Below are positions 1 through 37,434 of a stretch of DNA of 37,434 nucleotides, piece after piece. The DNA is from a virus. The position numbers and the translations under genes are program-made. The notes under the pieces are model-generated. The model was not told the DNA's origin. It worked only from the letters and a program-made list of their open reading frames with translations, and did not search any database. The stretch lies in the IMG/VR virus record IMGVR_UViG_3300048918_000255, positions 1-37,434 of that record. The stretch is one strand, 5' to 3'. Each line of letters opens with the position of its first letter. Position 1 is the stretch's first letter.

Positions 1-120
1 GCCGTTGTTCATGGCGCGAAGAATATAACCGAGGCCGCCAGCAAAGGCAGAAAAGACGACGTAAGCGAGCCCCTTGGCCCACGTCGCGAATTGGTTCAGT
101 GCTTCCCCTGTAGCGTCCAT
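1..120 (-). CDS. putative holin, partial (3' end outside window)
   Basis: Only the first 40 codons are visible. The ATG is the complement of 118-120, one nucleotide after the stop codon of the lysozyme-like gene, so the two are probably co-translated. The N-terminus is short and polar. A hydrophobic segment at about residues 17-34 (GLAYVVFSAFAGGLGYIL) reads as a membrane helix. A small membrane protein directly after an endolysin gene is the usual place for a phage holin, which permeabilises the inner membrane to time lysis. The holin call rests on position and this one helix; any other small membrane protein would fit what is visible. Confidence 0.6.
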   Translation of the reverse strand, partial: MDATGEALNQFATWAKGLAYVVFSAFAGGLGYILRAMNNG

Positions 121-121
121 C

Positions 122-655
122 TTACCAATCAACCTCCGCGACGTTGGGCGGTTGCATGCCGATCGAATCGAGTGCCAGCACCTTCGCCGCGGCCATGCCC
201 TTTGTCACGTAGCCTTTGCCCATCGGGTCCAGGCCAGCGTTCTGCTTGTACTGGATCGACCCATCGCGCCACAGCACGAGGTTGTCGTCCTTCCCCGCCG
301 CGGCCGGCCACAGGATCGTCATGTACAAGTCACTCTGCGAAGCAACGCGGGCGGCGTAGCGTTGGAGATACTTGAACACCACGTCGAGTTGCTCGACGGC
401 CGTCATCGCGGCCAGCTGCGGCAGCGTGTAGCCCAGCTCGCTCGCCTGGGTCGGCCCGAACTGGATCAGTCCGGTAAAACCGCTGAGCTTGTTGCGGATG
501 TCGGGCGCGAACGTGCGGCCCGTCTCGAACGCCATCGCGTTCATCGTCCAACGGGCGAAATCGAACGGCTTGTTGAGCGCTTGGGTCAGCTCGACGACGC
601 GCGCCGCGAACGCCGGCCCGGTCTTTCCCGCCCAGGGGAGTTGGAGTGTGGTCAT
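122..655 (-). CDS. lysozyme-like / lytic transglycosylase-type endolysin
   Basis: A 177-residue protein that probably cleaves peptidoglycan to release progeny. The pattern AFETGRTFAP around residues 42-51, with Glu44 as likely catalytic acid, followed by SGFTGLIQFG at about 59-68, is the lysozyme-superfamily active-site layout (helix with Glu, then a Gly-rich hairpin with GLIQF) seen in SLT-type transglycosylases and phage endolysins. I see no signal peptide or membrane segment, so release through a holin is expected, and a holin-like gene follows directly. The ATG overlaps the stop of the upstream gene (ATGA at 652-655), implying coupling. It could instead act in the virion as a tail-associated lysozyme, but it lies far from the tail genes. 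Confidence 0.8.
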   Translation of the reverse strand: MTTLQLPWAGKTGPAFAARVVELTQALNKPFDFARWTMNAMAFETGRTFAPDIRNKLSGFTGLIQFGPTQASELGYTLPQLAAMTAVEQLDVVFKYLQRYAARVASQSDLYMTILWPAAAGKDDNLVLWRDGSIQYKQNAGLDPMGKGYVTKGMAAAKVLALDSIGMQPPNVAEVDW

Positions 656-951
656 AGCCGCTTCCGTAGCTCGGAAATGAGGAAAGGGATCTTGCCAGTG
701 CGCGATCCGAGGAAGCGATGCACCTCCAGCTCCAGTTCGACGAGCAACGCGTGGGCTTCGTCGGGGGCGCTCGAGGCTACCTGCGCCAAGGGAGAGGCTT
801 CCGCGGCCTGCACCGGGGGTTTCTGCGGCTCGTCGAGGGGCGTCGAAGCGGCAGACGGTGCAGGCGCGGCGGAAGGTGGTGCGGGATTGCGCGCTGGCAG
901 TCCCTTGCTTTGACCCGGCTCAAGGCCGAGCCAGCGTGAAAGGAAGCTCAT
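652..951 (-). CDS. small protein with Pro/Ala-rich linker, lysis cassette
   Basis: A 99-residue protein of unknown function, first gene of the visible lysis cluster. Residues 1-12 (MSFLSRWLGLEP) are amphipathic. Residues about 15-60 form a low-complexity Pro/Ala/Ser linker. The C-terminal 35 residues look helical and charged, ending in RKRL. The start has a GAGGG ribosome binding site and the stop overlaps the endolysin start. It does not resemble Rz or Rz1 (no signal anchor, no lipobox). I do not recognise the family. Confidence 0.6.
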   Translation of the reverse strand: MSFLSRWLGLEPGQSKGLPARNPAPPSAAPAPSAASTPLDEPQKPPVQAAEASPLAQVASSAPDEAHALLVELELEVHRFLGSRTGKIPFLISELRKRL

Positions 952-1412
952 GGCGAGCCCTCGATCGCAGGAGTTGGGCGGAGCGTATCAGGGGATCACG
1001 CGTTGTGCACGTGTTCGGTTCGACGGGACAACGGCACGACGGAACAGCCACGTCGGGGCGGCGTAACCACGTCTCATCAAGTGAGAGACGCAAAGGGTTG
1101 TTTCGTGTGTGCTGAGTGTGCTCTGAGGATCGTTATTTGTAGACTAAGTCGTTGATTCTATTAAGAGGATAGCTACTATACTTCTTATTATTATTAATAT
1201 AGATATATGTATGTACAGATATTCACCGCAACCCCTGTAGCGCTCCGTGTAGCGCCGGGATTCTGGGATTCCCAGCGACTTTTAGGCTTGAAACCTCAAA
1301 CACTTTCGGGTAACGTCACAAATCAATCACTTAGCGTACACGACGTTACCCCTTTGCTTTTTGGTCCGTGTAACCTAAAAACCTGCCAAGGATTACAAGG
1401 AGTTAGGCCGAA
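952..1412. promoter_or_regulatory. divergent intergenic regulatory region with AT-rich island
   Basis: 461 bp without a convincing gene between the leftward lysis genes and the rightward accessory genes. It must hold promoters for both directions. About 1128-1224 is strikingly AT-rich (runs of TTA/TAT, many TATA-like hexamers) in a GC-rich genome. Hairpin-forming sequences are at 1070-1090 (CGTCTC/GAGACG), 1263-1275 (CTGGG-ATT-CCCAG) and 1308-1351. I cannot fix a single -35/-10 pair with confidence. Promoter region or replication origin are both possible. Confidence 0.5.
1308..1351. repeat. perfect 10-bp inverted repeat (operator, attenuator or terminator)
   Basis: GGGTAACGTC at 1308-1317 and its exact reverse complement GACGTTACCC at 1342-1351, separated by 24 nt. 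The right arm is followed by a T-rich stretch (TTTGCTTTTT). It lies 61 nt before the start of the zinc-ribbon gene at 1413, so it could be a leader hairpin with attenuator function or a two-half operator. Confidence 0.5.
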
Positions 1413-1859
1413 ATGAACCCCGCAAAACGCGCTTTGAAGGACCGCGACGACCAGCTTTTCTACATCGCAACCGTTCTAGGACTGAAACGGTACGATTCAG
1501 CTCGCCCCTGCGATCGCTGCAACGGTAAGGAACGCTACGTCTCCAATCGCGGTTGCGTGATCTGTTCCGTCGCTCGGAACTCCGGGAAGGCCGCCAAGCA
1601 ACGCCGGCACGCCATGGCTCTGACCCGGGAGGAAGCGCGCACCGCTGGCCAGCGCTATTACTTCCCGATTCACCGCTGCCGGCACGGCCACAAGTCCCGG
1701 TGGAGCGTCCGCTTCAACGAGTGCATGATGTGCGTCCGCAAGGAAGCGAGCCGCGATCTGCATCGCCGGCTGAGCGCCGCTGAGCAACACGCCGCGGATC
1801 TCGAGCGCCTGCCGTCGACGGCGATGACCGAGGAACAGATCCTCCGCCTCGCGGAATAA
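1413..1859 (+). CDS. zinc-ribbon protein, nuclease-associated type (unknown function)
   Basis: A 148-residue basic protein with two Cys clusters. The first is CDRCNGKERYVSNRGCVIC at about residues 34-52 (C-x2-C ... C-x2-C). The second is at about 88-107, with C and H residues ending in CMMC. The paired CxxC knuckles resemble zinc ribbons found next to endonuclease VII/HNH-type phage proteins, but I do not see an HNH catalytic set. DNA or RNA binding is the likely role. The start ATG has AAGGAG 8-13 nt upstream. A terminator-like hairpin follows the stop, so it looks like a single-gene unit. Confidence 0.75.
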   Translation: MNPAKRALKDRDDQLFYIATVLGLKRYDSARPCDRCNGKERYVSNRGCVICSVARNSGKAAKQRRHAMALTREEARTAGQRYYFPIHRCRHGHKSRWSVRFNECMMCVRKEASRDLHRRLSAAEQHAADLERLPSTAMTEEQILRLAE

Positions 1860-1891
1860 CCGCGCCGATCGCCCAACTCACGCACAAAACA

Positions 1892-1920
1892 AGCGCCTGG
1901 CGGCAACGCTGGGCGTTTTT
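1892..1920 (+). terminator. Rho-independent terminator-like hairpin
   Basis: A GC-rich stem (GCGCC at 1893-1897 against GGCGT at 1912-1916) is followed by TTTTT, 33 nt after the stop of the zinc-ribbon gene. The stem is short and its loop is 14 nt, so strength is uncertain. Confidence 0.5.
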
Positions 1921-2002
1921 GCTGCGTCCGTTAGTTCATATTTTGCGAACTTTTGAACTGCGGATGTGTGAAAAAAGGCATCCGCGCGGTCCGCTGCGGA
2001 TT

Positions 2003-2018
2003 TGGCACGAACTTTGCA
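2003..2018 (+). promoter_or_regulatory. sigma-54-type promoter P1 (no gene directly downstream)
   Basis: TGGCACG-AACT-TTGCA: GG at 2004-2005 and GC at 2016-2017, with the diagnostic 10-nt spacing. All consensus positions of the RpoN -24/-12 element match. The next start codon with a ribosome binding site is about 435 nt downstream, so any transcript from here would begin with a long untranslated stretch. Dyads of GCGGA lie just upstream. Confidence 0.55.
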
Positions 2019-2073
2019 CCCACCCCACGCCCTGGCCGAGCGACCGTTGTGCACTGCCGCATGACGAGCGCTT

Positions 2074-2092
2074 TATAATGCGCTAACGCATT
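2074..2092 (+). promoter_or_regulatory. TATAAT -10 box overlapped by a dyad
   Basis: A perfect TATAAT (2074-2079) is overlapped by the dyad AATGCG-CTAA-CGCATT (2077-2092), which would cover the transcription start. No good -35 is visible at 16-18 nt. It looks like a repressible promoter, but nothing is translated directly downstream. Confidence 0.35.
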
Positions 2093-2304
2093 GATTTGTA
2101 ACGGTTTGTAGCGTGCTGGATCGACACGTCTAGCGTATCCACGATCAAGCGTGCGCCTGGTACGCCCTGGACAGCGCTGGTGCTGGACGTAACGCGGTCG
2201 AACGAGCACGACGGATCGCAGCGCACGCTGTAGCGCTGTCTATCGGTGGTGCTGGTGGAGTGATGCGATACGTGCCGGCCTTGCCTGGTGCACGCCTGCC
2301 GCGC

Positions 2305-2340
2305 CACGTCACAACGTGCGCAGGTTTGTCACTAAGTGAC
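2305..2340. promoter_or_regulatory. two adjacent palindromes upstream of P2
   Basis: CACGT-CACA-ACGTG (2305-2318) and GTCACT-A-AGTGAC (2328-2340) are perfect inverted repeats, centred roughly 100-120 nt upstream of the expected start site of P2. This is a typical distance for enhancer-protein sites at sigma-54 promoters. Function is inferred from position only. Confidence 0.35.
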
Positions 2341-2406
2341 GCAATGCGGCGCATGTACGGCGCTACCTGGTGCGCAAGCGTGGCCGTCTAGTGCGGTGCG
2401 GACAGT

Positions 2407-2422
2407 TGGCACGGGCGTTGCA
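2407..2422 (+). promoter_or_regulatory. sigma-54-type promoter P2
   Basis: TGGCACG-GGCG-TTGCA, GG at 2408-2409 and GC at 2420-2421, spacing 10: a full RpoN consensus match. The expected start site is near 2433, giving a leader of about 20 nt that contains CCGGAGA ahead of the ATG at 2454. Confidence 0.65.
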
Positions 2423-2453
2423 TTGGTATCTGCACCTAACCGGAGATACCGCA

Positions 2454-2810
2454 ATGAGCCTGCAACCCCTGAACGCCCGCACCGCATTGGAACTGTCCAC
2501 CAAGAAACGTTGGGCCGCCCGTAGCGCCATCAGTGACGCTCAGCGGCTCAAGGCCGATGGGGATAACGTCGCTATGGTTGCCGCGCTGGACGCCGCCCGT
2601 GCGTTCATTCAGAGCGCACGCGACCTATACGAATACGCCATGCGTACCGGTTCGCTCAGTCATCACTATGTGCGTGCTGGTGGCGGCCGGTGGCACGCCC
2701 GTCTTGACGTTGACGGCATGTGCGCTTGGATATCCGGCAAGCGCTATGCGCAACGCCAGAGCGCTCAGCGCGCCGCCGGTAAGGCGATGGCGCAGTGGGT
2801 GACGGCATGA
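2454..2810 (+). CDS. hypothetical protein, first gene after promoter P2
   Basis: 118 residues of unknown function. The frame is open upstream to 2370, but I chose the ATG at 2454 because CCGGAGA stands 8 nt before it and the sigma-54 element P2 lies just upstream; an earlier start would put the promoter inside the gene. The N-terminal half is alanine-rich and helical. The C-terminal half contains aromatic and basic residues (GGGRWHARLDVDGMCAWISG) that could form a small beta unit. The stop overlaps the next gene's start (ATGA). Confidence 0.7.
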   Translation: MSLQPLNARTALELSTKKRWAARSAISDAQRLKADGDNVAMVAALDAARAFIQSARDLYEYAMRTGSLSHHYVRAGGGRWHARLDVDGMCAWISGKRYAQRQSAQRAAGKAMAQWVTA

Positions 2811-2983
2811 GCCGCCACGCCAGCTATGGTCGCTATTGCGCCGAGACAATCGCGGATTTGCGCGATCAAGCTAACGAGTTTCGCCAGCAAGCCGTAGCGG
2901 CACACGTTCTAGGCGACGCGAAGCGCTACGCCGTGTTGTGCCGCTACGGCGACGATGCGCGAGAAAGAAATCGCCGAACGTGA
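2807..2983 (+). CDS. hypothetical small helical protein
   Basis: 58 residues, start overlapping the previous stop (ATGA at 2807-2810). The sequence is predicted to be mostly helical and charged (YCAETIADLRDQANEFRQQA). I do not recognise it. It is the last gene of the short P2 unit; the next sigma-54-type element begins 18 nt after its stop. Confidence 0.6.
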   Translation: MSRHASYGRYCAETIADLRDQANEFRQQAVAAHVLGDAKRYAVLCRYGDDARERNRRT

Positions 2984-3000
2984 AGCCGCTCGCGAACGCT

Positions 3001-3016
3001 TGGCACGCGCCTTGCA
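3001..3016 (+). promoter_or_regulatory. sigma-54-type promoter P3
   Basis: TGGCACG-CGCC-TTGCA, GG at 3002-3003 and GC at 3014-3015, a perfect RpoN match. The leader (GCACTAACCCACCGGAG) resembles those of P2 and P4, and the ATG at 3052 lies 36 nt from the -12 GC. Confidence 0.65.
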
Positions 3017-3051
3017 TTCATCTCAGCACTAACCCACCGGAGCACGCCGCC

Positions 3052-3135
3052 ATGTTTCTCGCCTTCCTCGCTATCGTCATCGTCACAGGTGCATCGCTGG
3101 GTCTGGCCGTGGTGCACGCGCTCCGCATCCGCTAA
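3052..3135 (+). CDS. 27-residue single-pass membrane microprotein
   Basis: A very small gene directly behind P3 with a strong ribosome binding site (CACCGGAG). The product is almost entirely one hydrophobic helix (FLAFLAIVIVTGASLGLAVV at residues 2-21) with a basic C-terminal end (HALRIR), so insertion in the inner membrane is expected. The dedicated promoter-leader supports translation. Function is unknown; superinfection exclusion or host membrane modulation would suit the size, but this is speculation. Confidence 0.6.
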   Translation: MFLAFLAIVIVTGASLGLAVVHALRIR

Positions 3136-3148
3136 AGGACACAACGCA

Positions 3149-3367
3149 ATGAGCAATAAAGAGACTTGGTATTGCGCCGCGTGCGGCTCGCTGGACATCC
3201 GCCACGATGCCGTCGCGGCATTCAACCCTCACACCCAGGAATTTGAAGTCGTGGCCGTGCTGGACGATACGTGGTGCGAGGATTGCCTCGCGGCGGATGA
3301 CTCCGGCAACAACACCGGGGAACCGGCTTTTGGTATCCCTGGCGAAACGAACGAATGCGCCGACTGA
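3149..3367 (+). CDS. small zinc-ribbon protein
   Basis: 72 residues. YCAACG near residue 8 and WCEDC near residue 42 give two CxxC knuckles, a typical single zinc ribbon, with an acidic C-terminal tail. AAGGA precedes the ATG by 9 nt. It lies 13 nt after the membrane microprotein and probably shares the P3 transcript. The fold is similar to short zinc-ribbon proteins common in phages; a nucleic-acid or protein-binding role is inferred. Confidence 0.7.
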   Translation: MSNKETWYCAACGSLDIRHDAVAAFNPHTQEFEVVAVLDDTWCEDCLAADDSGNNTGEPAFGIPGETNECAD

Positions 3368-3382
3368 CCCGCCGCGTCACAC

Positions 3383-3412
3383 ATTGACGCAATCGTCAAT
3401 CTAACCGACAAT
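3383..3412 (+). promoter_or_regulatory. sigma-70 promoter with operator dyad over the -35
   Basis: TTGACG (3384-3389), 17-nt spacer, GACAAT (3407-3412). The -35 lies in the inverted repeat ATTGACG-CAAT-CGTCAAT (3383-3400). The predicted start is about 20 nt before the ATG at 3438. The same dyad core occurs at 14441-14455. Confidence 0.5.
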
Positions 3413-3437
3413 CCACGTCACTTTGGAGTCTGACCAT

Positions 3438-3620
3438 ATGCAAACCTATTTGAACGAACTCACCGATGCGGAACGCGAGGCCGTAGAATTCGCGCTTGAT
3501 ATTTTCCGCGACGCCTGCGCTGAATTGACTATTAAACTTGCGGGCGATGACCGCGCAGGGAATGCCGCCGAAGCGTTGGCGGTATACCTTCACGCTAGCC
3601 GCAGCGAAAGCGGGGAGTGA
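3438..3620 (+). CDS. hypothetical acidic helical protein
   Basis: 60 residues, mostly helical and acidic (LNELTDAEREAVEFALDIFR). I chose the ATG at 3438 because GGAG stands 9 nt upstream; the in-frame TTG at 3423 lacks such a site. It is the first gene behind the sigma-70-type promoter at 3384-3412. Not recognised. A small acidic helical protein could be a protein-binding inhibitor, but nothing in the sequence proves this. Confidence 0.6.
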   Translation: MQTYLNELTDAEREAVEFALDIFRDACAELTIKLAGDDRAGNAAEALAVYLHASRSESGE

Positions 3621-3625
3621 TAGTC

Positions 3626-3895
3626 ATGTCCGTCCTGTCTATCATTCGCAACCTCTTGCCGCTCGCTATTGCAAAGGCGGAAAACCTTCGCGAAGCCGCG
3701 AACGGCGATGCAGAGTTTGGCGACCTCGCCGACCGCGCTACCGCCGCCGTTGTGGCCGCCCAGCTGGCACTGGACAGCGAGGAACCGCTCGCACGTCTCA
3801 TTGAGGCCGCCAAGCCTTTCAGGCGTTGCGGATGCAAGCCGCTGACCTCTCAGGTTGAGGCATTGCGTGACGCGCTCGCCGCGTTTGGAGCGTGA
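3626..3895 (+). CDS. hypothetical alanine-rich helical protein
   Basis: 89 residues, 5 nt after the previous stop. The ATG at 3626 has GGGGAG with 8-nt spacing. The first 16 residues (MSVLSIIRNLLPLAIA) are hydrophobic and could be a membrane-associated helix. The rest is helical and Ala-rich (ADRATAAVVAAQLALDSEEP), with CGC near residue 71. Not recognised. Confidence 0.6.
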   Translation: MSVLSIIRNLLPLAIAKAENLREAANGDAEFGDLADRATAAVVAAQLALDSEEPLARLIEAAKPFRRCGCKPLTSQVEALRDALAAFGA

Positions 3896-3899
3896 CGCC

Positions 3900-4085
3900 A
3901 TGGCACGCAGCTACCAAGTAACGTTGCCGGGCTATAACGGCGCAACCGATGAGACGGATCACCTTGTGAAATGGGTCCGCGCGGATTCTCTCAGTGCAGT
4001 GCTTGTGTGGGCTCCGCAAGGGTCCATCGTGGAAGAATTGGACTTTAATGTGCCAGCCGAAGAAGCAGACGTCATCCTTTGCTGA
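3900..4085 (+). CDS. hypothetical small soluble protein
   Basis: 61 residues, likely an alpha/beta domain (SYQVTLPGYNGATDETDHLV near the N-terminus). The ATG at 3900 has GGAG 9 nt upstream, inside the end of the preceding gene. It is the last gene of the 3438 unit; the stop is 5 nt before P4. Not recognised. Confidence 0.6.
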   Translation: MARSYQVTLPGYNGATDETDHLVKWVRADSLSAVLVWAPQGSIVEELDFNVPAEEADVILC

Positions 4086-4090
4086 GTGAT

Positions 4091-4106
4091 TGGCACGTGC
4101 CTTGCA
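4091..4106 (+). promoter_or_regulatory. sigma-54-type promoter P4
   Basis: TGGCACG-TGCC-TTGCA, GG at 4092-4093, GC at 4104-4105. Stop codons precede and follow in the frame that would read this element as Leu-Ala-Arg-Ala-Leu-His, so it is conserved as DNA, not as peptide. The leader GCACCTACCTAGAGA matches the P2 leader, and the ATG lies 33 nt past the GC. Confidence 0.65.
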
Positions 4107-4138
4107 TTCTGTTTAGCACCTACCTAGAGATTACCGCC

Positions 4139-4303
4139 ATGAGCCGTCGTGACCGTCACCCCTACCCGTTCCACGTTGGCGCAACGTGCGCCCCGCAAAT
4201 CGTCGCGAGTCTGAGCAAGCCGCGCAAGTCTCCGTGGCCCGTCGTGGCATTCGTCACGGTGTTTATCTTTGCCGCTGCGTTTGCGCTGCGCCACGCGCTG
4301 TAA
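4139..4303 (+). CDS. 54-residue single-pass membrane protein
   Basis: Directly behind P4. Residues 1-32 are polar and basic; residues about 33-50 (WPVVAFVTVFIFAAAFAL) form one membrane helix, and the short tail is basic. Topology with N-terminus inside is plausible given Arg/Lys before the helix. Like the P3 gene, this is a tiny membrane protein behind a sigma-54-type element. Function unknown. Confidence 0.6.
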   Translation: MSRRDRHPYPFHVGATCAPQIVASLSKPRKSPWPVVAFVTVFIFAAAFALRHAL

Positions 4304-4340
4304 CCGTCTAGCCGTCCAATTAATTTAAGGAATTCCTGCC

Positions 4341-4910
4341 ATGTCTCACGAAATCAAAGAACGCGCCGGCTCGATCAACGGCGTTGAAGGCCGATTCAAT
4401 AACGCTCACGCTCGCACCTCTCAATTGTGGGATTCGCAGACATGGGTTAGCGAAGCGCGTGCCGTTAGCGGCTATGGCGTACCTGCCGTGCTCCGCGTTG
4501 ATATCCGCTTTGATGACAACTGCAAAAATGGTCACAATGACTTCGCGATTACTGGCGACGTTCGCACGGCAAGCGGTCGCGGTCGCGACGATGGATGGCT
4601 GGCCGGCGGTTGTCTTCACGACGACATCGCAAAGGTTTTCCCCGAATTGGAGCCGCTAATTAAGTGGCATTTGAGCGGGTCGAACGGTCCGATGCACTAC
4701 ATCTCCAACACTGTTTATCACGCGCAATGCGGCAAGTTGGATTGGGCGCGCAAGTCAGCCGTGTGGCCTGAAGCGCTGGACGATGATTTGACTTCGCCGC
4801 CGGAAATGCTCAAGGCCGCGCTTGCCACACGCTTGCCCGCGTTGCTGGATAGTTTCCAGCGCGACATGATCGCCGCCGGTTTTGCATGGTCGCCGGAGTC
4901 AGTCGCATGA
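4341..4910 (+). CDS. conserved phage protein of unknown function
   Basis: 189 residues. The pattern CKNGHNDFAITGDV, GGCLHDDIAKVFPELEPLIK and GPMHYISNTVYHA is familiar from hypothetical proteins in many phages of Gram-negative bacteria; no function is established to my knowledge. Several His, Cys and Asp residues in the conserved stretches would suit metal binding or catalysis. AAGGA lies 11 nt before the ATG, after a 37-nt gap. The stop overlaps the next gene (ATGA). Confidence 0.75.
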   Translation: MSHEIKERAGSINGVEGRFNNAHARTSQLWDSQTWVSEARAVSGYGVPAVLRVDIRFDDNCKNGHNDFAITGDVRTASGRGRDDGWLAGGCLHDDIAKVFPELEPLIKWHLSGSNGPMHYISNTVYHAQCGKLDWARKSAVWPEALDDDLTSPPEMLKAALATRLPALLDSFQRDMIAAGFAWSPESVA

Positions 4911-5278
4911 ACATGGCACAAATCCGCGAACGTATCCGTCGCGCTTATGGCTCACCGCGCGCCGTGGCAATCCGCCAGCCTGCTAACGCCGATGAGCGCG
5001 CGATAGGTGGCGCGCAAGTGTGGGGCTTGAACGCTAACAAGCGCTGGTATTGGATCGGCTCGTTTGGCGAGGTATGCAAAGCGCTAGACATCACGCTCAT
5101 TCCGCAGGGAATAGAGTCTGTCCGCTATCATCGCGGGCCTACGTCAAGCGAACTGCGTTTTGGGGAAGGTGCGATTCATTACGCGGACTTCAGCATAGAG
5201 GACTGCTGCCACGAGGGCACGAGGCTAGCGCGTCAATGGTTTGTATCTCCGTTCGACGGCCTGCGTTACTACCGCTAA
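4907..5278 (+). CDS. hypothetical protein
   Basis: 123 residues, start overlapping the previous stop (ATGA at 4907-4910), which decides the start. Basic N-terminal helix (AQIRERIRRAYG), then a mixed alpha/beta region (VWGLNANKRWYWIGSFGEVC). Probably works with the preceding gene, since they are translationally coupled. A strong terminator follows 16 nt after the stop, closing the P4 unit. Not recognised. Confidence 0.65.
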   Translation: MNMAQIRERIRRAYGSPRAVAIRQPANADERAIGGAQVWGLNANKRWYWIGSFGEVCKALDITLIPQGIESVRYHRGPTSSELRFGEGAIHYADFSIEDCCHEGTRLARQWFVSPFDGLRYYR

Positions 5279-5294
5279 CAGTCTCAGCGTGAAG

Positions 5295-5314
5295 CGCCCC
5301 TAACGGGGCGTTTT
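5295..5314 (+). terminator. strong Rho-independent terminator
   Basis: CGCCCC-TAAC-GGGGCG-TTTT: perfect 6-bp GC stem, 4-nt loop and a T run. It ends the transcript of the two preceding genes. Confidence 0.8.
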
Positions 5315-5342
5315 GCCGTGCGACTGGCACGCAACACCGGAG
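5312..5342 (+). repeat. 31-bp leader repeat, copy 1 (contains TGGCACG)
   Basis: Identical over 31 bp to 5847-5877. It begins in the T run of a terminator, contains TGGCACG (the -24 half of the sigma-54 element) and ends in ACCGGAG, the ribosome binding site of the next gene. The -12 half is absent, as if about 20 nt were deleted from a P3-like promoter-leader. Confidence 0.7.
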
Positions 5343-5351
5343 CGGCTACAC

Positions 5352-5612
5352 ATGGCCGGTACCTTTGAACTCTTGCGCCAATCGAAGCGCAAGTTACGCA
5401 TTACCGCGTGCGCCCACGTCAACGCGGAGAAATTGCTACGCCCGCACGTTGCCAGTGTGGCCGAAACGCTCGCCATGCTCCGCGCTAATCCGCTGGGCGT
5501 GGTGCGTATCGATGAGGACACCCTTATTCGTTATAACCCACGCGACGACGGCGCGCCGGTGAGGAGCGAGCGCACCGTGGGTGAGTATCCGCCACGTGAG
5601 GCAACGCCATGA
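5352..5612 (+). CDS. hypothetical protein
   Basis: 86 residues. The ATG at 5352 was chosen because CCGGAG ends 9 nt upstream; an upstream in-frame TTG at 5313 lies in the repeat. Basic N-terminal helix (LLRQSKRKLRITACA), then a helix-rich segment and a polar tail. Not recognised. The stop overlaps the next start (ATGA), and the pair sits between two terminator-like hairpins. Confidence 0.6.
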   Translation: MAGTFELLRQSKRKLRITACAHVNAEKLLRPHVASVAETLAMLRANPLGVVRIDEDTLIRYNPRDDGAPVRSERTVGEYPPREATP

Positions 5613-5818
5613 GCGCGGCACGCATACGTCATCTGGAGTTGGCTTTACTAGACGTTGGCCGTTGTTGCGAGGCGTATCTAGGCGCCATTGCAGATTGTGA
5701 GGCGCGCGGCCACACGGCAAAGATCAAGCGCTACCAAGGATTTCCGGAGAGGTATTCAGAGCTAGCGTTTATCTATTCCGCAGAGCTAGTAAAGATACGC
5801 GAGCAAGCGAGCCGGTAA
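5609..5818 (+). CDS. hypothetical helical protein
   Basis: 69 residues, coupled to the previous gene by ATGA at 5609-5612. Mostly helical (ARIRHLELALLDVGRCCEAY), with an adjacent Cys pair near residue 20. Not recognised. A terminator-like hairpin begins 9 nt after the stop. Confidence 0.6.
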   Translation: MSAARIRHLELALLDVGRCCEAYLGAIADCEARGHTAKIKRYQGFPERYSELAFIYSAELVKIREQASR

Positions 5819-5826
5819 CAGCGTGA

Positions 5827-5849
5827 AGCGCATCCAAGCGGTGCGCTTT
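5827..5849 (+). terminator. terminator-like hairpin
   Basis: AGCGCA(T)CC-AAGC-GGTGCGCT-TT: 8 bp stem with one bulged T, then TTT. It corresponds in position to the terminator at 5295-5314 and has a different stem sequence that still pairs, which supports selection for the structure. Confidence 0.6.
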
Positions 5850-5877
5850 GCCGTGCGACTGGCACGCAACACCGGAG
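5847..5877 (+). repeat. 31-bp leader repeat, copy 2 (contains TGGCACG)
   Basis: Exact copy of 5312-5342, again running from a terminator T run to the ACCGGAG ribosome binding site. The -24-like TGGCACG is present, the -12 element is not. Confidence 0.7.
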
Positions 5878-5886
5878 GCCGCCATC

Positions 5887-6123
5887 GTGGCCAGAGATAC
5901 GACACCGGAACAAGACGCGGCAATAGCCGCGCGGCTCCGCGCGTTCGGCGCTAGTACTAGGGCGGCGGGTCTTACGCTACAGCAGGCCGCGCAATCGTTC
6001 AGCCGTGCGTCGCATAGCTTGCAATCGCTCTGCTACGACTGGCGGCGCACCTATAGAAACACAGAGGGCTACCCGCTGCGGTCGCCTCACTGGCGTTTGC
6101 GACACCCCGACGACGTGCAATAA
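5887..6123 (+). CDS. hypothetical protein, possible DNA-binding helices
   Basis: 78 residues from a GTG at 5887, chosen because ACCGGAG ends 9 nt upstream in the repeated leader. The sequence AARLRAFGASTRAAGLTLQQ, followed by AAQSFSRASHSL, looks like consecutive short helices and could be a helix-turn-helix-like unit, but no clear family match comes to mind. Last gene of the rightward accessory block; the next gene converges from the right. Confidence 0.55.
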   Translation: MARDTTPEQDAAIAARLRAFGASTRAAGLTLQQAAQSFSRASHSLQSLCYDWRRTYRNTEGYPLRSPHWRLRHPDDVQ

Positions 6124-6205
6124 CGCATGCGGTAACGCACCAAACCGGCACGCATCCGAGCATGCCGCTACGCAACAGAATGGATACGGCCAGGGACGGC
6201 CAAGA

Positions 6206-6219
6206 CGTGTTGCAACACG
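6206..6219. promoter_or_regulatory. 14-bp perfect palindrome
   Basis: CGTGTTGCAACACG is its own reverse complement. It sits 6 nt before the long hairpin in the repeat-rich gap and resembles a dimeric regulator site. Confidence 0.4.
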
Positions 6220-6224
6220 AGAAA

Positions 6225-6306
6225 GGGCTCGACACCAATTCGGTTTTGTGCAACGCGATTTCCCGCGCGGACCAAAATCCAAATGTGCGTCGAGCCCTCA
6301 ATTTTT
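6225..6306. terminator. long-loop hairpin, possible bidirectional terminator or structured RNA
   Basis: GGGCTCGAC (6225-6233) pairs exactly with GTCGAGCCC (6289-6297), enclosing 55 nt. On the plus strand a run of five T follows closely (after CTCAA). Located between convergent genes, so it may stop transcription from the left. The large loop is unusual for a simple terminator. Confidence 0.4.
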
Positions 6307-6376
6307 GGGCAAAAACCAAAATCGCTTTGTGCGCGCTGCTCGCGAGGTTTTTCCAAAATCGCGTTGTGCAACGAGG

Positions 6377-6649
6377 TTAGAAGGCCTCGCCAAATTCGAA
6401 CCAGACGTGCGACGAGTTATCCGTAAAGTGACGAATCTCGACGGTTGCTTCGGGGATCAACTCACCCTCTCGCAGATTCGGGAAGCTCGGGTGATACACC
6501 GTGTAAATCGTCGTGTCGACGTGCAGATGGTACTCCAGGCCGACCACGATCGTTTGCGGCGGGAACAACGGCATTCCGCGCTCGGCGCATTGAGCGATAA
6601 CGGTATTTGCGCAACGGACGCGCATCAGTTTATTGAGTCTTAACATCAC
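6377..6649 (-). CDS. hypothetical protein
   Basis: 90 residues, last gene of the leftward replication operon. It looks beta-rich, with many aromatic residues (VVGLEYHLHVDTTIYTVYHP), and acidic in the C-terminal half. Two Cys near the N-terminus. The start ATG at 6649 overlaps the upstream stop (ATGA). Not recognised. Confidence 0.6.
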   Translation of the reverse strand: MMLRLNKLMRVRCANTVIAQCAERGMPLFPPQTIVVGLEYHLHVDTTIYTVYHPSFPNLREGELIPEATVEIRHFTDNSSHVWFEFGEAF

Positions 6650-6993
6650 ACACTCCCTTTATTTTCTATCAGCAACACTTCGCGCGAGTTGTTCGAGCAG
6701 TAATCAGCGCCTTTGTCAGACAGCCCGTACCAAACGAGGAAATGCCGACCTTTGTCGGGTCCACGCGACGGTGAGCACCGCCAAACTTTGCCAGGCCACA
6801 CTCCTGTCGGCATCGTCTCGTCGTAGGCCAACAACGCTAGCCACGTCGCGCGAGTCATATACGCGAAGTCTTTCCCGATAACGATTCCGCGCATGTTCGG
6901 CGCTCGCCAATCGCACTCCGGTTTCGGCACGACTTGCAACGCGGATCGCCCGCGGGGTTTGAACTTAGCAATGGCAGGTTGCTCTCGCATCAC
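6646..6993 (-). CDS. conserved hypothetical phage protein
   Basis: 115 residues. The stretch WRCSPSRGPDKGRHFLVWYG and the tryptophan-rich middle are typical of small phage proteins of unknown function encoded next to replication genes. Basic overall with a Lys/Arg-rich N-terminus, so nucleic-acid contact is possible. The start overlaps the stop of the primase/helicase gene by 4 nt. Confidence 0.65.
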   Translation of the reverse strand: MMREQPAIAKFKPRGRSALQVVPKPECDWRAPNMRGIVIGKDFAYMTRATWLALLAYDETMPTGVWPGKVWRCSPSRGPDKGRHFLVWYGLSDKGADYCSNNSREVLLIENKGSV

Positions 6994-9377
6994 ACACTCC
7001 CAGGTAGGAACGCTTGTGCCGCACTGTAGGCTTCCGCCACACGCGACGGTTCATTGATCGTCAGCAGATCCGCCTGGCGCACGTCGACATAGAGCCGCAC
7101 ACGTGTGCCGTCAGGCAGCACAGGATTGTTCACACGGCCATCAGGCAGCGCTGGGTGAGGGATATAGCCAAGCGACTTCAGAATCTCTTGGTGACGCGTC
7201 AGCGGAATGCTGATCTTCATCTCGCGCAGCAGATTGCGGAACGCCGCCGACGATACCCAACCTCCGCGGAAGCCGCTGTTGCCCATGGCGATCAGCTCGG
7301 CGACCTCTTGTTCGACGCGACCCTTACCCACTTCAAGCGCGCGTTGCGTGCTGGAGGTTTTCGGTGCGCGCACGTCTTTGCGTGGATCGAATTCGCGCGC
7401 GATCGGTACCGTCCACAGATATTCGGCCACGATGCTGTAGCCCGAGGCGTGGCCAGCGTATCGGCCTGAACCCTTGAGCCATTCGACGAGATCTAGGATG
7501 TATTCCGCGTCGAGCCCATCGCGCACAAGATCGTCCGGGTCTTGCTGCGCCATGAAGAACTCAGCGATGCGACGATCATGCTTATCCTTTTTGAGCGCGT
7601 TCTGGTGATTGGTGTTGAACCAGAAGTTGCCGCACGTGTCACGCATCTCACTGTCGACGCCTTTCTTGGTGACTTCCTGCCCTTCCTCGTCGCCGGTAAT
7701 CATCGGCTTGAGCACCTCGAGCAAGTCGGTGCGCTTGTCCGGAATGTAGATCTCGTCGACGCAATAGAACGTGTGGCCAGTCAGCCAGAAGTTGAAGTTG
7801 TTGCCGATTTCCTCGGCGCGCGGCGAATAGCACAACGGACGGCCAATCGCTTTCTTGATCGCGATGCCGATCAATCCCTTGCCGGTACCCGTGGTCGACT
7901 GGAGCAACGGCGCCCACTGCAACTTATGGCCCTGGTACTGCACCACACACGCCATGTAGCCGAGCAGGATTTGTCGATCGCGCTCGTCGGGGATTAGCTT
8001 GGCCAAGTGGTGCAGGAACCGACCTGGGTCGCCCTTGGCGCGCTTCACCTCGCACGGGCGATACACGTTGACGCGCGTAAAGCCTGCCTCGCGGATGATC
8101 TCGCCGGGCGTCTCGAGCGGTCGGAAGCACGTGGAGTCAGCACGCGGGAAGCGATACACCTGCGACTCGGTAAAGGCCTCGAACGCCTTTTTGACCACGC
8201 GGGTATTGCCGCCGTCCATCACGAACGATCGGCCGCCGTACAGCGCATTGAAGCGCGACGAGTCGACCAGCGCGCCGTTAGGCACCATGATCTTGTGCTC
8301 GTCGGCGACGTATACGCACCCCTTGAAGAATTGCACCTGTTCGTCGGGCTGGAGCAGCGTCTTCTCGGAGATCCGCAGCGCTTCGGTGCTAAACGGCACA
8401 TCGCTCAGCGCTTGCTCGAACGGGCTGGCGCTCGGCGGCGGATCGATCAGCACATCTTTCTGCCATGCGCAGGCCTTGCGGATGGTGCGCGCCAGGTAAT
8501 CATCGCCGCGCCGATCCCACTTGTCTCGCACGAGGCCTGACTCGAGCATCAGCGTCTTTATGCGCTCGGCGTTCTTGCCGGTCCAGAAGGCGAGGTGCTG
8601 GGCAAGCGCCTGGTCCGCGCTGGAGGCGTTGTAAGCATGCTTATCGTCAGGGAATGCTTTCGCCAGGATCGCCTCGTCGCCGTCCCAGAGGTCCGCAAAG
8701 CTCGCGCGGTCGCCGCCGAATACCGAGGCAGCGCTCTTGCTCCGCAACGCCCGCTGGAGCAGCGTGGCGTCGTCCTGCGGGCCGTTCCATTCGGCTACCG
8801 GCTCGGTGCTCCACCAGTCAGCGCCTACGTCGGTCGATTGGTCGCTGCCCGGAGGGAAGTAGCGATTGACGAGCTGAGTAAGGTTGGCCGGAACATGCGC
8901 GGCAGAACCGGAGGCATGTGTACCTGTGAGAGCCACGAATCGGAGCTGATGATAGAACTCAAGATGGAGAGCCCGATTCCTAGTTCCATGAAGCGGCGTA
9001 TTTCCTGAGCCGAAGATATGAAGGCCACGCCCAGACTGGCTGACTTCCACGGCGCAGCCTGCAAACTCACTACACAGGGTTTTGGCGGTAGCGTTCCAAT
9101 CGTTTCCATCGTACGCACCATCAATGTCGAGAAACCAGAAGGGATCGGTGTCGGCGAAGACGAAGGCTACACCGTGGCCACGCAGCAAACCGGCCTGCGC
9201 CGCACCGTCGAACGAGGCCCATGCGTTGCGGTCATGCGCGTTGCACACTTCTCCCGTCGCCGGGTTCACCGGAAACTTGTCCATCTTGCCCGGCTGTTTG
9301 ACGGACGGCACCAGCTTGTAATTGAGAAACTGTTTGTAGGCACCCATTGGCGCCAGAGCGGCAGGCAGCGCTTGCAT
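6990..9377 (-). CDS. bifunctional primase (AEP/PriPol-like) and SF3 helicase
   Basis: 795 residues. The N-terminal domain carries LDIDG (residues 83-87, Asp84/Asp86 as metal ligands) and SQSGRGLHIFG (about 113-123), the archaeo-eukaryotic primase motifs. The C-terminal domain has the Walker A-like STTGTGKG at about 493-500, a Walker B-like YCVDEIYI, and the NFWFNTNHQN sensor segment, matching D5/VirE-type superfamily 3 helicases. The protein should unwind the replication fork and lay primers for the family A polymerase encoded on the opposite operon. GGGGGAA precedes the ATG. Full-length for this fusion; no truncation seen. Confidence 0.9.
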   Translation of the reverse strand: MQALPAALAPMGAYKQFLNYKLVPSVKQPGKMDKFPVNPATGEVCNAHDRNAWASFDGAAQAGLLRGHGVAFVFADTDPFWFLDIDGAYDGNDWNATAKTLCSEFAGCAVEVSQSGRGLHIFGSGNTPLHGTRNRALHLEFYHQLRFVALTGTHASGSAAHVPANLTQLVNRYFPPGSDQSTDVGADWWSTEPVAEWNGPQDDATLLQRALRSKSAASVFGGDRASFADLWDGDEAILAKAFPDDKHAYNASSADQALAQHLAFWTGKNAERIKTLMLESGLVRDKWDRRGDDYLARTIRKACAWQKDVLIDPPPSASPFEQALSDVPFSTEALRISEKTLLQPDEQVQFFKGCVYVADEHKIMVPNGALVDSSRFNALYGGRSFVMDGGNTRVVKKAFEAFTESQVYRFPRADSTCFRPLETPGEIIREAGFTRVNVYRPCEVKRAKGDPGRFLHHLAKLIPDERDRQILLGYMACVVQYQGHKLQWAPLLQSTTGTGKGLIGIAIKKAIGRPLCYSPRAEEIGNNFNFWLTGHTFYCVDEIYIPDKRTDLLEVLKPMITGDEEGQEVTKKGVDSEMRDTCGNFWFNTNHQNALKKDKHDRRIAEFFMAQQDPDDLVRDGLDAEYILDLVEWLKGSGRYAGHASGYSIVAEYLWTVPIAREFDPRKDVRAPKTSSTQRALEVGKGRVEQEVAELIAMGNSGFRGGWVSSAAFRNLLREMKISIPLTRHQEILKSLGYIPHPALPDGRVNNPVLPDGTRVRLYVDVRQADLLTINEPSRVAEAYSAAQAFLPGSV

Positions 9378-9397
9378 GATTCCCCCGAAGGCGCTGT

Positions 9398-9700
9398 TTA
9401 GGCGATGAGCTTACGTGCGAGATCCTGAAGATCCTCCGGCGCCTTGCGGGCCTGGGCATCCTTGGCGAGCAAACCCTGCAAGACGATGCGCGGGTTCTGG
9501 CGCTTGACGGCGAAGCGCATCAGCTCCCGGCGGAAGTGCGGCATCGTGCCGAAGTGGTGCGACACGAGCGCTTCACTCACGCCAGCGGCTTCGGCGATCT
9601 GCTTGCGACTGATGCGGTCATAGCCGTCACGCTCGGCAATCTTCAGCGACGCCACGAGGATATCGGACTTGCGCTGTTCGGGTTTTAGATTCGTGGTCAT
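9398..9700 (-). CDS. stand-alone TetR-type DNA-binding domain protein
   Basis: 100 residues. Residues about 13-60 (AERDGYDRISRKQIAEAAGV, then SEALVSHHFGTMPHFRRELM) are a clear TetR N-terminal helix-turn-helix. The usual ligand-binding and dimerisation half (another 100 or more residues) is missing; only about 35 helical residues follow. It is therefore a truncated-form regulator that is probably intact as a phage gene, since neighbours are closely spaced and the frame is clean. Likely a repressor of phage or host promoters. A dyad (GATAG-N6-CTATC) lies 35 nt upstream of its start. How it dimerises without the C-terminal half is unclear. Confidence 0.8.
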   Translation of the reverse strand: MTTNLKPEQRKSDILVASLKIAERDGYDRISRKQIAEAAGVSEALVSHHFGTMPHFRRELMRFAVKRQNPRIVLQGLLAKDAQARKAPEDLQDLARKLIA

Positions 9701-9734
9701 GGTGTCGCTGTGTTCCGGGGTGTGATGGCGCGAG

Positions 9735-9750
9735 GATAGGTCAGACTATC
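9735..9750. promoter_or_regulatory. dyad upstream of the TetR-type gene
   Basis: GATAG-GTCAGA-CTATC, perfect 5-bp arms. It lies in the 57-nt gap before the TetR-type gene, the widest gap in this otherwise overlapping operon, and may be its autoregulatory site. Confidence 0.35.
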
Positions 9751-9757
9751 GAGGCCG

Positions 9758-9925
9758 TCAATGGCTAGCCCGCTCGACCAGCTCTGCCAACGCTTTGAGC
9801 TGTTCGACATTGCTGAAGACGCCGTCGACGACGAAGCTACCGTCTTCGTAACGGCAGACATACGGCGTCATGTAGGGATGGCCGAAGATCGCCTCGACGG
9901 CCTTTTCAAATTCCTCGTCGCTCAT
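9758..9925 (-). CDS. hypothetical 55-residue acidic protein
   Basis: A short gene whose ATG (complement of 9923-9925) overlaps the stop of the nuclease gene upstream (ATGA). The product starts MSDEEFEKAVEAIFG, is acidic, has a central YVCRYEDGSFVVDGVF beta-like stretch and a C-terminal helix (SNVEQLKALAELVERAS). The overlap and amphipathic helices support a real gene. Not recognised. Confidence 0.65.
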   Translation of the reverse strand: MSDEEFEKAVEAIFGHPYMTPYVCRYEDGSFVVDGVFSNVEQLKALAELVERASH

Positions 9926-10419
9926 GGCACAAAACTCCCCGGCCCCGTCGCGAACGCCGCGTCGCCGCCGAATCGATTGACGATGTTGATGAAGTTGAGC
10001 TGCCCGACTTCGCGCGGCGTGCCGGTGTACTTCCAGCCCGGTTTCTTCGCCTCACGTGCGACGAGTTGCCCACGCGGTTTGCCCACGTCTGCCGGCGTAA
10101 TGAGCTTGTTGCTGATACCGATCAGATCGCTGGACTTGCACACGGTGTTGAACTGCTTCGAGTCGTTGCCGAGGCCGAAGCGAACAAAGTTACCCTTGTC
10201 GTCGTAGAACGCGCCAGAGTTGTTGCGCCATAGCCGCATGCCGAGCTGACTGGCCTCGAGGCGCAGCTCGCTGACCACGCGGGCTTCGGTACCGGGCGCT
10301 CCGCGCAGGGCTTCGGGCTCCGGCTCAACGGTGAACAGAAGCGCGGTCAGCTCGTTGAGCGCATTGGCCCCTACGCCGTATCGCATCGCCCACTGCACCA
10401 CTTGCATCGGCGTACTCAC
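9922..10419 (-). CDS. VRR-NUC / resolvase-like PD-(D/E)XK nuclease
   Basis: 165 residues from a GTG at 10419 that overlaps the upstream stop (GTGA). The core reads LGMRLWRNNSGAF, then SSDLIGI and VAREAKKPGWKYTG, ending FGGDAAFATG. This fits the VRR-NUC/Holliday-resolvase-like nuclease pattern: Asp in SSDLIGI, and Glu and Lys in VAREAKK as the D...E-x-K catalytic set. The family cuts structured DNA such as flaps, junctions or ends during phage replication and recombination. About 60 N-terminal residues precede the core and are not recognised. Confidence 0.75.
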   Translation of the reverse strand: MSTPMQVVQWAMRYGVGANALNELTALLFTVEPEPEALRGAPGTEARVVSELRLEASQLGMRLWRNNSGAFYDDKGNFVRFGLGNDSKQFNTVCKSSDLIGISNKLITPADVGKPRGQLVAREAKKPGWKYTGTPREVGQLNFINIVNRFGGDAAFATGPGSFVP

Positions 10420-10919
10420 GCTTGCGCGTCCACGATCGAGCCGGGGCGTGGGCATGCCTCGAACAGCTTGACGAAGTCACCGTTGCGAACCTCGTGGCCA
10501 TAACTCGACAAGCACAGCAGACCTTCGGGGCGATGCTCGGCATAGTACCAATCGCGCAACGGCTTGACGGCCTGGGCAATGGCAGCGAGCTGCGCGAGCA
10601 CCTTGTCGTACTCCGTCCGATAGACGAAAGCACTGCCATCAACCCTTGCGCGTTCGCAAGCCACCGCAAAATTCTCGTCGCGTGCAAACGTCGCTTCGCA
10701 CTTGACTTGCTGCACGCGGTTGTCGAACGGCTCGAGCAGATCGCGAATATGCGGCGCGTTGGCTTCGAGGTATTTGACGAACCCGCAGCCCGGAGGCGTT
10801 CTCATACCCTGTGCGAATCCCATCAAGGCATCGACGAATTGCTGTCGTTCGTTGACAACCTTACGAGCCAACGCCACCAATTCGTCATGCTCCTGTTCAC
10901 GCTGCATGCTCCAACTCAT
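10416..10919 (-). CDS. hypothetical coiled-coil-like protein
   Basis: 167 residues, start ATG at 10919 overlapping the upstream stop (ATGA). Long helical stretches (ELVALARKVVNERQQFVDAL; EYDKVLAQLAAIAQAVKPLR) dominate. Its N-terminus (MSWSMQREQEHDELVALA) resembles that of the upstream neighbour (MSWTLHDVTRAKQLANEM), so the pair may derive from a duplication. Not recognised as a named family. Confidence 0.6.
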   Translation of the reverse strand: MSWSMQREQEHDELVALARKVVNERQQFVDALMGFAQGMRTPPGCGFVKYLEANAPHIRDLLEPFDNRVQQVKCEATFARDENFAVACERARVDGSAFVYRTEYDKVLAQLAAIAQAVKPLRDWYYAEHRPEGLLCLSSYGHEVRNGDFVKLFEACPRPGSIVDAQA

Positions 10920-11242
10920 GGCTGCGGCTCCCCTGTAACGACTCCGCATTCAGCACCGGGTTCATCCAACGGGTACGGTTCGGGGATTACAGGCACAGAG
11001 CGTGGCGCTGCCGGGCGAAAATTGTAGGCGTACGGCTTAAGCGCCTCGCAGGCATCGAACATCACCTGTTGCGCATTCTGATCCAGTTCGCCCGTACCGC
11101 GCATGGCTCGCTCGATTTCGTCCAGGCAAACAACCAGCGGCTTGCGCATATCCGAAAAGTGTGCGACGCGCTTTTGTTCCAGATCGTTCATCTCGTTGGC
11201 GAGCTGCTTAGCGCGGGTCACGTCGTGAAGTGTCCAACTCAT
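10916..11242 (-). CDS. hypothetical helical protein, possible paralogue of the next gene
   Basis: 108 residues, ATG at 11242 overlapping the upstream stop. The N-terminal two-thirds is helical (RAKQLANEMNDLEQKRVAHF); the C-terminal third is Pro-rich and probably disordered (VPVIPEPYPLDEPGAECG). The shared MSW start and helical layout with the following gene suggest a duplicated pair. No function can be assigned. Confidence 0.6.
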   Translation of the reverse strand: MSWTLHDVTRAKQLANEMNDLEQKRVAHFSDMRKPLVVCLDEIERAMRGTGELDQNAQQVMFDACEALKPYAYNFRPAAPRSVPVIPEPYPLDEPGAECGVVTGEPQP

Positions 11243-11448
11243 TGCCTCATCCTCTCTCGTAATTGTTCGGCGGTCCAAGAACCGTAGTCGCACCAGCCGC
11301 CACCGCGACGATGCGGGAATTTGTAGCCAGAGCACTCGCAGGTATTGGCGCAGTGCATCCGGCCTCGTTGCAAGCGTGGACGAGTCCGACGCGTGCAGTT
11401 CTTACGTTTGCACGGGCAGTAGCCCGCTTGGTGCGGCAGGTACTTCAC
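11239..11448 (-). CDS. Cys-rich small protein (zinc-binding likely)
   Basis: 69 residues from a GTG at 11448 that overlaps the upstream stop (GTGA). The N-terminal half carries YCPCKRKNC, the middle CANTCEC and WCDYG, eight Cys in a small basic protein, so at least one zinc site is likely. The C-terminus is a charged helix (TAEQLRERMRQ). Alternative start: ATG at 11358, which would remove the first Cys group; the GTGA overlap favours the longer form. Confidence 0.6.
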   Translation of the reverse strand: MKYLPHQAGYCPCKRKNCTRRTRPRLQRGRMHCANTCECSGYKFPHRRGGGWCDYGSWTAEQLRERMRQ

Positions 11449-12050
11449 AACAAACCGGGACAACCTGGGGCGCAACGTTCACCCGCTTCCGCGCCGCAAT
11501 CCGCGCACGGCTGTCCAGTTGCTTGGAAGCCAATACCGCCAAAAGTGTAGGTGCCGCGATGCTGGACAGGCAGCTTACCGCCGCGTGCATACACTCTGCG
11601 AATCTCGAAGTTATCCGCTATGCCTTTCGTTTCGATCGACTCGACGCCGTTGGTAGCTACGTCTGCCGGTCGCCACACGCAACCGCACTCATGACAGAGG
11701 TGCGAACGATGCGGAGGGTTTTCCCAATGCGGCGATCCGAGAATCCCGTTGTGAACGCCACCGGAAGGGCTCCGCGCCGCATCGGGTTTGTCGATATGCT
11801 GGACCCCGCACATCGGGCACAGCAGTACCATATCGATTGGTTCTTGAAAGGCGAAGCGCTTCTGCACCCGGCAGCACGCATCAATCGACCCATACACCGG
11901 CCCGGCAGGCGTCTCGAATCGCGCCGCCAGCGCACGGCGCAAACCTTGCACGGCATTGCGCACGTTGTTCGGCCAACGTCCCTTGTGCGACTTGTGGAGT
12001 GCCGTCTCGAGCGTGAGCAGGAGATTCAGCGGATTGTTGGGATCAGTCAT
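11445..12050 (-). CDS. zinc-finger phage protein
   Basis: 201 residues, ATG at 12050 overlapping the upstream stop. LCPMCGVQHIDKPD and HLCHECGCVWRPA form a split zinc ribbon familiar from many phage hypothetical proteins. A C-terminal CADCGAEAGERCAPGCPG gives a second Cys cluster. The N-terminal 70 residues are helical and unrelated to the zinc motifs. A DNA- or RNA-binding accessory replication role is inferred from the operon; the family has no established function that I know of. Confidence 0.7.
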   Translation of the reverse strand: MTDPNNPLNLLLTLETALHKSHKGRWPNNVRNAVQGLRRALAARFETPAGPVYGSIDACCRVQKRFAFQEPIDMVLLCPMCGVQHIDKPDAARSPSGGVHNGILGSPHWENPPHRSHLCHECGCVWRPADVATNGVESIETKGIADNFEIRRVYARGGKLPVQHRGTYTFGGIGFQATGQPCADCGAEAGERCAPGCPGLL

Positions 12051-12262
12051 TGCTCTGCTACCTCGATATGGCCATCTGGGAAATACGCACGGCACTCGCC
12101 GTAGATGTAACGCGTCTCGACATTGTGATCCTGCCCGAATTGCATGCAGCGATCGCGTGACTCGAACTGCCAGCCCACGCACAGCAGCGCAACGATGAAT
12201 GCGACCACGATACAGATCGTTATCGCGTCCGGCCCTTCCTCCCGCGGATCTCGGTAACCCAT
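12047..12262 (-). CDS. single-pass membrane protein
   Basis: 71 residues. ATG at 12262 with GGGGA 8 nt upstream, overlapping the end of the upstream gene by 43 nt. Residues about 12-28 (AITICIVVAFIVALLCV) are a membrane helix; the rest is a polar domain with two Cys (CMQFGQDHNVETRYIYGEC) that could form a disulfide if exported. Not recognised. Confidence 0.65.
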   Translation of the reverse strand: MGYRDPREEGPDAITICIVVAFIVALLCVGWQFESRDRCMQFGQDHNVETRYIYGECRAYFPDGHIEVAEQ

Positions 12263-12675
12263 GTGCGTATTCCCCTGGCGATGGTGTTGAGGCGCTGCCG
12301 CCACACGGGCAGCGGACGGTAAACCTTGGTCGTGGTGAGCTGAGCCTCGGCGATCATGCGCTCCTGCGTCTGGAACTGCGTGCGCAAACGTTCGGCATGG
12401 GCGATGGCTTCGCGCTGAGCGGCGGTGCGCGGCGGAAGCAACTCGGAGGCGTCCGGCACATAGAGACGATCGCACTCTGGGCACGTCGGATCGAAACGGT
12501 AATCAAACGTCGAACCGCACGATTTACACGCCACGATTTGCGGCGGTCGACCGCCAATGCCAGTTAGGGGCGCCTCGAACGCGGTAAACTCGTCGCAATG
12601 ACAGCTCGCGCAGCAAGTCGCCGAGATATGATGCAAACGTTCGCAAGCTGCGCACTTTTTGATCGTGGTCGACAT
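12220..12675 (-). CDS. zinc-ribbon protein with helical tail
   Basis: 151 residues. Three CxxC pairs near the N-terminus (CAACER, CCASCHC) and in the middle (CKSCGSTFDYRFDPTCPEC) indicate two zinc ribbons in tandem. The second half is helical and basic (AAQREAIAHAERLRTQFQTQ), ending in RGRKGRTR, suited to nucleic-acid contact. It is the second gene of the operon, after the SF2 helicase, and may assist it. Family not recognised. Confidence 0.65.
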   Translation of the reverse strand: MSTTIKKCAACERLHHISATCCASCHCDEFTAFEAPLTGIGGRPPQIVACKSCGSTFDYRFDPTCPECDRLYVPDASELLPPRTAAQREAIAHAERLRTQFQTQERMIAEAQLTTTKVYRPLPVWRQRLNTIARGIRTWVTEIRGRKGRTR

Positions 12676-12703
12676 GGCTCATCTCTCAAGAATTGGAGCG
12701 ACC

Positions 12704-14425
12704 TTACTCCGCTCTGACGATCCCGTCAATCCCCATCCTCGCCTCGATCCGTTCCTGTAGCGCTTGGGCGTCAGCACGGCCCAGCGCCTTGGCCGAGGAC
12801 AGGTCGAGCCCGAACCGGAAATAGAAGGTTTTCAGGATCTCCGAGTCGGATTTGCCGAAGTGTTTCTCGCCGCCGGCCCAGGTCGCGATGACCTCGCGGA
12901 GCCGTCGTTGCGCTTGCTGCGTCTCGAGGAATCGGTTCTTAATGCCCTGCGCCATGGCGAACGTTGCGCCGGCAGGGATAACCGGTGCGAACGTGGTGAC
13001 ATCGACTTCCTCGCCACGCATACGAGCCAGCACCTCGGGGCTCAGCTCGAACAGATCGCCGTCGACCATCTCTGGCGCGTTGCGGTGTTGCGGTGTCGGC
13101 TTCGTGCCGCAGTACGGGCAGCAATCGCGGTAGGCCTCGAAGTCGGCGAAGCAATCCGGGTTCAGGCATTTCTTCAGCGGGATTGCATCGGTTGGCGCAG
13201 AACGTGCTTTGCGGTCCATGCGATCGAGCGTCTGGATGCGCGGGCCATCTGGCGGGAGATGGCGCTCAACGTTGCCCACGTGGTCAATAATCAGGCCGTG
13301 CGGCTTATCCGATTCGGCAATGAAGCGCTTGCGCTGCTCCACCGTGTAGGTATCCCAAGCACCCATGAGCACATCGCTCACCATCAAGCGCAGCACGCGG
13401 CCGAACTGCTGATCGAATAGGGGCTTCGACTCGGTTTTGCGCACCATTTGCACGCACTGAATCGCCGGCAGATCGAAGCCTTCGCCGAATAGGTCGACGT
13501 TGACCAGCACGCGGATCTCGCCGCGCTCGAAGCGTTGCATGATGTCGAAACGCAGCACGTCCGGCGTATCGGCGCTAACGACTTCCGCGGTTTGGCCTGC
13601 GTCCTTGAAGGCGTTCGCGATTTTGACCGCTTCCTCCACGTCGACGGCAAAGACGACCGTGCGTAGTTTGGTGGCGAACTTGAGGTTCATCGCGACCACG
13701 TTGCCGACGATCTTTTTCGATCGGTGCATGGCGCGGCGATTCTTCTCCGGCGACAGATCGCCCGAGGCCGTCACCGTCACGTCGCTGAAGTCCAGATCGT
13801 CTACCAGCGGCGGCGCGATGACGCGGTAGTCCGTCAGGTAGCCGTTGTCAATCACCCAGCGCAGCTTCGGCCCGAGCACGATGTCGTCAGCGATGCCGTC
13901 CGCGTGGCGGCCCAGGCCCTTGCCGTCCGCGCGACCCGCCGTGGCCGTCACAAGCAAGCCGCGTGCCTGCGGGTTGAACAGCTCGACGCCCCGGCCCCAT
14001 TTGTTCTCTTTGAGGAAGTGATGCCCTTCGTCGCCGATCCACGTCCGCACTTGGCTGAGCCACGGGTCCGAAGGATTGAGATTGAGTAGCGAGTCAATGC
14101 CGACAACGCCACAGCGCGCGGAGGGGTCAACATAGTTTCGCTTGAGCTTACGCATCTGGATCGAGACGATGTCGCGGATCAGCGATTTGCTACCGATCAC
14201 GCGATGACGAACGCCATTGCGCGCGAGCGTCACGCTCATTTGGCTGACCAGCTCACGACGATGCGCAATCGCCGCGCTGGCGCCGGCTTCCTCGGAGAGG
14301 ATGTTGCTGAAAAGGACCGTTTTGCCGAAGCCAGTCGGCGCCACCGCGCAGACGACCTTGTTACCCCGTGACCACGAATGCGTGATGTGCTGTTTTAACT
14401 CGACTTGCGGAGGGCGCAAATGCAC
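12704..14425 (-). CDS. superfamily 2 DEAD/DEAH-type helicase
   Basis: 573 residues. Walker A APTGFGKT at 29-36, motif II DEGH at 132-135, motif III TATAGR, and motif VI QQFGRVLR define an SF2 helicase/ATPase of the type found in phage replication modules. A C-terminal Cys-rich segment (CLNPDCFADFEAYRDCCPYC) adds a zinc ribbon after the helicase core. The start is GTG at 14425, chosen because AGGGGA lies 8 nt upstream and a promoter ends about 30 nt before it. First gene of the leftward operon, so it should be expressed early. It probably remodels DNA during replication or recombination. Confidence 0.88.
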   Translation of the reverse strand: MHLRPPQVELKQHITHSWSRGNKVVCAVAPTGFGKTVLFSNILSEEAGASAAIAHRRELVSQMSVTLARNGVRHRVIGSKSLIRDIVSIQMRKLKRNYVDPSARCGVVGIDSLLNLNPSDPWLSQVRTWIGDEGHHFLKENKWGRGVELFNPQARGLLVTATAGRADGKGLGRHADGIADDIVLGPKLRWVIDNGYLTDYRVIAPPLVDDLDFSDVTVTASGDLSPEKNRRAMHRSKKIVGNVVAMNLKFATKLRTVVFAVDVEEAVKIANAFKDAGQTAEVVSADTPDVLRFDIMQRFERGEIRVLVNVDLFGEGFDLPAIQCVQMVRKTESKPLFDQQFGRVLRLMVSDVLMGAWDTYTVEQRKRFIAESDKPHGLIIDHVGNVERHLPPDGPRIQTLDRMDRKARSAPTDAIPLKKCLNPDCFADFEAYRDCCPYCGTKPTPQHRNAPEMVDGDLFELSPEVLARMRGEEVDVTTFAPVIPAGATFAMAQGIKNRFLETQQAQRRLREVIATWAGGEKHFGKSDSEILKTFYFRFGLDLSSAKALGRADAQALQERIEARMGIDGIVRAE

Positions 14426-14440
14426 GGAGAAATTCCCCTA

Positions 14441-14456
14441 TTGACGAGGCCGTCAG
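14441..14456. promoter_or_regulatory. TTGACG-N4-CGTCA dyad in the divergent promoter region
   Basis: TTGACG-AGGC-CGTCAG, nearly the same dyad as at 3384-3399 (TTGACG-CAAT-CGTCAA). It overlaps the -10 of the leftward promoter and may supply a rightward -35. Probable operator. Confidence 0.45.
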
Positions 14457-14483
14457 TCTAGGGTTAGGCTGCGATCCCGTCAA
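14455..14483 (-). promoter_or_regulatory. sigma-70 promoter for the leftward replication operon
   Basis: Reading leftward: TTGACG (14483-14478), 17-nt spacer, TAGACT (14460-14455). The expected start near 14448 leaves a leader of about 23 nt to the helicase GTG. It sits in the 81-bp divergent gap. Confidence 0.5.
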
Positions 14484-14506
14484 CCATTCAACCAACGGAG
14501 AAAGCC

Positions 14507-15388
14507 ATGCAGTTGCATGTGGTCATTGAAGATATTTTCCACGCTGGCGAGATTCGCCAGAACATTGAAAAATTGCAGCGGCTTCTCGCAGTGGCGGAAG
14601 GCAAGGTTCTGCACACGATCGACGTTAAGCTCGACGCCGCCGAAATCCGCGAGATGATTACGGGCGAAGCCGCCAAGCTCGGCGTCAAGCTTCCCAGCGT
14701 GGACTCCAGCGCCAAGGAAGACCTTGCGCTCGCGCATACGCTGTTCGGTACCGGCGACGGGAGCACTACCGAAGTCCCTTTGGAGCCTGCCGCCTCCACT
14801 GCGGCTGTCGAGACGTCCACGACTGCCCCCGCGGCCCCGCCGGTTACTTCAGCGCCGCCTCCGCCCGTCGCGGCGCCTGCCCCGCCCGCGCCTCCTGCGG
14901 CTGCTACCCCGGCCCCTGCCTCGACCGGTGAAACGGATCGCAACGGCTACACGCACGACGAGCGCATCCACGCTAGCACGAAGACCAAGAACGCTGACGG
15001 CACGTGGCGCTACAAGCGCGGCGTGGCCGATACGCTGGTGGAGAGCGTTGAGCTGGCGCAGCGTGCGTTGCGCGGGGCCTCTGGCGCACCGGAAACCGTT
15101 GTGACCGGCGATGGCTCGACCCAGGCCGCGGCCGTTGCACCCCCGCCGCCGCCGCCGAACGCTGCGCCACCTGCACCCCCGGCCGCGCCCGCTGCTCCCG
15201 GCGTCACCTTCGGCGCACTCGTCAAGCGCACCCAGGAAGTGATGCGTGTCGGCAAGTGGATGGTGCTGGATATGCAAAAAGCGCTGAAGTCGATCGGCTT
15301 GCCGGACTTCCCGTCGTTGCAGAGCCGCCCGGATCTGTTCGACCAGTTCGACCAGCTGCTCACGATCGCTGAGCTGACGGAGAAGTAA
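14507..15388 (+). CDS. conserved phage protein with Pro/Ala linkers, replication operon
   Basis: 293 residues, first gene of the rightward operon; GGAG 9 nt before the ATG. Three structured parts are joined by two Pro/Ala-rich linkers (about residues 90-145 and 205-232). The N-terminal helical part covers about 1-85. A central module of about 50 residues contains DERIHASTKTKNADGTWRYK. The C-terminal part covers about 235-293. The central DERIHASTKTKNADGTW motif recurs in many phage and prophage proteins without assigned function. The layout suggests a multi-contact scaffold or adaptor in replication. The antisense strand has long open frames here, caused by high GC. Confidence 0.75.
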   Translation: MQLHVVIEDIFHAGEIRQNIEKLQRLLAVAEGKVLHTIDVKLDAAEIREMITGEAAKLGVKLPSVDSSAKEDLALAHTLFGTGDGSTTEVPLEPAASTAAVETSTTAPAAPPVTSAPPPPVAAPAPPAPPAAATPAPASTGETDRNGYTHDERIHASTKTKNADGTWRYKRGVADTLVESVELAQRALRGASGAPETVVTGDGSTQAAAVAPPPPPPNAAPPAPPAAPAAPGVTFGALVKRTQEVMRVGKWMVLDMQKALKSIGLPDFPSLQSRPDLFDQFDQLLTIAELTEK

Positions 15389-15389
15389 C

Positions 15390-15944
15390 ATGGCGCACTC
15401 CCACGCACAGATCGTCGCGTGGTTGCTCCCCCTCGTGGCGCCGGTTGCTCCGGCGCTGCGGGACAAGGCGCACCACGAGGTTGTGGATCAGCGGCTCGAG
15501 GCATTGCAGGCAGCGGCGCAATGCGGGCTCGAAGGCATCGTGGCCGTCGAAGCGGCAATGACCGCGATTCGGCTCAAGCCTGGCGAAGCACCGCCGGCAT
15601 TAACGGGCGCGCAGCTGATCGCCGAGGAAGTGCACCGTCAACGCACTGAGAAGGGCTACACCGTCGAGCACGACGCAGCTACCTATCTCGATTACGGTTG
15701 TACGGGCAACATGGCTCTAGCCGCCGAATCGATCGCTGGCCACGCGGGCATGTCACTCGCCGTGGAATTCGATGACGCCGCGTACAAACGCCAGCTCTGC
15801 CCGTTGACTTGGCCATGGACTGAGAGCGTTTGGCGCCCTGAATCGCCCCGCGCCGATCTCATCAAGGCCGGCGCATTGATCGCCGCGCAGATCGACTTGC
15901 TCGATTACCTCGAGGCGCAGAAGGCAAAGGAGAGCGCGGCATGA
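15390..15944 (+). CDS. conserved phage protein, GYT-EHD / WPW family
   Basis: 184 residues. Conserved patterns: LIAEEVHRQRTEKGYTVEHD, then a Gly/Ala stretch, then LTWPWTESVWRP and DLIKAGALIAAQIDLLDYL. This family is very common in phages near replication genes; function is not established (a MazG-like nucleotide-handling role has crossed my mind because of the helix-rich acidic pattern, without proof). The first 75 residues are an additional helical region. The start lies 1 nt after the previous stop. Confidence 0.75.
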   Translation: MAHSHAQIVAWLLPLVAPVAPALRDKAHHEVVDQRLEALQAAAQCGLEGIVAVEAAMTAIRLKPGEAPPALTGAQLIAEEVHRQRTEKGYTVEHDAATYLDYGCTGNMALAAESIAGHAGMSLAVEFDDAAYKRQLCPLTWPWTESVWRPESPRADLIKAGALIAAQIDLLDYLEAQKAKESAA

Positions 15945-16162
15945 CCGCGCTTATCCTCGGTCGACCACACACGAGCGAATCGTGGATCGTCAATTTCTTT
16001 CGACGGCCTGAGTCGGGCATGCCGGCGATCTCTCGGCAGTATCCGCGCAACGCGGCGGAAACGCCCGAAGACGTGGTCACGCTGGTGCTGATCGAATTCC
16101 CGCACGCGCACATCATCGACGTGCGTTCGCGCCTGCTCACTACTTGGAAGCCTACGGCATGA
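15941..16162 (+). CDS. hypothetical small protein
   Basis: 73 residues, start overlapping the previous stop (ATGA) and stop overlapping the next start. Compact alpha/beta composition (DVVTLVLIEFPHAHIIDVRS). Basic overall. Not recognised; the tight coupling on both sides supports a real gene. Confidence 0.6.
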   Translation: MTALILGRPHTSESWIVNFFRRPESGMPAISRQYPRNAAETPEDVVTLVLIEFPHAHIIDVRSRLLTTWKPTA

Positions 16163-16443
16163 AAACGGTCTGGAAATACCAGCTCGAATTGCTGGCTAAT
16201 GGCCAAGCCGAGAATACCATCAGCATGCCCCTAGGGTCGGCGATTCTCGGCGTCCATCTGCAATACGGTAAGCCCGTGCTATACGCGCTAGTTGACGAAC
16301 GCCAGCCGCACACGGAGCAACGAGTAATTATCTTCCGCGGAACTGGCCATCGCGAAATCCCCGATAACGCAATCTTTCTCGGAACAGTATTGCTCCATAA
16401 TCACACCCTCGTGCTTCATTTCTTCGAGAGGGCGCGCGCATGA
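16159..16443 (+). CDS. DUF7352-like protein
   Basis: 94 residues from the ATG at 16159, which overlaps the previous stop (ATGA). KTVWKYQLELLANGQAENTI, then MPLGSAILGVHLQYGKPVLY, then FRGTGHREIPDNAIFLGTV match the small beta-rich phage family annotated as DUF7352 (tentative, from memory). No enzymatic residues stand out. Usually found beside replication or recombination genes. Confidence 0.65.
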   Translation: MKTVWKYQLELLANGQAENTISMPLGSAILGVHLQYGKPVLYALVDERQPHTEQRVIIFRGTGHREIPDNAIFLGTVLLHNHTLVLHFFERARA

Positions 16444-17579
16444 GCGACCACGATCACGCATTCCTCGCGCCCAGCTCGGCGCACGAATGGATCAACTGCG
16501 GCCTGGCGCCGCATCTCTCGTCGATCACGCAGGACTTACGCGACGGCGACGAGGACAAGGAAGGCAACGCGGCGCACGCGCATGCCGCGCAGCTGCTCAC
16601 GACGGGCGAGCTGATTCCGGTAGGCACGCAGATGAATAACGGCGTGACGGTCACGGATGAAATGCTCGAGGGGTCGATGACCTATGCCGAGCACATTCAA
16701 GCCACTCTCGGCCCGATATTGCCGAAGCTGATCGTCGAGCAGCTCGTGCACGTGCCGAGCGTGAACGGTAAATGCTACGGCACGCCGGACGCCTACGCGT
16801 TGTATCACGGCAACCCTTGTATCGAGTTGCACCTATTCGATTATAAATTCGGCCACCGCTTCGTCGAGGTGTTCGAGAACTGGCAATTGCTGCTGTACGT
16901 CATCGGCGTGCTTGATGCGTCCAACATCCCGCCGTCCGATTGGTTCGCCGTGCAGGTAACGATGCACATCGTCCAGCCTCGCACCTACACCAGCGAAGGC
17001 CCGATCCGCACGTGGACGATCACCGCCGACAAGTTGCATCCTTACATCTCGGAACTGGCTGGCGCAGCGACGCGTGCACTCAGCTCGCAACGCGTAGGCC
17101 GTGCCGGCGAATGGTGCCGTGATTGCGTCGGCCGTCGACGCTGCGAGGCGAATCAGAAGTCGGCCTATCGTTCCATCCACGAGTCAGGCCGAGCGACGCC
17201 CGTCGACCTCGACGATCGCGCGCTGTCCCGCGAGTTGCGCTCTCTGCACTATGCCCAGGCCATGCTTGAGTCGCGCATCACCGGCTTGGAGCAACAGGCG
17301 TTGCACCGCTTGCAGGCCGGCGCGCACTTGGCGGATTACGGCATCGACTACACGCGGCCGCATCGTCGCTGGAGCGTTCCCGCCGAGACGGTGCTGGCAG
17401 TAGGCGAGATGCTCGGCAAGGATCTGGCCAAGTCTGCGGAGCCGGCGGTTCTCACTCCCGCGCAGGCGAAGAAATTAGGGATTGACGAGTCCGTCATTGT
17501 GGAATACGCTTCATACCCACCCGGATCAGCAAAGCTCGTTCCGGTCGACACCACCAAAACGAGGAAGATATTCGCATGA
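16440..17579 (+). CDS. DUF2800 protein, RecB-like PD-(D/E)XK nuclease
   Basis: 379 residues. The N-terminus APSSAHEWINCGLAPHLSS is characteristic of DUF2800. The core has GTPDAY (Asp about 117) and FDYKFGH (Asp about 134, Lys about 136), the D...(D/E)-x-K pattern of RecB-family exonucleases. Near residue 225, WCRDCVGRRRCEAN gives Cys positions like the iron-sulfur cluster of AddB/Cas4-type nucleases; the fourth Cys is not obvious to me. In related phages this gene always neighbours a DUF2815 protein, as here (ATGA overlap). Expected role: DNA end processing in replication-linked recombination. Confidence 0.82.
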   Translation: MSDHDHAFLAPSSAHEWINCGLAPHLSSITQDLRDGDEDKEGNAAHAHAAQLLTTGELIPVGTQMNNGVTVTDEMLEGSMTYAEHIQATLGPILPKLIVEQLVHVPSVNGKCYGTPDAYALYHGNPCIELHLFDYKFGHRFVEVFENWQLLLYVIGVLDASNIPPSDWFAVQVTMHIVQPRTYTSEGPIRTWTITADKLHPYISELAGAATRALSSQRVGRAGEWCRDCVGRRRCEANQKSAYRSIHESGRATPVDLDDRALSRELRSLHYAQAMLESRITGLEQQALHRLQAGAHLADYGIDYTRPHRRWSVPAETVLAVGEMLGKDLAKSAEPAVLTPAQAKKLGIDESVIVEYASYPPGSAKLVPVDTTKTRKIFA

Positions 17580-18508
17580 ACGCAATGCAGCGACCGGAAA
17601 TCCGTTTCCCGGTAGGACGTATCGTCGGAGGTAGCATCTCGCAGGAAAAAACCACGGATTACGAGGGCAAGCCGCTGGTCTACAAGTCCGGCGACAAGAT
17701 CGGCCAGCCGCGCGTCGAGTTTGGCTTCGGCATCGCGTTCCCGAAGACCCAGGCGCATTGGGGCAACGAGCCGGGCTGGGGCCAGACGATCTGGAACTTC
17801 GGCAATACGACATGGGGCGCCGTCGCGCAGAACAAGGATTTCTCGTGGAAGATCACGGATGGTGATAGCACCGAACCGAACAGGAAGGGCAACAAGCCGT
17901 GCGATGCCGAAGGTTACCCCGGTCATTGGGTCGTGTGGTTCAGCGGCTCGACGCGTCCGAAGGTGTGCGACGCCAAGGGCGAGCGTTTCCTCAGCGAGGA
18001 AGAAATCGTCGCGATCAAGGCCGGCTACTTCGTACAGGTGTTCGGCGATATCGACTCGAATAAGTCGACGGGCAATCCGGGCCTCTACATCAATCACAAG
18101 ATCGTGGCCTTCTCTGGCTACGGCCCGGAGATCCAGCTCGGCGTGGATCTGAAGTCGGTCGGCTTCGGCTCCGATCCGCTGCCCGCTGGTGCGTCCGCTG
18201 CGCCGGTCGGCATGACCGCTGCGCCTGGCGTTGCTGGTGCTCCCGGTGTGGCCACGCCTGCCCCGCCGGTCGCTGCCCCGCCGGTCGCCACTCCGCCCGT
18301 CGCGACGCCGACTCCGACCGCCGTACAGCCGCACGCAGCGATCCTCAACGCGGGCGCTGTGACTCCGCCGCCTCCGCCTGTTGCTGCTCCGCCGGCTCCT
18401 GCCGCTGGTCCGCAGATGAATCCTTCCGCTGGTGGCGTCAGCTATCAGGCGTTCAAGGATGCGGGCTGGAGCGACGAGCAGCTGCGCGCGGCGGGCCATA
18501 TTAACTGA
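17576..18508 (+). CDS. DUF2815 single-stranded DNA-binding protein
   Basis: 310 residues. Residues about 1-190 (IRFPVGRIVGGSISQ, then KPRVEFGFG-like strands, NPGLYINHKIVAFSGYGPEI) fit the DUF2815 OB-fold family; the SSB of phage Enc34 was assigned to this family. A Pro/Ala-rich flexible segment follows (about 200-283), ending in a short predicted helix (YQAFKDAGWSDEQLRAAGHI). The tail is not acidic like that of bacterial SSB, but the terminal helix may play the same partner-binding role. Coupled by ATGA to the DUF2800 nuclease and followed by a terminator, consistent with high demand for this protein. Confidence 0.82.
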   Translation: MNAMQRPEIRFPVGRIVGGSISQEKTTDYEGKPLVYKSGDKIGQPRVEFGFGIAFPKTQAHWGNEPGWGQTIWNFGNTTWGAVAQNKDFSWKITDGDSTEPNRKGNKPCDAEGYPGHWVVWFSGSTRPKVCDAKGERFLSEEEIVAIKAGYFVQVFGDIDSNKSTGNPGLYINHKIVAFSGYGPEIQLGVDLKSVGFGSDPLPAGASAAPVGMTAAPGVAGAPGVATPAPPVAAPPVATPPVATPTPTAVQPHAAILNAGAVTPPPPPVAAPPAPAAGPQMNPSAGGVSYQAFKDAGWSDEQLRAAGHIN

Positions 18509-18533
18509 TTCACCCCGTCCCTCGTGGACTTTC

Positions 18534-18570
18534 GCCCCGGTTCGCGTCTCAGCTCGCCGGGGCTCTTTTT
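18534..18570 (+). terminator. Rho-independent terminator after the SSB gene
   Basis: GCCCCGG (18534-18540) pairs exactly with CCGGGGC (18557-18563), then TCTTTTT. The 7-bp GC stem is strong. The genes downstream have no obvious new promoter, so it probably attenuates rather than stops the operon. Confidence 0.75.
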
Positions 18571-18582
18571 CTGAGGTGTGCA

Positions 18583-18849
18583 ATGCTACTCCGCTTCCTC
18601 GTTTGGCTCGGGCTGACTCGGCGCTATGTCGATACCAAAGGTGTCGAACGATGGTTTGTGCCGATCCATTTCGCGCCGTGGCACGTGTGGTCTAACTGGA
18701 AAACGTTTCGCGCTTATCTGCGATTGCATAGCGCGTTCTATGTTTTCCGAAATGACCCTAGGTTTATCAAATGGCGTCCCGGTCGATTGCTTCCTCGACG
18801 TTGGGGCTTCGGTTTCTACATGCTCATAGAATTCGGGGATCGAGGATGA
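18583..18849 (+). CDS. hypothetical basic protein
   Basis: 88 residues, 12 nt after the terminator; TGAGG precedes the ATG. Rich in Trp, Arg and Phe (FAPWHVWSNWKTFRAYLRLH), with a hydrophobic start (MLLRFLVWLGL) and a hydrophobic C-terminal stretch (WGFGFYMLIEFG). May associate with the membrane. Not recognised. Confidence 0.6.
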   Translation: MLLRFLVWLGLTRRYVDTKGVERWFVPIHFAPWHVWSNWKTFRAYLRLHSAFYVFRNDPRFIKWRPGRLLPRRWGFGFYMLIEFGDRG

Positions 18850-19004
18850 AATACGTCTGGCTCCTACTCGCCTATATCTGCGCCGTGTGCGAAGGGCTGT
18901 TTGCCGTGCCGTGCTTTATCATTTTCGCCCTGTTGTGCGCGATGTGGCAGGACGGCGCATTCGTTCCCGGCAAGCCTGTCGAGCGCGCCTCCAATGACGC
19001 TTAA
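18846..19004 (+). CDS. small membrane protein
   Basis: 52 residues, ATGA overlap with the previous gene. One or two membrane helices (VWLLLAYICAVCEGLFAV, then CFIIFALLCAMW), short polar C-terminus. Four Cys in the hydrophobic part. Not recognised. Confidence 0.6.
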   Translation: MKYVWLLLAYICAVCEGLFAVPCFIIFALLCAMWQDGAFVPGKPVERASNDA

Positions 19005-19143
19005 GCAGGCTCGGCGCGCGATCAAATGGACGCTGCTGTTCTGCACGTGGACAGTCGTCACCGTGAAGCTCGATAGCGTCATACCGGGCATGGTCCTTTC
19101 TTCCGCGATGTGGCTCGTTTACGTTGAGGACTGCGACAAGTGA
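18994..19143 (+). CDS. small membrane protein
   Basis: 49 residues, overlapping the preceding gene by 11 nt and the next by 4 nt (GTGA). Basic N-terminus (MTLKQARRAIKW), then hydrophobic stretches (TLLFCTWTVVTVKL; GMVLSSAMWLVYV). Possibly acts together with the membrane protein encoded just before it. Not recognised. Confidence 0.55.
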   Translation: MTLKQARRAIKWTLLFCTWTVVTVKLDSVIPGMVLSSAMWLVYVEDCDK

Positions 19144-19496
19144 AAACGATCATCGCCGGCTCACGCAGCTGTCGTCACTTCAGCGACGTGATGCACGCCG
19201 TTACGCAGAGCGGCATTGCGATCACAGAGGTCGTCTCTGGCCACGCTAACGGAGCCGACAAGCTCGGCGAGCAATACGCGCGCACTGCGCAGCTGCCGTG
19301 CCGCATTTTCGCGGCCGACTGGAACCGTTTCGGTCGCAGCGCCGGGCCACAGCGCAACCTCGAGATGGCGCGCTACGCCGAGGCGCTGATCGCCGTGTGG
19401 GATGGCTCGTCGCCTGGCACGCGCCACATGATCGACTGCGCGCGTCGCCACGGCTTGACGGTCTTTGTGTATCGCACCGACTTGGAGCATCCGTAG
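19140..19496 (+). CDS. DUF2493 / SLOG-family protein (YspA-like)
   Basis: 118 residues from a GTG at 19140 overlapping the previous stop. KTIIAGSRSCRHF at the N-terminus, SGHANGADKLGEQYA in the middle (the GxARGAD-like signature) and FGRSAGPQRNLEMARYAEAL later define the DUF2493 Rossmann-like SLOG family, thought to bind nucleotides or their derivatives. In phages its role is unknown; nucleotide signalling or NAD/ADP-ribose handling has been proposed for SLOG proteins in general. It is complete and all signature motifs are present. Confidence 0.82.
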   Translation: MKTIIAGSRSCRHFSDVMHAVTQSGIAITEVVSGHANGADKLGEQYARTAQLPCRIFAADWNRFGRSAGPQRNLEMARYAEALIAVWDGSSPGTRHMIDCARRHGLTVFVYRTDLEHP

Positions 19497-19582
19497 TGCG
19501 TCGCTATGCGCTCATGGTGCTCTTGCTGGTCGCGGTCTGCGTGGCCATTGTTTACCTCGTTACCCGATTGGAGATGCAGTGA
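19496..19582 (+). CDS. 28-residue membrane microprotein
   Basis: GTG start at 19496 sharing its G with the TAG stop of the SLOG gene; its TGA overlaps the next ATG. The product is a single hydrophobic helix (ALMVLLLVAVCVAIVYLV) with a basic N-terminus and a polar tail. The exact one-base overlaps at both ends support translation in a chain. Confidence 0.55.
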   Translation: MRRYALMVLLLVAVCVAIVYLVTRLEMQ

Positions 19583-19809
19583 TGCGCGTTCCTATTCTCA
19601 CCGACGCTTTCGATGAGCGTAGCGTTATTGGCTACGCCGAGATCGACGAAACGAAATTGCCCCTACTACCGGACTTTCATCTGTCGCTTGCCTTCACTGC
19701 GCAGAAAGTCGAGAACGATATTCCGGTGGAATGGAAGCTCGAACAATTGCTCGTCACGTCAGACGACAAGTTTGTCAGCCTTGCGCAGTTCATGGGCGAG
19801 ACTCACTAA
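19582..19809 (+). CDS. hypothetical small protein
   Basis: 75 residues, start overlapping the preceding stop (TGATG) and last base shared with the polymerase ATG (TAATG). Beta-rich start (MRVPILTDAFDERSVIGYAE), acidic overall. Placed directly before the polymerase; co-translation is expected. Not recognised. Confidence 0.6.
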   Translation: MRVPILTDAFDERSVIGYAEIDETKLPLLPDFHLSLAFTAQKVENDIPVEWKLEQLLVTSDDKFVSLAQFMGETH

Positions 19810-22319
19810 TGCCCCTCGCCGGCACGATCTTCCGCGCAGGTTTGCGCACCAGCACCGTTCGCCCCGATTGGGATTTCGAAACCTATAGCGAAGCCGGCTA
19901 TGTCTGGGACATCGCGTCGAACAAATGGACGTGCCTGCCGAATGCGTCGCAAGGCAAGAAAGGTTTGTTCGTGGTCGGCGCAGCGCTCTACGCCGAACAT
20001 CATACCGCCGAGCTGATCTGCCTCGCCTACGATCTCAAGGATGGCCTCGGTCGTCGACGATGGCGCCCAGGCATGCCGCTGCCGGCGGATCTCGTTGCGC
20101 ATATCCAAAACGGCGGCGAACTCGAGGCGCACAACGCGCCGTTCGAGGCGTGGATTCACTCAGGCGTGCTGACGAAGAAATACGGCTTCCCGCCGATGCG
20201 GCCGGAGCAGTTCTATTGCTCGCAGGCAAAGTGCCGCGCCTGGGCGTTGCCGCCGTCGCTCGAGATGGTCGGCGATGTGCTGAATATCTCGGCGAAAAAA
20301 GACAAGGACGGCAAACGGCTCATGGATAAGTTTTCCATGCCGCGCAACCCGACCAAGGCCGACCCGCGCTTGCGCATCCTGCCGAGCGATGACCCGGAAG
20401 ACGCCGAGCGTTACTACGCGTACAACGAGCGCGACATTGAAGCGGAAGCCGAAGTGTCGGCGCGCGTGCCGGATCTCTCGCCGATCGAGCGCCAATATTG
20501 GCTGGTCGACTTCGCGATCAATCGCCGCGGCATCCACGTCGACCGTGCCGGCGTTGAGAACTGCATCGCTATCATCGAGCAGGCGCACGAGCGCTACAAC
20601 GCGGAGCTGGCACGCATCACGGGCGGTATCGTGCAGAAGGCGAGCGAGGTGCAGAAGACCGTGGGTTTCCTCGGCGGTCTGAAGCTGTATACCGATTCGC
20701 TCGATGACGAGGCGGTCAGCGGATGGCTGAAGCGAATCGACGATGCGGAGAAGGCCGATACGGCGTTCAAGGCGTGGTCGCGCGGGGAGGGTCACTTCAC
20801 GGAGATGCCCGACGACCCAGGCTTGCGTTACGAAGCCGTCTTTGCGATCACCAATCTGCCCTTGGCCAAGCGCATCCTTGAGATCCGCGCCGAGGTCGGC
20901 AGCGCCAGCGTCAAGAAAGTGTTCGCCATGCGCAACCGGCTCAGCCAGGCCGATCGCATCCACGATCTCTTTGTGTTCCACGGAGCCCGCACCGGCAGGC
21001 CGACCGGTGACGGCCCGCAGTCGACCAACCTGCCGAACTCCGGCCCGGACGTGCACAAATGCGACTCGTGCCAACGCTGGTTCCCGAAGGCGATCGGATG
21101 GTGCGTGGCGTGCGGCGGCCAGCCAGCGTTCCGCTGCGCCGTGAAGGATGGCTGTAAGCAATTCCTGCCGCGTGGCCAGATGACCTGTTGCGGTGCGCCG
21201 CACGGGCCGAAGCCCTTCGTCACGGAGTGGCACGCCGAGGCCGCTGAGTGCGCGCTGGAAGCGATTGCGAGCCGATCCTTGGAGTACGTCGAGGCGTGCT
21301 GGGGAAATGCCATGGCGGCCGTCTCCGGTGTGCTCCGCGGCCTTTTCAACGCCGCCGAGGGCCACGACCTGATCTGCTCCGACTATTCGGCGATTGAAGC
21401 CGTGGTCAATGCGGCGATCAGCGGCGTCGAGTGGCGCATGGAAGTGTTTCGCGGCAAGGGCAAGATCTACGAGGCCTCGGCGGCGAAGACGTTCAAGATC
21501 CCCGAGGCGGAGATCCTCGAGTACCCGGACAAGCATGGCGGCCAGAAACACCCGCTGCGCCAGAAGGGCAAGGTGACGGAGCTAGCGCTAGGGTACCTCG
21601 GCTGGATCGGCGCACTGCGCAACATGGGCTTCGAGGGCAGCGACAAGGAAGCCAAGGATCTGATCCTCGCATGGCACGATGCGTCGCCGGAGATTGTCTT
21701 CCACGGTGGCGGCCAGAGCGTGCCTCGCGGCAAGCTAGGCAAGCATCCGATCTTCGGCGGCCGGCGCGAAGGTGAGGCGTTCTACTACGGCCTGGAAGGC
21801 ATGGCCGTGGCCGCGATCCAGAATCCGGGCAAGCGATTCGATGTGGTGCGCCTGGACGGCCAGCTGTCGCCGCTGCACTTCATCTGCCAAGACGACGTGC
21901 TCTACATGGTCGGCCCGGACGGCACGAACATCCCGTACCACCGTCCGCGCCTCACGCAGAGCGACAAGCCGTGGCGCGGGCTGTCGATCAGCTTCGAGGG
22001 CTACAACACGAACCCGAAGTCCGGCCCGTTCGGCTGGATTCGCATGTTCACCTACGCCGGCAAGCTGCAAGAGAACGCGTGCCAGTTCCTCGCCAATCGC
22101 ATCCTGCGCCATGGGCAAGTGCTACTCGAGGCGGCAGGCTACCCGATCGTCCAGCACGTCTACGACGAGAATTGCAGCGAGGTGCGCGAAGGCTTCGGCA
22201 GCGTGGAGCAGTACGAGGCGATCATGGCTATCATGCCGCCCTGGGCGCGCACACCGGACGGTAAACCGTGGCCGATCCGCGCAAGTGGTGGCTGGCGCGG
22301 CAAGCGGTACCGAAAGTGA
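19809..22319 (+). CDS. family A DNA polymerase with 3'-5' exonuclease
   Basis: 836 residues. The start is the ATG at 19809, overlapping the previous stop (TAATG). Exonuclease motifs: DFE at 22-24, AHNAPFEAW, and YNERDIEAE. Polymerase motif A is SDYSAIEAV, motif B is centred on RQKGKVTELALGYLG, and motif C is HVYDENCSE, with Tyr in place of the usual His before Asp-Glu. There is no 5'-3' exonuclease domain, as usual in phages. Between the TGRPTG motif and motif A, residues about 416-463 form a Cys-rich insertion (CDSCQRWF, CVACGG, CAVKDGC, CCG) that should bind zinc. Replicative polymerase of the phage, working with the primase/SF3 helicase and DUF2815 SSB. Confidence 0.9.
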   Translation: MPLAGTIFRAGLRTSTVRPDWDFETYSEAGYVWDIASNKWTCLPNASQGKKGLFVVGAALYAEHHTAELICLAYDLKDGLGRRRWRPGMPLPADLVAHIQNGGELEAHNAPFEAWIHSGVLTKKYGFPPMRPEQFYCSQAKCRAWALPPSLEMVGDVLNISAKKDKDGKRLMDKFSMPRNPTKADPRLRILPSDDPEDAERYYAYNERDIEAEAEVSARVPDLSPIERQYWLVDFAINRRGIHVDRAGVENCIAIIEQAHERYNAELARITGGIVQKASEVQKTVGFLGGLKLYTDSLDDEAVSGWLKRIDDAEKADTAFKAWSRGEGHFTEMPDDPGLRYEAVFAITNLPLAKRILEIRAEVGSASVKKVFAMRNRLSQADRIHDLFVFHGARTGRPTGDGPQSTNLPNSGPDVHKCDSCQRWFPKAIGWCVACGGQPAFRCAVKDGCKQFLPRGQMTCCGAPHGPKPFVTEWHAEAAECALEAIASRSLEYVEACWGNAMAAVSGVLRGLFNAAEGHDLICSDYSAIEAVVNAAISGVEWRMEVFRGKGKIYEASAAKTFKIPEAEILEYPDKHGGQKHPLRQKGKVTELALGYLGWIGALRNMGFEGSDKEAKDLILAWHDASPEIVFHGGGQSVPRGKLGKHPIFGGRREGEAFYYGLEGMAVAAIQNPGKRFDVVRLDGQLSPLHFICQDDVLYMVGPDGTNIPYHRPRLTQSDKPWRGLSISFEGYNTNPKSGPFGWIRMFTYAGKLQENACQFLANRILRHGQVLLEAAGYPIVQHVYDENCSEVREGFGSVEQYEAIMAIMPPWARTPDGKPWPIRASGGWRGKRYRK

Positions 22320-22946
22320 TTACCAGTCGGTGAAACCGCTGGGTAGCGTCAGGACGGTGGACGGCGTGAAATTTGCCGTCGATACCTGCGGCTGTCGGTA
22401 CTGACCTACGGCCGGGTATAGCGCGGTGCCGGCGGTGAAGGTAAAACGCTGCCCGGTGCCGGCGCCAGGGTTGCCATCCCACGTCACAGTGCCGCTCGAG
22501 AAACGCCCGACCCAAATCTTGCCTGCCCCGAAGTCGACCGCGAACATTTCCGCGTCGCCCATATTGATGACACCAATATCCGCGCCGACCTGGCTGTTGT
22601 TGTTGTAGCAGCGCCCGTTGATAGTGTGCAGACCATAGCTATCCGCGTTTTGTCCCGGGAAAGTCGTGAGCGCATCGGCCGCGGTCATCAAGCCGGTCAT
22701 CAAGCCATCGAGATTGGCAGTTGGCGTTGTGTTCGTATTGATGAACACACGTTTGCCCGTGTTGCGGCTCAGCGTTGCGCGACCAGAAAACCAGTTAGAA
22801 GATGACCCTGCGCCACGCGTGGCGATGAGGTTTCCGCCGGACAACGTCAGGTTCGCGTTGAAGTCCGCGGGATTCCACGTAACCGCAGCGCCGCCGCCGC
22901 CAACCGGGACGCGAGCCAACATTACCGGACCCATGCCGAACATCAC
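22320..22946 (-). CDS. tail-tip protein with SPRY-like domain (receptor-binding candidate)
   Basis: 208 residues, last gene of the virion operon. Residues about 20-200 form a beta-rich domain (KRVFINTNTTPTANLDGLMT; VINMGDAEMFAVDFGAGKIW; GTGQRFTFTAGTALYPAVGQ) with the layout of SPRY/concanavalin-like repeats found in phage tail appendages. Its position after the tail hub and a fibre-like gene suggests a receptor-binding or fibre-tip role. Glycine-rich start. The stop is immediately adjacent to the polymerase stop on the other strand. Confidence 0.65.
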   Translation of the reverse strand: MMFGMGPVMLARVPVGGGGAAVTWNPADFNANLTLSGGNLIATRGAGSSSNWFSGRATLSRNTGKRVFINTNTTPTANLDGLMTGLMTAADALTTFPGQNADSYGLHTINGRCYNNNSQVGADIGVINMGDAEMFAVDFGAGKIWVGRFSSGTVTWDGNPGAGTGQRFTFTAGTALYPAVGQYRQPQVSTANFTPSTVLTLPSGFTDW

Positions 22947-23425
22947 GCGTACCCCACGCCGGCACTAGCGATCAGCAGATCTAGCGTACTGTCGTAGTAA
23001 GCGCTGATAAAATTGATCGCGTTCGACGTAGTGACCCAAGACGGTACAGTGCCGCTCGGCCACTTGAATTTGTTTCCGAAAGCGATCGTTCGCCCACCAG
23101 TGGCGTCCTGCACCAGCATGATGTTGAGCACCATGCCATCTACAAGATTGGTCGGATTGGCCAGGGTGACATTGCCTGTCATCAGTAGACGATAGTTGTT
23201 CGATAGCGAGGCATCGAGCGTCACGGTGCTGGTCGCTGCCGCGTTCTTGACGGGTGTGACATTCTGGTTCTTCGTCCACGCGGTAGTGAGGCCGCGGAGC
23301 CAAGCCGAGATCGTGGATAGCGTCACCTTAGCCGAAGTGAGCACTCCCGTTTGCGTCTGCGATAGCGCGGTAATTTCGGTACCGTCGAGCGAATTGGCGG
23401 TAGGTAGTTCGGAAAACTTTGCCAT
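22943..23425 (-). CDS. tail appendage / fibre-like protein
   Basis: 160 residues. The N-terminal MAKFSELPTANSLDGTEITA is a recurrent start of short phage tail appendage proteins that attach to the tail tip. A repetitive beta-rich region follows (TTSTVTLDASLSNNY-like strands; TGNVTLANPTNLVDGMVLNI), then a C-terminal domain. It overlaps the SPRY-like gene by 4 nt, so both products are probably made in related amounts. Confidence 0.7.
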   Translation of the reverse strand: MAKFSELPTANSLDGTEITALSQTQTGVLTSAKVTLSTISAWLRGLTTAWTKNQNVTPVKNAAATSTVTLDASLSNNYRLLMTGNVTLANPTNLVDGMVLNIMLVQDATGGRTIAFGNKFKWPSGTVPSWVTTSNAINFISAYYDSTLDLLIASAGVGYA

Positions 23426-23428
23426 GGC

Positions 23429-25921
23429 TTAGCTCTCAGAGAAGATATTGGTGAGGCCGTCTTCGGCAGTGAAGAAATCGCCCGTCTCGGTCAGCAACGG
23501 TTTGCCTGGTACCGCGGTAAGCGCAGTGTAGGTGATCGTGACCACGTCCGCATCGTCGGCATTCTCTCCGAAGCCAACCGCCTTGAACGAAATCGTGCGG
23601 CCGATCCATGTCGGGTCTAGCGGGAAGAAATAGGCCGCATCCATCAGGGTGAAGTCTTGACCGGACACGATCGGAGAACTCGGCACGCCGCCGAGGTTGC
23701 GCGTCACATCCGTCAGATTGAAATGGTTAGCGCTCGTTTCCGTGGCCGTAGCAAACTGGCCCATCTGCGTCGTGCCATCGCTCAGCACCACCGCGAAGGC
23801 GTTCGCGTTGGCGGCAAGTTGCGCCGGGGTGGCGCTGTCGAGGCCGAACTTGAGCACCGCGACGGAGAGAGGCTCGCCGCTCCCGCCAGGCTGATTGGCC
23901 GTAAACGTTCCGAGATTCGACTCCATGACGATCTGCGTGGCCTTCTGCCACGTTTCCTCGAGGTCGTAGGACACGAGTACGTCGCAACCCAGCCAACTGT
24001 TGCTGCCCGTCTTGCTGCCGGCGGCCAGATAGACGCCAACACTATCCTGCGGCCGCTGCGCCGGCAGATTCATCACCAGTAGCTTCGTCGGGCCGCTGTA
24101 GCGCGACGCCGGCAACGTCGGCGGGTTGCCGAGGATAGGTTGCACGTTGGACGTGTAAGCGCTCTGGCGGTCGTAGCGCATTTTGAAGTCGATCGCCCCC
24201 TGAGAGATGGTCGACTGGTCAATAACGTAGCGCTTGCCTTCGAAGATCAACGGGAAGCCAACGGGCAGCGTCAGATAGCAGTCCGAGTCCGCAAACGGCG
24301 TGGTGAACTCGAGGGTGCCTTGCAGCGTGGCATAGGCGACCTTCATCGCCTTATCTACGGCTTGTGTCGCCTGCTCGGCAGAGATAGCCACGGGGATCTG
24401 GAACTGCTGATCGCCGATCGCCTTTACCGTGGACGCGCGGCGGCGTGCAGTGACTTGCACGGGCTTGTAGTTCTGCACCGGGTCGTAATACTGCGCGATG
24501 AATCGCAGCGGAAACTCCGTCTCTTGGCTACGCAGCGTGCGGGTGAACGCCGCGCCCTCTTGGTTATCGCCCTCAATCAGATTGTCGTTAGAGATAGTAA
24601 TCGTTGCGTCTTCGCCATAGGGATGGAAATTCACCTTGGCGTTGTAATCCGACGCGAAGCAGAAGAACGCCTGCAAAAGCGGCGAGAGGCAATCAGCCGC
24701 GTTCGATTGCGCCGCAACCATATAGCCGCTGACATTGATGTCGGGAAGATCGGTCAGATCGAAGTCGGTATCGGAGAGGCCGCCTCGCTTGCAGATCCGG
24801 CTGATTACGTCGTGCAGCGGGACTTCGCCGGCCGGAATACCCGTCGACGTCCCACTCGTGGTGATCTTCACCGCATTGAAAATGCCGGTGGGCGTGCCAG
24901 TCGGCTCGCAGTCGACGGCCTTGACCGCGATATACGCTATAGGGGATTTTAGCGATTCAATACCCACCGTGATCGGGCCGCCACCGACGAGCCCGTTTTG
25001 ATAGTTGACACCGTTGATCCAGATCCACGAACCGTCATCAGTGGCCGTCTCGATCGTAAGCGTCCCCGAAGCGGGGAGAGGAATCGTCTTACGCAACCAG
25101 ATTGTGCGACCGGGCAATCCTGTCGGCACGAACGTGTGCATCGGTATGCCCGAATGCGTCGTGTTACCGAATGCGCCTTGGCCGACTGGCCACGCGGAGA
25201 AATCGAAGTTAGCTGCGGAATAATCCTCGGCGCTCGTCTCGTCGACGTGGTAGCTATACATGTCCGTGTAGTCAGTGCTGACCGGCGATACGCCCGACGA
25301 CGAAACGACGAAGTGAAACGTCGGGATGCGATTGCCCGCGGAACTAACGTCGAAATTTTTGAACACCGCAACGCAACTACCGCGATAGGCCGGCGTATTG
25401 CCCACGCCTGTAATCGCCTCGAGCGTGGGGTGCGGCATCTGGTCTTCGCCGCCATAGAGGAAGTCGACGTTCGCAGCCCATTTGTATGAGTCGGATAGGA
25501 TCTGAGACTCAGGCCGCACGTCGTATACCAGCTTTCCGTCCTGATACACCATCCACACCACGGCCATCGTGCTGTCGCGCAGCTCACACGACTCGCAAAT
25601 AAGTATGGCGAAGTCCTGTTGCGCGGTGAACGTCTCTTGCACCGTGCCGCCGCCTTTGCCGCTGTCCTTGTGGCGGATCTGGCGTCGCTGACTTACCTGC
25701 ACGATCGTGCCGGCGACTTGCGCCGTTCCTTGCACCCACGCGATCGGGGAGCCATCCGTCGAGGTTTGCGTCTGACCATCGCCGATCTTCGGGCCTTTGA
25801 TGACGGTCGGGTCGACGAGGCCGCCCAGATAGCCGCCGATGGCCATACCGAGCGCGACGTTGCCGAAGAAGAATCCCCCGACGATGCCGCCGATAACAGT
25901 GCCGATCTGTTGACCTGACAT
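23429..25921 (-). CDS. central tail hub / tip protein (gpJ-like)
   Basis: 830 residues. The Gly-rich hydrophobic start (IGTVIGGIVGGFFFGNVALG) followed by VDPTVIKGPKIGDGQTQTST and AWVQGTAQVAGTIVQ is typical of the large tail-tip protein encoded after NlpC genes in siphoviruses. The middle (about 390-620) holds the hub beta-barrel region and the end resembles fibronectin-like strands. Residues about 245-345 contain a separate beta-sandwich-like insertion (WLRKTIPLP, then TIETATDDGSWIWINGVNYQ) with the look of a carbohydrate-binding or PA14-like domain. It closes the tail tip and probably contacts the host surface. Confidence 0.8.
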   Translation of the reverse strand: MSGQQIGTVIGGIVGGFFFGNVALGMAIGGYLGGLVDPTVIKGPKIGDGQTQTSTDGSPIAWVQGTAQVAGTIVQVSQRRQIRHKDSGKGGGTVQETFTAQQDFAILICESCELRDSTMAVVWMVYQDGKLVYDVRPESQILSDSYKWAANVDFLYGGEDQMPHPTLEAITGVGNTPAYRGSCVAVFKNFDVSSAGNRIPTFHFVVSSSGVSPVSTDYTDMYSYHVDETSAEDYSAANFDFSAWPVGQGAFGNTTHSGIPMHTFVPTGLPGRTIWLRKTIPLPASGTLTIETATDDGSWIWINGVNYQNGLVGGGPITVGIESLKSPIAYIAVKAVDCEPTGTPTGIFNAVKITTSGTSTGIPAGEVPLHDVISRICKRGGLSDTDFDLTDLPDINVSGYMVAAQSNAADCLSPLLQAFFCFASDYNAKVNFHPYGEDATITISNDNLIEGDNQEGAAFTRTLRSQETEFPLRFIAQYYDPVQNYKPVQVTARRRASTVKAIGDQQFQIPVAISAEQATQAVDKAMKVAYATLQGTLEFTTPFADSDCYLTLPVGFPLIFEGKRYVIDQSTISQGAIDFKMRYDRQSAYTSNVQPILGNPPTLPASRYSGPTKLLVMNLPAQRPQDSVGVYLAAGSKTGSNSWLGCDVLVSYDLEETWQKATQIVMESNLGTFTANQPGGSGEPLSVAVLKFGLDSATPAQLAANANAFAVVLSDGTTQMGQFATATETSANHFNLTDVTRNLGGVPSSPIVSGQDFTLMDAAYFFPLDPTWIGRTISFKAVGFGENADDADVVTITYTALTAVPGKPLLTETGDFFTAEDGLTNIFSES

Positions 25922-25935
25922 TTAGCGCGGCCCCT

Positions 25936-26355
25936 TCATGCGCGAAAGACTTCGACGATATAGCTGTCCCACTCGGAGTCTATCCGATGCTCGACGCATT
26001 TTTTAGCCTGCGCGTACGCGTGGATGAGCGAGAGGCCGCCATACACGTAATCGCCGACGATGGCCACGTGTCGGGGCTCCCCGCGGAACTTCATCAGCAC
26101 GATGTCGCCAGGCGCCATGCTTGCGCGATCGATCGGCTCGCCAAAGTTGAGCACGAGCTGCGCGCGCAACCCCTGGCTGACCGGCTCGCGGCCATAGGCC
26201 TCCTTGTCGATGAGCTGACGGCCCGCCGCCAAGCAGCTGACGTAGACAAGACCGGCGCAGTCGACACCGCTGCGCGAGCGCCCTTGATGCCGAAAGCGCA
26301 CGTTGTCGCGCACGTAGGAGCGGGCTTCGGCGAGCATGGCTTGTGTGTCGATCAT
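25936..26355 (-). CDS. NlpC/P60-type tail cysteine peptidase
   Basis: 139 residues. Cys33 in SGVDCAGLVYV, His96 in PRHVAIVGDY, and His112 in SLIHAYAQ form the NlpC/P60 triad; APGDIVLMKF precedes the first His as usual. In siphoviruses this tail-tip protein trims peptidoglycan cross-links during DNA entry, or processes the tail. The start overlaps the DUF2163 gene by 4 nt. All catalytic residues are present. Confidence 0.88.
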   Translation of the reverse strand: MIDTQAMLAEARSYVRDNVRFRHQGRSRSGVDCAGLVYVSCLAAGRQLIDKEAYGREPVSQGLRAQLVLNFGEPIDRASMAPGDIVLMKFRGEPRHVAIVGDYVYGGLSLIHAYAQAKKCVEHRIDSEWDSYIVEVFRA

Positions 26356-27509
26356 GCACTTGGCGCCGCGCTGGAGGGAGACATCAGATCGCCGCCGTCC
26401 GCACGGGGCAGCTCCGTTTCGGCCCGCATATTGAGCAGGTTGTTATAGGTATCCTTGCACATCGCCTTAGAGTAATCGCAGTCGCGACGGATCTCGAAGG
26501 TGTCGCCTACGGTGATGGGCGTGTTGGTCGGGATGGCCAGCGTCACCAAGCCGCTCGCAGAGTCGTACTCGTCGACCTCCGTCTCTTGGCCTGCGTTACC
26601 GCCAGTGACCCAGCGCACAACACCGGGCACGAAGAACCCATCGGGAAACAGCACCAGCGTGCCGTCCCAAGTCAATGCGCCGCCGCTCACAGGGGCCGTC
26701 GTGAAGGTGACAAGGCCGGTACCGCTGACAGACGCACCGGAAGCAATGCCGCCGTCGACCTTGATGTGCGATACCGTGAAACCGCTGGTGACGGGCTCGC
26801 CGGCCGTATCGAGCAGCTGGAAGGTCTTGGTCGAGCCATCACCGGTACCGAAAGGAACGCCGGTAACGGTACCGGTCGATCCGCCTGCTGGCGTGCTCGT
26901 GCCGGGGATCGTCGTGCAGTTGAAGGTGCGATCGTTCTCAGCGCCCACGGTTTCGACGGCGCTCGCGTACCAGCGGAGCGGCATCTTGCAGCGCTCGTCG
27001 CCGAAGGCGGCACGACATGTGATGGATGTCGACTCGATAATGTTGTTCTGCTTCAAGATCTGGATAAGCGAACGCATTTCCATCTTGCATGTCAGATCAT
27101 CGACCTGAAGCACTTGGCCGACTTGGCCGCCATTGATAATCCCGTGGCCGTGATCCGGCGTGAGATAGTTGACGACATACTGCACGAAGCGCGCGCTATC
27201 GTAGTCGCCGCGGTTGATGCCTTCGATCGTCATACCGTCCGTGGGGTACGTGGCCATCAAACTCTCGGCCTCACTGTTATCGACGTTCATGTCCGCGGAC
27301 GTAGCGACATCGAACGCGGTATAGCCTGTCTTGGCGCGATAGGTCAGCGGCCCAGAACCGTCGTCATAAACGAAGTCTTGATCGAGCGTTGTGATGCCGA
27401 AGATCTGCACGCCTTCGCGCACCGGCATGACTTTAAGCAGGTAGCAAATCGTCGTGGCGCCCTTGGCCAGGTCCGAGGCGAGGGGAGCGGGAATGGTTCG
27501 GCCGGCCAT
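26352..27509 (-). CDS. DUF2163 tail-tip protein with an inserted beta domain
   Basis: 385 residues. The N-terminal part (LASDLAKGATTICYLLKVMP ... FGITTLDQDF) and the C-terminal CDYSKAMCKDTYNN belong to the DUF2163 family (baseplate-hub-associated). Between them, about 215-300, lies a segment GTGDGSTKTFQL ... GLVTFTTAPVSGGALTWDG that repeats the C-terminal domain of the preceding DUF2460 protein, so it looks inserted. It forms the TAATG overlap with DUF2460 upstream and ATGA with the NlpC gene downstream. Structural role at the tail tip between distal tail protein and hub. Confidence 0.8.
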   Translation of the reverse strand: MAGRTIPAPLASDLAKGATTICYLLKVMPVREGVQIFGITTLDQDFVYDDGSGPLTYRAKTGYTAFDVATSADMNVDNSEAESLMATYPTDGMTIEGINRGDYDSARFVQYVVNYLTPDHGHGIINGGQVGQVLQVDDLTCKMEMRSLIQILKQNNIIESTSITCRAAFGDERCKMPLRWYASAVETVGAENDRTFNCTTIPGTSTPAGGSTGTVTGVPFGTGDGSTKTFQLLDTAGEPVTSGFTVSHIKVDGGIASGASVSGTGLVTFTTAPVSGGALTWDGTLVLFPDGFFVPGVVRWVTGGNAGQETEVDEYDSASGLVTLAIPTNTPITVGDTFEIRRDCDYSKAMCKDTYNNLLNMRAETELPRADGGDLMSPSSAAPSA

Positions 27510-28123
27510 TAGTCGACCTCGTTGGTTTCAATGAGATCCACGCTGCCGTTCTGTACGAAAGTGGAACCGGATTTATCGTTGATGGAGAACGGCAAATTGT
27601 CGTTGTCGAATCGCACTTGCACGTCGAAGCTACCGGTCCACGTCAACACCGCGCCATTGGCCGGCGCGCTAGAAAACGTGACGAGGCCCGTCGTTCCATC
27701 CACGCTGGCGGCAGTGACCGTGCCGTTGACCCGGATCGTGACGCCGATCAGCAGATTCGGTTTGGTGATCGTGCGCGTGTAGGTCGCGCCGCCGCCGGCA
27801 TCTGAGAGCTTGCTCAGCTGGAAAATCTTCGTCGTACCGTCGCCCACACCGAATTGATCGTTCGACGCTTGGTTGTCTGCCGGATCGGTGAACAGGAACG
27901 TATGCAACTTGCCGCGCATCGCCAGATGAACCGCTTTAATGAGCAGGTAGTTGTCATTCGTGATGTTCTGGAACGGCGCCGAATATTGGTGGCGACACTG
28001 CAACCAGTTGGCGTTGCGCTTCTCGCGACCATTGGCGAGGTTTTTGATGTCGGTGCTGAAGACCGGGCCGCCTTGGAAGCCGAAGGCGGCGGCCGGCGGG
28101 ATTTTCGTGGCGTAGAAGGCCAT
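27509..28123 (-). CDS. DUF2460 distal tail protein
   Basis: 204 residues from the ATG at 28123, next to the tape measure stop. FYATKIPPAAAFGFQGGPVF at the start and a central AMRGKLHTFLFTDPADNQ are DUF2460 signatures. The C-terminal part is the beta domain GVGDGTTKIFQL ... GLVTFSSAPANGAVLTWTG usual for this family. It should form the ring linking the tail tube to the tip. An in-frame earlier start (28165) would lie within the tape measure and has no advantage. Confidence 0.8.
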   Translation of the reverse strand: MAFYATKIPPAAAFGFQGGPVFSTDIKNLANGREKRNANWLQCRHQYSAPFQNITNDNYLLIKAVHLAMRGKLHTFLFTDPADNQASNDQFGVGDGTTKIFQLSKLSDAGGGATYTRTITKPNLLIGVTIRVNGTVTAASVDGTTGLVTFSSAPANGAVLTWTGSFDVQVRFDNDNLPFSINDKSGSTFVQNGSVDLIETNEVD

Positions 28124-28124
28124 G

Positions 28125-31100
28125 TCAAGAATTCCGAGCGAGGGATAGGCGCTGCGTGCGCGCATTCGCCGTCGCGATTTGGTCCGCGGTTCGACGCGTG
28201 CTCGTAGGCTGCACGCTGATGTTGGTGATATTCGTCACGCTTGCCCCTCCTCCGTTGCGTACCTGCTGCGCGTTCGTAACATAGCCGGGCTGAGCGCCGG
28301 TCATCAAGAACGACTTGCCTCCGAACGTCGCGACCTCCGGGCCGTTCTCGTTGACGCGATAGATACCGCCTGGGCTCACCGCACCGCCGCTGGCCACGCC
28401 GCCCCACGTCGAGAAGCCTCCGCCATTTAGCCATGCCTGGAAGATGCCCCCCAACCCGGACATGTCGTTGCTGCCGCCTGAGCCCGCATCTCCAGGCTGG
28501 GAGCCGCCACCCAACAGCTGCGCGAGATACTTATTCGTCTCGATCTTGACGGCCATCTCGAATAGGTAATCGAGGAAGTCCCCCGCCGCTTGCTTCGCAG
28601 TCTTTGCATGCGTGACAAACGCCTGGAAGTTTTCGCTGAAGCTATTGATGATGCCCGTCGTCGCTTGCTGAGCAATCGCGGCTTGATTCTGCTGATCGGC
28701 TTGAAACTGGTTGATGGCCTTGCGATAGCCAACGCTCCAGTCAGCGTTGAGCGCCGCCTGGTCGTCGTAGAACTTACGCTGCGCCGTGATGGCGTCGTTC
28801 TCGGCCTGCGTGATTTGCTGAAGCGTATCGAGGTGCTGAGCGTCGAGAATCTCGCTATCGCCCTTTTGCAACTTCTGCGCTTCGTAGGCTTTATCAGCTT
28901 CGACGCGCAGCTGTCGATACTGATCCCGTACGCTTTCGATGCCCTTCTGCTGGCTATTCCAAAGGTCCGATTGATCGGCGCCTTCGAGCTGTCGCGCATT
29001 GGTCCGCGCCTGCTGGTCGGCAAGCTCGGTGAGTTGACGCTGATTATCCAGAAGCGCTTTGTCGGCATCGCGCTGAAGCTCGGCGGCGCGCGTTGCCTCG
29101 CCTTGGGCGACGGCCACGGCGAGCAATGCACGCACGCGTGCCTGCTCCGCAGCACTGAGCTTGGTGTGGCCCTCGTTGAGCTGAGCAATCGTATTGATCG
29201 ACAACTTCTGGGCAGCGGTCAGCGAGGTTTGGTCGATCTGCGCCTGCTTGTCCTGCGTGATGCGCGCATTGATCGTGGCGATCAGTGATTTGTACTGATT
29301 TTCCTCCGCGTTCATTGCCGAGGCATTTTTCTTCGCGGCTTCCGCCGCGTCGAGCTTTGCGGCGGTGGTGAACGCGATCGATGCTTGGTCGCGCGCAGCG
29401 TTCAGCGCGTCGGGCAGCTTATCGGCCGGTGTGGCGACCACGAGGTTCTGGACGCCCTCGGCGTATTGCTTTTGCACGCGCTGGACGTGCGTCAGCGTGT
29501 CATTGTCGAGCTTGGTCTGCATCGACTTGACCATGCCGCTGATATTCGCGAACGCGGTCGCGGCGCCCGTCTGAGCGTCTTCGATGGCCTTCTGCTGTTT
29601 CTTGATGTCGTCAGGCGTGGCGAGCTGGCCGATGGCATCCCACAGCGAGCCGCCGTCCTTGAGCGTGGCGATCGCATTCTTCAGGCCGTCCACGGCTGGC
29701 GTCAGGCCGCCGCTGATCGCCTTGTCGAGATTGCCGACCGCCGTCTCGGTGTCGGGCAGCGAAGCCTTGAGCTTGGCCAAGCGATCCTGCATTTCTTCGA
29801 GGTGCAAACCGGCCAGCATGCCGCCGCCGCCTTGCTGGCCCTGCGCATCTTGCAAATGACGGATCTGATCTTCGAGATCCGCGATCTCAGCCTTCGTTTT
29901 GCCGATGGCGTCCTGATCCGACTTCGACTGCTCGGCGAGCGTCGAGATCTTCTGCGTATCGCCGAACGTGCCATAGGCCTTGGCCGCATCGTTGGCGGCC
30001 TGGGCAATCTGCTGGAGCGACTCGACTTGCTTCACCGACTCGGCGTCGTAGGCCTTGTGCGCGGCAATGGCGTCGTAAATCGCATAGGTGACGCCGCCGA
30101 TCGCGATCGCCGCCAAACCCCACGGGCCGCCGGCCAGCGCCAGCGCGAATTGCCCGAACGAAGTGGCGCCCGTGCGAATCGCCGCCGAGAGACCGGTCAC
30201 TTCCGCTTCGACCACGCGGGCGCCGGCAGCGGCCTTCGCGGCAGCAGTCTCGAGTGCGACGGCTTCCGAGGTAACCGCGCCGAGTCCGGCCTGGGCCGCG
30301 CTGGAACGGGCCAAGGTGGCGCGCGCGGCGGTCTGCTCGACGATGGCCGCGGTCATCTGCTGCTCGGCGATGGTGGCCGCCTGCGTAGCCGTGGCCAGCT
30401 CAGCATTTAACGCAATGGCAGTGCGCTCAGCCGCCGCACCCGTGGCCAACCGCTCGTTGAGAGCAATCGCCGTCTCGATGCGCTGCATTTCGGCGGTGGC
30501 GACTTCCTTGATGCCGAAGGCCTCGATTTCCTTCGCCTTGGCGTCCTGCAATGACGACGCCGCCGACTCCATGGTCAGGTTGTTGAGCAGCGCCGCAGAC
30601 TCGGCGGCCTCCACCTGAGCCGTCGCACGGGCCAGCAAGCGCTCCTGATACTCGCGCTCGGCGGTGGCCGCCATGCTGGTACCCTGCGCCTGCTGGATCG
30701 CGTTACCGGCCTTCCCAGCGGCTCCGCCGAGGCCTTGGCCCAGCGCACGCAGGCCGGCGCTGGCGCCGATGATGCCGACGAGCGAGGCGATATGCGTCAG
30801 GTTGCTGGCCAGCAGCGATGCGCCGCCCGTGACCACGTCGCTAAACAGGCCCGTCGACACCTCCGTCTTGAGGTTGAACCACGCGGTCTGGAGCCGGTTG
30901 AGGCTGGCCTGCAAGCCCTGACTCGCCCCTTCCCAGCCCTGACTCGTCTGCTGGAGCGCAGTGATCAGCGCCGGCAGGAATTGCGACGTGGTGAGCTTGC
31001 CTTCCTCGAGCAGCTGATCGAATGACTTGCCGGCGAGATCCGTGCCCTTCGTCATCTGCATGACGGCATTCTGGAACCGCTGCGCGGCGCCCGGGATGGC

Positions 31101-31652
31101 TTGGCCAAGCTGGAGCCGCAGCTCTTGCGCCTGCACCTTGCCCTTGGCGAACATCTGCTCGAGCGCGAGCAGCGCGCGATTGCTATTGTCCGTAGATAGG
31201 TGGAGCGTCGTAGCCGACTTGGCGAACGCGTCGAACAGCTGCTGCTGATCCTTCATCGTCACGCCGGCCGCCGTGGCGCTGGCGCTCAGCTTGGCGAAGC
31301 CCTGCGCAGCATCTGGCAGGTAGAGGCCGAGCTTCTCCGACTCGGCGCGCACGAAGTCGAAGGCCTGCGCACCCTGCATGATGTTGCCGGTGGCAGCTTG
31401 GAAGGTATACGAGATCGCCTGGAGCTGCTTCTGGGCATCCACGAGGGAGCCGACCGTCTCTTTGACGAGGTACAGCTCGCCGAGCGTGCCCGCTGCGCGT
31501 TTGAGCGACAGGAGCACGCTGGCGGTTTCTTGCGCGGTGGCCTGGATCGAGCTGAGCGACTTGTTCGCTGTAGCCGCGGCGTCGACCATGCCCTGGCGGA
31601 AAGCCGTCGAGTTGAGCCGGAGGACAGTGTCGAGCGTCGCTACAGTGGTCAC
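28125..31652 (-). CDS. tape measure protein
   Basis: 1175 residues, the longest product in the window; it sets tail length and takes part in DNA delivery. GTG start (31652), overlapping the stop of the frameshifted chaperone (GTGA). The region about 55-260 (SYTFQAATGNIMQGAQAFDF, then LRLQLGQAIPGAAQRFQNAV) is a tape-measure N-terminal domain. The middle is long helices and coiled coil rich in Ala, Gln and Lys. Hydrophobic segments occur near 285-310 and 500-540 (FALALAGGPWGLAAIAIGGV). The C-terminal part from about 1015 (FLDYLFEMAVKIETNKYLAQ, then GGVASGGAVSPGGIYRVNEN) matches lambda-type tape measure ends. Confidence 0.9.
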   Translation of the reverse strand: MTTVATLDTVLRLNSTAFRQGMVDAAATANKSLSSIQATAQETASVLLSLKRAAGTLGELYLVKETVGSLVDAQKQLQAISYTFQAATGNIMQGAQAFDFVRAESEKLGLYLPDAAQGFAKLSASATAAGVTMKDQQQLFDAFAKSATTLHLSTDNSNRALLALEQMFAKGKVQAQELRLQLGQAIPGAAQRFQNAVMQMTKGTDLAGKSFDQLLEEGKLTTSQFLPALITALQQTSQGWEGASQGLQASLNRLQTAWFNLKTEVSTGLFSDVVTGGASLLASNLTHIASLVGIIGASAGLRALGQGLGGAAGKAGNAIQQAQGTSMAATAEREYQERLLARATAQVEAAESAALLNNLTMESAASSLQDAKAKEIEAFGIKEVATAEMQRIETAIALNERLATGAAAERTAIALNAELATATQAATIAEQQMTAAIVEQTAARATLARSSAAQAGLGAVTSEAVALETAAAKAAAGARVVEAEVTGLSAAIRTGATSFGQFALALAGGPWGLAAIAIGGVTYAIYDAIAAHKAYDAESVKQVESLQQIAQAANDAAKAYGTFGDTQKISTLAEQSKSDQDAIGKTKAEIADLEDQIRHLQDAQGQQGGGGMLAGLHLEEMQDRLAKLKASLPDTETAVGNLDKAISGGLTPAVDGLKNAIATLKDGGSLWDAIGQLATPDDIKKQQKAIEDAQTGAATAFANISGMVKSMQTKLDNDTLTHVQRVQKQYAEGVQNLVVATPADKLPDALNAARDQASIAFTTAAKLDAAEAAKKNASAMNAEENQYKSLIATINARITQDKQAQIDQTSLTAAQKLSINTIAQLNEGHTKLSAAEQARVRALLAVAVAQGEATRAAELQRDADKALLDNQRQLTELADQQARTNARQLEGADQSDLWNSQQKGIESVRDQYRQLRVEADKAYEAQKLQKGDSEILDAQHLDTLQQITQAENDAITAQRKFYDDQAALNADWSVGYRKAINQFQADQQNQAAIAQQATTGIINSFSENFQAFVTHAKTAKQAAGDFLDYLFEMAVKIETNKYLAQLLGGGSQPGDAGSGGSNDMSGLGGIFQAWLNGGGFSTWGGVASGGAVSPGGIYRVNENGPEVATFGGKSFLMTGAQPGYVTNAQQVRNGGGASVTNITNISVQPTSTRRTADQIATANARTQRLSLARNS

Positions 31653-32235
31653 CTGGGCTTTCCTCCGAATAGGCCGCGTTGCATGCGATCTTTAAGAATG
31701 GCGGTACGGTCTTGCTTATCCTTCTCGACCGCTTCCTCTCTCGTCAACGCGCCGGGGAAAGCTTCAATCTCCGTGAAAGCGATCAGCTCGGTGAGTTGCG
31801 CCGAGCTGATCTGCCGGAGCATCAGGTCGGGGTGAGGGTAGCCGAGTCGGAGGGCGAGCTGGAACTGTCGCTGGAAACCGAGTCGGCGGCGGAGTTTTTT
31901 TCCGCTTCCTTCTGGTCGGTCTGCCCGATCTTGTTGAGCTTGGCCGCCGCTTCACGCAGGCGCGCAATGACCGCAGGATTCTTGGCGCCGAGCGCATCAA
32001 GCTCGTCATCGCTGAACATGCGCGCGCCACTTCCGTCGACCAGCGAGCGCGCGACCAGCGAGGTCAGGAACTTCTCGGTATCGACCACACCGTTCGGGAA
32101 CACTTCCTGCTCCCAATTGATGCGCTCTTTGGCGCTGAGCATCTTGAGCGTAACGTCGCCGCCCCATTCCGGTACCGGCTCAATGACGGTATCGAGATCT
32201 TCGGCGGCGAGGATCTGTTCTTTGGAGAGTTGCAT
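31649..32235 (-). CDS. tail assembly chaperone, -1 frameshift product (gpGT-like)
   Basis: 195 residues: 114 from the zero frame and 81 from the -1 frame. The -1 frame is open from the slip site to the TGA at 31651-31649 and encodes ALRLGYPHPDLMLRQISSAQ, AFTEIEAFPGALTREEA and a basic end (RMQRGLFGGKPR), which is the gpT-type domain found in other siphovirus chaperones. On its own the -1 frame has only a 58-codon ATG frame. The stop overlaps the tape measure GTG. In lambda the corresponding fusion is made in a small fixed proportion; the efficiency here is unknown. Confidence 0.85.
31822..32235 (-). CDS. tail assembly chaperone, short form (gpG-like)
   Basis: 137 residues in the zero frame. 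The N-terminal half (LDTVIEPVPEWGGDVTLKML ... KERINWEQEV) is a folded domain of the phage tail assembly chaperone type; the end is a Ser-rich disordered tail made when ribosomes do not shift. It lies between tail tube and tape measure genes, the classical place for gpG. It keeps the tape measure soluble and recruits tube subunits. Confidence 0.85.
   Translation of the reverse strand: MQLSKEQILAAEDLDTVIEPVPEWGGDVTLKMLSAKERINWEQEVFPNGVVDTEKFLTSLVARSLVDGSGARMFSDDELDALGAKNPAVIARLREAAAKLNKIGQTDQKEAEKNSAADSVSSDSSSSPSDSATLTPT
31894..31900 (-). other. -1 ribosomal frameshift slippery site (A AAA AAC)
   Basis: Codons read GAA AAA AAC in the zero frame, giving the canonical X XXY YYZ heptamer A AAA AAC. 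Downstream, GC-rich sequence (CTCCGCCGCCGACTCGG) could provide a stimulatory structure. It sits near the end of the chaperone, where both frames are open. Confidence 0.85.
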
Positions 32236-32255
32236 GGCAGGATTCCCTCAGTTGC

Positions 32256-32284
32256 AAAAAGACCCGGCGCCGTGAAGCGCCGGG
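32256..32284 (-). terminator. terminator after the tail tube gene
   Basis: Read leftward: CCCGGCGC-TTCACG-GCGCCGGG, 8-bp perfect stem, then TCTTTTT. It lies between tail tube and chaperone genes; partial readthrough would lower chaperone and tape measure levels relative to the tube. Confidence 0.8.
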
Positions 32285-32303
32285 CTGTCGGTGGAGCGAC
32301 CGA

Positions 32304-32876
32304 TTAGGTCGTGGCTTCGCCCCAGGTAACGGTACCGGAACCGCGAATCGAGCTGGTGAACATCAGCACCGCGTCGACGCCGCCGGTCACGCCGAATTTC
32401 TTGATCGTGGCCAAGAACACCTGCGTCTCGCCATTCGGGAAGGTCGCACGGAAGCTATGCGGCTCCACGTCGCCCGCGTGATCGCGAAGGAAGTTCTGAC
32501 CGGCGTCGGTCTTCACGCGCTGGCCGGTGATGTTGACGCTCTGCGAATCGCGCAGGCCGGCGATGTATTCCTTCGACGTGCTGGTGAGATTCGTCGCGTC
32601 GAGATCGCTGGCTTCGCCGGTCGGATCAGGGATATCGGTGATCTGACTGATCTCCACCCACGTGGGGCCGCCGCTGACCGCCGTATCCACCTCAAGCGTA
32701 TAGCCCTGCGTGGAGATAGCTTCGTTGACCTTCACGCCGTAGCGCAGACCGAAGTGCTGGTGGCGGCCGGTACCGGTGATGTCGGCCATGACGTTGAACA
32801 GAAACACGCTTGCCCGTCGTGGCAGCGTGGCGATAACGGCCAGGGCCGTCAGAACGAGCGAAACGAGCAGCTTCAT
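32304..32876 (-). CDS. major tail tube protein, with possible hydrophobic N-terminal extension
   Basis: 190 residues. From about residue 30 (MADITGTGRHQHFGLRYGVK; VSGGPTWVEISQITDIPDP; SVNITGQRVKTDAGQNFLRD) it is a tail tube protein of the siphovirus type. Upstream, an in-frame start at 32876 has a strong GGAGA site 7 nt before it and adds 29 mostly hydrophobic residues (LLVSLVLTALAVIATLP). The conventional start at 32789 has no visible ribosome binding site. So either the tube protein is made with a leader that is removed, or translation starts internally by coupling. A terminator follows the gene. Confidence 0.8.
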   Translation of the reverse strand: MKLLVSLVLTALAVIATLPRRASVFLFNVMADITGTGRHQHFGLRYGVKVNEAISTQGYTLEVDTAVSGGPTWVEISQITDIPDPTGEASDLDATNLTSTSKEYIAGLRDSQSVNITGQRVKTDAGQNFLRDHAGDVEPHSFRATFPNGETQVFLATIKKFGVTGGVDAVLMFTSSIRGSGTVTWGEATT

Positions 32877-32896
32877 GAGCGTGTCTCCGTAGGTGG

Positions 32897-33229
32897 TTAA
32901 AGCCAGAGGGATGCGTCGAAACCGCGCTGGAACAGCTTGGTGTCTTCCTCGAAGTCGTCGGGGTTATCAAAAATGAACCCGACCTTCGCCCCCGCGCGCA
33001 ATGCTACCTTGGCCTGCGCCTTCAGTAAATCGGCCTGATCCGGGTCTTCCGACCAGATGCTCAGCTGGAAGCGCGGGTTCTCCGGGCCGTCGCCACGCAG
33101 GTTGGCGTTGTCGGTACCGGAGACGAGCATGTAGGTGATGTAGGGGCGCGCAGCGCGAATGCCGGTCGCGTAGGGCATCGTCGGCGCCACGGTGCTCAGT
33201 GCGGCATAGATCTGCTCGCGGAAGGTCAT
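32897..33229 (-). CDS. DUF3168 tail completion protein
   Basis: 110 residues. REQIYAALSTVAPTMPY at the start and PYITYMLVSGTDN ... FQLSIWSEDPDQADLLKAQA are DUF3168 patterns (gp17-like tail terminator/completion family). It should cap the tail tube and join it to the head. Coupled by ATGA (33226-33229) to the HK97 gp10-like gene. Confidence 0.78.
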   Translation of the reverse strand: MTFREQIYAALSTVAPTMPYATGIRAARPYITYMLVSGTDNANLRGDGPENPRFQLSIWSEDPDQADLLKAQAKVALRAGAKVGFIFDNPDDFEEDTKLFQRGFDASLWL

Positions 33230-33624
33230 GCTGTGATCCCCCAGAGGGCTTGGATATTGCGGCCCAGCTCGACCGTCAGCCTAGCCACATAGGTAGAGGT
33301 GGCGGACGCCGCGGCCGGACGCATGAACGGCTTGGGCGCCATCTTAGACGTGCCGTACTCGAGGAAGCGAGCGTAAAAGGCGATTTTCTTCACGTCGACC
33401 GAGAAGATGATGTTGTCGCCCTGCACACCTTGGCTGCGGAGCCAGATGGAGCGCTTCAGCAGGCCGGTTTTCTTCGGCGCCTTGTCTTTGACGGCCTGTA
33501 CCATCACCGGGCCGGCGGCGCGCATGGCGGCGGTACCGGCCTTGCGTGCGCCAGTCGTGCCCATCTGGAGCAGCATGCGCTCGAAGGCGGCCAAGCCGGG
33601 GCAGTCAAAGGCGAAGTTATCCAT
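33226..33624 (-). CDS. HK97 gp10-like neck / tail completion protein
   Basis: 132 residues from the ATG at 33624. AVKDKAPKKTGLLKRSIWLR in the middle and FYARFLEYGTSKMAPKPFMR near the end are hallmarks of the HK97 gp10 family of head-tail joining proteins. It overlaps the adaptor gene by 8 nt. The family links the capsid connector to the tail. Confidence 0.82.
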   Translation of the reverse strand: MDNFAFDCPGLAAFERMLLQMGTTGARKAGTAAMRAAGPVMVQAVKDKAPKKTGLLKRSIWLRSQGVQGDNIIFSVDVKKIAFYARFLEYGTSKMAPKPFMRPAAASATSTYVARLTVELGRNIQALWGITA

Positions 33625-33988
33625 TGCTGGCGCCAACCGTGCAGAACAACCGCTGACGGTCGACGCGGTTGGTCGGGCGAACGGCCACGATGTTGAAGAT
33701 CGTCGGCCCGTACATCGCGCGCCAGGTCAGCGGCACGATCTCGGGGCGGAAGTGCATCTCGAGCACCTTCATGTCGAAGGCGGTCTGCTGGCCGGCGAGG
33801 ATCGTTTCTTTGGCCGCGGCGATCATCGTCAGGCTGGCCGGATCGATCGAACAGCGCGCCGAGGGCCGGTCCTGCCACGCGTAGACGGGGGCGCCGGTCG
33901 TCGACGTGCCGGTCTGCACCTTTTCCTGCAATTTGACGAGGAAGCGCAGGTTGCCAGAGCGAAGCTTGACGTTGGCGCTGTTGGCCAT
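33617..33988 (-). CDS. head closure / head-tail adaptor protein
   Basis: 123 residues from the ATG at 33988, which starts 1 nt after the stop of the connector gene. SGNLRFLVKLQEKVQTGTST, then YAWQDRPSARCSIDPAS and RPEIVPLTWRAMYGPTIFNI are characteristic of the small beta-barrel head closure (SPP1 gp16-like) family, which seals the portal after DNA packaging. Confidence 0.8.
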   Translation of the reverse strand: MANSANVKLRSGNLRFLVKLQEKVQTGTSTTGAPVYAWQDRPSARCSIDPASLTMIAAAKETILAGQQTAFDMKVLEMHFRPEIVPLTWRAMYGPTIFNIVAVRPTNRVDRQRLFCTVGASNG

Positions 33989-33989
33989 C

Positions 33990-34499
33990 TCAGACCCCGA
34001 GCTGCACGCGATAAGGGAACAGGTGATTGTCGACGCCCAGCGGGATCTCGGCCACGCTGCCGACATCGGCGTAGACCGCTTCGCGGTTCTGGTCGTAATG
34101 CGAGATCAGCATCAGCATGGCGCGCTTGATAGACTCATTCATGACGATGCCGAGGTATGTCCAGCGCGCCGCAGAGGCCGCCGCATCGTGGTCGGTATTG
34201 GCCTTGAACGTGGCCATGTCGCGCGGCAAGCCGAGGGGCATTTGAGCCGCCGCAGCAATCGCGGCCGTGTACGCATCTTCGGCGGCCTGCACGGCATCGG
34301 GTACCGCGAGGACAGCTGCATCCAAAGTCTCTTGGTCGACATAGACGTACCTCTGGAGGTAACGCTGCGTATAGTCGGCCGCCGAATTGATGAAGCGCTG
34401 GATCTCGTCCGTATCGACGCTACCGTTGGTTTCGTCGTCGGCCGTATAGCGGAGCTGCGCCAGTGCTTCGGGCATCGTGATGAGCGTCGAATCAGGCAT
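33990..34499 (-). CDS. gp6-like head-tail connector
   Basis: 169 residues. LITMPEALAQLRYTADDETN at the start and the helix RAMLMLISHYDQNREAVYAD near the end match HK97 gp6-type connectors that bind under the portal. The middle (about 60-110) is an Ala-rich helical stretch (AVPDAVQAAEDAYTAAIAAA) that is longer than in typical family members. The start overlaps the upstream glycosyltransferase gene by 8 nt. Confidence 0.78.
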   Translation of the reverse strand: MPDSTLITMPEALAQLRYTADDETNGSVDTDEIQRFINSAADYTQRYLQRYVYVDQETLDAAVLAVPDAVQAAEDAYTAAIAAAAQMPLGLPRDMATFKANTDHDAAASAARWTYLGIVMNESIKRAMLMLISHYDQNREAVYADVGSVAEIPLGVDNHLFPYRVQLGV

Positions 34500-35031
34500 G
34501 GGTCAGATGCTCCGTGTAGTTGCAAGGATTCGGCTGGCCCCAGCGGTAGAGATGAAACAGGTAGAACCCCTGGGCGATGCCGACCCGGCCACCGTTGTCG
34601 CGCACATCTTGCGTGAACTTCTGGTCGAAGTAAATCGACCGCTCTACGAAGGGGTGGCGCTTCCAAACGGCCTTGGGGAAGATCATCAGCATGGCGGCCA
34701 CGGGGCCAGTCTTCAGCTCGCGCACCTCGGTACCGTGAGCGTGCCAGCGTTGGGCGGCGATCTCTTGGTGCTTGGTGACGCTGTCCTCGCAGCTCAGAAC
34801 GCCGCCGTGGAGCTGGTAGGGGGCGCGGAGCCGGTTGGTCATGCACCCCAGCAGATCATAGGCGCGGTTGTCGCTGACGATCCGCTCGAGCTGACGGCCC
34901 CAATCGGGCGCCATGAACAGCGTGTCGCCGTCCCGGACGCATACCATGGCGTTGTCGGGCAAGAGGTCGATCGCGTCGTTCAAACCGCCGCCGATGTCCC
35001 CGGTTTTCCATGCGATGACGTGACGGATCAC
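34492..35031 (-). CDS. GT-A type glycosyltransferase (third of three)
   Basis: 179 residues from a GTG overlapping the previous stop (GTGA). DGD at 34-36 in VCVRDGDTLF is a DxD-type nucleotide-sugar metal site; later YFDQKFTQDVRDNGGRVGIA and YLFHLYRWG resemble the acceptor side of short family-2-like enzymes. Smaller than typical GT2 enzymes, but both halves of the fold are represented. It sits between two other transferases and the connector gene, inside the virion operon, so a virion protein or phage-modified host glycan may be the acceptor. The substrate is unknown. Confidence 0.7.
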   Translation of the reverse strand: MIRHVIAWKTGDIGGGLNDAIDLLPDNAMVCVRDGDTLFMAPDWGRQLERIVSDNRAYDLLGCMTNRLRAPYQLHGGVLSCEDSVTKHQEIAAQRWHAHGTEVRELKTGPVAAMLMIFPKAVWKRHPFVERSIYFDQKFTQDVRDNGGRVGIAQGFYLFHLYRWGQPNPCNYTEHLTHA

Positions 35032-35945
35032 GAGAAGCTCTCCAATAGTTGCCGGCGCAGCTCGTTGGCGCGGCTGAGATCATAGTTCTGACGCACGTGC
35101 TCGGCCAGCGCTTGCCCGCGCTCGAGGCGGTACTCGCCATCGGCCAGCAGCCGGCGAACCTCGTGGCGCCAGTCGTGCACGTTGTGCGCGTAGTTGACCG
35201 CGTGCGCGTCCTGCGGATTGAGGTAGGGGTGCACGGCCGAGGTGACGATCGGCAGGCCGCGGCAACCCGCCTCGAGCACTTTCAGGTTGCTCTTGCACCG
35301 ATTGAAGAAGGTATCGCGCAGCGGAGCGATGGCCACGCCATGCCCTTCGTAAACAGCCATGTAGCTATCGACGACCTTCTCGCGCACGAACTCGGCACGA
35401 GGCAACGCTCGGGCCATTTTCTGCCAGGATGGATCGAACGGACGCCAGCCGGCCATCGTCAGCGGAAGCGTGGCCATGGCATCGCCGAACTCGCCAATGT
35501 CGTTGACGTGGCTGCTACCGCCGGCATAGACGACGGTTGCGCCATAACGCTCGTTGCGCACAAACTGCCCGATATCGAACGGCAATGCGTTCGGCACGAC
35601 ATGCACGTTAGCGTTGAGCGGCCGAATGGCCTCGGCGAGCTGACCGTGCGTGCACCACACCATGTCAGCCGCACGCATGCAGGCTTCCAGCTCCGGCCGG
35701 TTGCGCTGCTCATAGGCATCGTGGAGCGGATGATCGGCGTCGAGGTGCCAATAGTCGTCCACGTCGACCACGATGCGGTAGCCGGCTTGCTTCATGCGCT
35801 CAACCTTGCCAGCGTCGCTCGCCGGGCGTCGATTCACGATGTAGACCGGCACACGAGGCTTGGCTTGGAGATGCGCGAAGGGAAGTGAGATGCGGTGATA
35901 GCCGCAACTGGTACGGCCTGGTTCTTCCAGCTCAAGCAGGCTCAT
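35028..35945 (-). CDS. GT-B type glycosyltransferase (second of three)
   Basis: 305 residues. The N-terminal Rossmann half includes RIVVDVDDYWHLDADHPLHD and VHVVPNALPFD; the C-terminal half contains FFNRCKSNLKVLEAGCRGLP followed by IVTSAVHPY, the nucleotide-sugar binding pattern of GT4-like enzymes (Lys and Glu conserved in K-x2-E). The end is a helix (EHVRQNYDLSRANELRRQLL). It overlaps the first transferase by 14 nt and the third by 4 nt. It should transfer a sugar from a nucleotide donor. Confidence 0.82.
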   Translation of the reverse strand: MSLLELEEPGRTSCGYHRISLPFAHLQAKPRVPVYIVNRRPASDAGKVERMKQAGYRIVVDVDDYWHLDADHPLHDAYEQRNRPELEACMRAADMVWCTHGQLAEAIRPLNANVHVVPNALPFDIGQFVRNERYGATVVYAGGSSHVNDIGEFGDAMATLPLTMAGWRPFDPSWQKMARALPRAEFVREKVVDSYMAVYEGHGVAIAPLRDTFFNRCKSNLKVLEAGCRGLPIVTSAVHPYLNPQDAHAVNYAHNVHDWRHEVRRLLADGEYRLERGQALAEHVRQNYDLSRANELRRQLLESFS

Positions 35946-36591
35946 AGGCGACGTGAATCCGTGTCGAGTTGCACTCCTGAATAAAGCGATCGCGGTTGCG
36001 CGCGATGCCTGCCTGTTTCTCGGCGACCGTCAAGTTCGGCGTCGGATTCCGCGCGTACACGTCCTCGCTGAAGATGTAGCTCGGCGCGCGAAGCAGTGAC
36101 GGCATGCCTGGGCCGTTGCACAAGCCGGAACGACGAAGGCGCGCATGACGCTCGCTGTCCTCGTAGCCGTAGCCCTTGAATGCCGGGTCGAAATAGCCGA
36201 CCGTCTCGAAGCATTTGCGCGTCTGCGACGAGAAGCAACCCACGACGCCATCCCACCACACCACCTCACCGTCGAAGGCCGTGGGTCGACTCTTGAACGC
36301 TTCGGGCAAGCCGAGAAACTCGAGCTTGTACGCGGCATGGCTCTCGAGAAAGTAGTTCTCCCAACCGGCCATCAGCGGGTAGCAATCATCGTCGAACATG
36401 AAGACGTGATCGCAGGCTTCCTCGACGAATAGCGCACGCAAGCATTCGTTACGTGAGAACGCAGGCCCTCGCATATTGACGTCTTCGAACACGACGAGAT
36501 GCGCGGCTTCAAAACCGCCGCGCGAGTGCTGGAAAAGAGCGGGGTTAAGAGTGCGAACGCCAGCGGTGATAACGCCGATACCGACCTTCAC
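35932..36591 (-). CDS. GT-A type glycosyltransferase (first of three)
   Basis: 219 residues from a GTG overlapping the previous stop. FDDDC at 66-70 gives a DxD metal site, and WWDGVVGCFSSQTRKCFETV followed by GYFDPAFKGYGYEDSERHAR is the WxG/EDxE-like acceptor-side signature found in polypeptide GalNAc-transferase-like and GT2 enzymes. Complete for a minimal GT-A domain. Opens the three-gene transferase cluster downstream of the capsid genes. Confidence 0.78.
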   Translation of the reverse strand: MKVGIGVITAGVRTLNPALFQHSRGGFEAAHLVVFEDVNMRGPAFSRNECLRALFVEEACDHVFMFDDDCYPLMAGWENYFLESHAAYKLEFLGLPEAFKSRPTAFDGEVVWWDGVVGCFSSQTRKCFETVGYFDPAFKGYGYEDSERHARLRRSGLCNGPGMPSLLRAPSYIFSEDVYARNPTPNLTVAEKQAGIARNRDRFIQECNSTRIHVAYEPA

Positions 36592-36803
36592 GACTGCGGC
36601 TCGTCGTGGCCGAGCACATGGACTTGCGCCTCGTCCGCTTCGATGACCAGACCTTCCGCGGCGGTGATCTCCAAAAGCAACACCGGGAACGCGCCGACCT
36701 CGTAACGCACGCCGAGCTTGGTGACCATGTGCACTTCATTGTCGCCGATGAACACGCGCGTACGCGTGCCTTCAGACACGAGGCGAATATGCTGGTTGGC
36801 CAT
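36588..36803 (-). CDS. hypothetical small structural-region protein
   Basis: 71 residues. Beta-rich (HIRLVSEGTRTRVFIGDNEV; KLGVRYEVGAFPVLLLEITA), acidic end. Lies between capsid and transferase genes. One nucleotide separates its start from the previous stop, and its stop overlaps the first transferase start (GTGA). Could be a minor virion protein; not recognised. Confidence 0.6.
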   Translation of the reverse strand: MANQHIRLVSEGTRTRVFIGDNEVHMVTKLGVRYEVGAFPVLLLEITAAEGLVIEADEAQVHVLGHDEPQS

Positions 36804-36804
36804 A

Positions 36805-37005
36805 TCACTTTCTCCGATTCAGAGAAAGCGTCTTGTTCTGCGGCGCAGCAAGCGGCTTGGCCTTGGCCGGGCGAATCAGCCCCAAGCGCTCGAGGTCGCG
36901 GGCACGCGTCGAGTCGCGCGGGGTGAACAGCTCGCCAGGTTGCACCACTTCACCGCCCTTTTCCTCGGCGCTGAAAGGCTTGACGACCACGTGGGTATTC
37001 TTCAT
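36805..37005 (-). CDS. hypothetical basic protein downstream of the capsid gene
   Basis: 66 residues. VVVKPFSAEEKGGEVVQPGE at the start and a basic C-terminus (NKTLSLNRRK); the middle holds TRARDLERLGLIRPA, resembling the short Pro-Gly-x-x-hydrophobic proteins encoded after capsid genes that may aid head assembly. No function assigned. Reached by readthrough of the terminator upstream. Confidence 0.6.
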   Translation of the reverse strand: MKNTHVVVKPFSAEEKGGEVVQPGELFTPRDSTRARDLERLGLIRPAKAKPLAAPQNKTLSLNRRK

Positions 37006-37027
37006 GGCTATGACTCCGTTTGGCAGG

Positions 37028-37053
37028 AAAAACGATGGCGCCCGAAGGCGCCA
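37028..37053 (-). terminator. terminator after the major capsid gene
   Basis: Read leftward: TGGCGCC-TTCG-GGCGCCA, a perfect 7-bp stem with a TTCG tetraloop (very stable in RNA), followed by TCGTTTTT. It lies 35 nt after the capsid stop and before the rest of the virion operon. Confidence 0.82.
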
Positions 37054-37087
37054 CCGAGTCTACCCTATCTCACGTCCTGCCACGTGA

Positions 37088-37434
37088 TTAGGTGGTAGGA
37101 CCGCTACCGCTTTCCGGGAAGGTGCCATACACGATGGCTTCCGGGCGGTAGACAACGAGCGCCAAGCGTTCCTCGGCACGGATCGTCACGAGGTTCTTGA
37201 CGAAGTTGTCCTGATCTTCGGTGGACACCTGCACATTGGCGTCTTCGCGATCGAAGATCTGGGCCGCGATGTTGAACGCGCCGACCATGAAGTGACCGGC
37301 CGGGATAGCATCGGAGTCGATGACCGGGAGACGCCACAGCTGCGGCACGCCGCCCGTGGTGACGTTGACCCAGATGTAACGGCCCTGGTTGTCCTTGGCC
37401 ATCTCGATGTCGGCCCAATCGACCGGGTTCAGCA
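37088..37434 (-). CDS. major capsid protein (HK97 fold), partial: C-terminal part
   Basis: The reading frame runs off the right edge; 114 residues are visible, beginning LNPVDWADIEMAKDNQGRYI. The pattern LWRLPVIDSDAIPAGHFMVG, then AAQIFDREDANVQ and IRAEERLALVVYRPEA, is the HK97-fold A-domain/P-domain end seen in many phage capsid proteins. An internal ATG at 37402 is not the start because the frame continues upstream with typical capsid sequence. A strong terminator follows. Confidence 0.9.
   Translation of the reverse strand, partial: LNPVDWADIEMAKDNQGRYIWVNVTTGGVPQLWRLPVIDSDAIPAGHFMVGAFNIAAQIFDREDANVQVSTEDQDNFVKNLVTIRAEERLALVVYRPEAIVYGTFPESGSGPTT

Follow-up and report, generated by a model that had tools for sequence, protein, structure and literature searches.

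The window (the whole stretch of DNA that was analysed, an IMG/VR viral contig of 37,434 bases) carries four consensus -24/-12 promoters in a stretch of small genes, and computation also shows that the second of them is preceded by an enhancer-like array that matches the arrays in front of bacterial type IV pilin genes. A likely explanation is that the phage imitates the pilA promoter of its host and that host PilR together with RpoN would switch on small genes that may serve host takeover. The contig is that of a siphovirus-like phage with minus-strand genes for tape measure, tail, head-tail connector, and head proteins, and with a replication module (primase, helicase, polymerase A, exonuclease, and ssDNA-binding protein). 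The promoter region is a stretch of small plus-strand genes that has the late genes on one side and the primase on the other. By primase and polymerase the closest named phages are Stenotrophomonas phage B2 and Shewanella phage SppYZU01, with 43-47% identity, and a DNA-level search of the phage collection gave no near relative.

Four consensus -24/-12 promoters

The promoters and the array are as follows.

P1, 2003..2018, plus strand: consensus -24/-12 promoter TGGCACGAACTTTGCA; exact copy in L005
Candidate enhancer (UAS), 2308..2340, plus strand: GTCAC AAC GTGCG CAGGTTT GTCAC TAA GTGAC; core palindrome 2328-2340
P2, 2407..2422, plus strand: consensus -24/-12 promoter TGGCACGGGCGTTGCA; 66 bases after the UAS palindrome
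P3, 3001..3016, plus strand: consensus -24/-12 promoter TGGCACGCGCCTTGCA; overlaps the 3' end of the upstream ORF
P4, 4091..4106, plus strand: consensus -24/-12 promoter TGGCACGTGCCTTGCA; degraded L005 copy TGGCGCGCTCCCTGCA

The sequence-only reading had claimed four perfect RpoN promoters on the plus strand, and this claim was confirmed: TGGCACG-N4-TTGCA occurs exactly at 2003-2018, 2407-2422, 3001-3016, and 4091-4106, always on the plus strand and with no other exact match in the window, and the GG-N10-GC spacing is correct at all four sites. In 100 dinucleotide shuffles of the window the motif was found 0.01 times on average and never more than once, compared to four times in the real sequence. 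When the window was scanned with a sigma-54 weight matrix, as had been proposed, P1 to P4 each scored 18.8 and the next best site scored 14.9, which is within the background. From the last base of the motif to the ATG there are 31 nt at P2 (ATG 2454), 35 nt at P3 (ATG 3052), and 32 nt at P4 (ATG 4139), close to the 32-37 nt given earlier for three of the sites. P1 is without a close downstream gene, and about 390 bases between P1 and P2 are apparently non-coding.

The sequence-only reading had also pointed to close relatives as a place where the proposal could fail. In L005, a near relative whose primase is 98% identical, P1, P2, and P3 are exact, and the degraded P4 has two changes that spare GG and GC. 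In L133, a distant relative with a primase about 53% identical, two sigma-54 sites lie in the corresponding region, that is, among the small genes that lie past its primase and on the same relative strand. In a set of 80 viral loci whose primase is related, only L005 and L133 have multiple near-exact sites. The sites were absent from L355, L130, L131, and L134, and L355 and other relatives are also without the enhancer-promoter unit described below. L355, whose primase is 81% identical to that of L133, carries at the corresponding place a sigma-70-like TTGACG-N17-TAACTT, and therefore sigma-54 control is exchangeable and not universal in this lineage. The P3 block that is common to the window and L005 (94% identical) starts at base 3000 and the genes upstream of it are unrelated, which means that cassettes have been exchanged at the promoter.

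That the motif is conserved at the DNA level, as was claimed before, holds with one correction, namely that the P3 motif lies in the 3' end of the upstream ORF (ending in RERLARALHSSQH, stop 3030-3032). The L005 P4 overlaps the end of its upstream ORF as well (ending in RERLARSLHN), as does the second L133 promoter (ending in RRLAR), and the three overlaps are in one common frame (RLAR). P1, P2, P4, and the L005 P3 do not overlap reading frames in this way, which argues for conservation of the DNA; several sites are outside any reading frame, and for this reason a coding constraint was rejected as the origin of the motif.

The AAA+ activator domain (PF00158) was sought in the window, L005, and L133, contigs that may be incomplete, and was found in none of them, in agreement with the earlier statement that the window encodes no such protein; the host must therefore supply the activator. 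The consensus, the spacing, the place before small genes, the conservation in two related contigs, and the absence of the activator domain from three contigs together make it well supported that P1 to P4 would act as promoters for host RNA polymerase with sigma-54 (RpoN), as the sequence-only reading had it.

Genes and other elements behind the promoters

Small gene behind P2, 2454..2810, plus strand: 118 aa; 94% identical in L005
Membrane-type microprotein behind P3, 3052..3135, plus strand: 27 residues, MFLAFLAIVIVTGASLGLAVVHALRIR; predicted from sequence
Weaker second enhancer-like array, 3364..3388, plus strand: CTGAC-N7-GTCAC-N3-TTGAC; overlaps the sigma-70-like -35
Sigma-70-like promoter, 3384..3412, plus strand: TTGACG-N17-GACAAT; precedes the gene starting at 3439, in the conserved block 3363-3440
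Small gene behind P4, 4139..4303, plus strand: 54 aa; one membrane segment predicted by eye

The small genes behind P2 and P4 had no match in PHROG or Pfam. L355 has a possible homologue of the P3 microprotein, with 3 of 1000 shuffles scoring equally high. Judging from their size, their place, and the lack of a known family, the small genes behind the promoters may be host-takeover genes. The weaker array at 3364-3388 is within a 78-bp block that is 96% conserved with L005 and is flanked by unlike genes.

An enhancer-like array upstream of P2

The array at 2308-2340 (GTCAC-N3-GTGCG-N7-GTCAC-N3-GTGAC) consists of two palindromic sites 20 bp apart, of which the upstream copy is imperfect, and it is centred at about -99 of P2. 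Its two-site score was 18 out of 20, whereas the maximum in 200 simulated contigs was 17. The palindrome GTCACNNNGTGAC occurs exactly once each in the window, L005, and L133, and the enhancer is thus conserved in both relatives. From the centre of the palindrome to the -24 of the downstream sigma-54 site there are 73 bp in the window, 73 bp in L005, and 62 bp in L133, spacings of 73 and 62 bp being one helical turn apart. The array is at the usual distance for P2 only; P1, P3, and P4 are without an array of their own there.

Match to bacterial pilA promoters

A composite pattern, in which a sigma-54 site follows the palindrome at a distance of 46-76 bases, was searched for in the genomes of 84,980 bacterial and archaeal species and was found at 46 loci. 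At 15 of the loci the next gene downstream codes for a type IV pilin (FTLIELM...); the genomes concerned belong to Rhodocyclaceae, Methylophaga, Lysobacterales, Solimicrobium, Steroidobacter, and others, and the spacing between palindrome and promoter is 62-65 or 72-75. Non-pilin genes were also among the 46 loci, and type IV pilin was the only recognised class that recurred. The pilA sites show a wider array, (C/G)TGAC-N7-GTCAC-WWW-GTGAC, and so do many of the phage sites. When Lysobacterales pilin loci were fetched independently by protein similarity (41 genomes), a -24/-12 site was present upstream in 26 of 30, and several of these loci have a box array that differs at one or two positions, e.g. 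GTGACAATTTTTGTCACTTTCTGAC, the array as a rule being imperfect. A perfect palindrome before pilA throughout Lysobacterales had been expected and was not seen, the composite being found in 2 of 299 genomes and the control in 0 of 299. Since perfect palindromes are this rare before Lysobacterales pilA, the match of the phage is to the box pattern and not to a fixed word.

With a matrix made from pilA sites only, the four best matches over the window (22.3, 18.2, 15.4, and 13.0) were all in the promoter region. The array at 2308-2340 ranked first, with 22.3 and 18.2, and the weaker array at 3364-3388 came third with 15.4. In 150 simulated contigs the maximum was 18.4, which is lower than the top score of the window, and the 95th percentile was 15.0. 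L133 gave its highest score, 29.4, at the array in front of its first promoter.

The PilR boxes of P. aeruginosa are (C/G)TGTC, one base off the form in the GTCAC array, and in the literature searched there was no report of direct PilR binding to the GTCAC form. From the recurrence of the array before pilin genes we infer PilR as the binder, and the array at 2308-2340 can be read as an enhancer of the kind that precedes type IV pilin genes, most likely bound by PilR. It has been described that PilRX and RpoN2 drive pilA in Xanthomonas (PMC8657755, a review), and the control of pilA by PilR with RpoN has been studied in P. aeruginosa (PMC6058289). The likeness of the window to bacterial pilA (P. 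aeruginosa PilR and Xanthomonas oryzae PilRX/RpoN2) extends to the -24/-12 promoter, the box array near -100, and the N7 and N3 spacing; the difference is that the bacterial unit drives pilin whereas the unit in the window drives small phage genes.

Recurrence in other viral contigs

In viral contigs the composite pattern was found at 47 loci, compared to 12 for a control palindrome with its half-sites reversed. In 38 of the 48 true places, and in 0 of the 12 controls, the bases that the pattern leaves free agree with the sigma-54 consensus at each of the two ends, and the centre of the palindrome is all A/T in 35 of the 48 viral places and in 2 of the 12 controls. Spacings in the viral contigs keep to the helical phase (R 0.46 for a period of 10.5 bp, with a nominal p of about 1e-4, the sites not all being independent). 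About 40 further viral contigs (L210-L256) carry the palindrome and sigma-54 unit in the same spacing classes. The genes behind the viral units are almost all unrelated and mostly small, and a pilin gene was behind none of the 48. These contigs resemble the window in the enhancer array, the spacing classes, and the small genes of no known function behind the unit; they differ from it in that they usually have a single unit, whereas the window has four promoters. Among 27 other enhancer-bearing contigs, 2 had weak PF00158 matches, two per protein, in proteins of about 830 aa, which were rejected as activators because they look like other AAA+ proteins.

When viral loci were picked on the -24/-12 site alone, the palindrome was nearby in only 1 of 119. 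Because of this, and because some loci look like repeats, the enhancer and promoter unit marks a specific class and is not general, and we concluded that the majority of sigma-54-like sites linked to phages are either of a different kind or not genuine. Arrays of densely placed sigma-54-like sites 47 bp apart (L055, L064, and others) were rejected as a system, since they seem to be a dispersed repeat.

A probable mechanism and its alternatives

In the mechanism that we propose, host PilR would bind at 2308-2340 and loop to P2, for which the centre of the array is at about -99, and would remodel the closed complex there with ATP. Enhancers of this class can work from a distance and in either direction. 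The distances from the array to the other promoters are about 320 bp to P1, which is upstream, about 660 bp to P3, and about 1.75 kb to P4, and all three may be served by it, perhaps with help from the weaker array at 3364-3388. The small, exchangeable, putative takeover genes would then be expressed, presumably early, when the pilin programme of the host is active, and the gain for the phage would be takeover-gene expression in pilus-making cells. Many phages use type IV pili as their receptor, and a coupling of phage gene expression to the pilus state of the host had been put forward as a speculation before; the pilA-type array before P2 gives it independent support, although P2 alone has this array at the usual distance. 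If this is true, phage gene expression is tied to the type IV pilus machinery via one identifiable regulator, which makes a testable link between host state and phage gene programme, and host physiology, possibly including the receptor, could be predicted from phage DNA alone. As about 40 other viral contigs have the same enhancer unit, the strategy would then seem to be a recurrent one. A more far-reaching version, which we regard as doubtful, is that several phage lineages copied the enhancer-promoter of a host pilus gene, that here one enhancer serves four promoters licensing takeover genes, and that multiplying phage DNA draws PilR off pilA, so that piliation falls and rival phages are shut out; a decoy effect on pilA is possible.

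True sigma-54 promoters need some activator, and this could be another host enhancer-binding protein, such as FleQ, NtrC, or PspF, acting at the palindrome. FleQ-type sites are GTCA..TGAC, which GTCAC..GTGAC resembles, and the unit is also present before non-pilin bacterial genes. We nevertheless consider another activator unlikely, as type IV pilin is the sole recurrent recognised class (15 of 46) and the spacing and box array fit pilA promoters. It is a good deal less probable that the palindrome next to true RpoN promoters is the operator of a phage regulator. The window does encode a protein with a TetR_N domain at 9398-9700, such proteins bind palindromes, and the array sits in a control region; however, phages B2 and SppYZU01 have TetR-annotated genes and are without the palindrome or a -24/-12 match, and the same array stands before bacterial pilA genes.

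The motifs could also be recombination junctions or start-associated repeats that shuffle cassettes, with their likeness to sigma-54 sites being secondary. The start of the conserved P3 block at the motif with unlike upstream genes in the window and L005, the overlap of gene ends in one shared frame, and the alike leaders would fit this. Against it, the core positions that vary and those that are kept follow sigma-54 rules, the N4 spacer varies, and the enhancer is at the proper distance and phase, and we therefore hold this to be very improbable as the primary explanation, although recombination and promoter roles of the motifs can coexist. Chance resemblance is hardly credible at all: 12-base motifs do arise by chance in large collections, and some of the exact matches found in the viral collection resemble dispersed repeats, but finding four sites where 0.01 were expected, and their being kept in relatives, already refutes it statistically. 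PilR with RpoN acting on an imitated pilA promoter is thus the reading that we prefer.

Comparison with known phage promoters

The -24/-12 promoters of Pseudomonas phage YuA (Mesyanzhinovviridae) were reportedly described by Ceyssens et al. in 2008. Sigma-54 promoters in phages are therefore already known, and a PilR-type phage enhancer was not found described; a search of literature that covers few subscription journals turned up no paper connecting phage promoters with PilR. A TGGCAYRN4YTGCW site was present in neither YuA nor M6, and a -24/-12 match was absent from phages B2, SppYZU01, XAJ2, DLP1, Sonora, M6, and YuA, while phage Langgrundblatt1 has one. It has been reported that the development of YuA is strictly dependent on host sigma-54, and such use by a phage is described as rare (PMC5053324). 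The statement in the sequence-only reading that YuA was proposed to have promoters of this type proved correct insofar as three '-24/-12' promoters are annotated in the YuA entry NC_010116, where they are marked 'high activity (2000 MU)'; these are before structural genes, unlike those in the window, where all four sites are on the strand opposite to the structural genes. What the two phages have in common is -24/-12 promoters used by host RNA polymerase, in our case by prediction; those of YuA are off the strict consensus, whereas those of the window are exact, stand before small genes, and come with a pilA-type array.

Further genes and promoters of the sigma-54 type

Four bacterial loci, L262, L287, L290 and L295, encode a protein some 80 residues long (EVIAVL...REVIGYE) that is so far uncharacterised. 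Its gene is downstream of the same pilA-type enhancer and sigma-54 promoter at each of them, and it is possibly a new PilR target. At the viral locus L217 two divergent sigma-54 promoters have one palindrome in common, at palindrome-to-promoter spacings of 57 and 63, and a different small gene lies behind each of them; the same divergent arrangement was seen in the bacterial contig L284.

In the first 250 bases of L355, on the reverse strand, a sigma-70-like promoter stands in place of the sigma-54/PilR-type unit and precedes a gene for a microprotein which may be homologous to that behind P3 of the window. Both L355 and its relative L133 / L353 carry a 17-bp tandem repeat at the contig end (units GGGCACGCTCAGCACCA and GGGCAGGCGCATCACCA in L133 / L353 and L355), directly downstream of which is their small-gene region. 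This terminal repeat is possibly an origin or an assembly break.

When the 93.9-kb viral contig L082 was examined, ten near-consensus sigma-54 motifs were found on a single strand within about 2.1 kb (1500-3650, minus strand). The pilA-type palindrome is missing at most of these motifs, and a search of this contig for a PF00158 activator found none. Arrays of TGGCA..TTGCA on both strands, spaced about 47 bp apart, occur in L055, L064, L088, L045, L032 and L097 and likewise in L057, L091, L096, L100, L107 and L126, several of them with TCAACAAAGGTTGA 32 bases upstream. These look less like promoters than like a dispersed repeat of the viral collection.

Other features of the window

A small gene at 2808-3032 is apparently frameshifted compared to its homologue, which is placed before P4 and not P3 in the near relative L005; the frameshift may be genuine or a sequencing error. 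An intergenic leader, GTGCGACTGGCACGCAACACCGGAG, is repeated:

5319-5345, first leader copy
5853-5877, second leader copy

Each copy is preceded by a GC-rich hairpin and precedes a different small gene, and the leader has a -24-like half with the -12 absent. The late region includes:

35028-36591, minus strand, two glycosyltransferase genes

Their products could modify the virion or the host surface.
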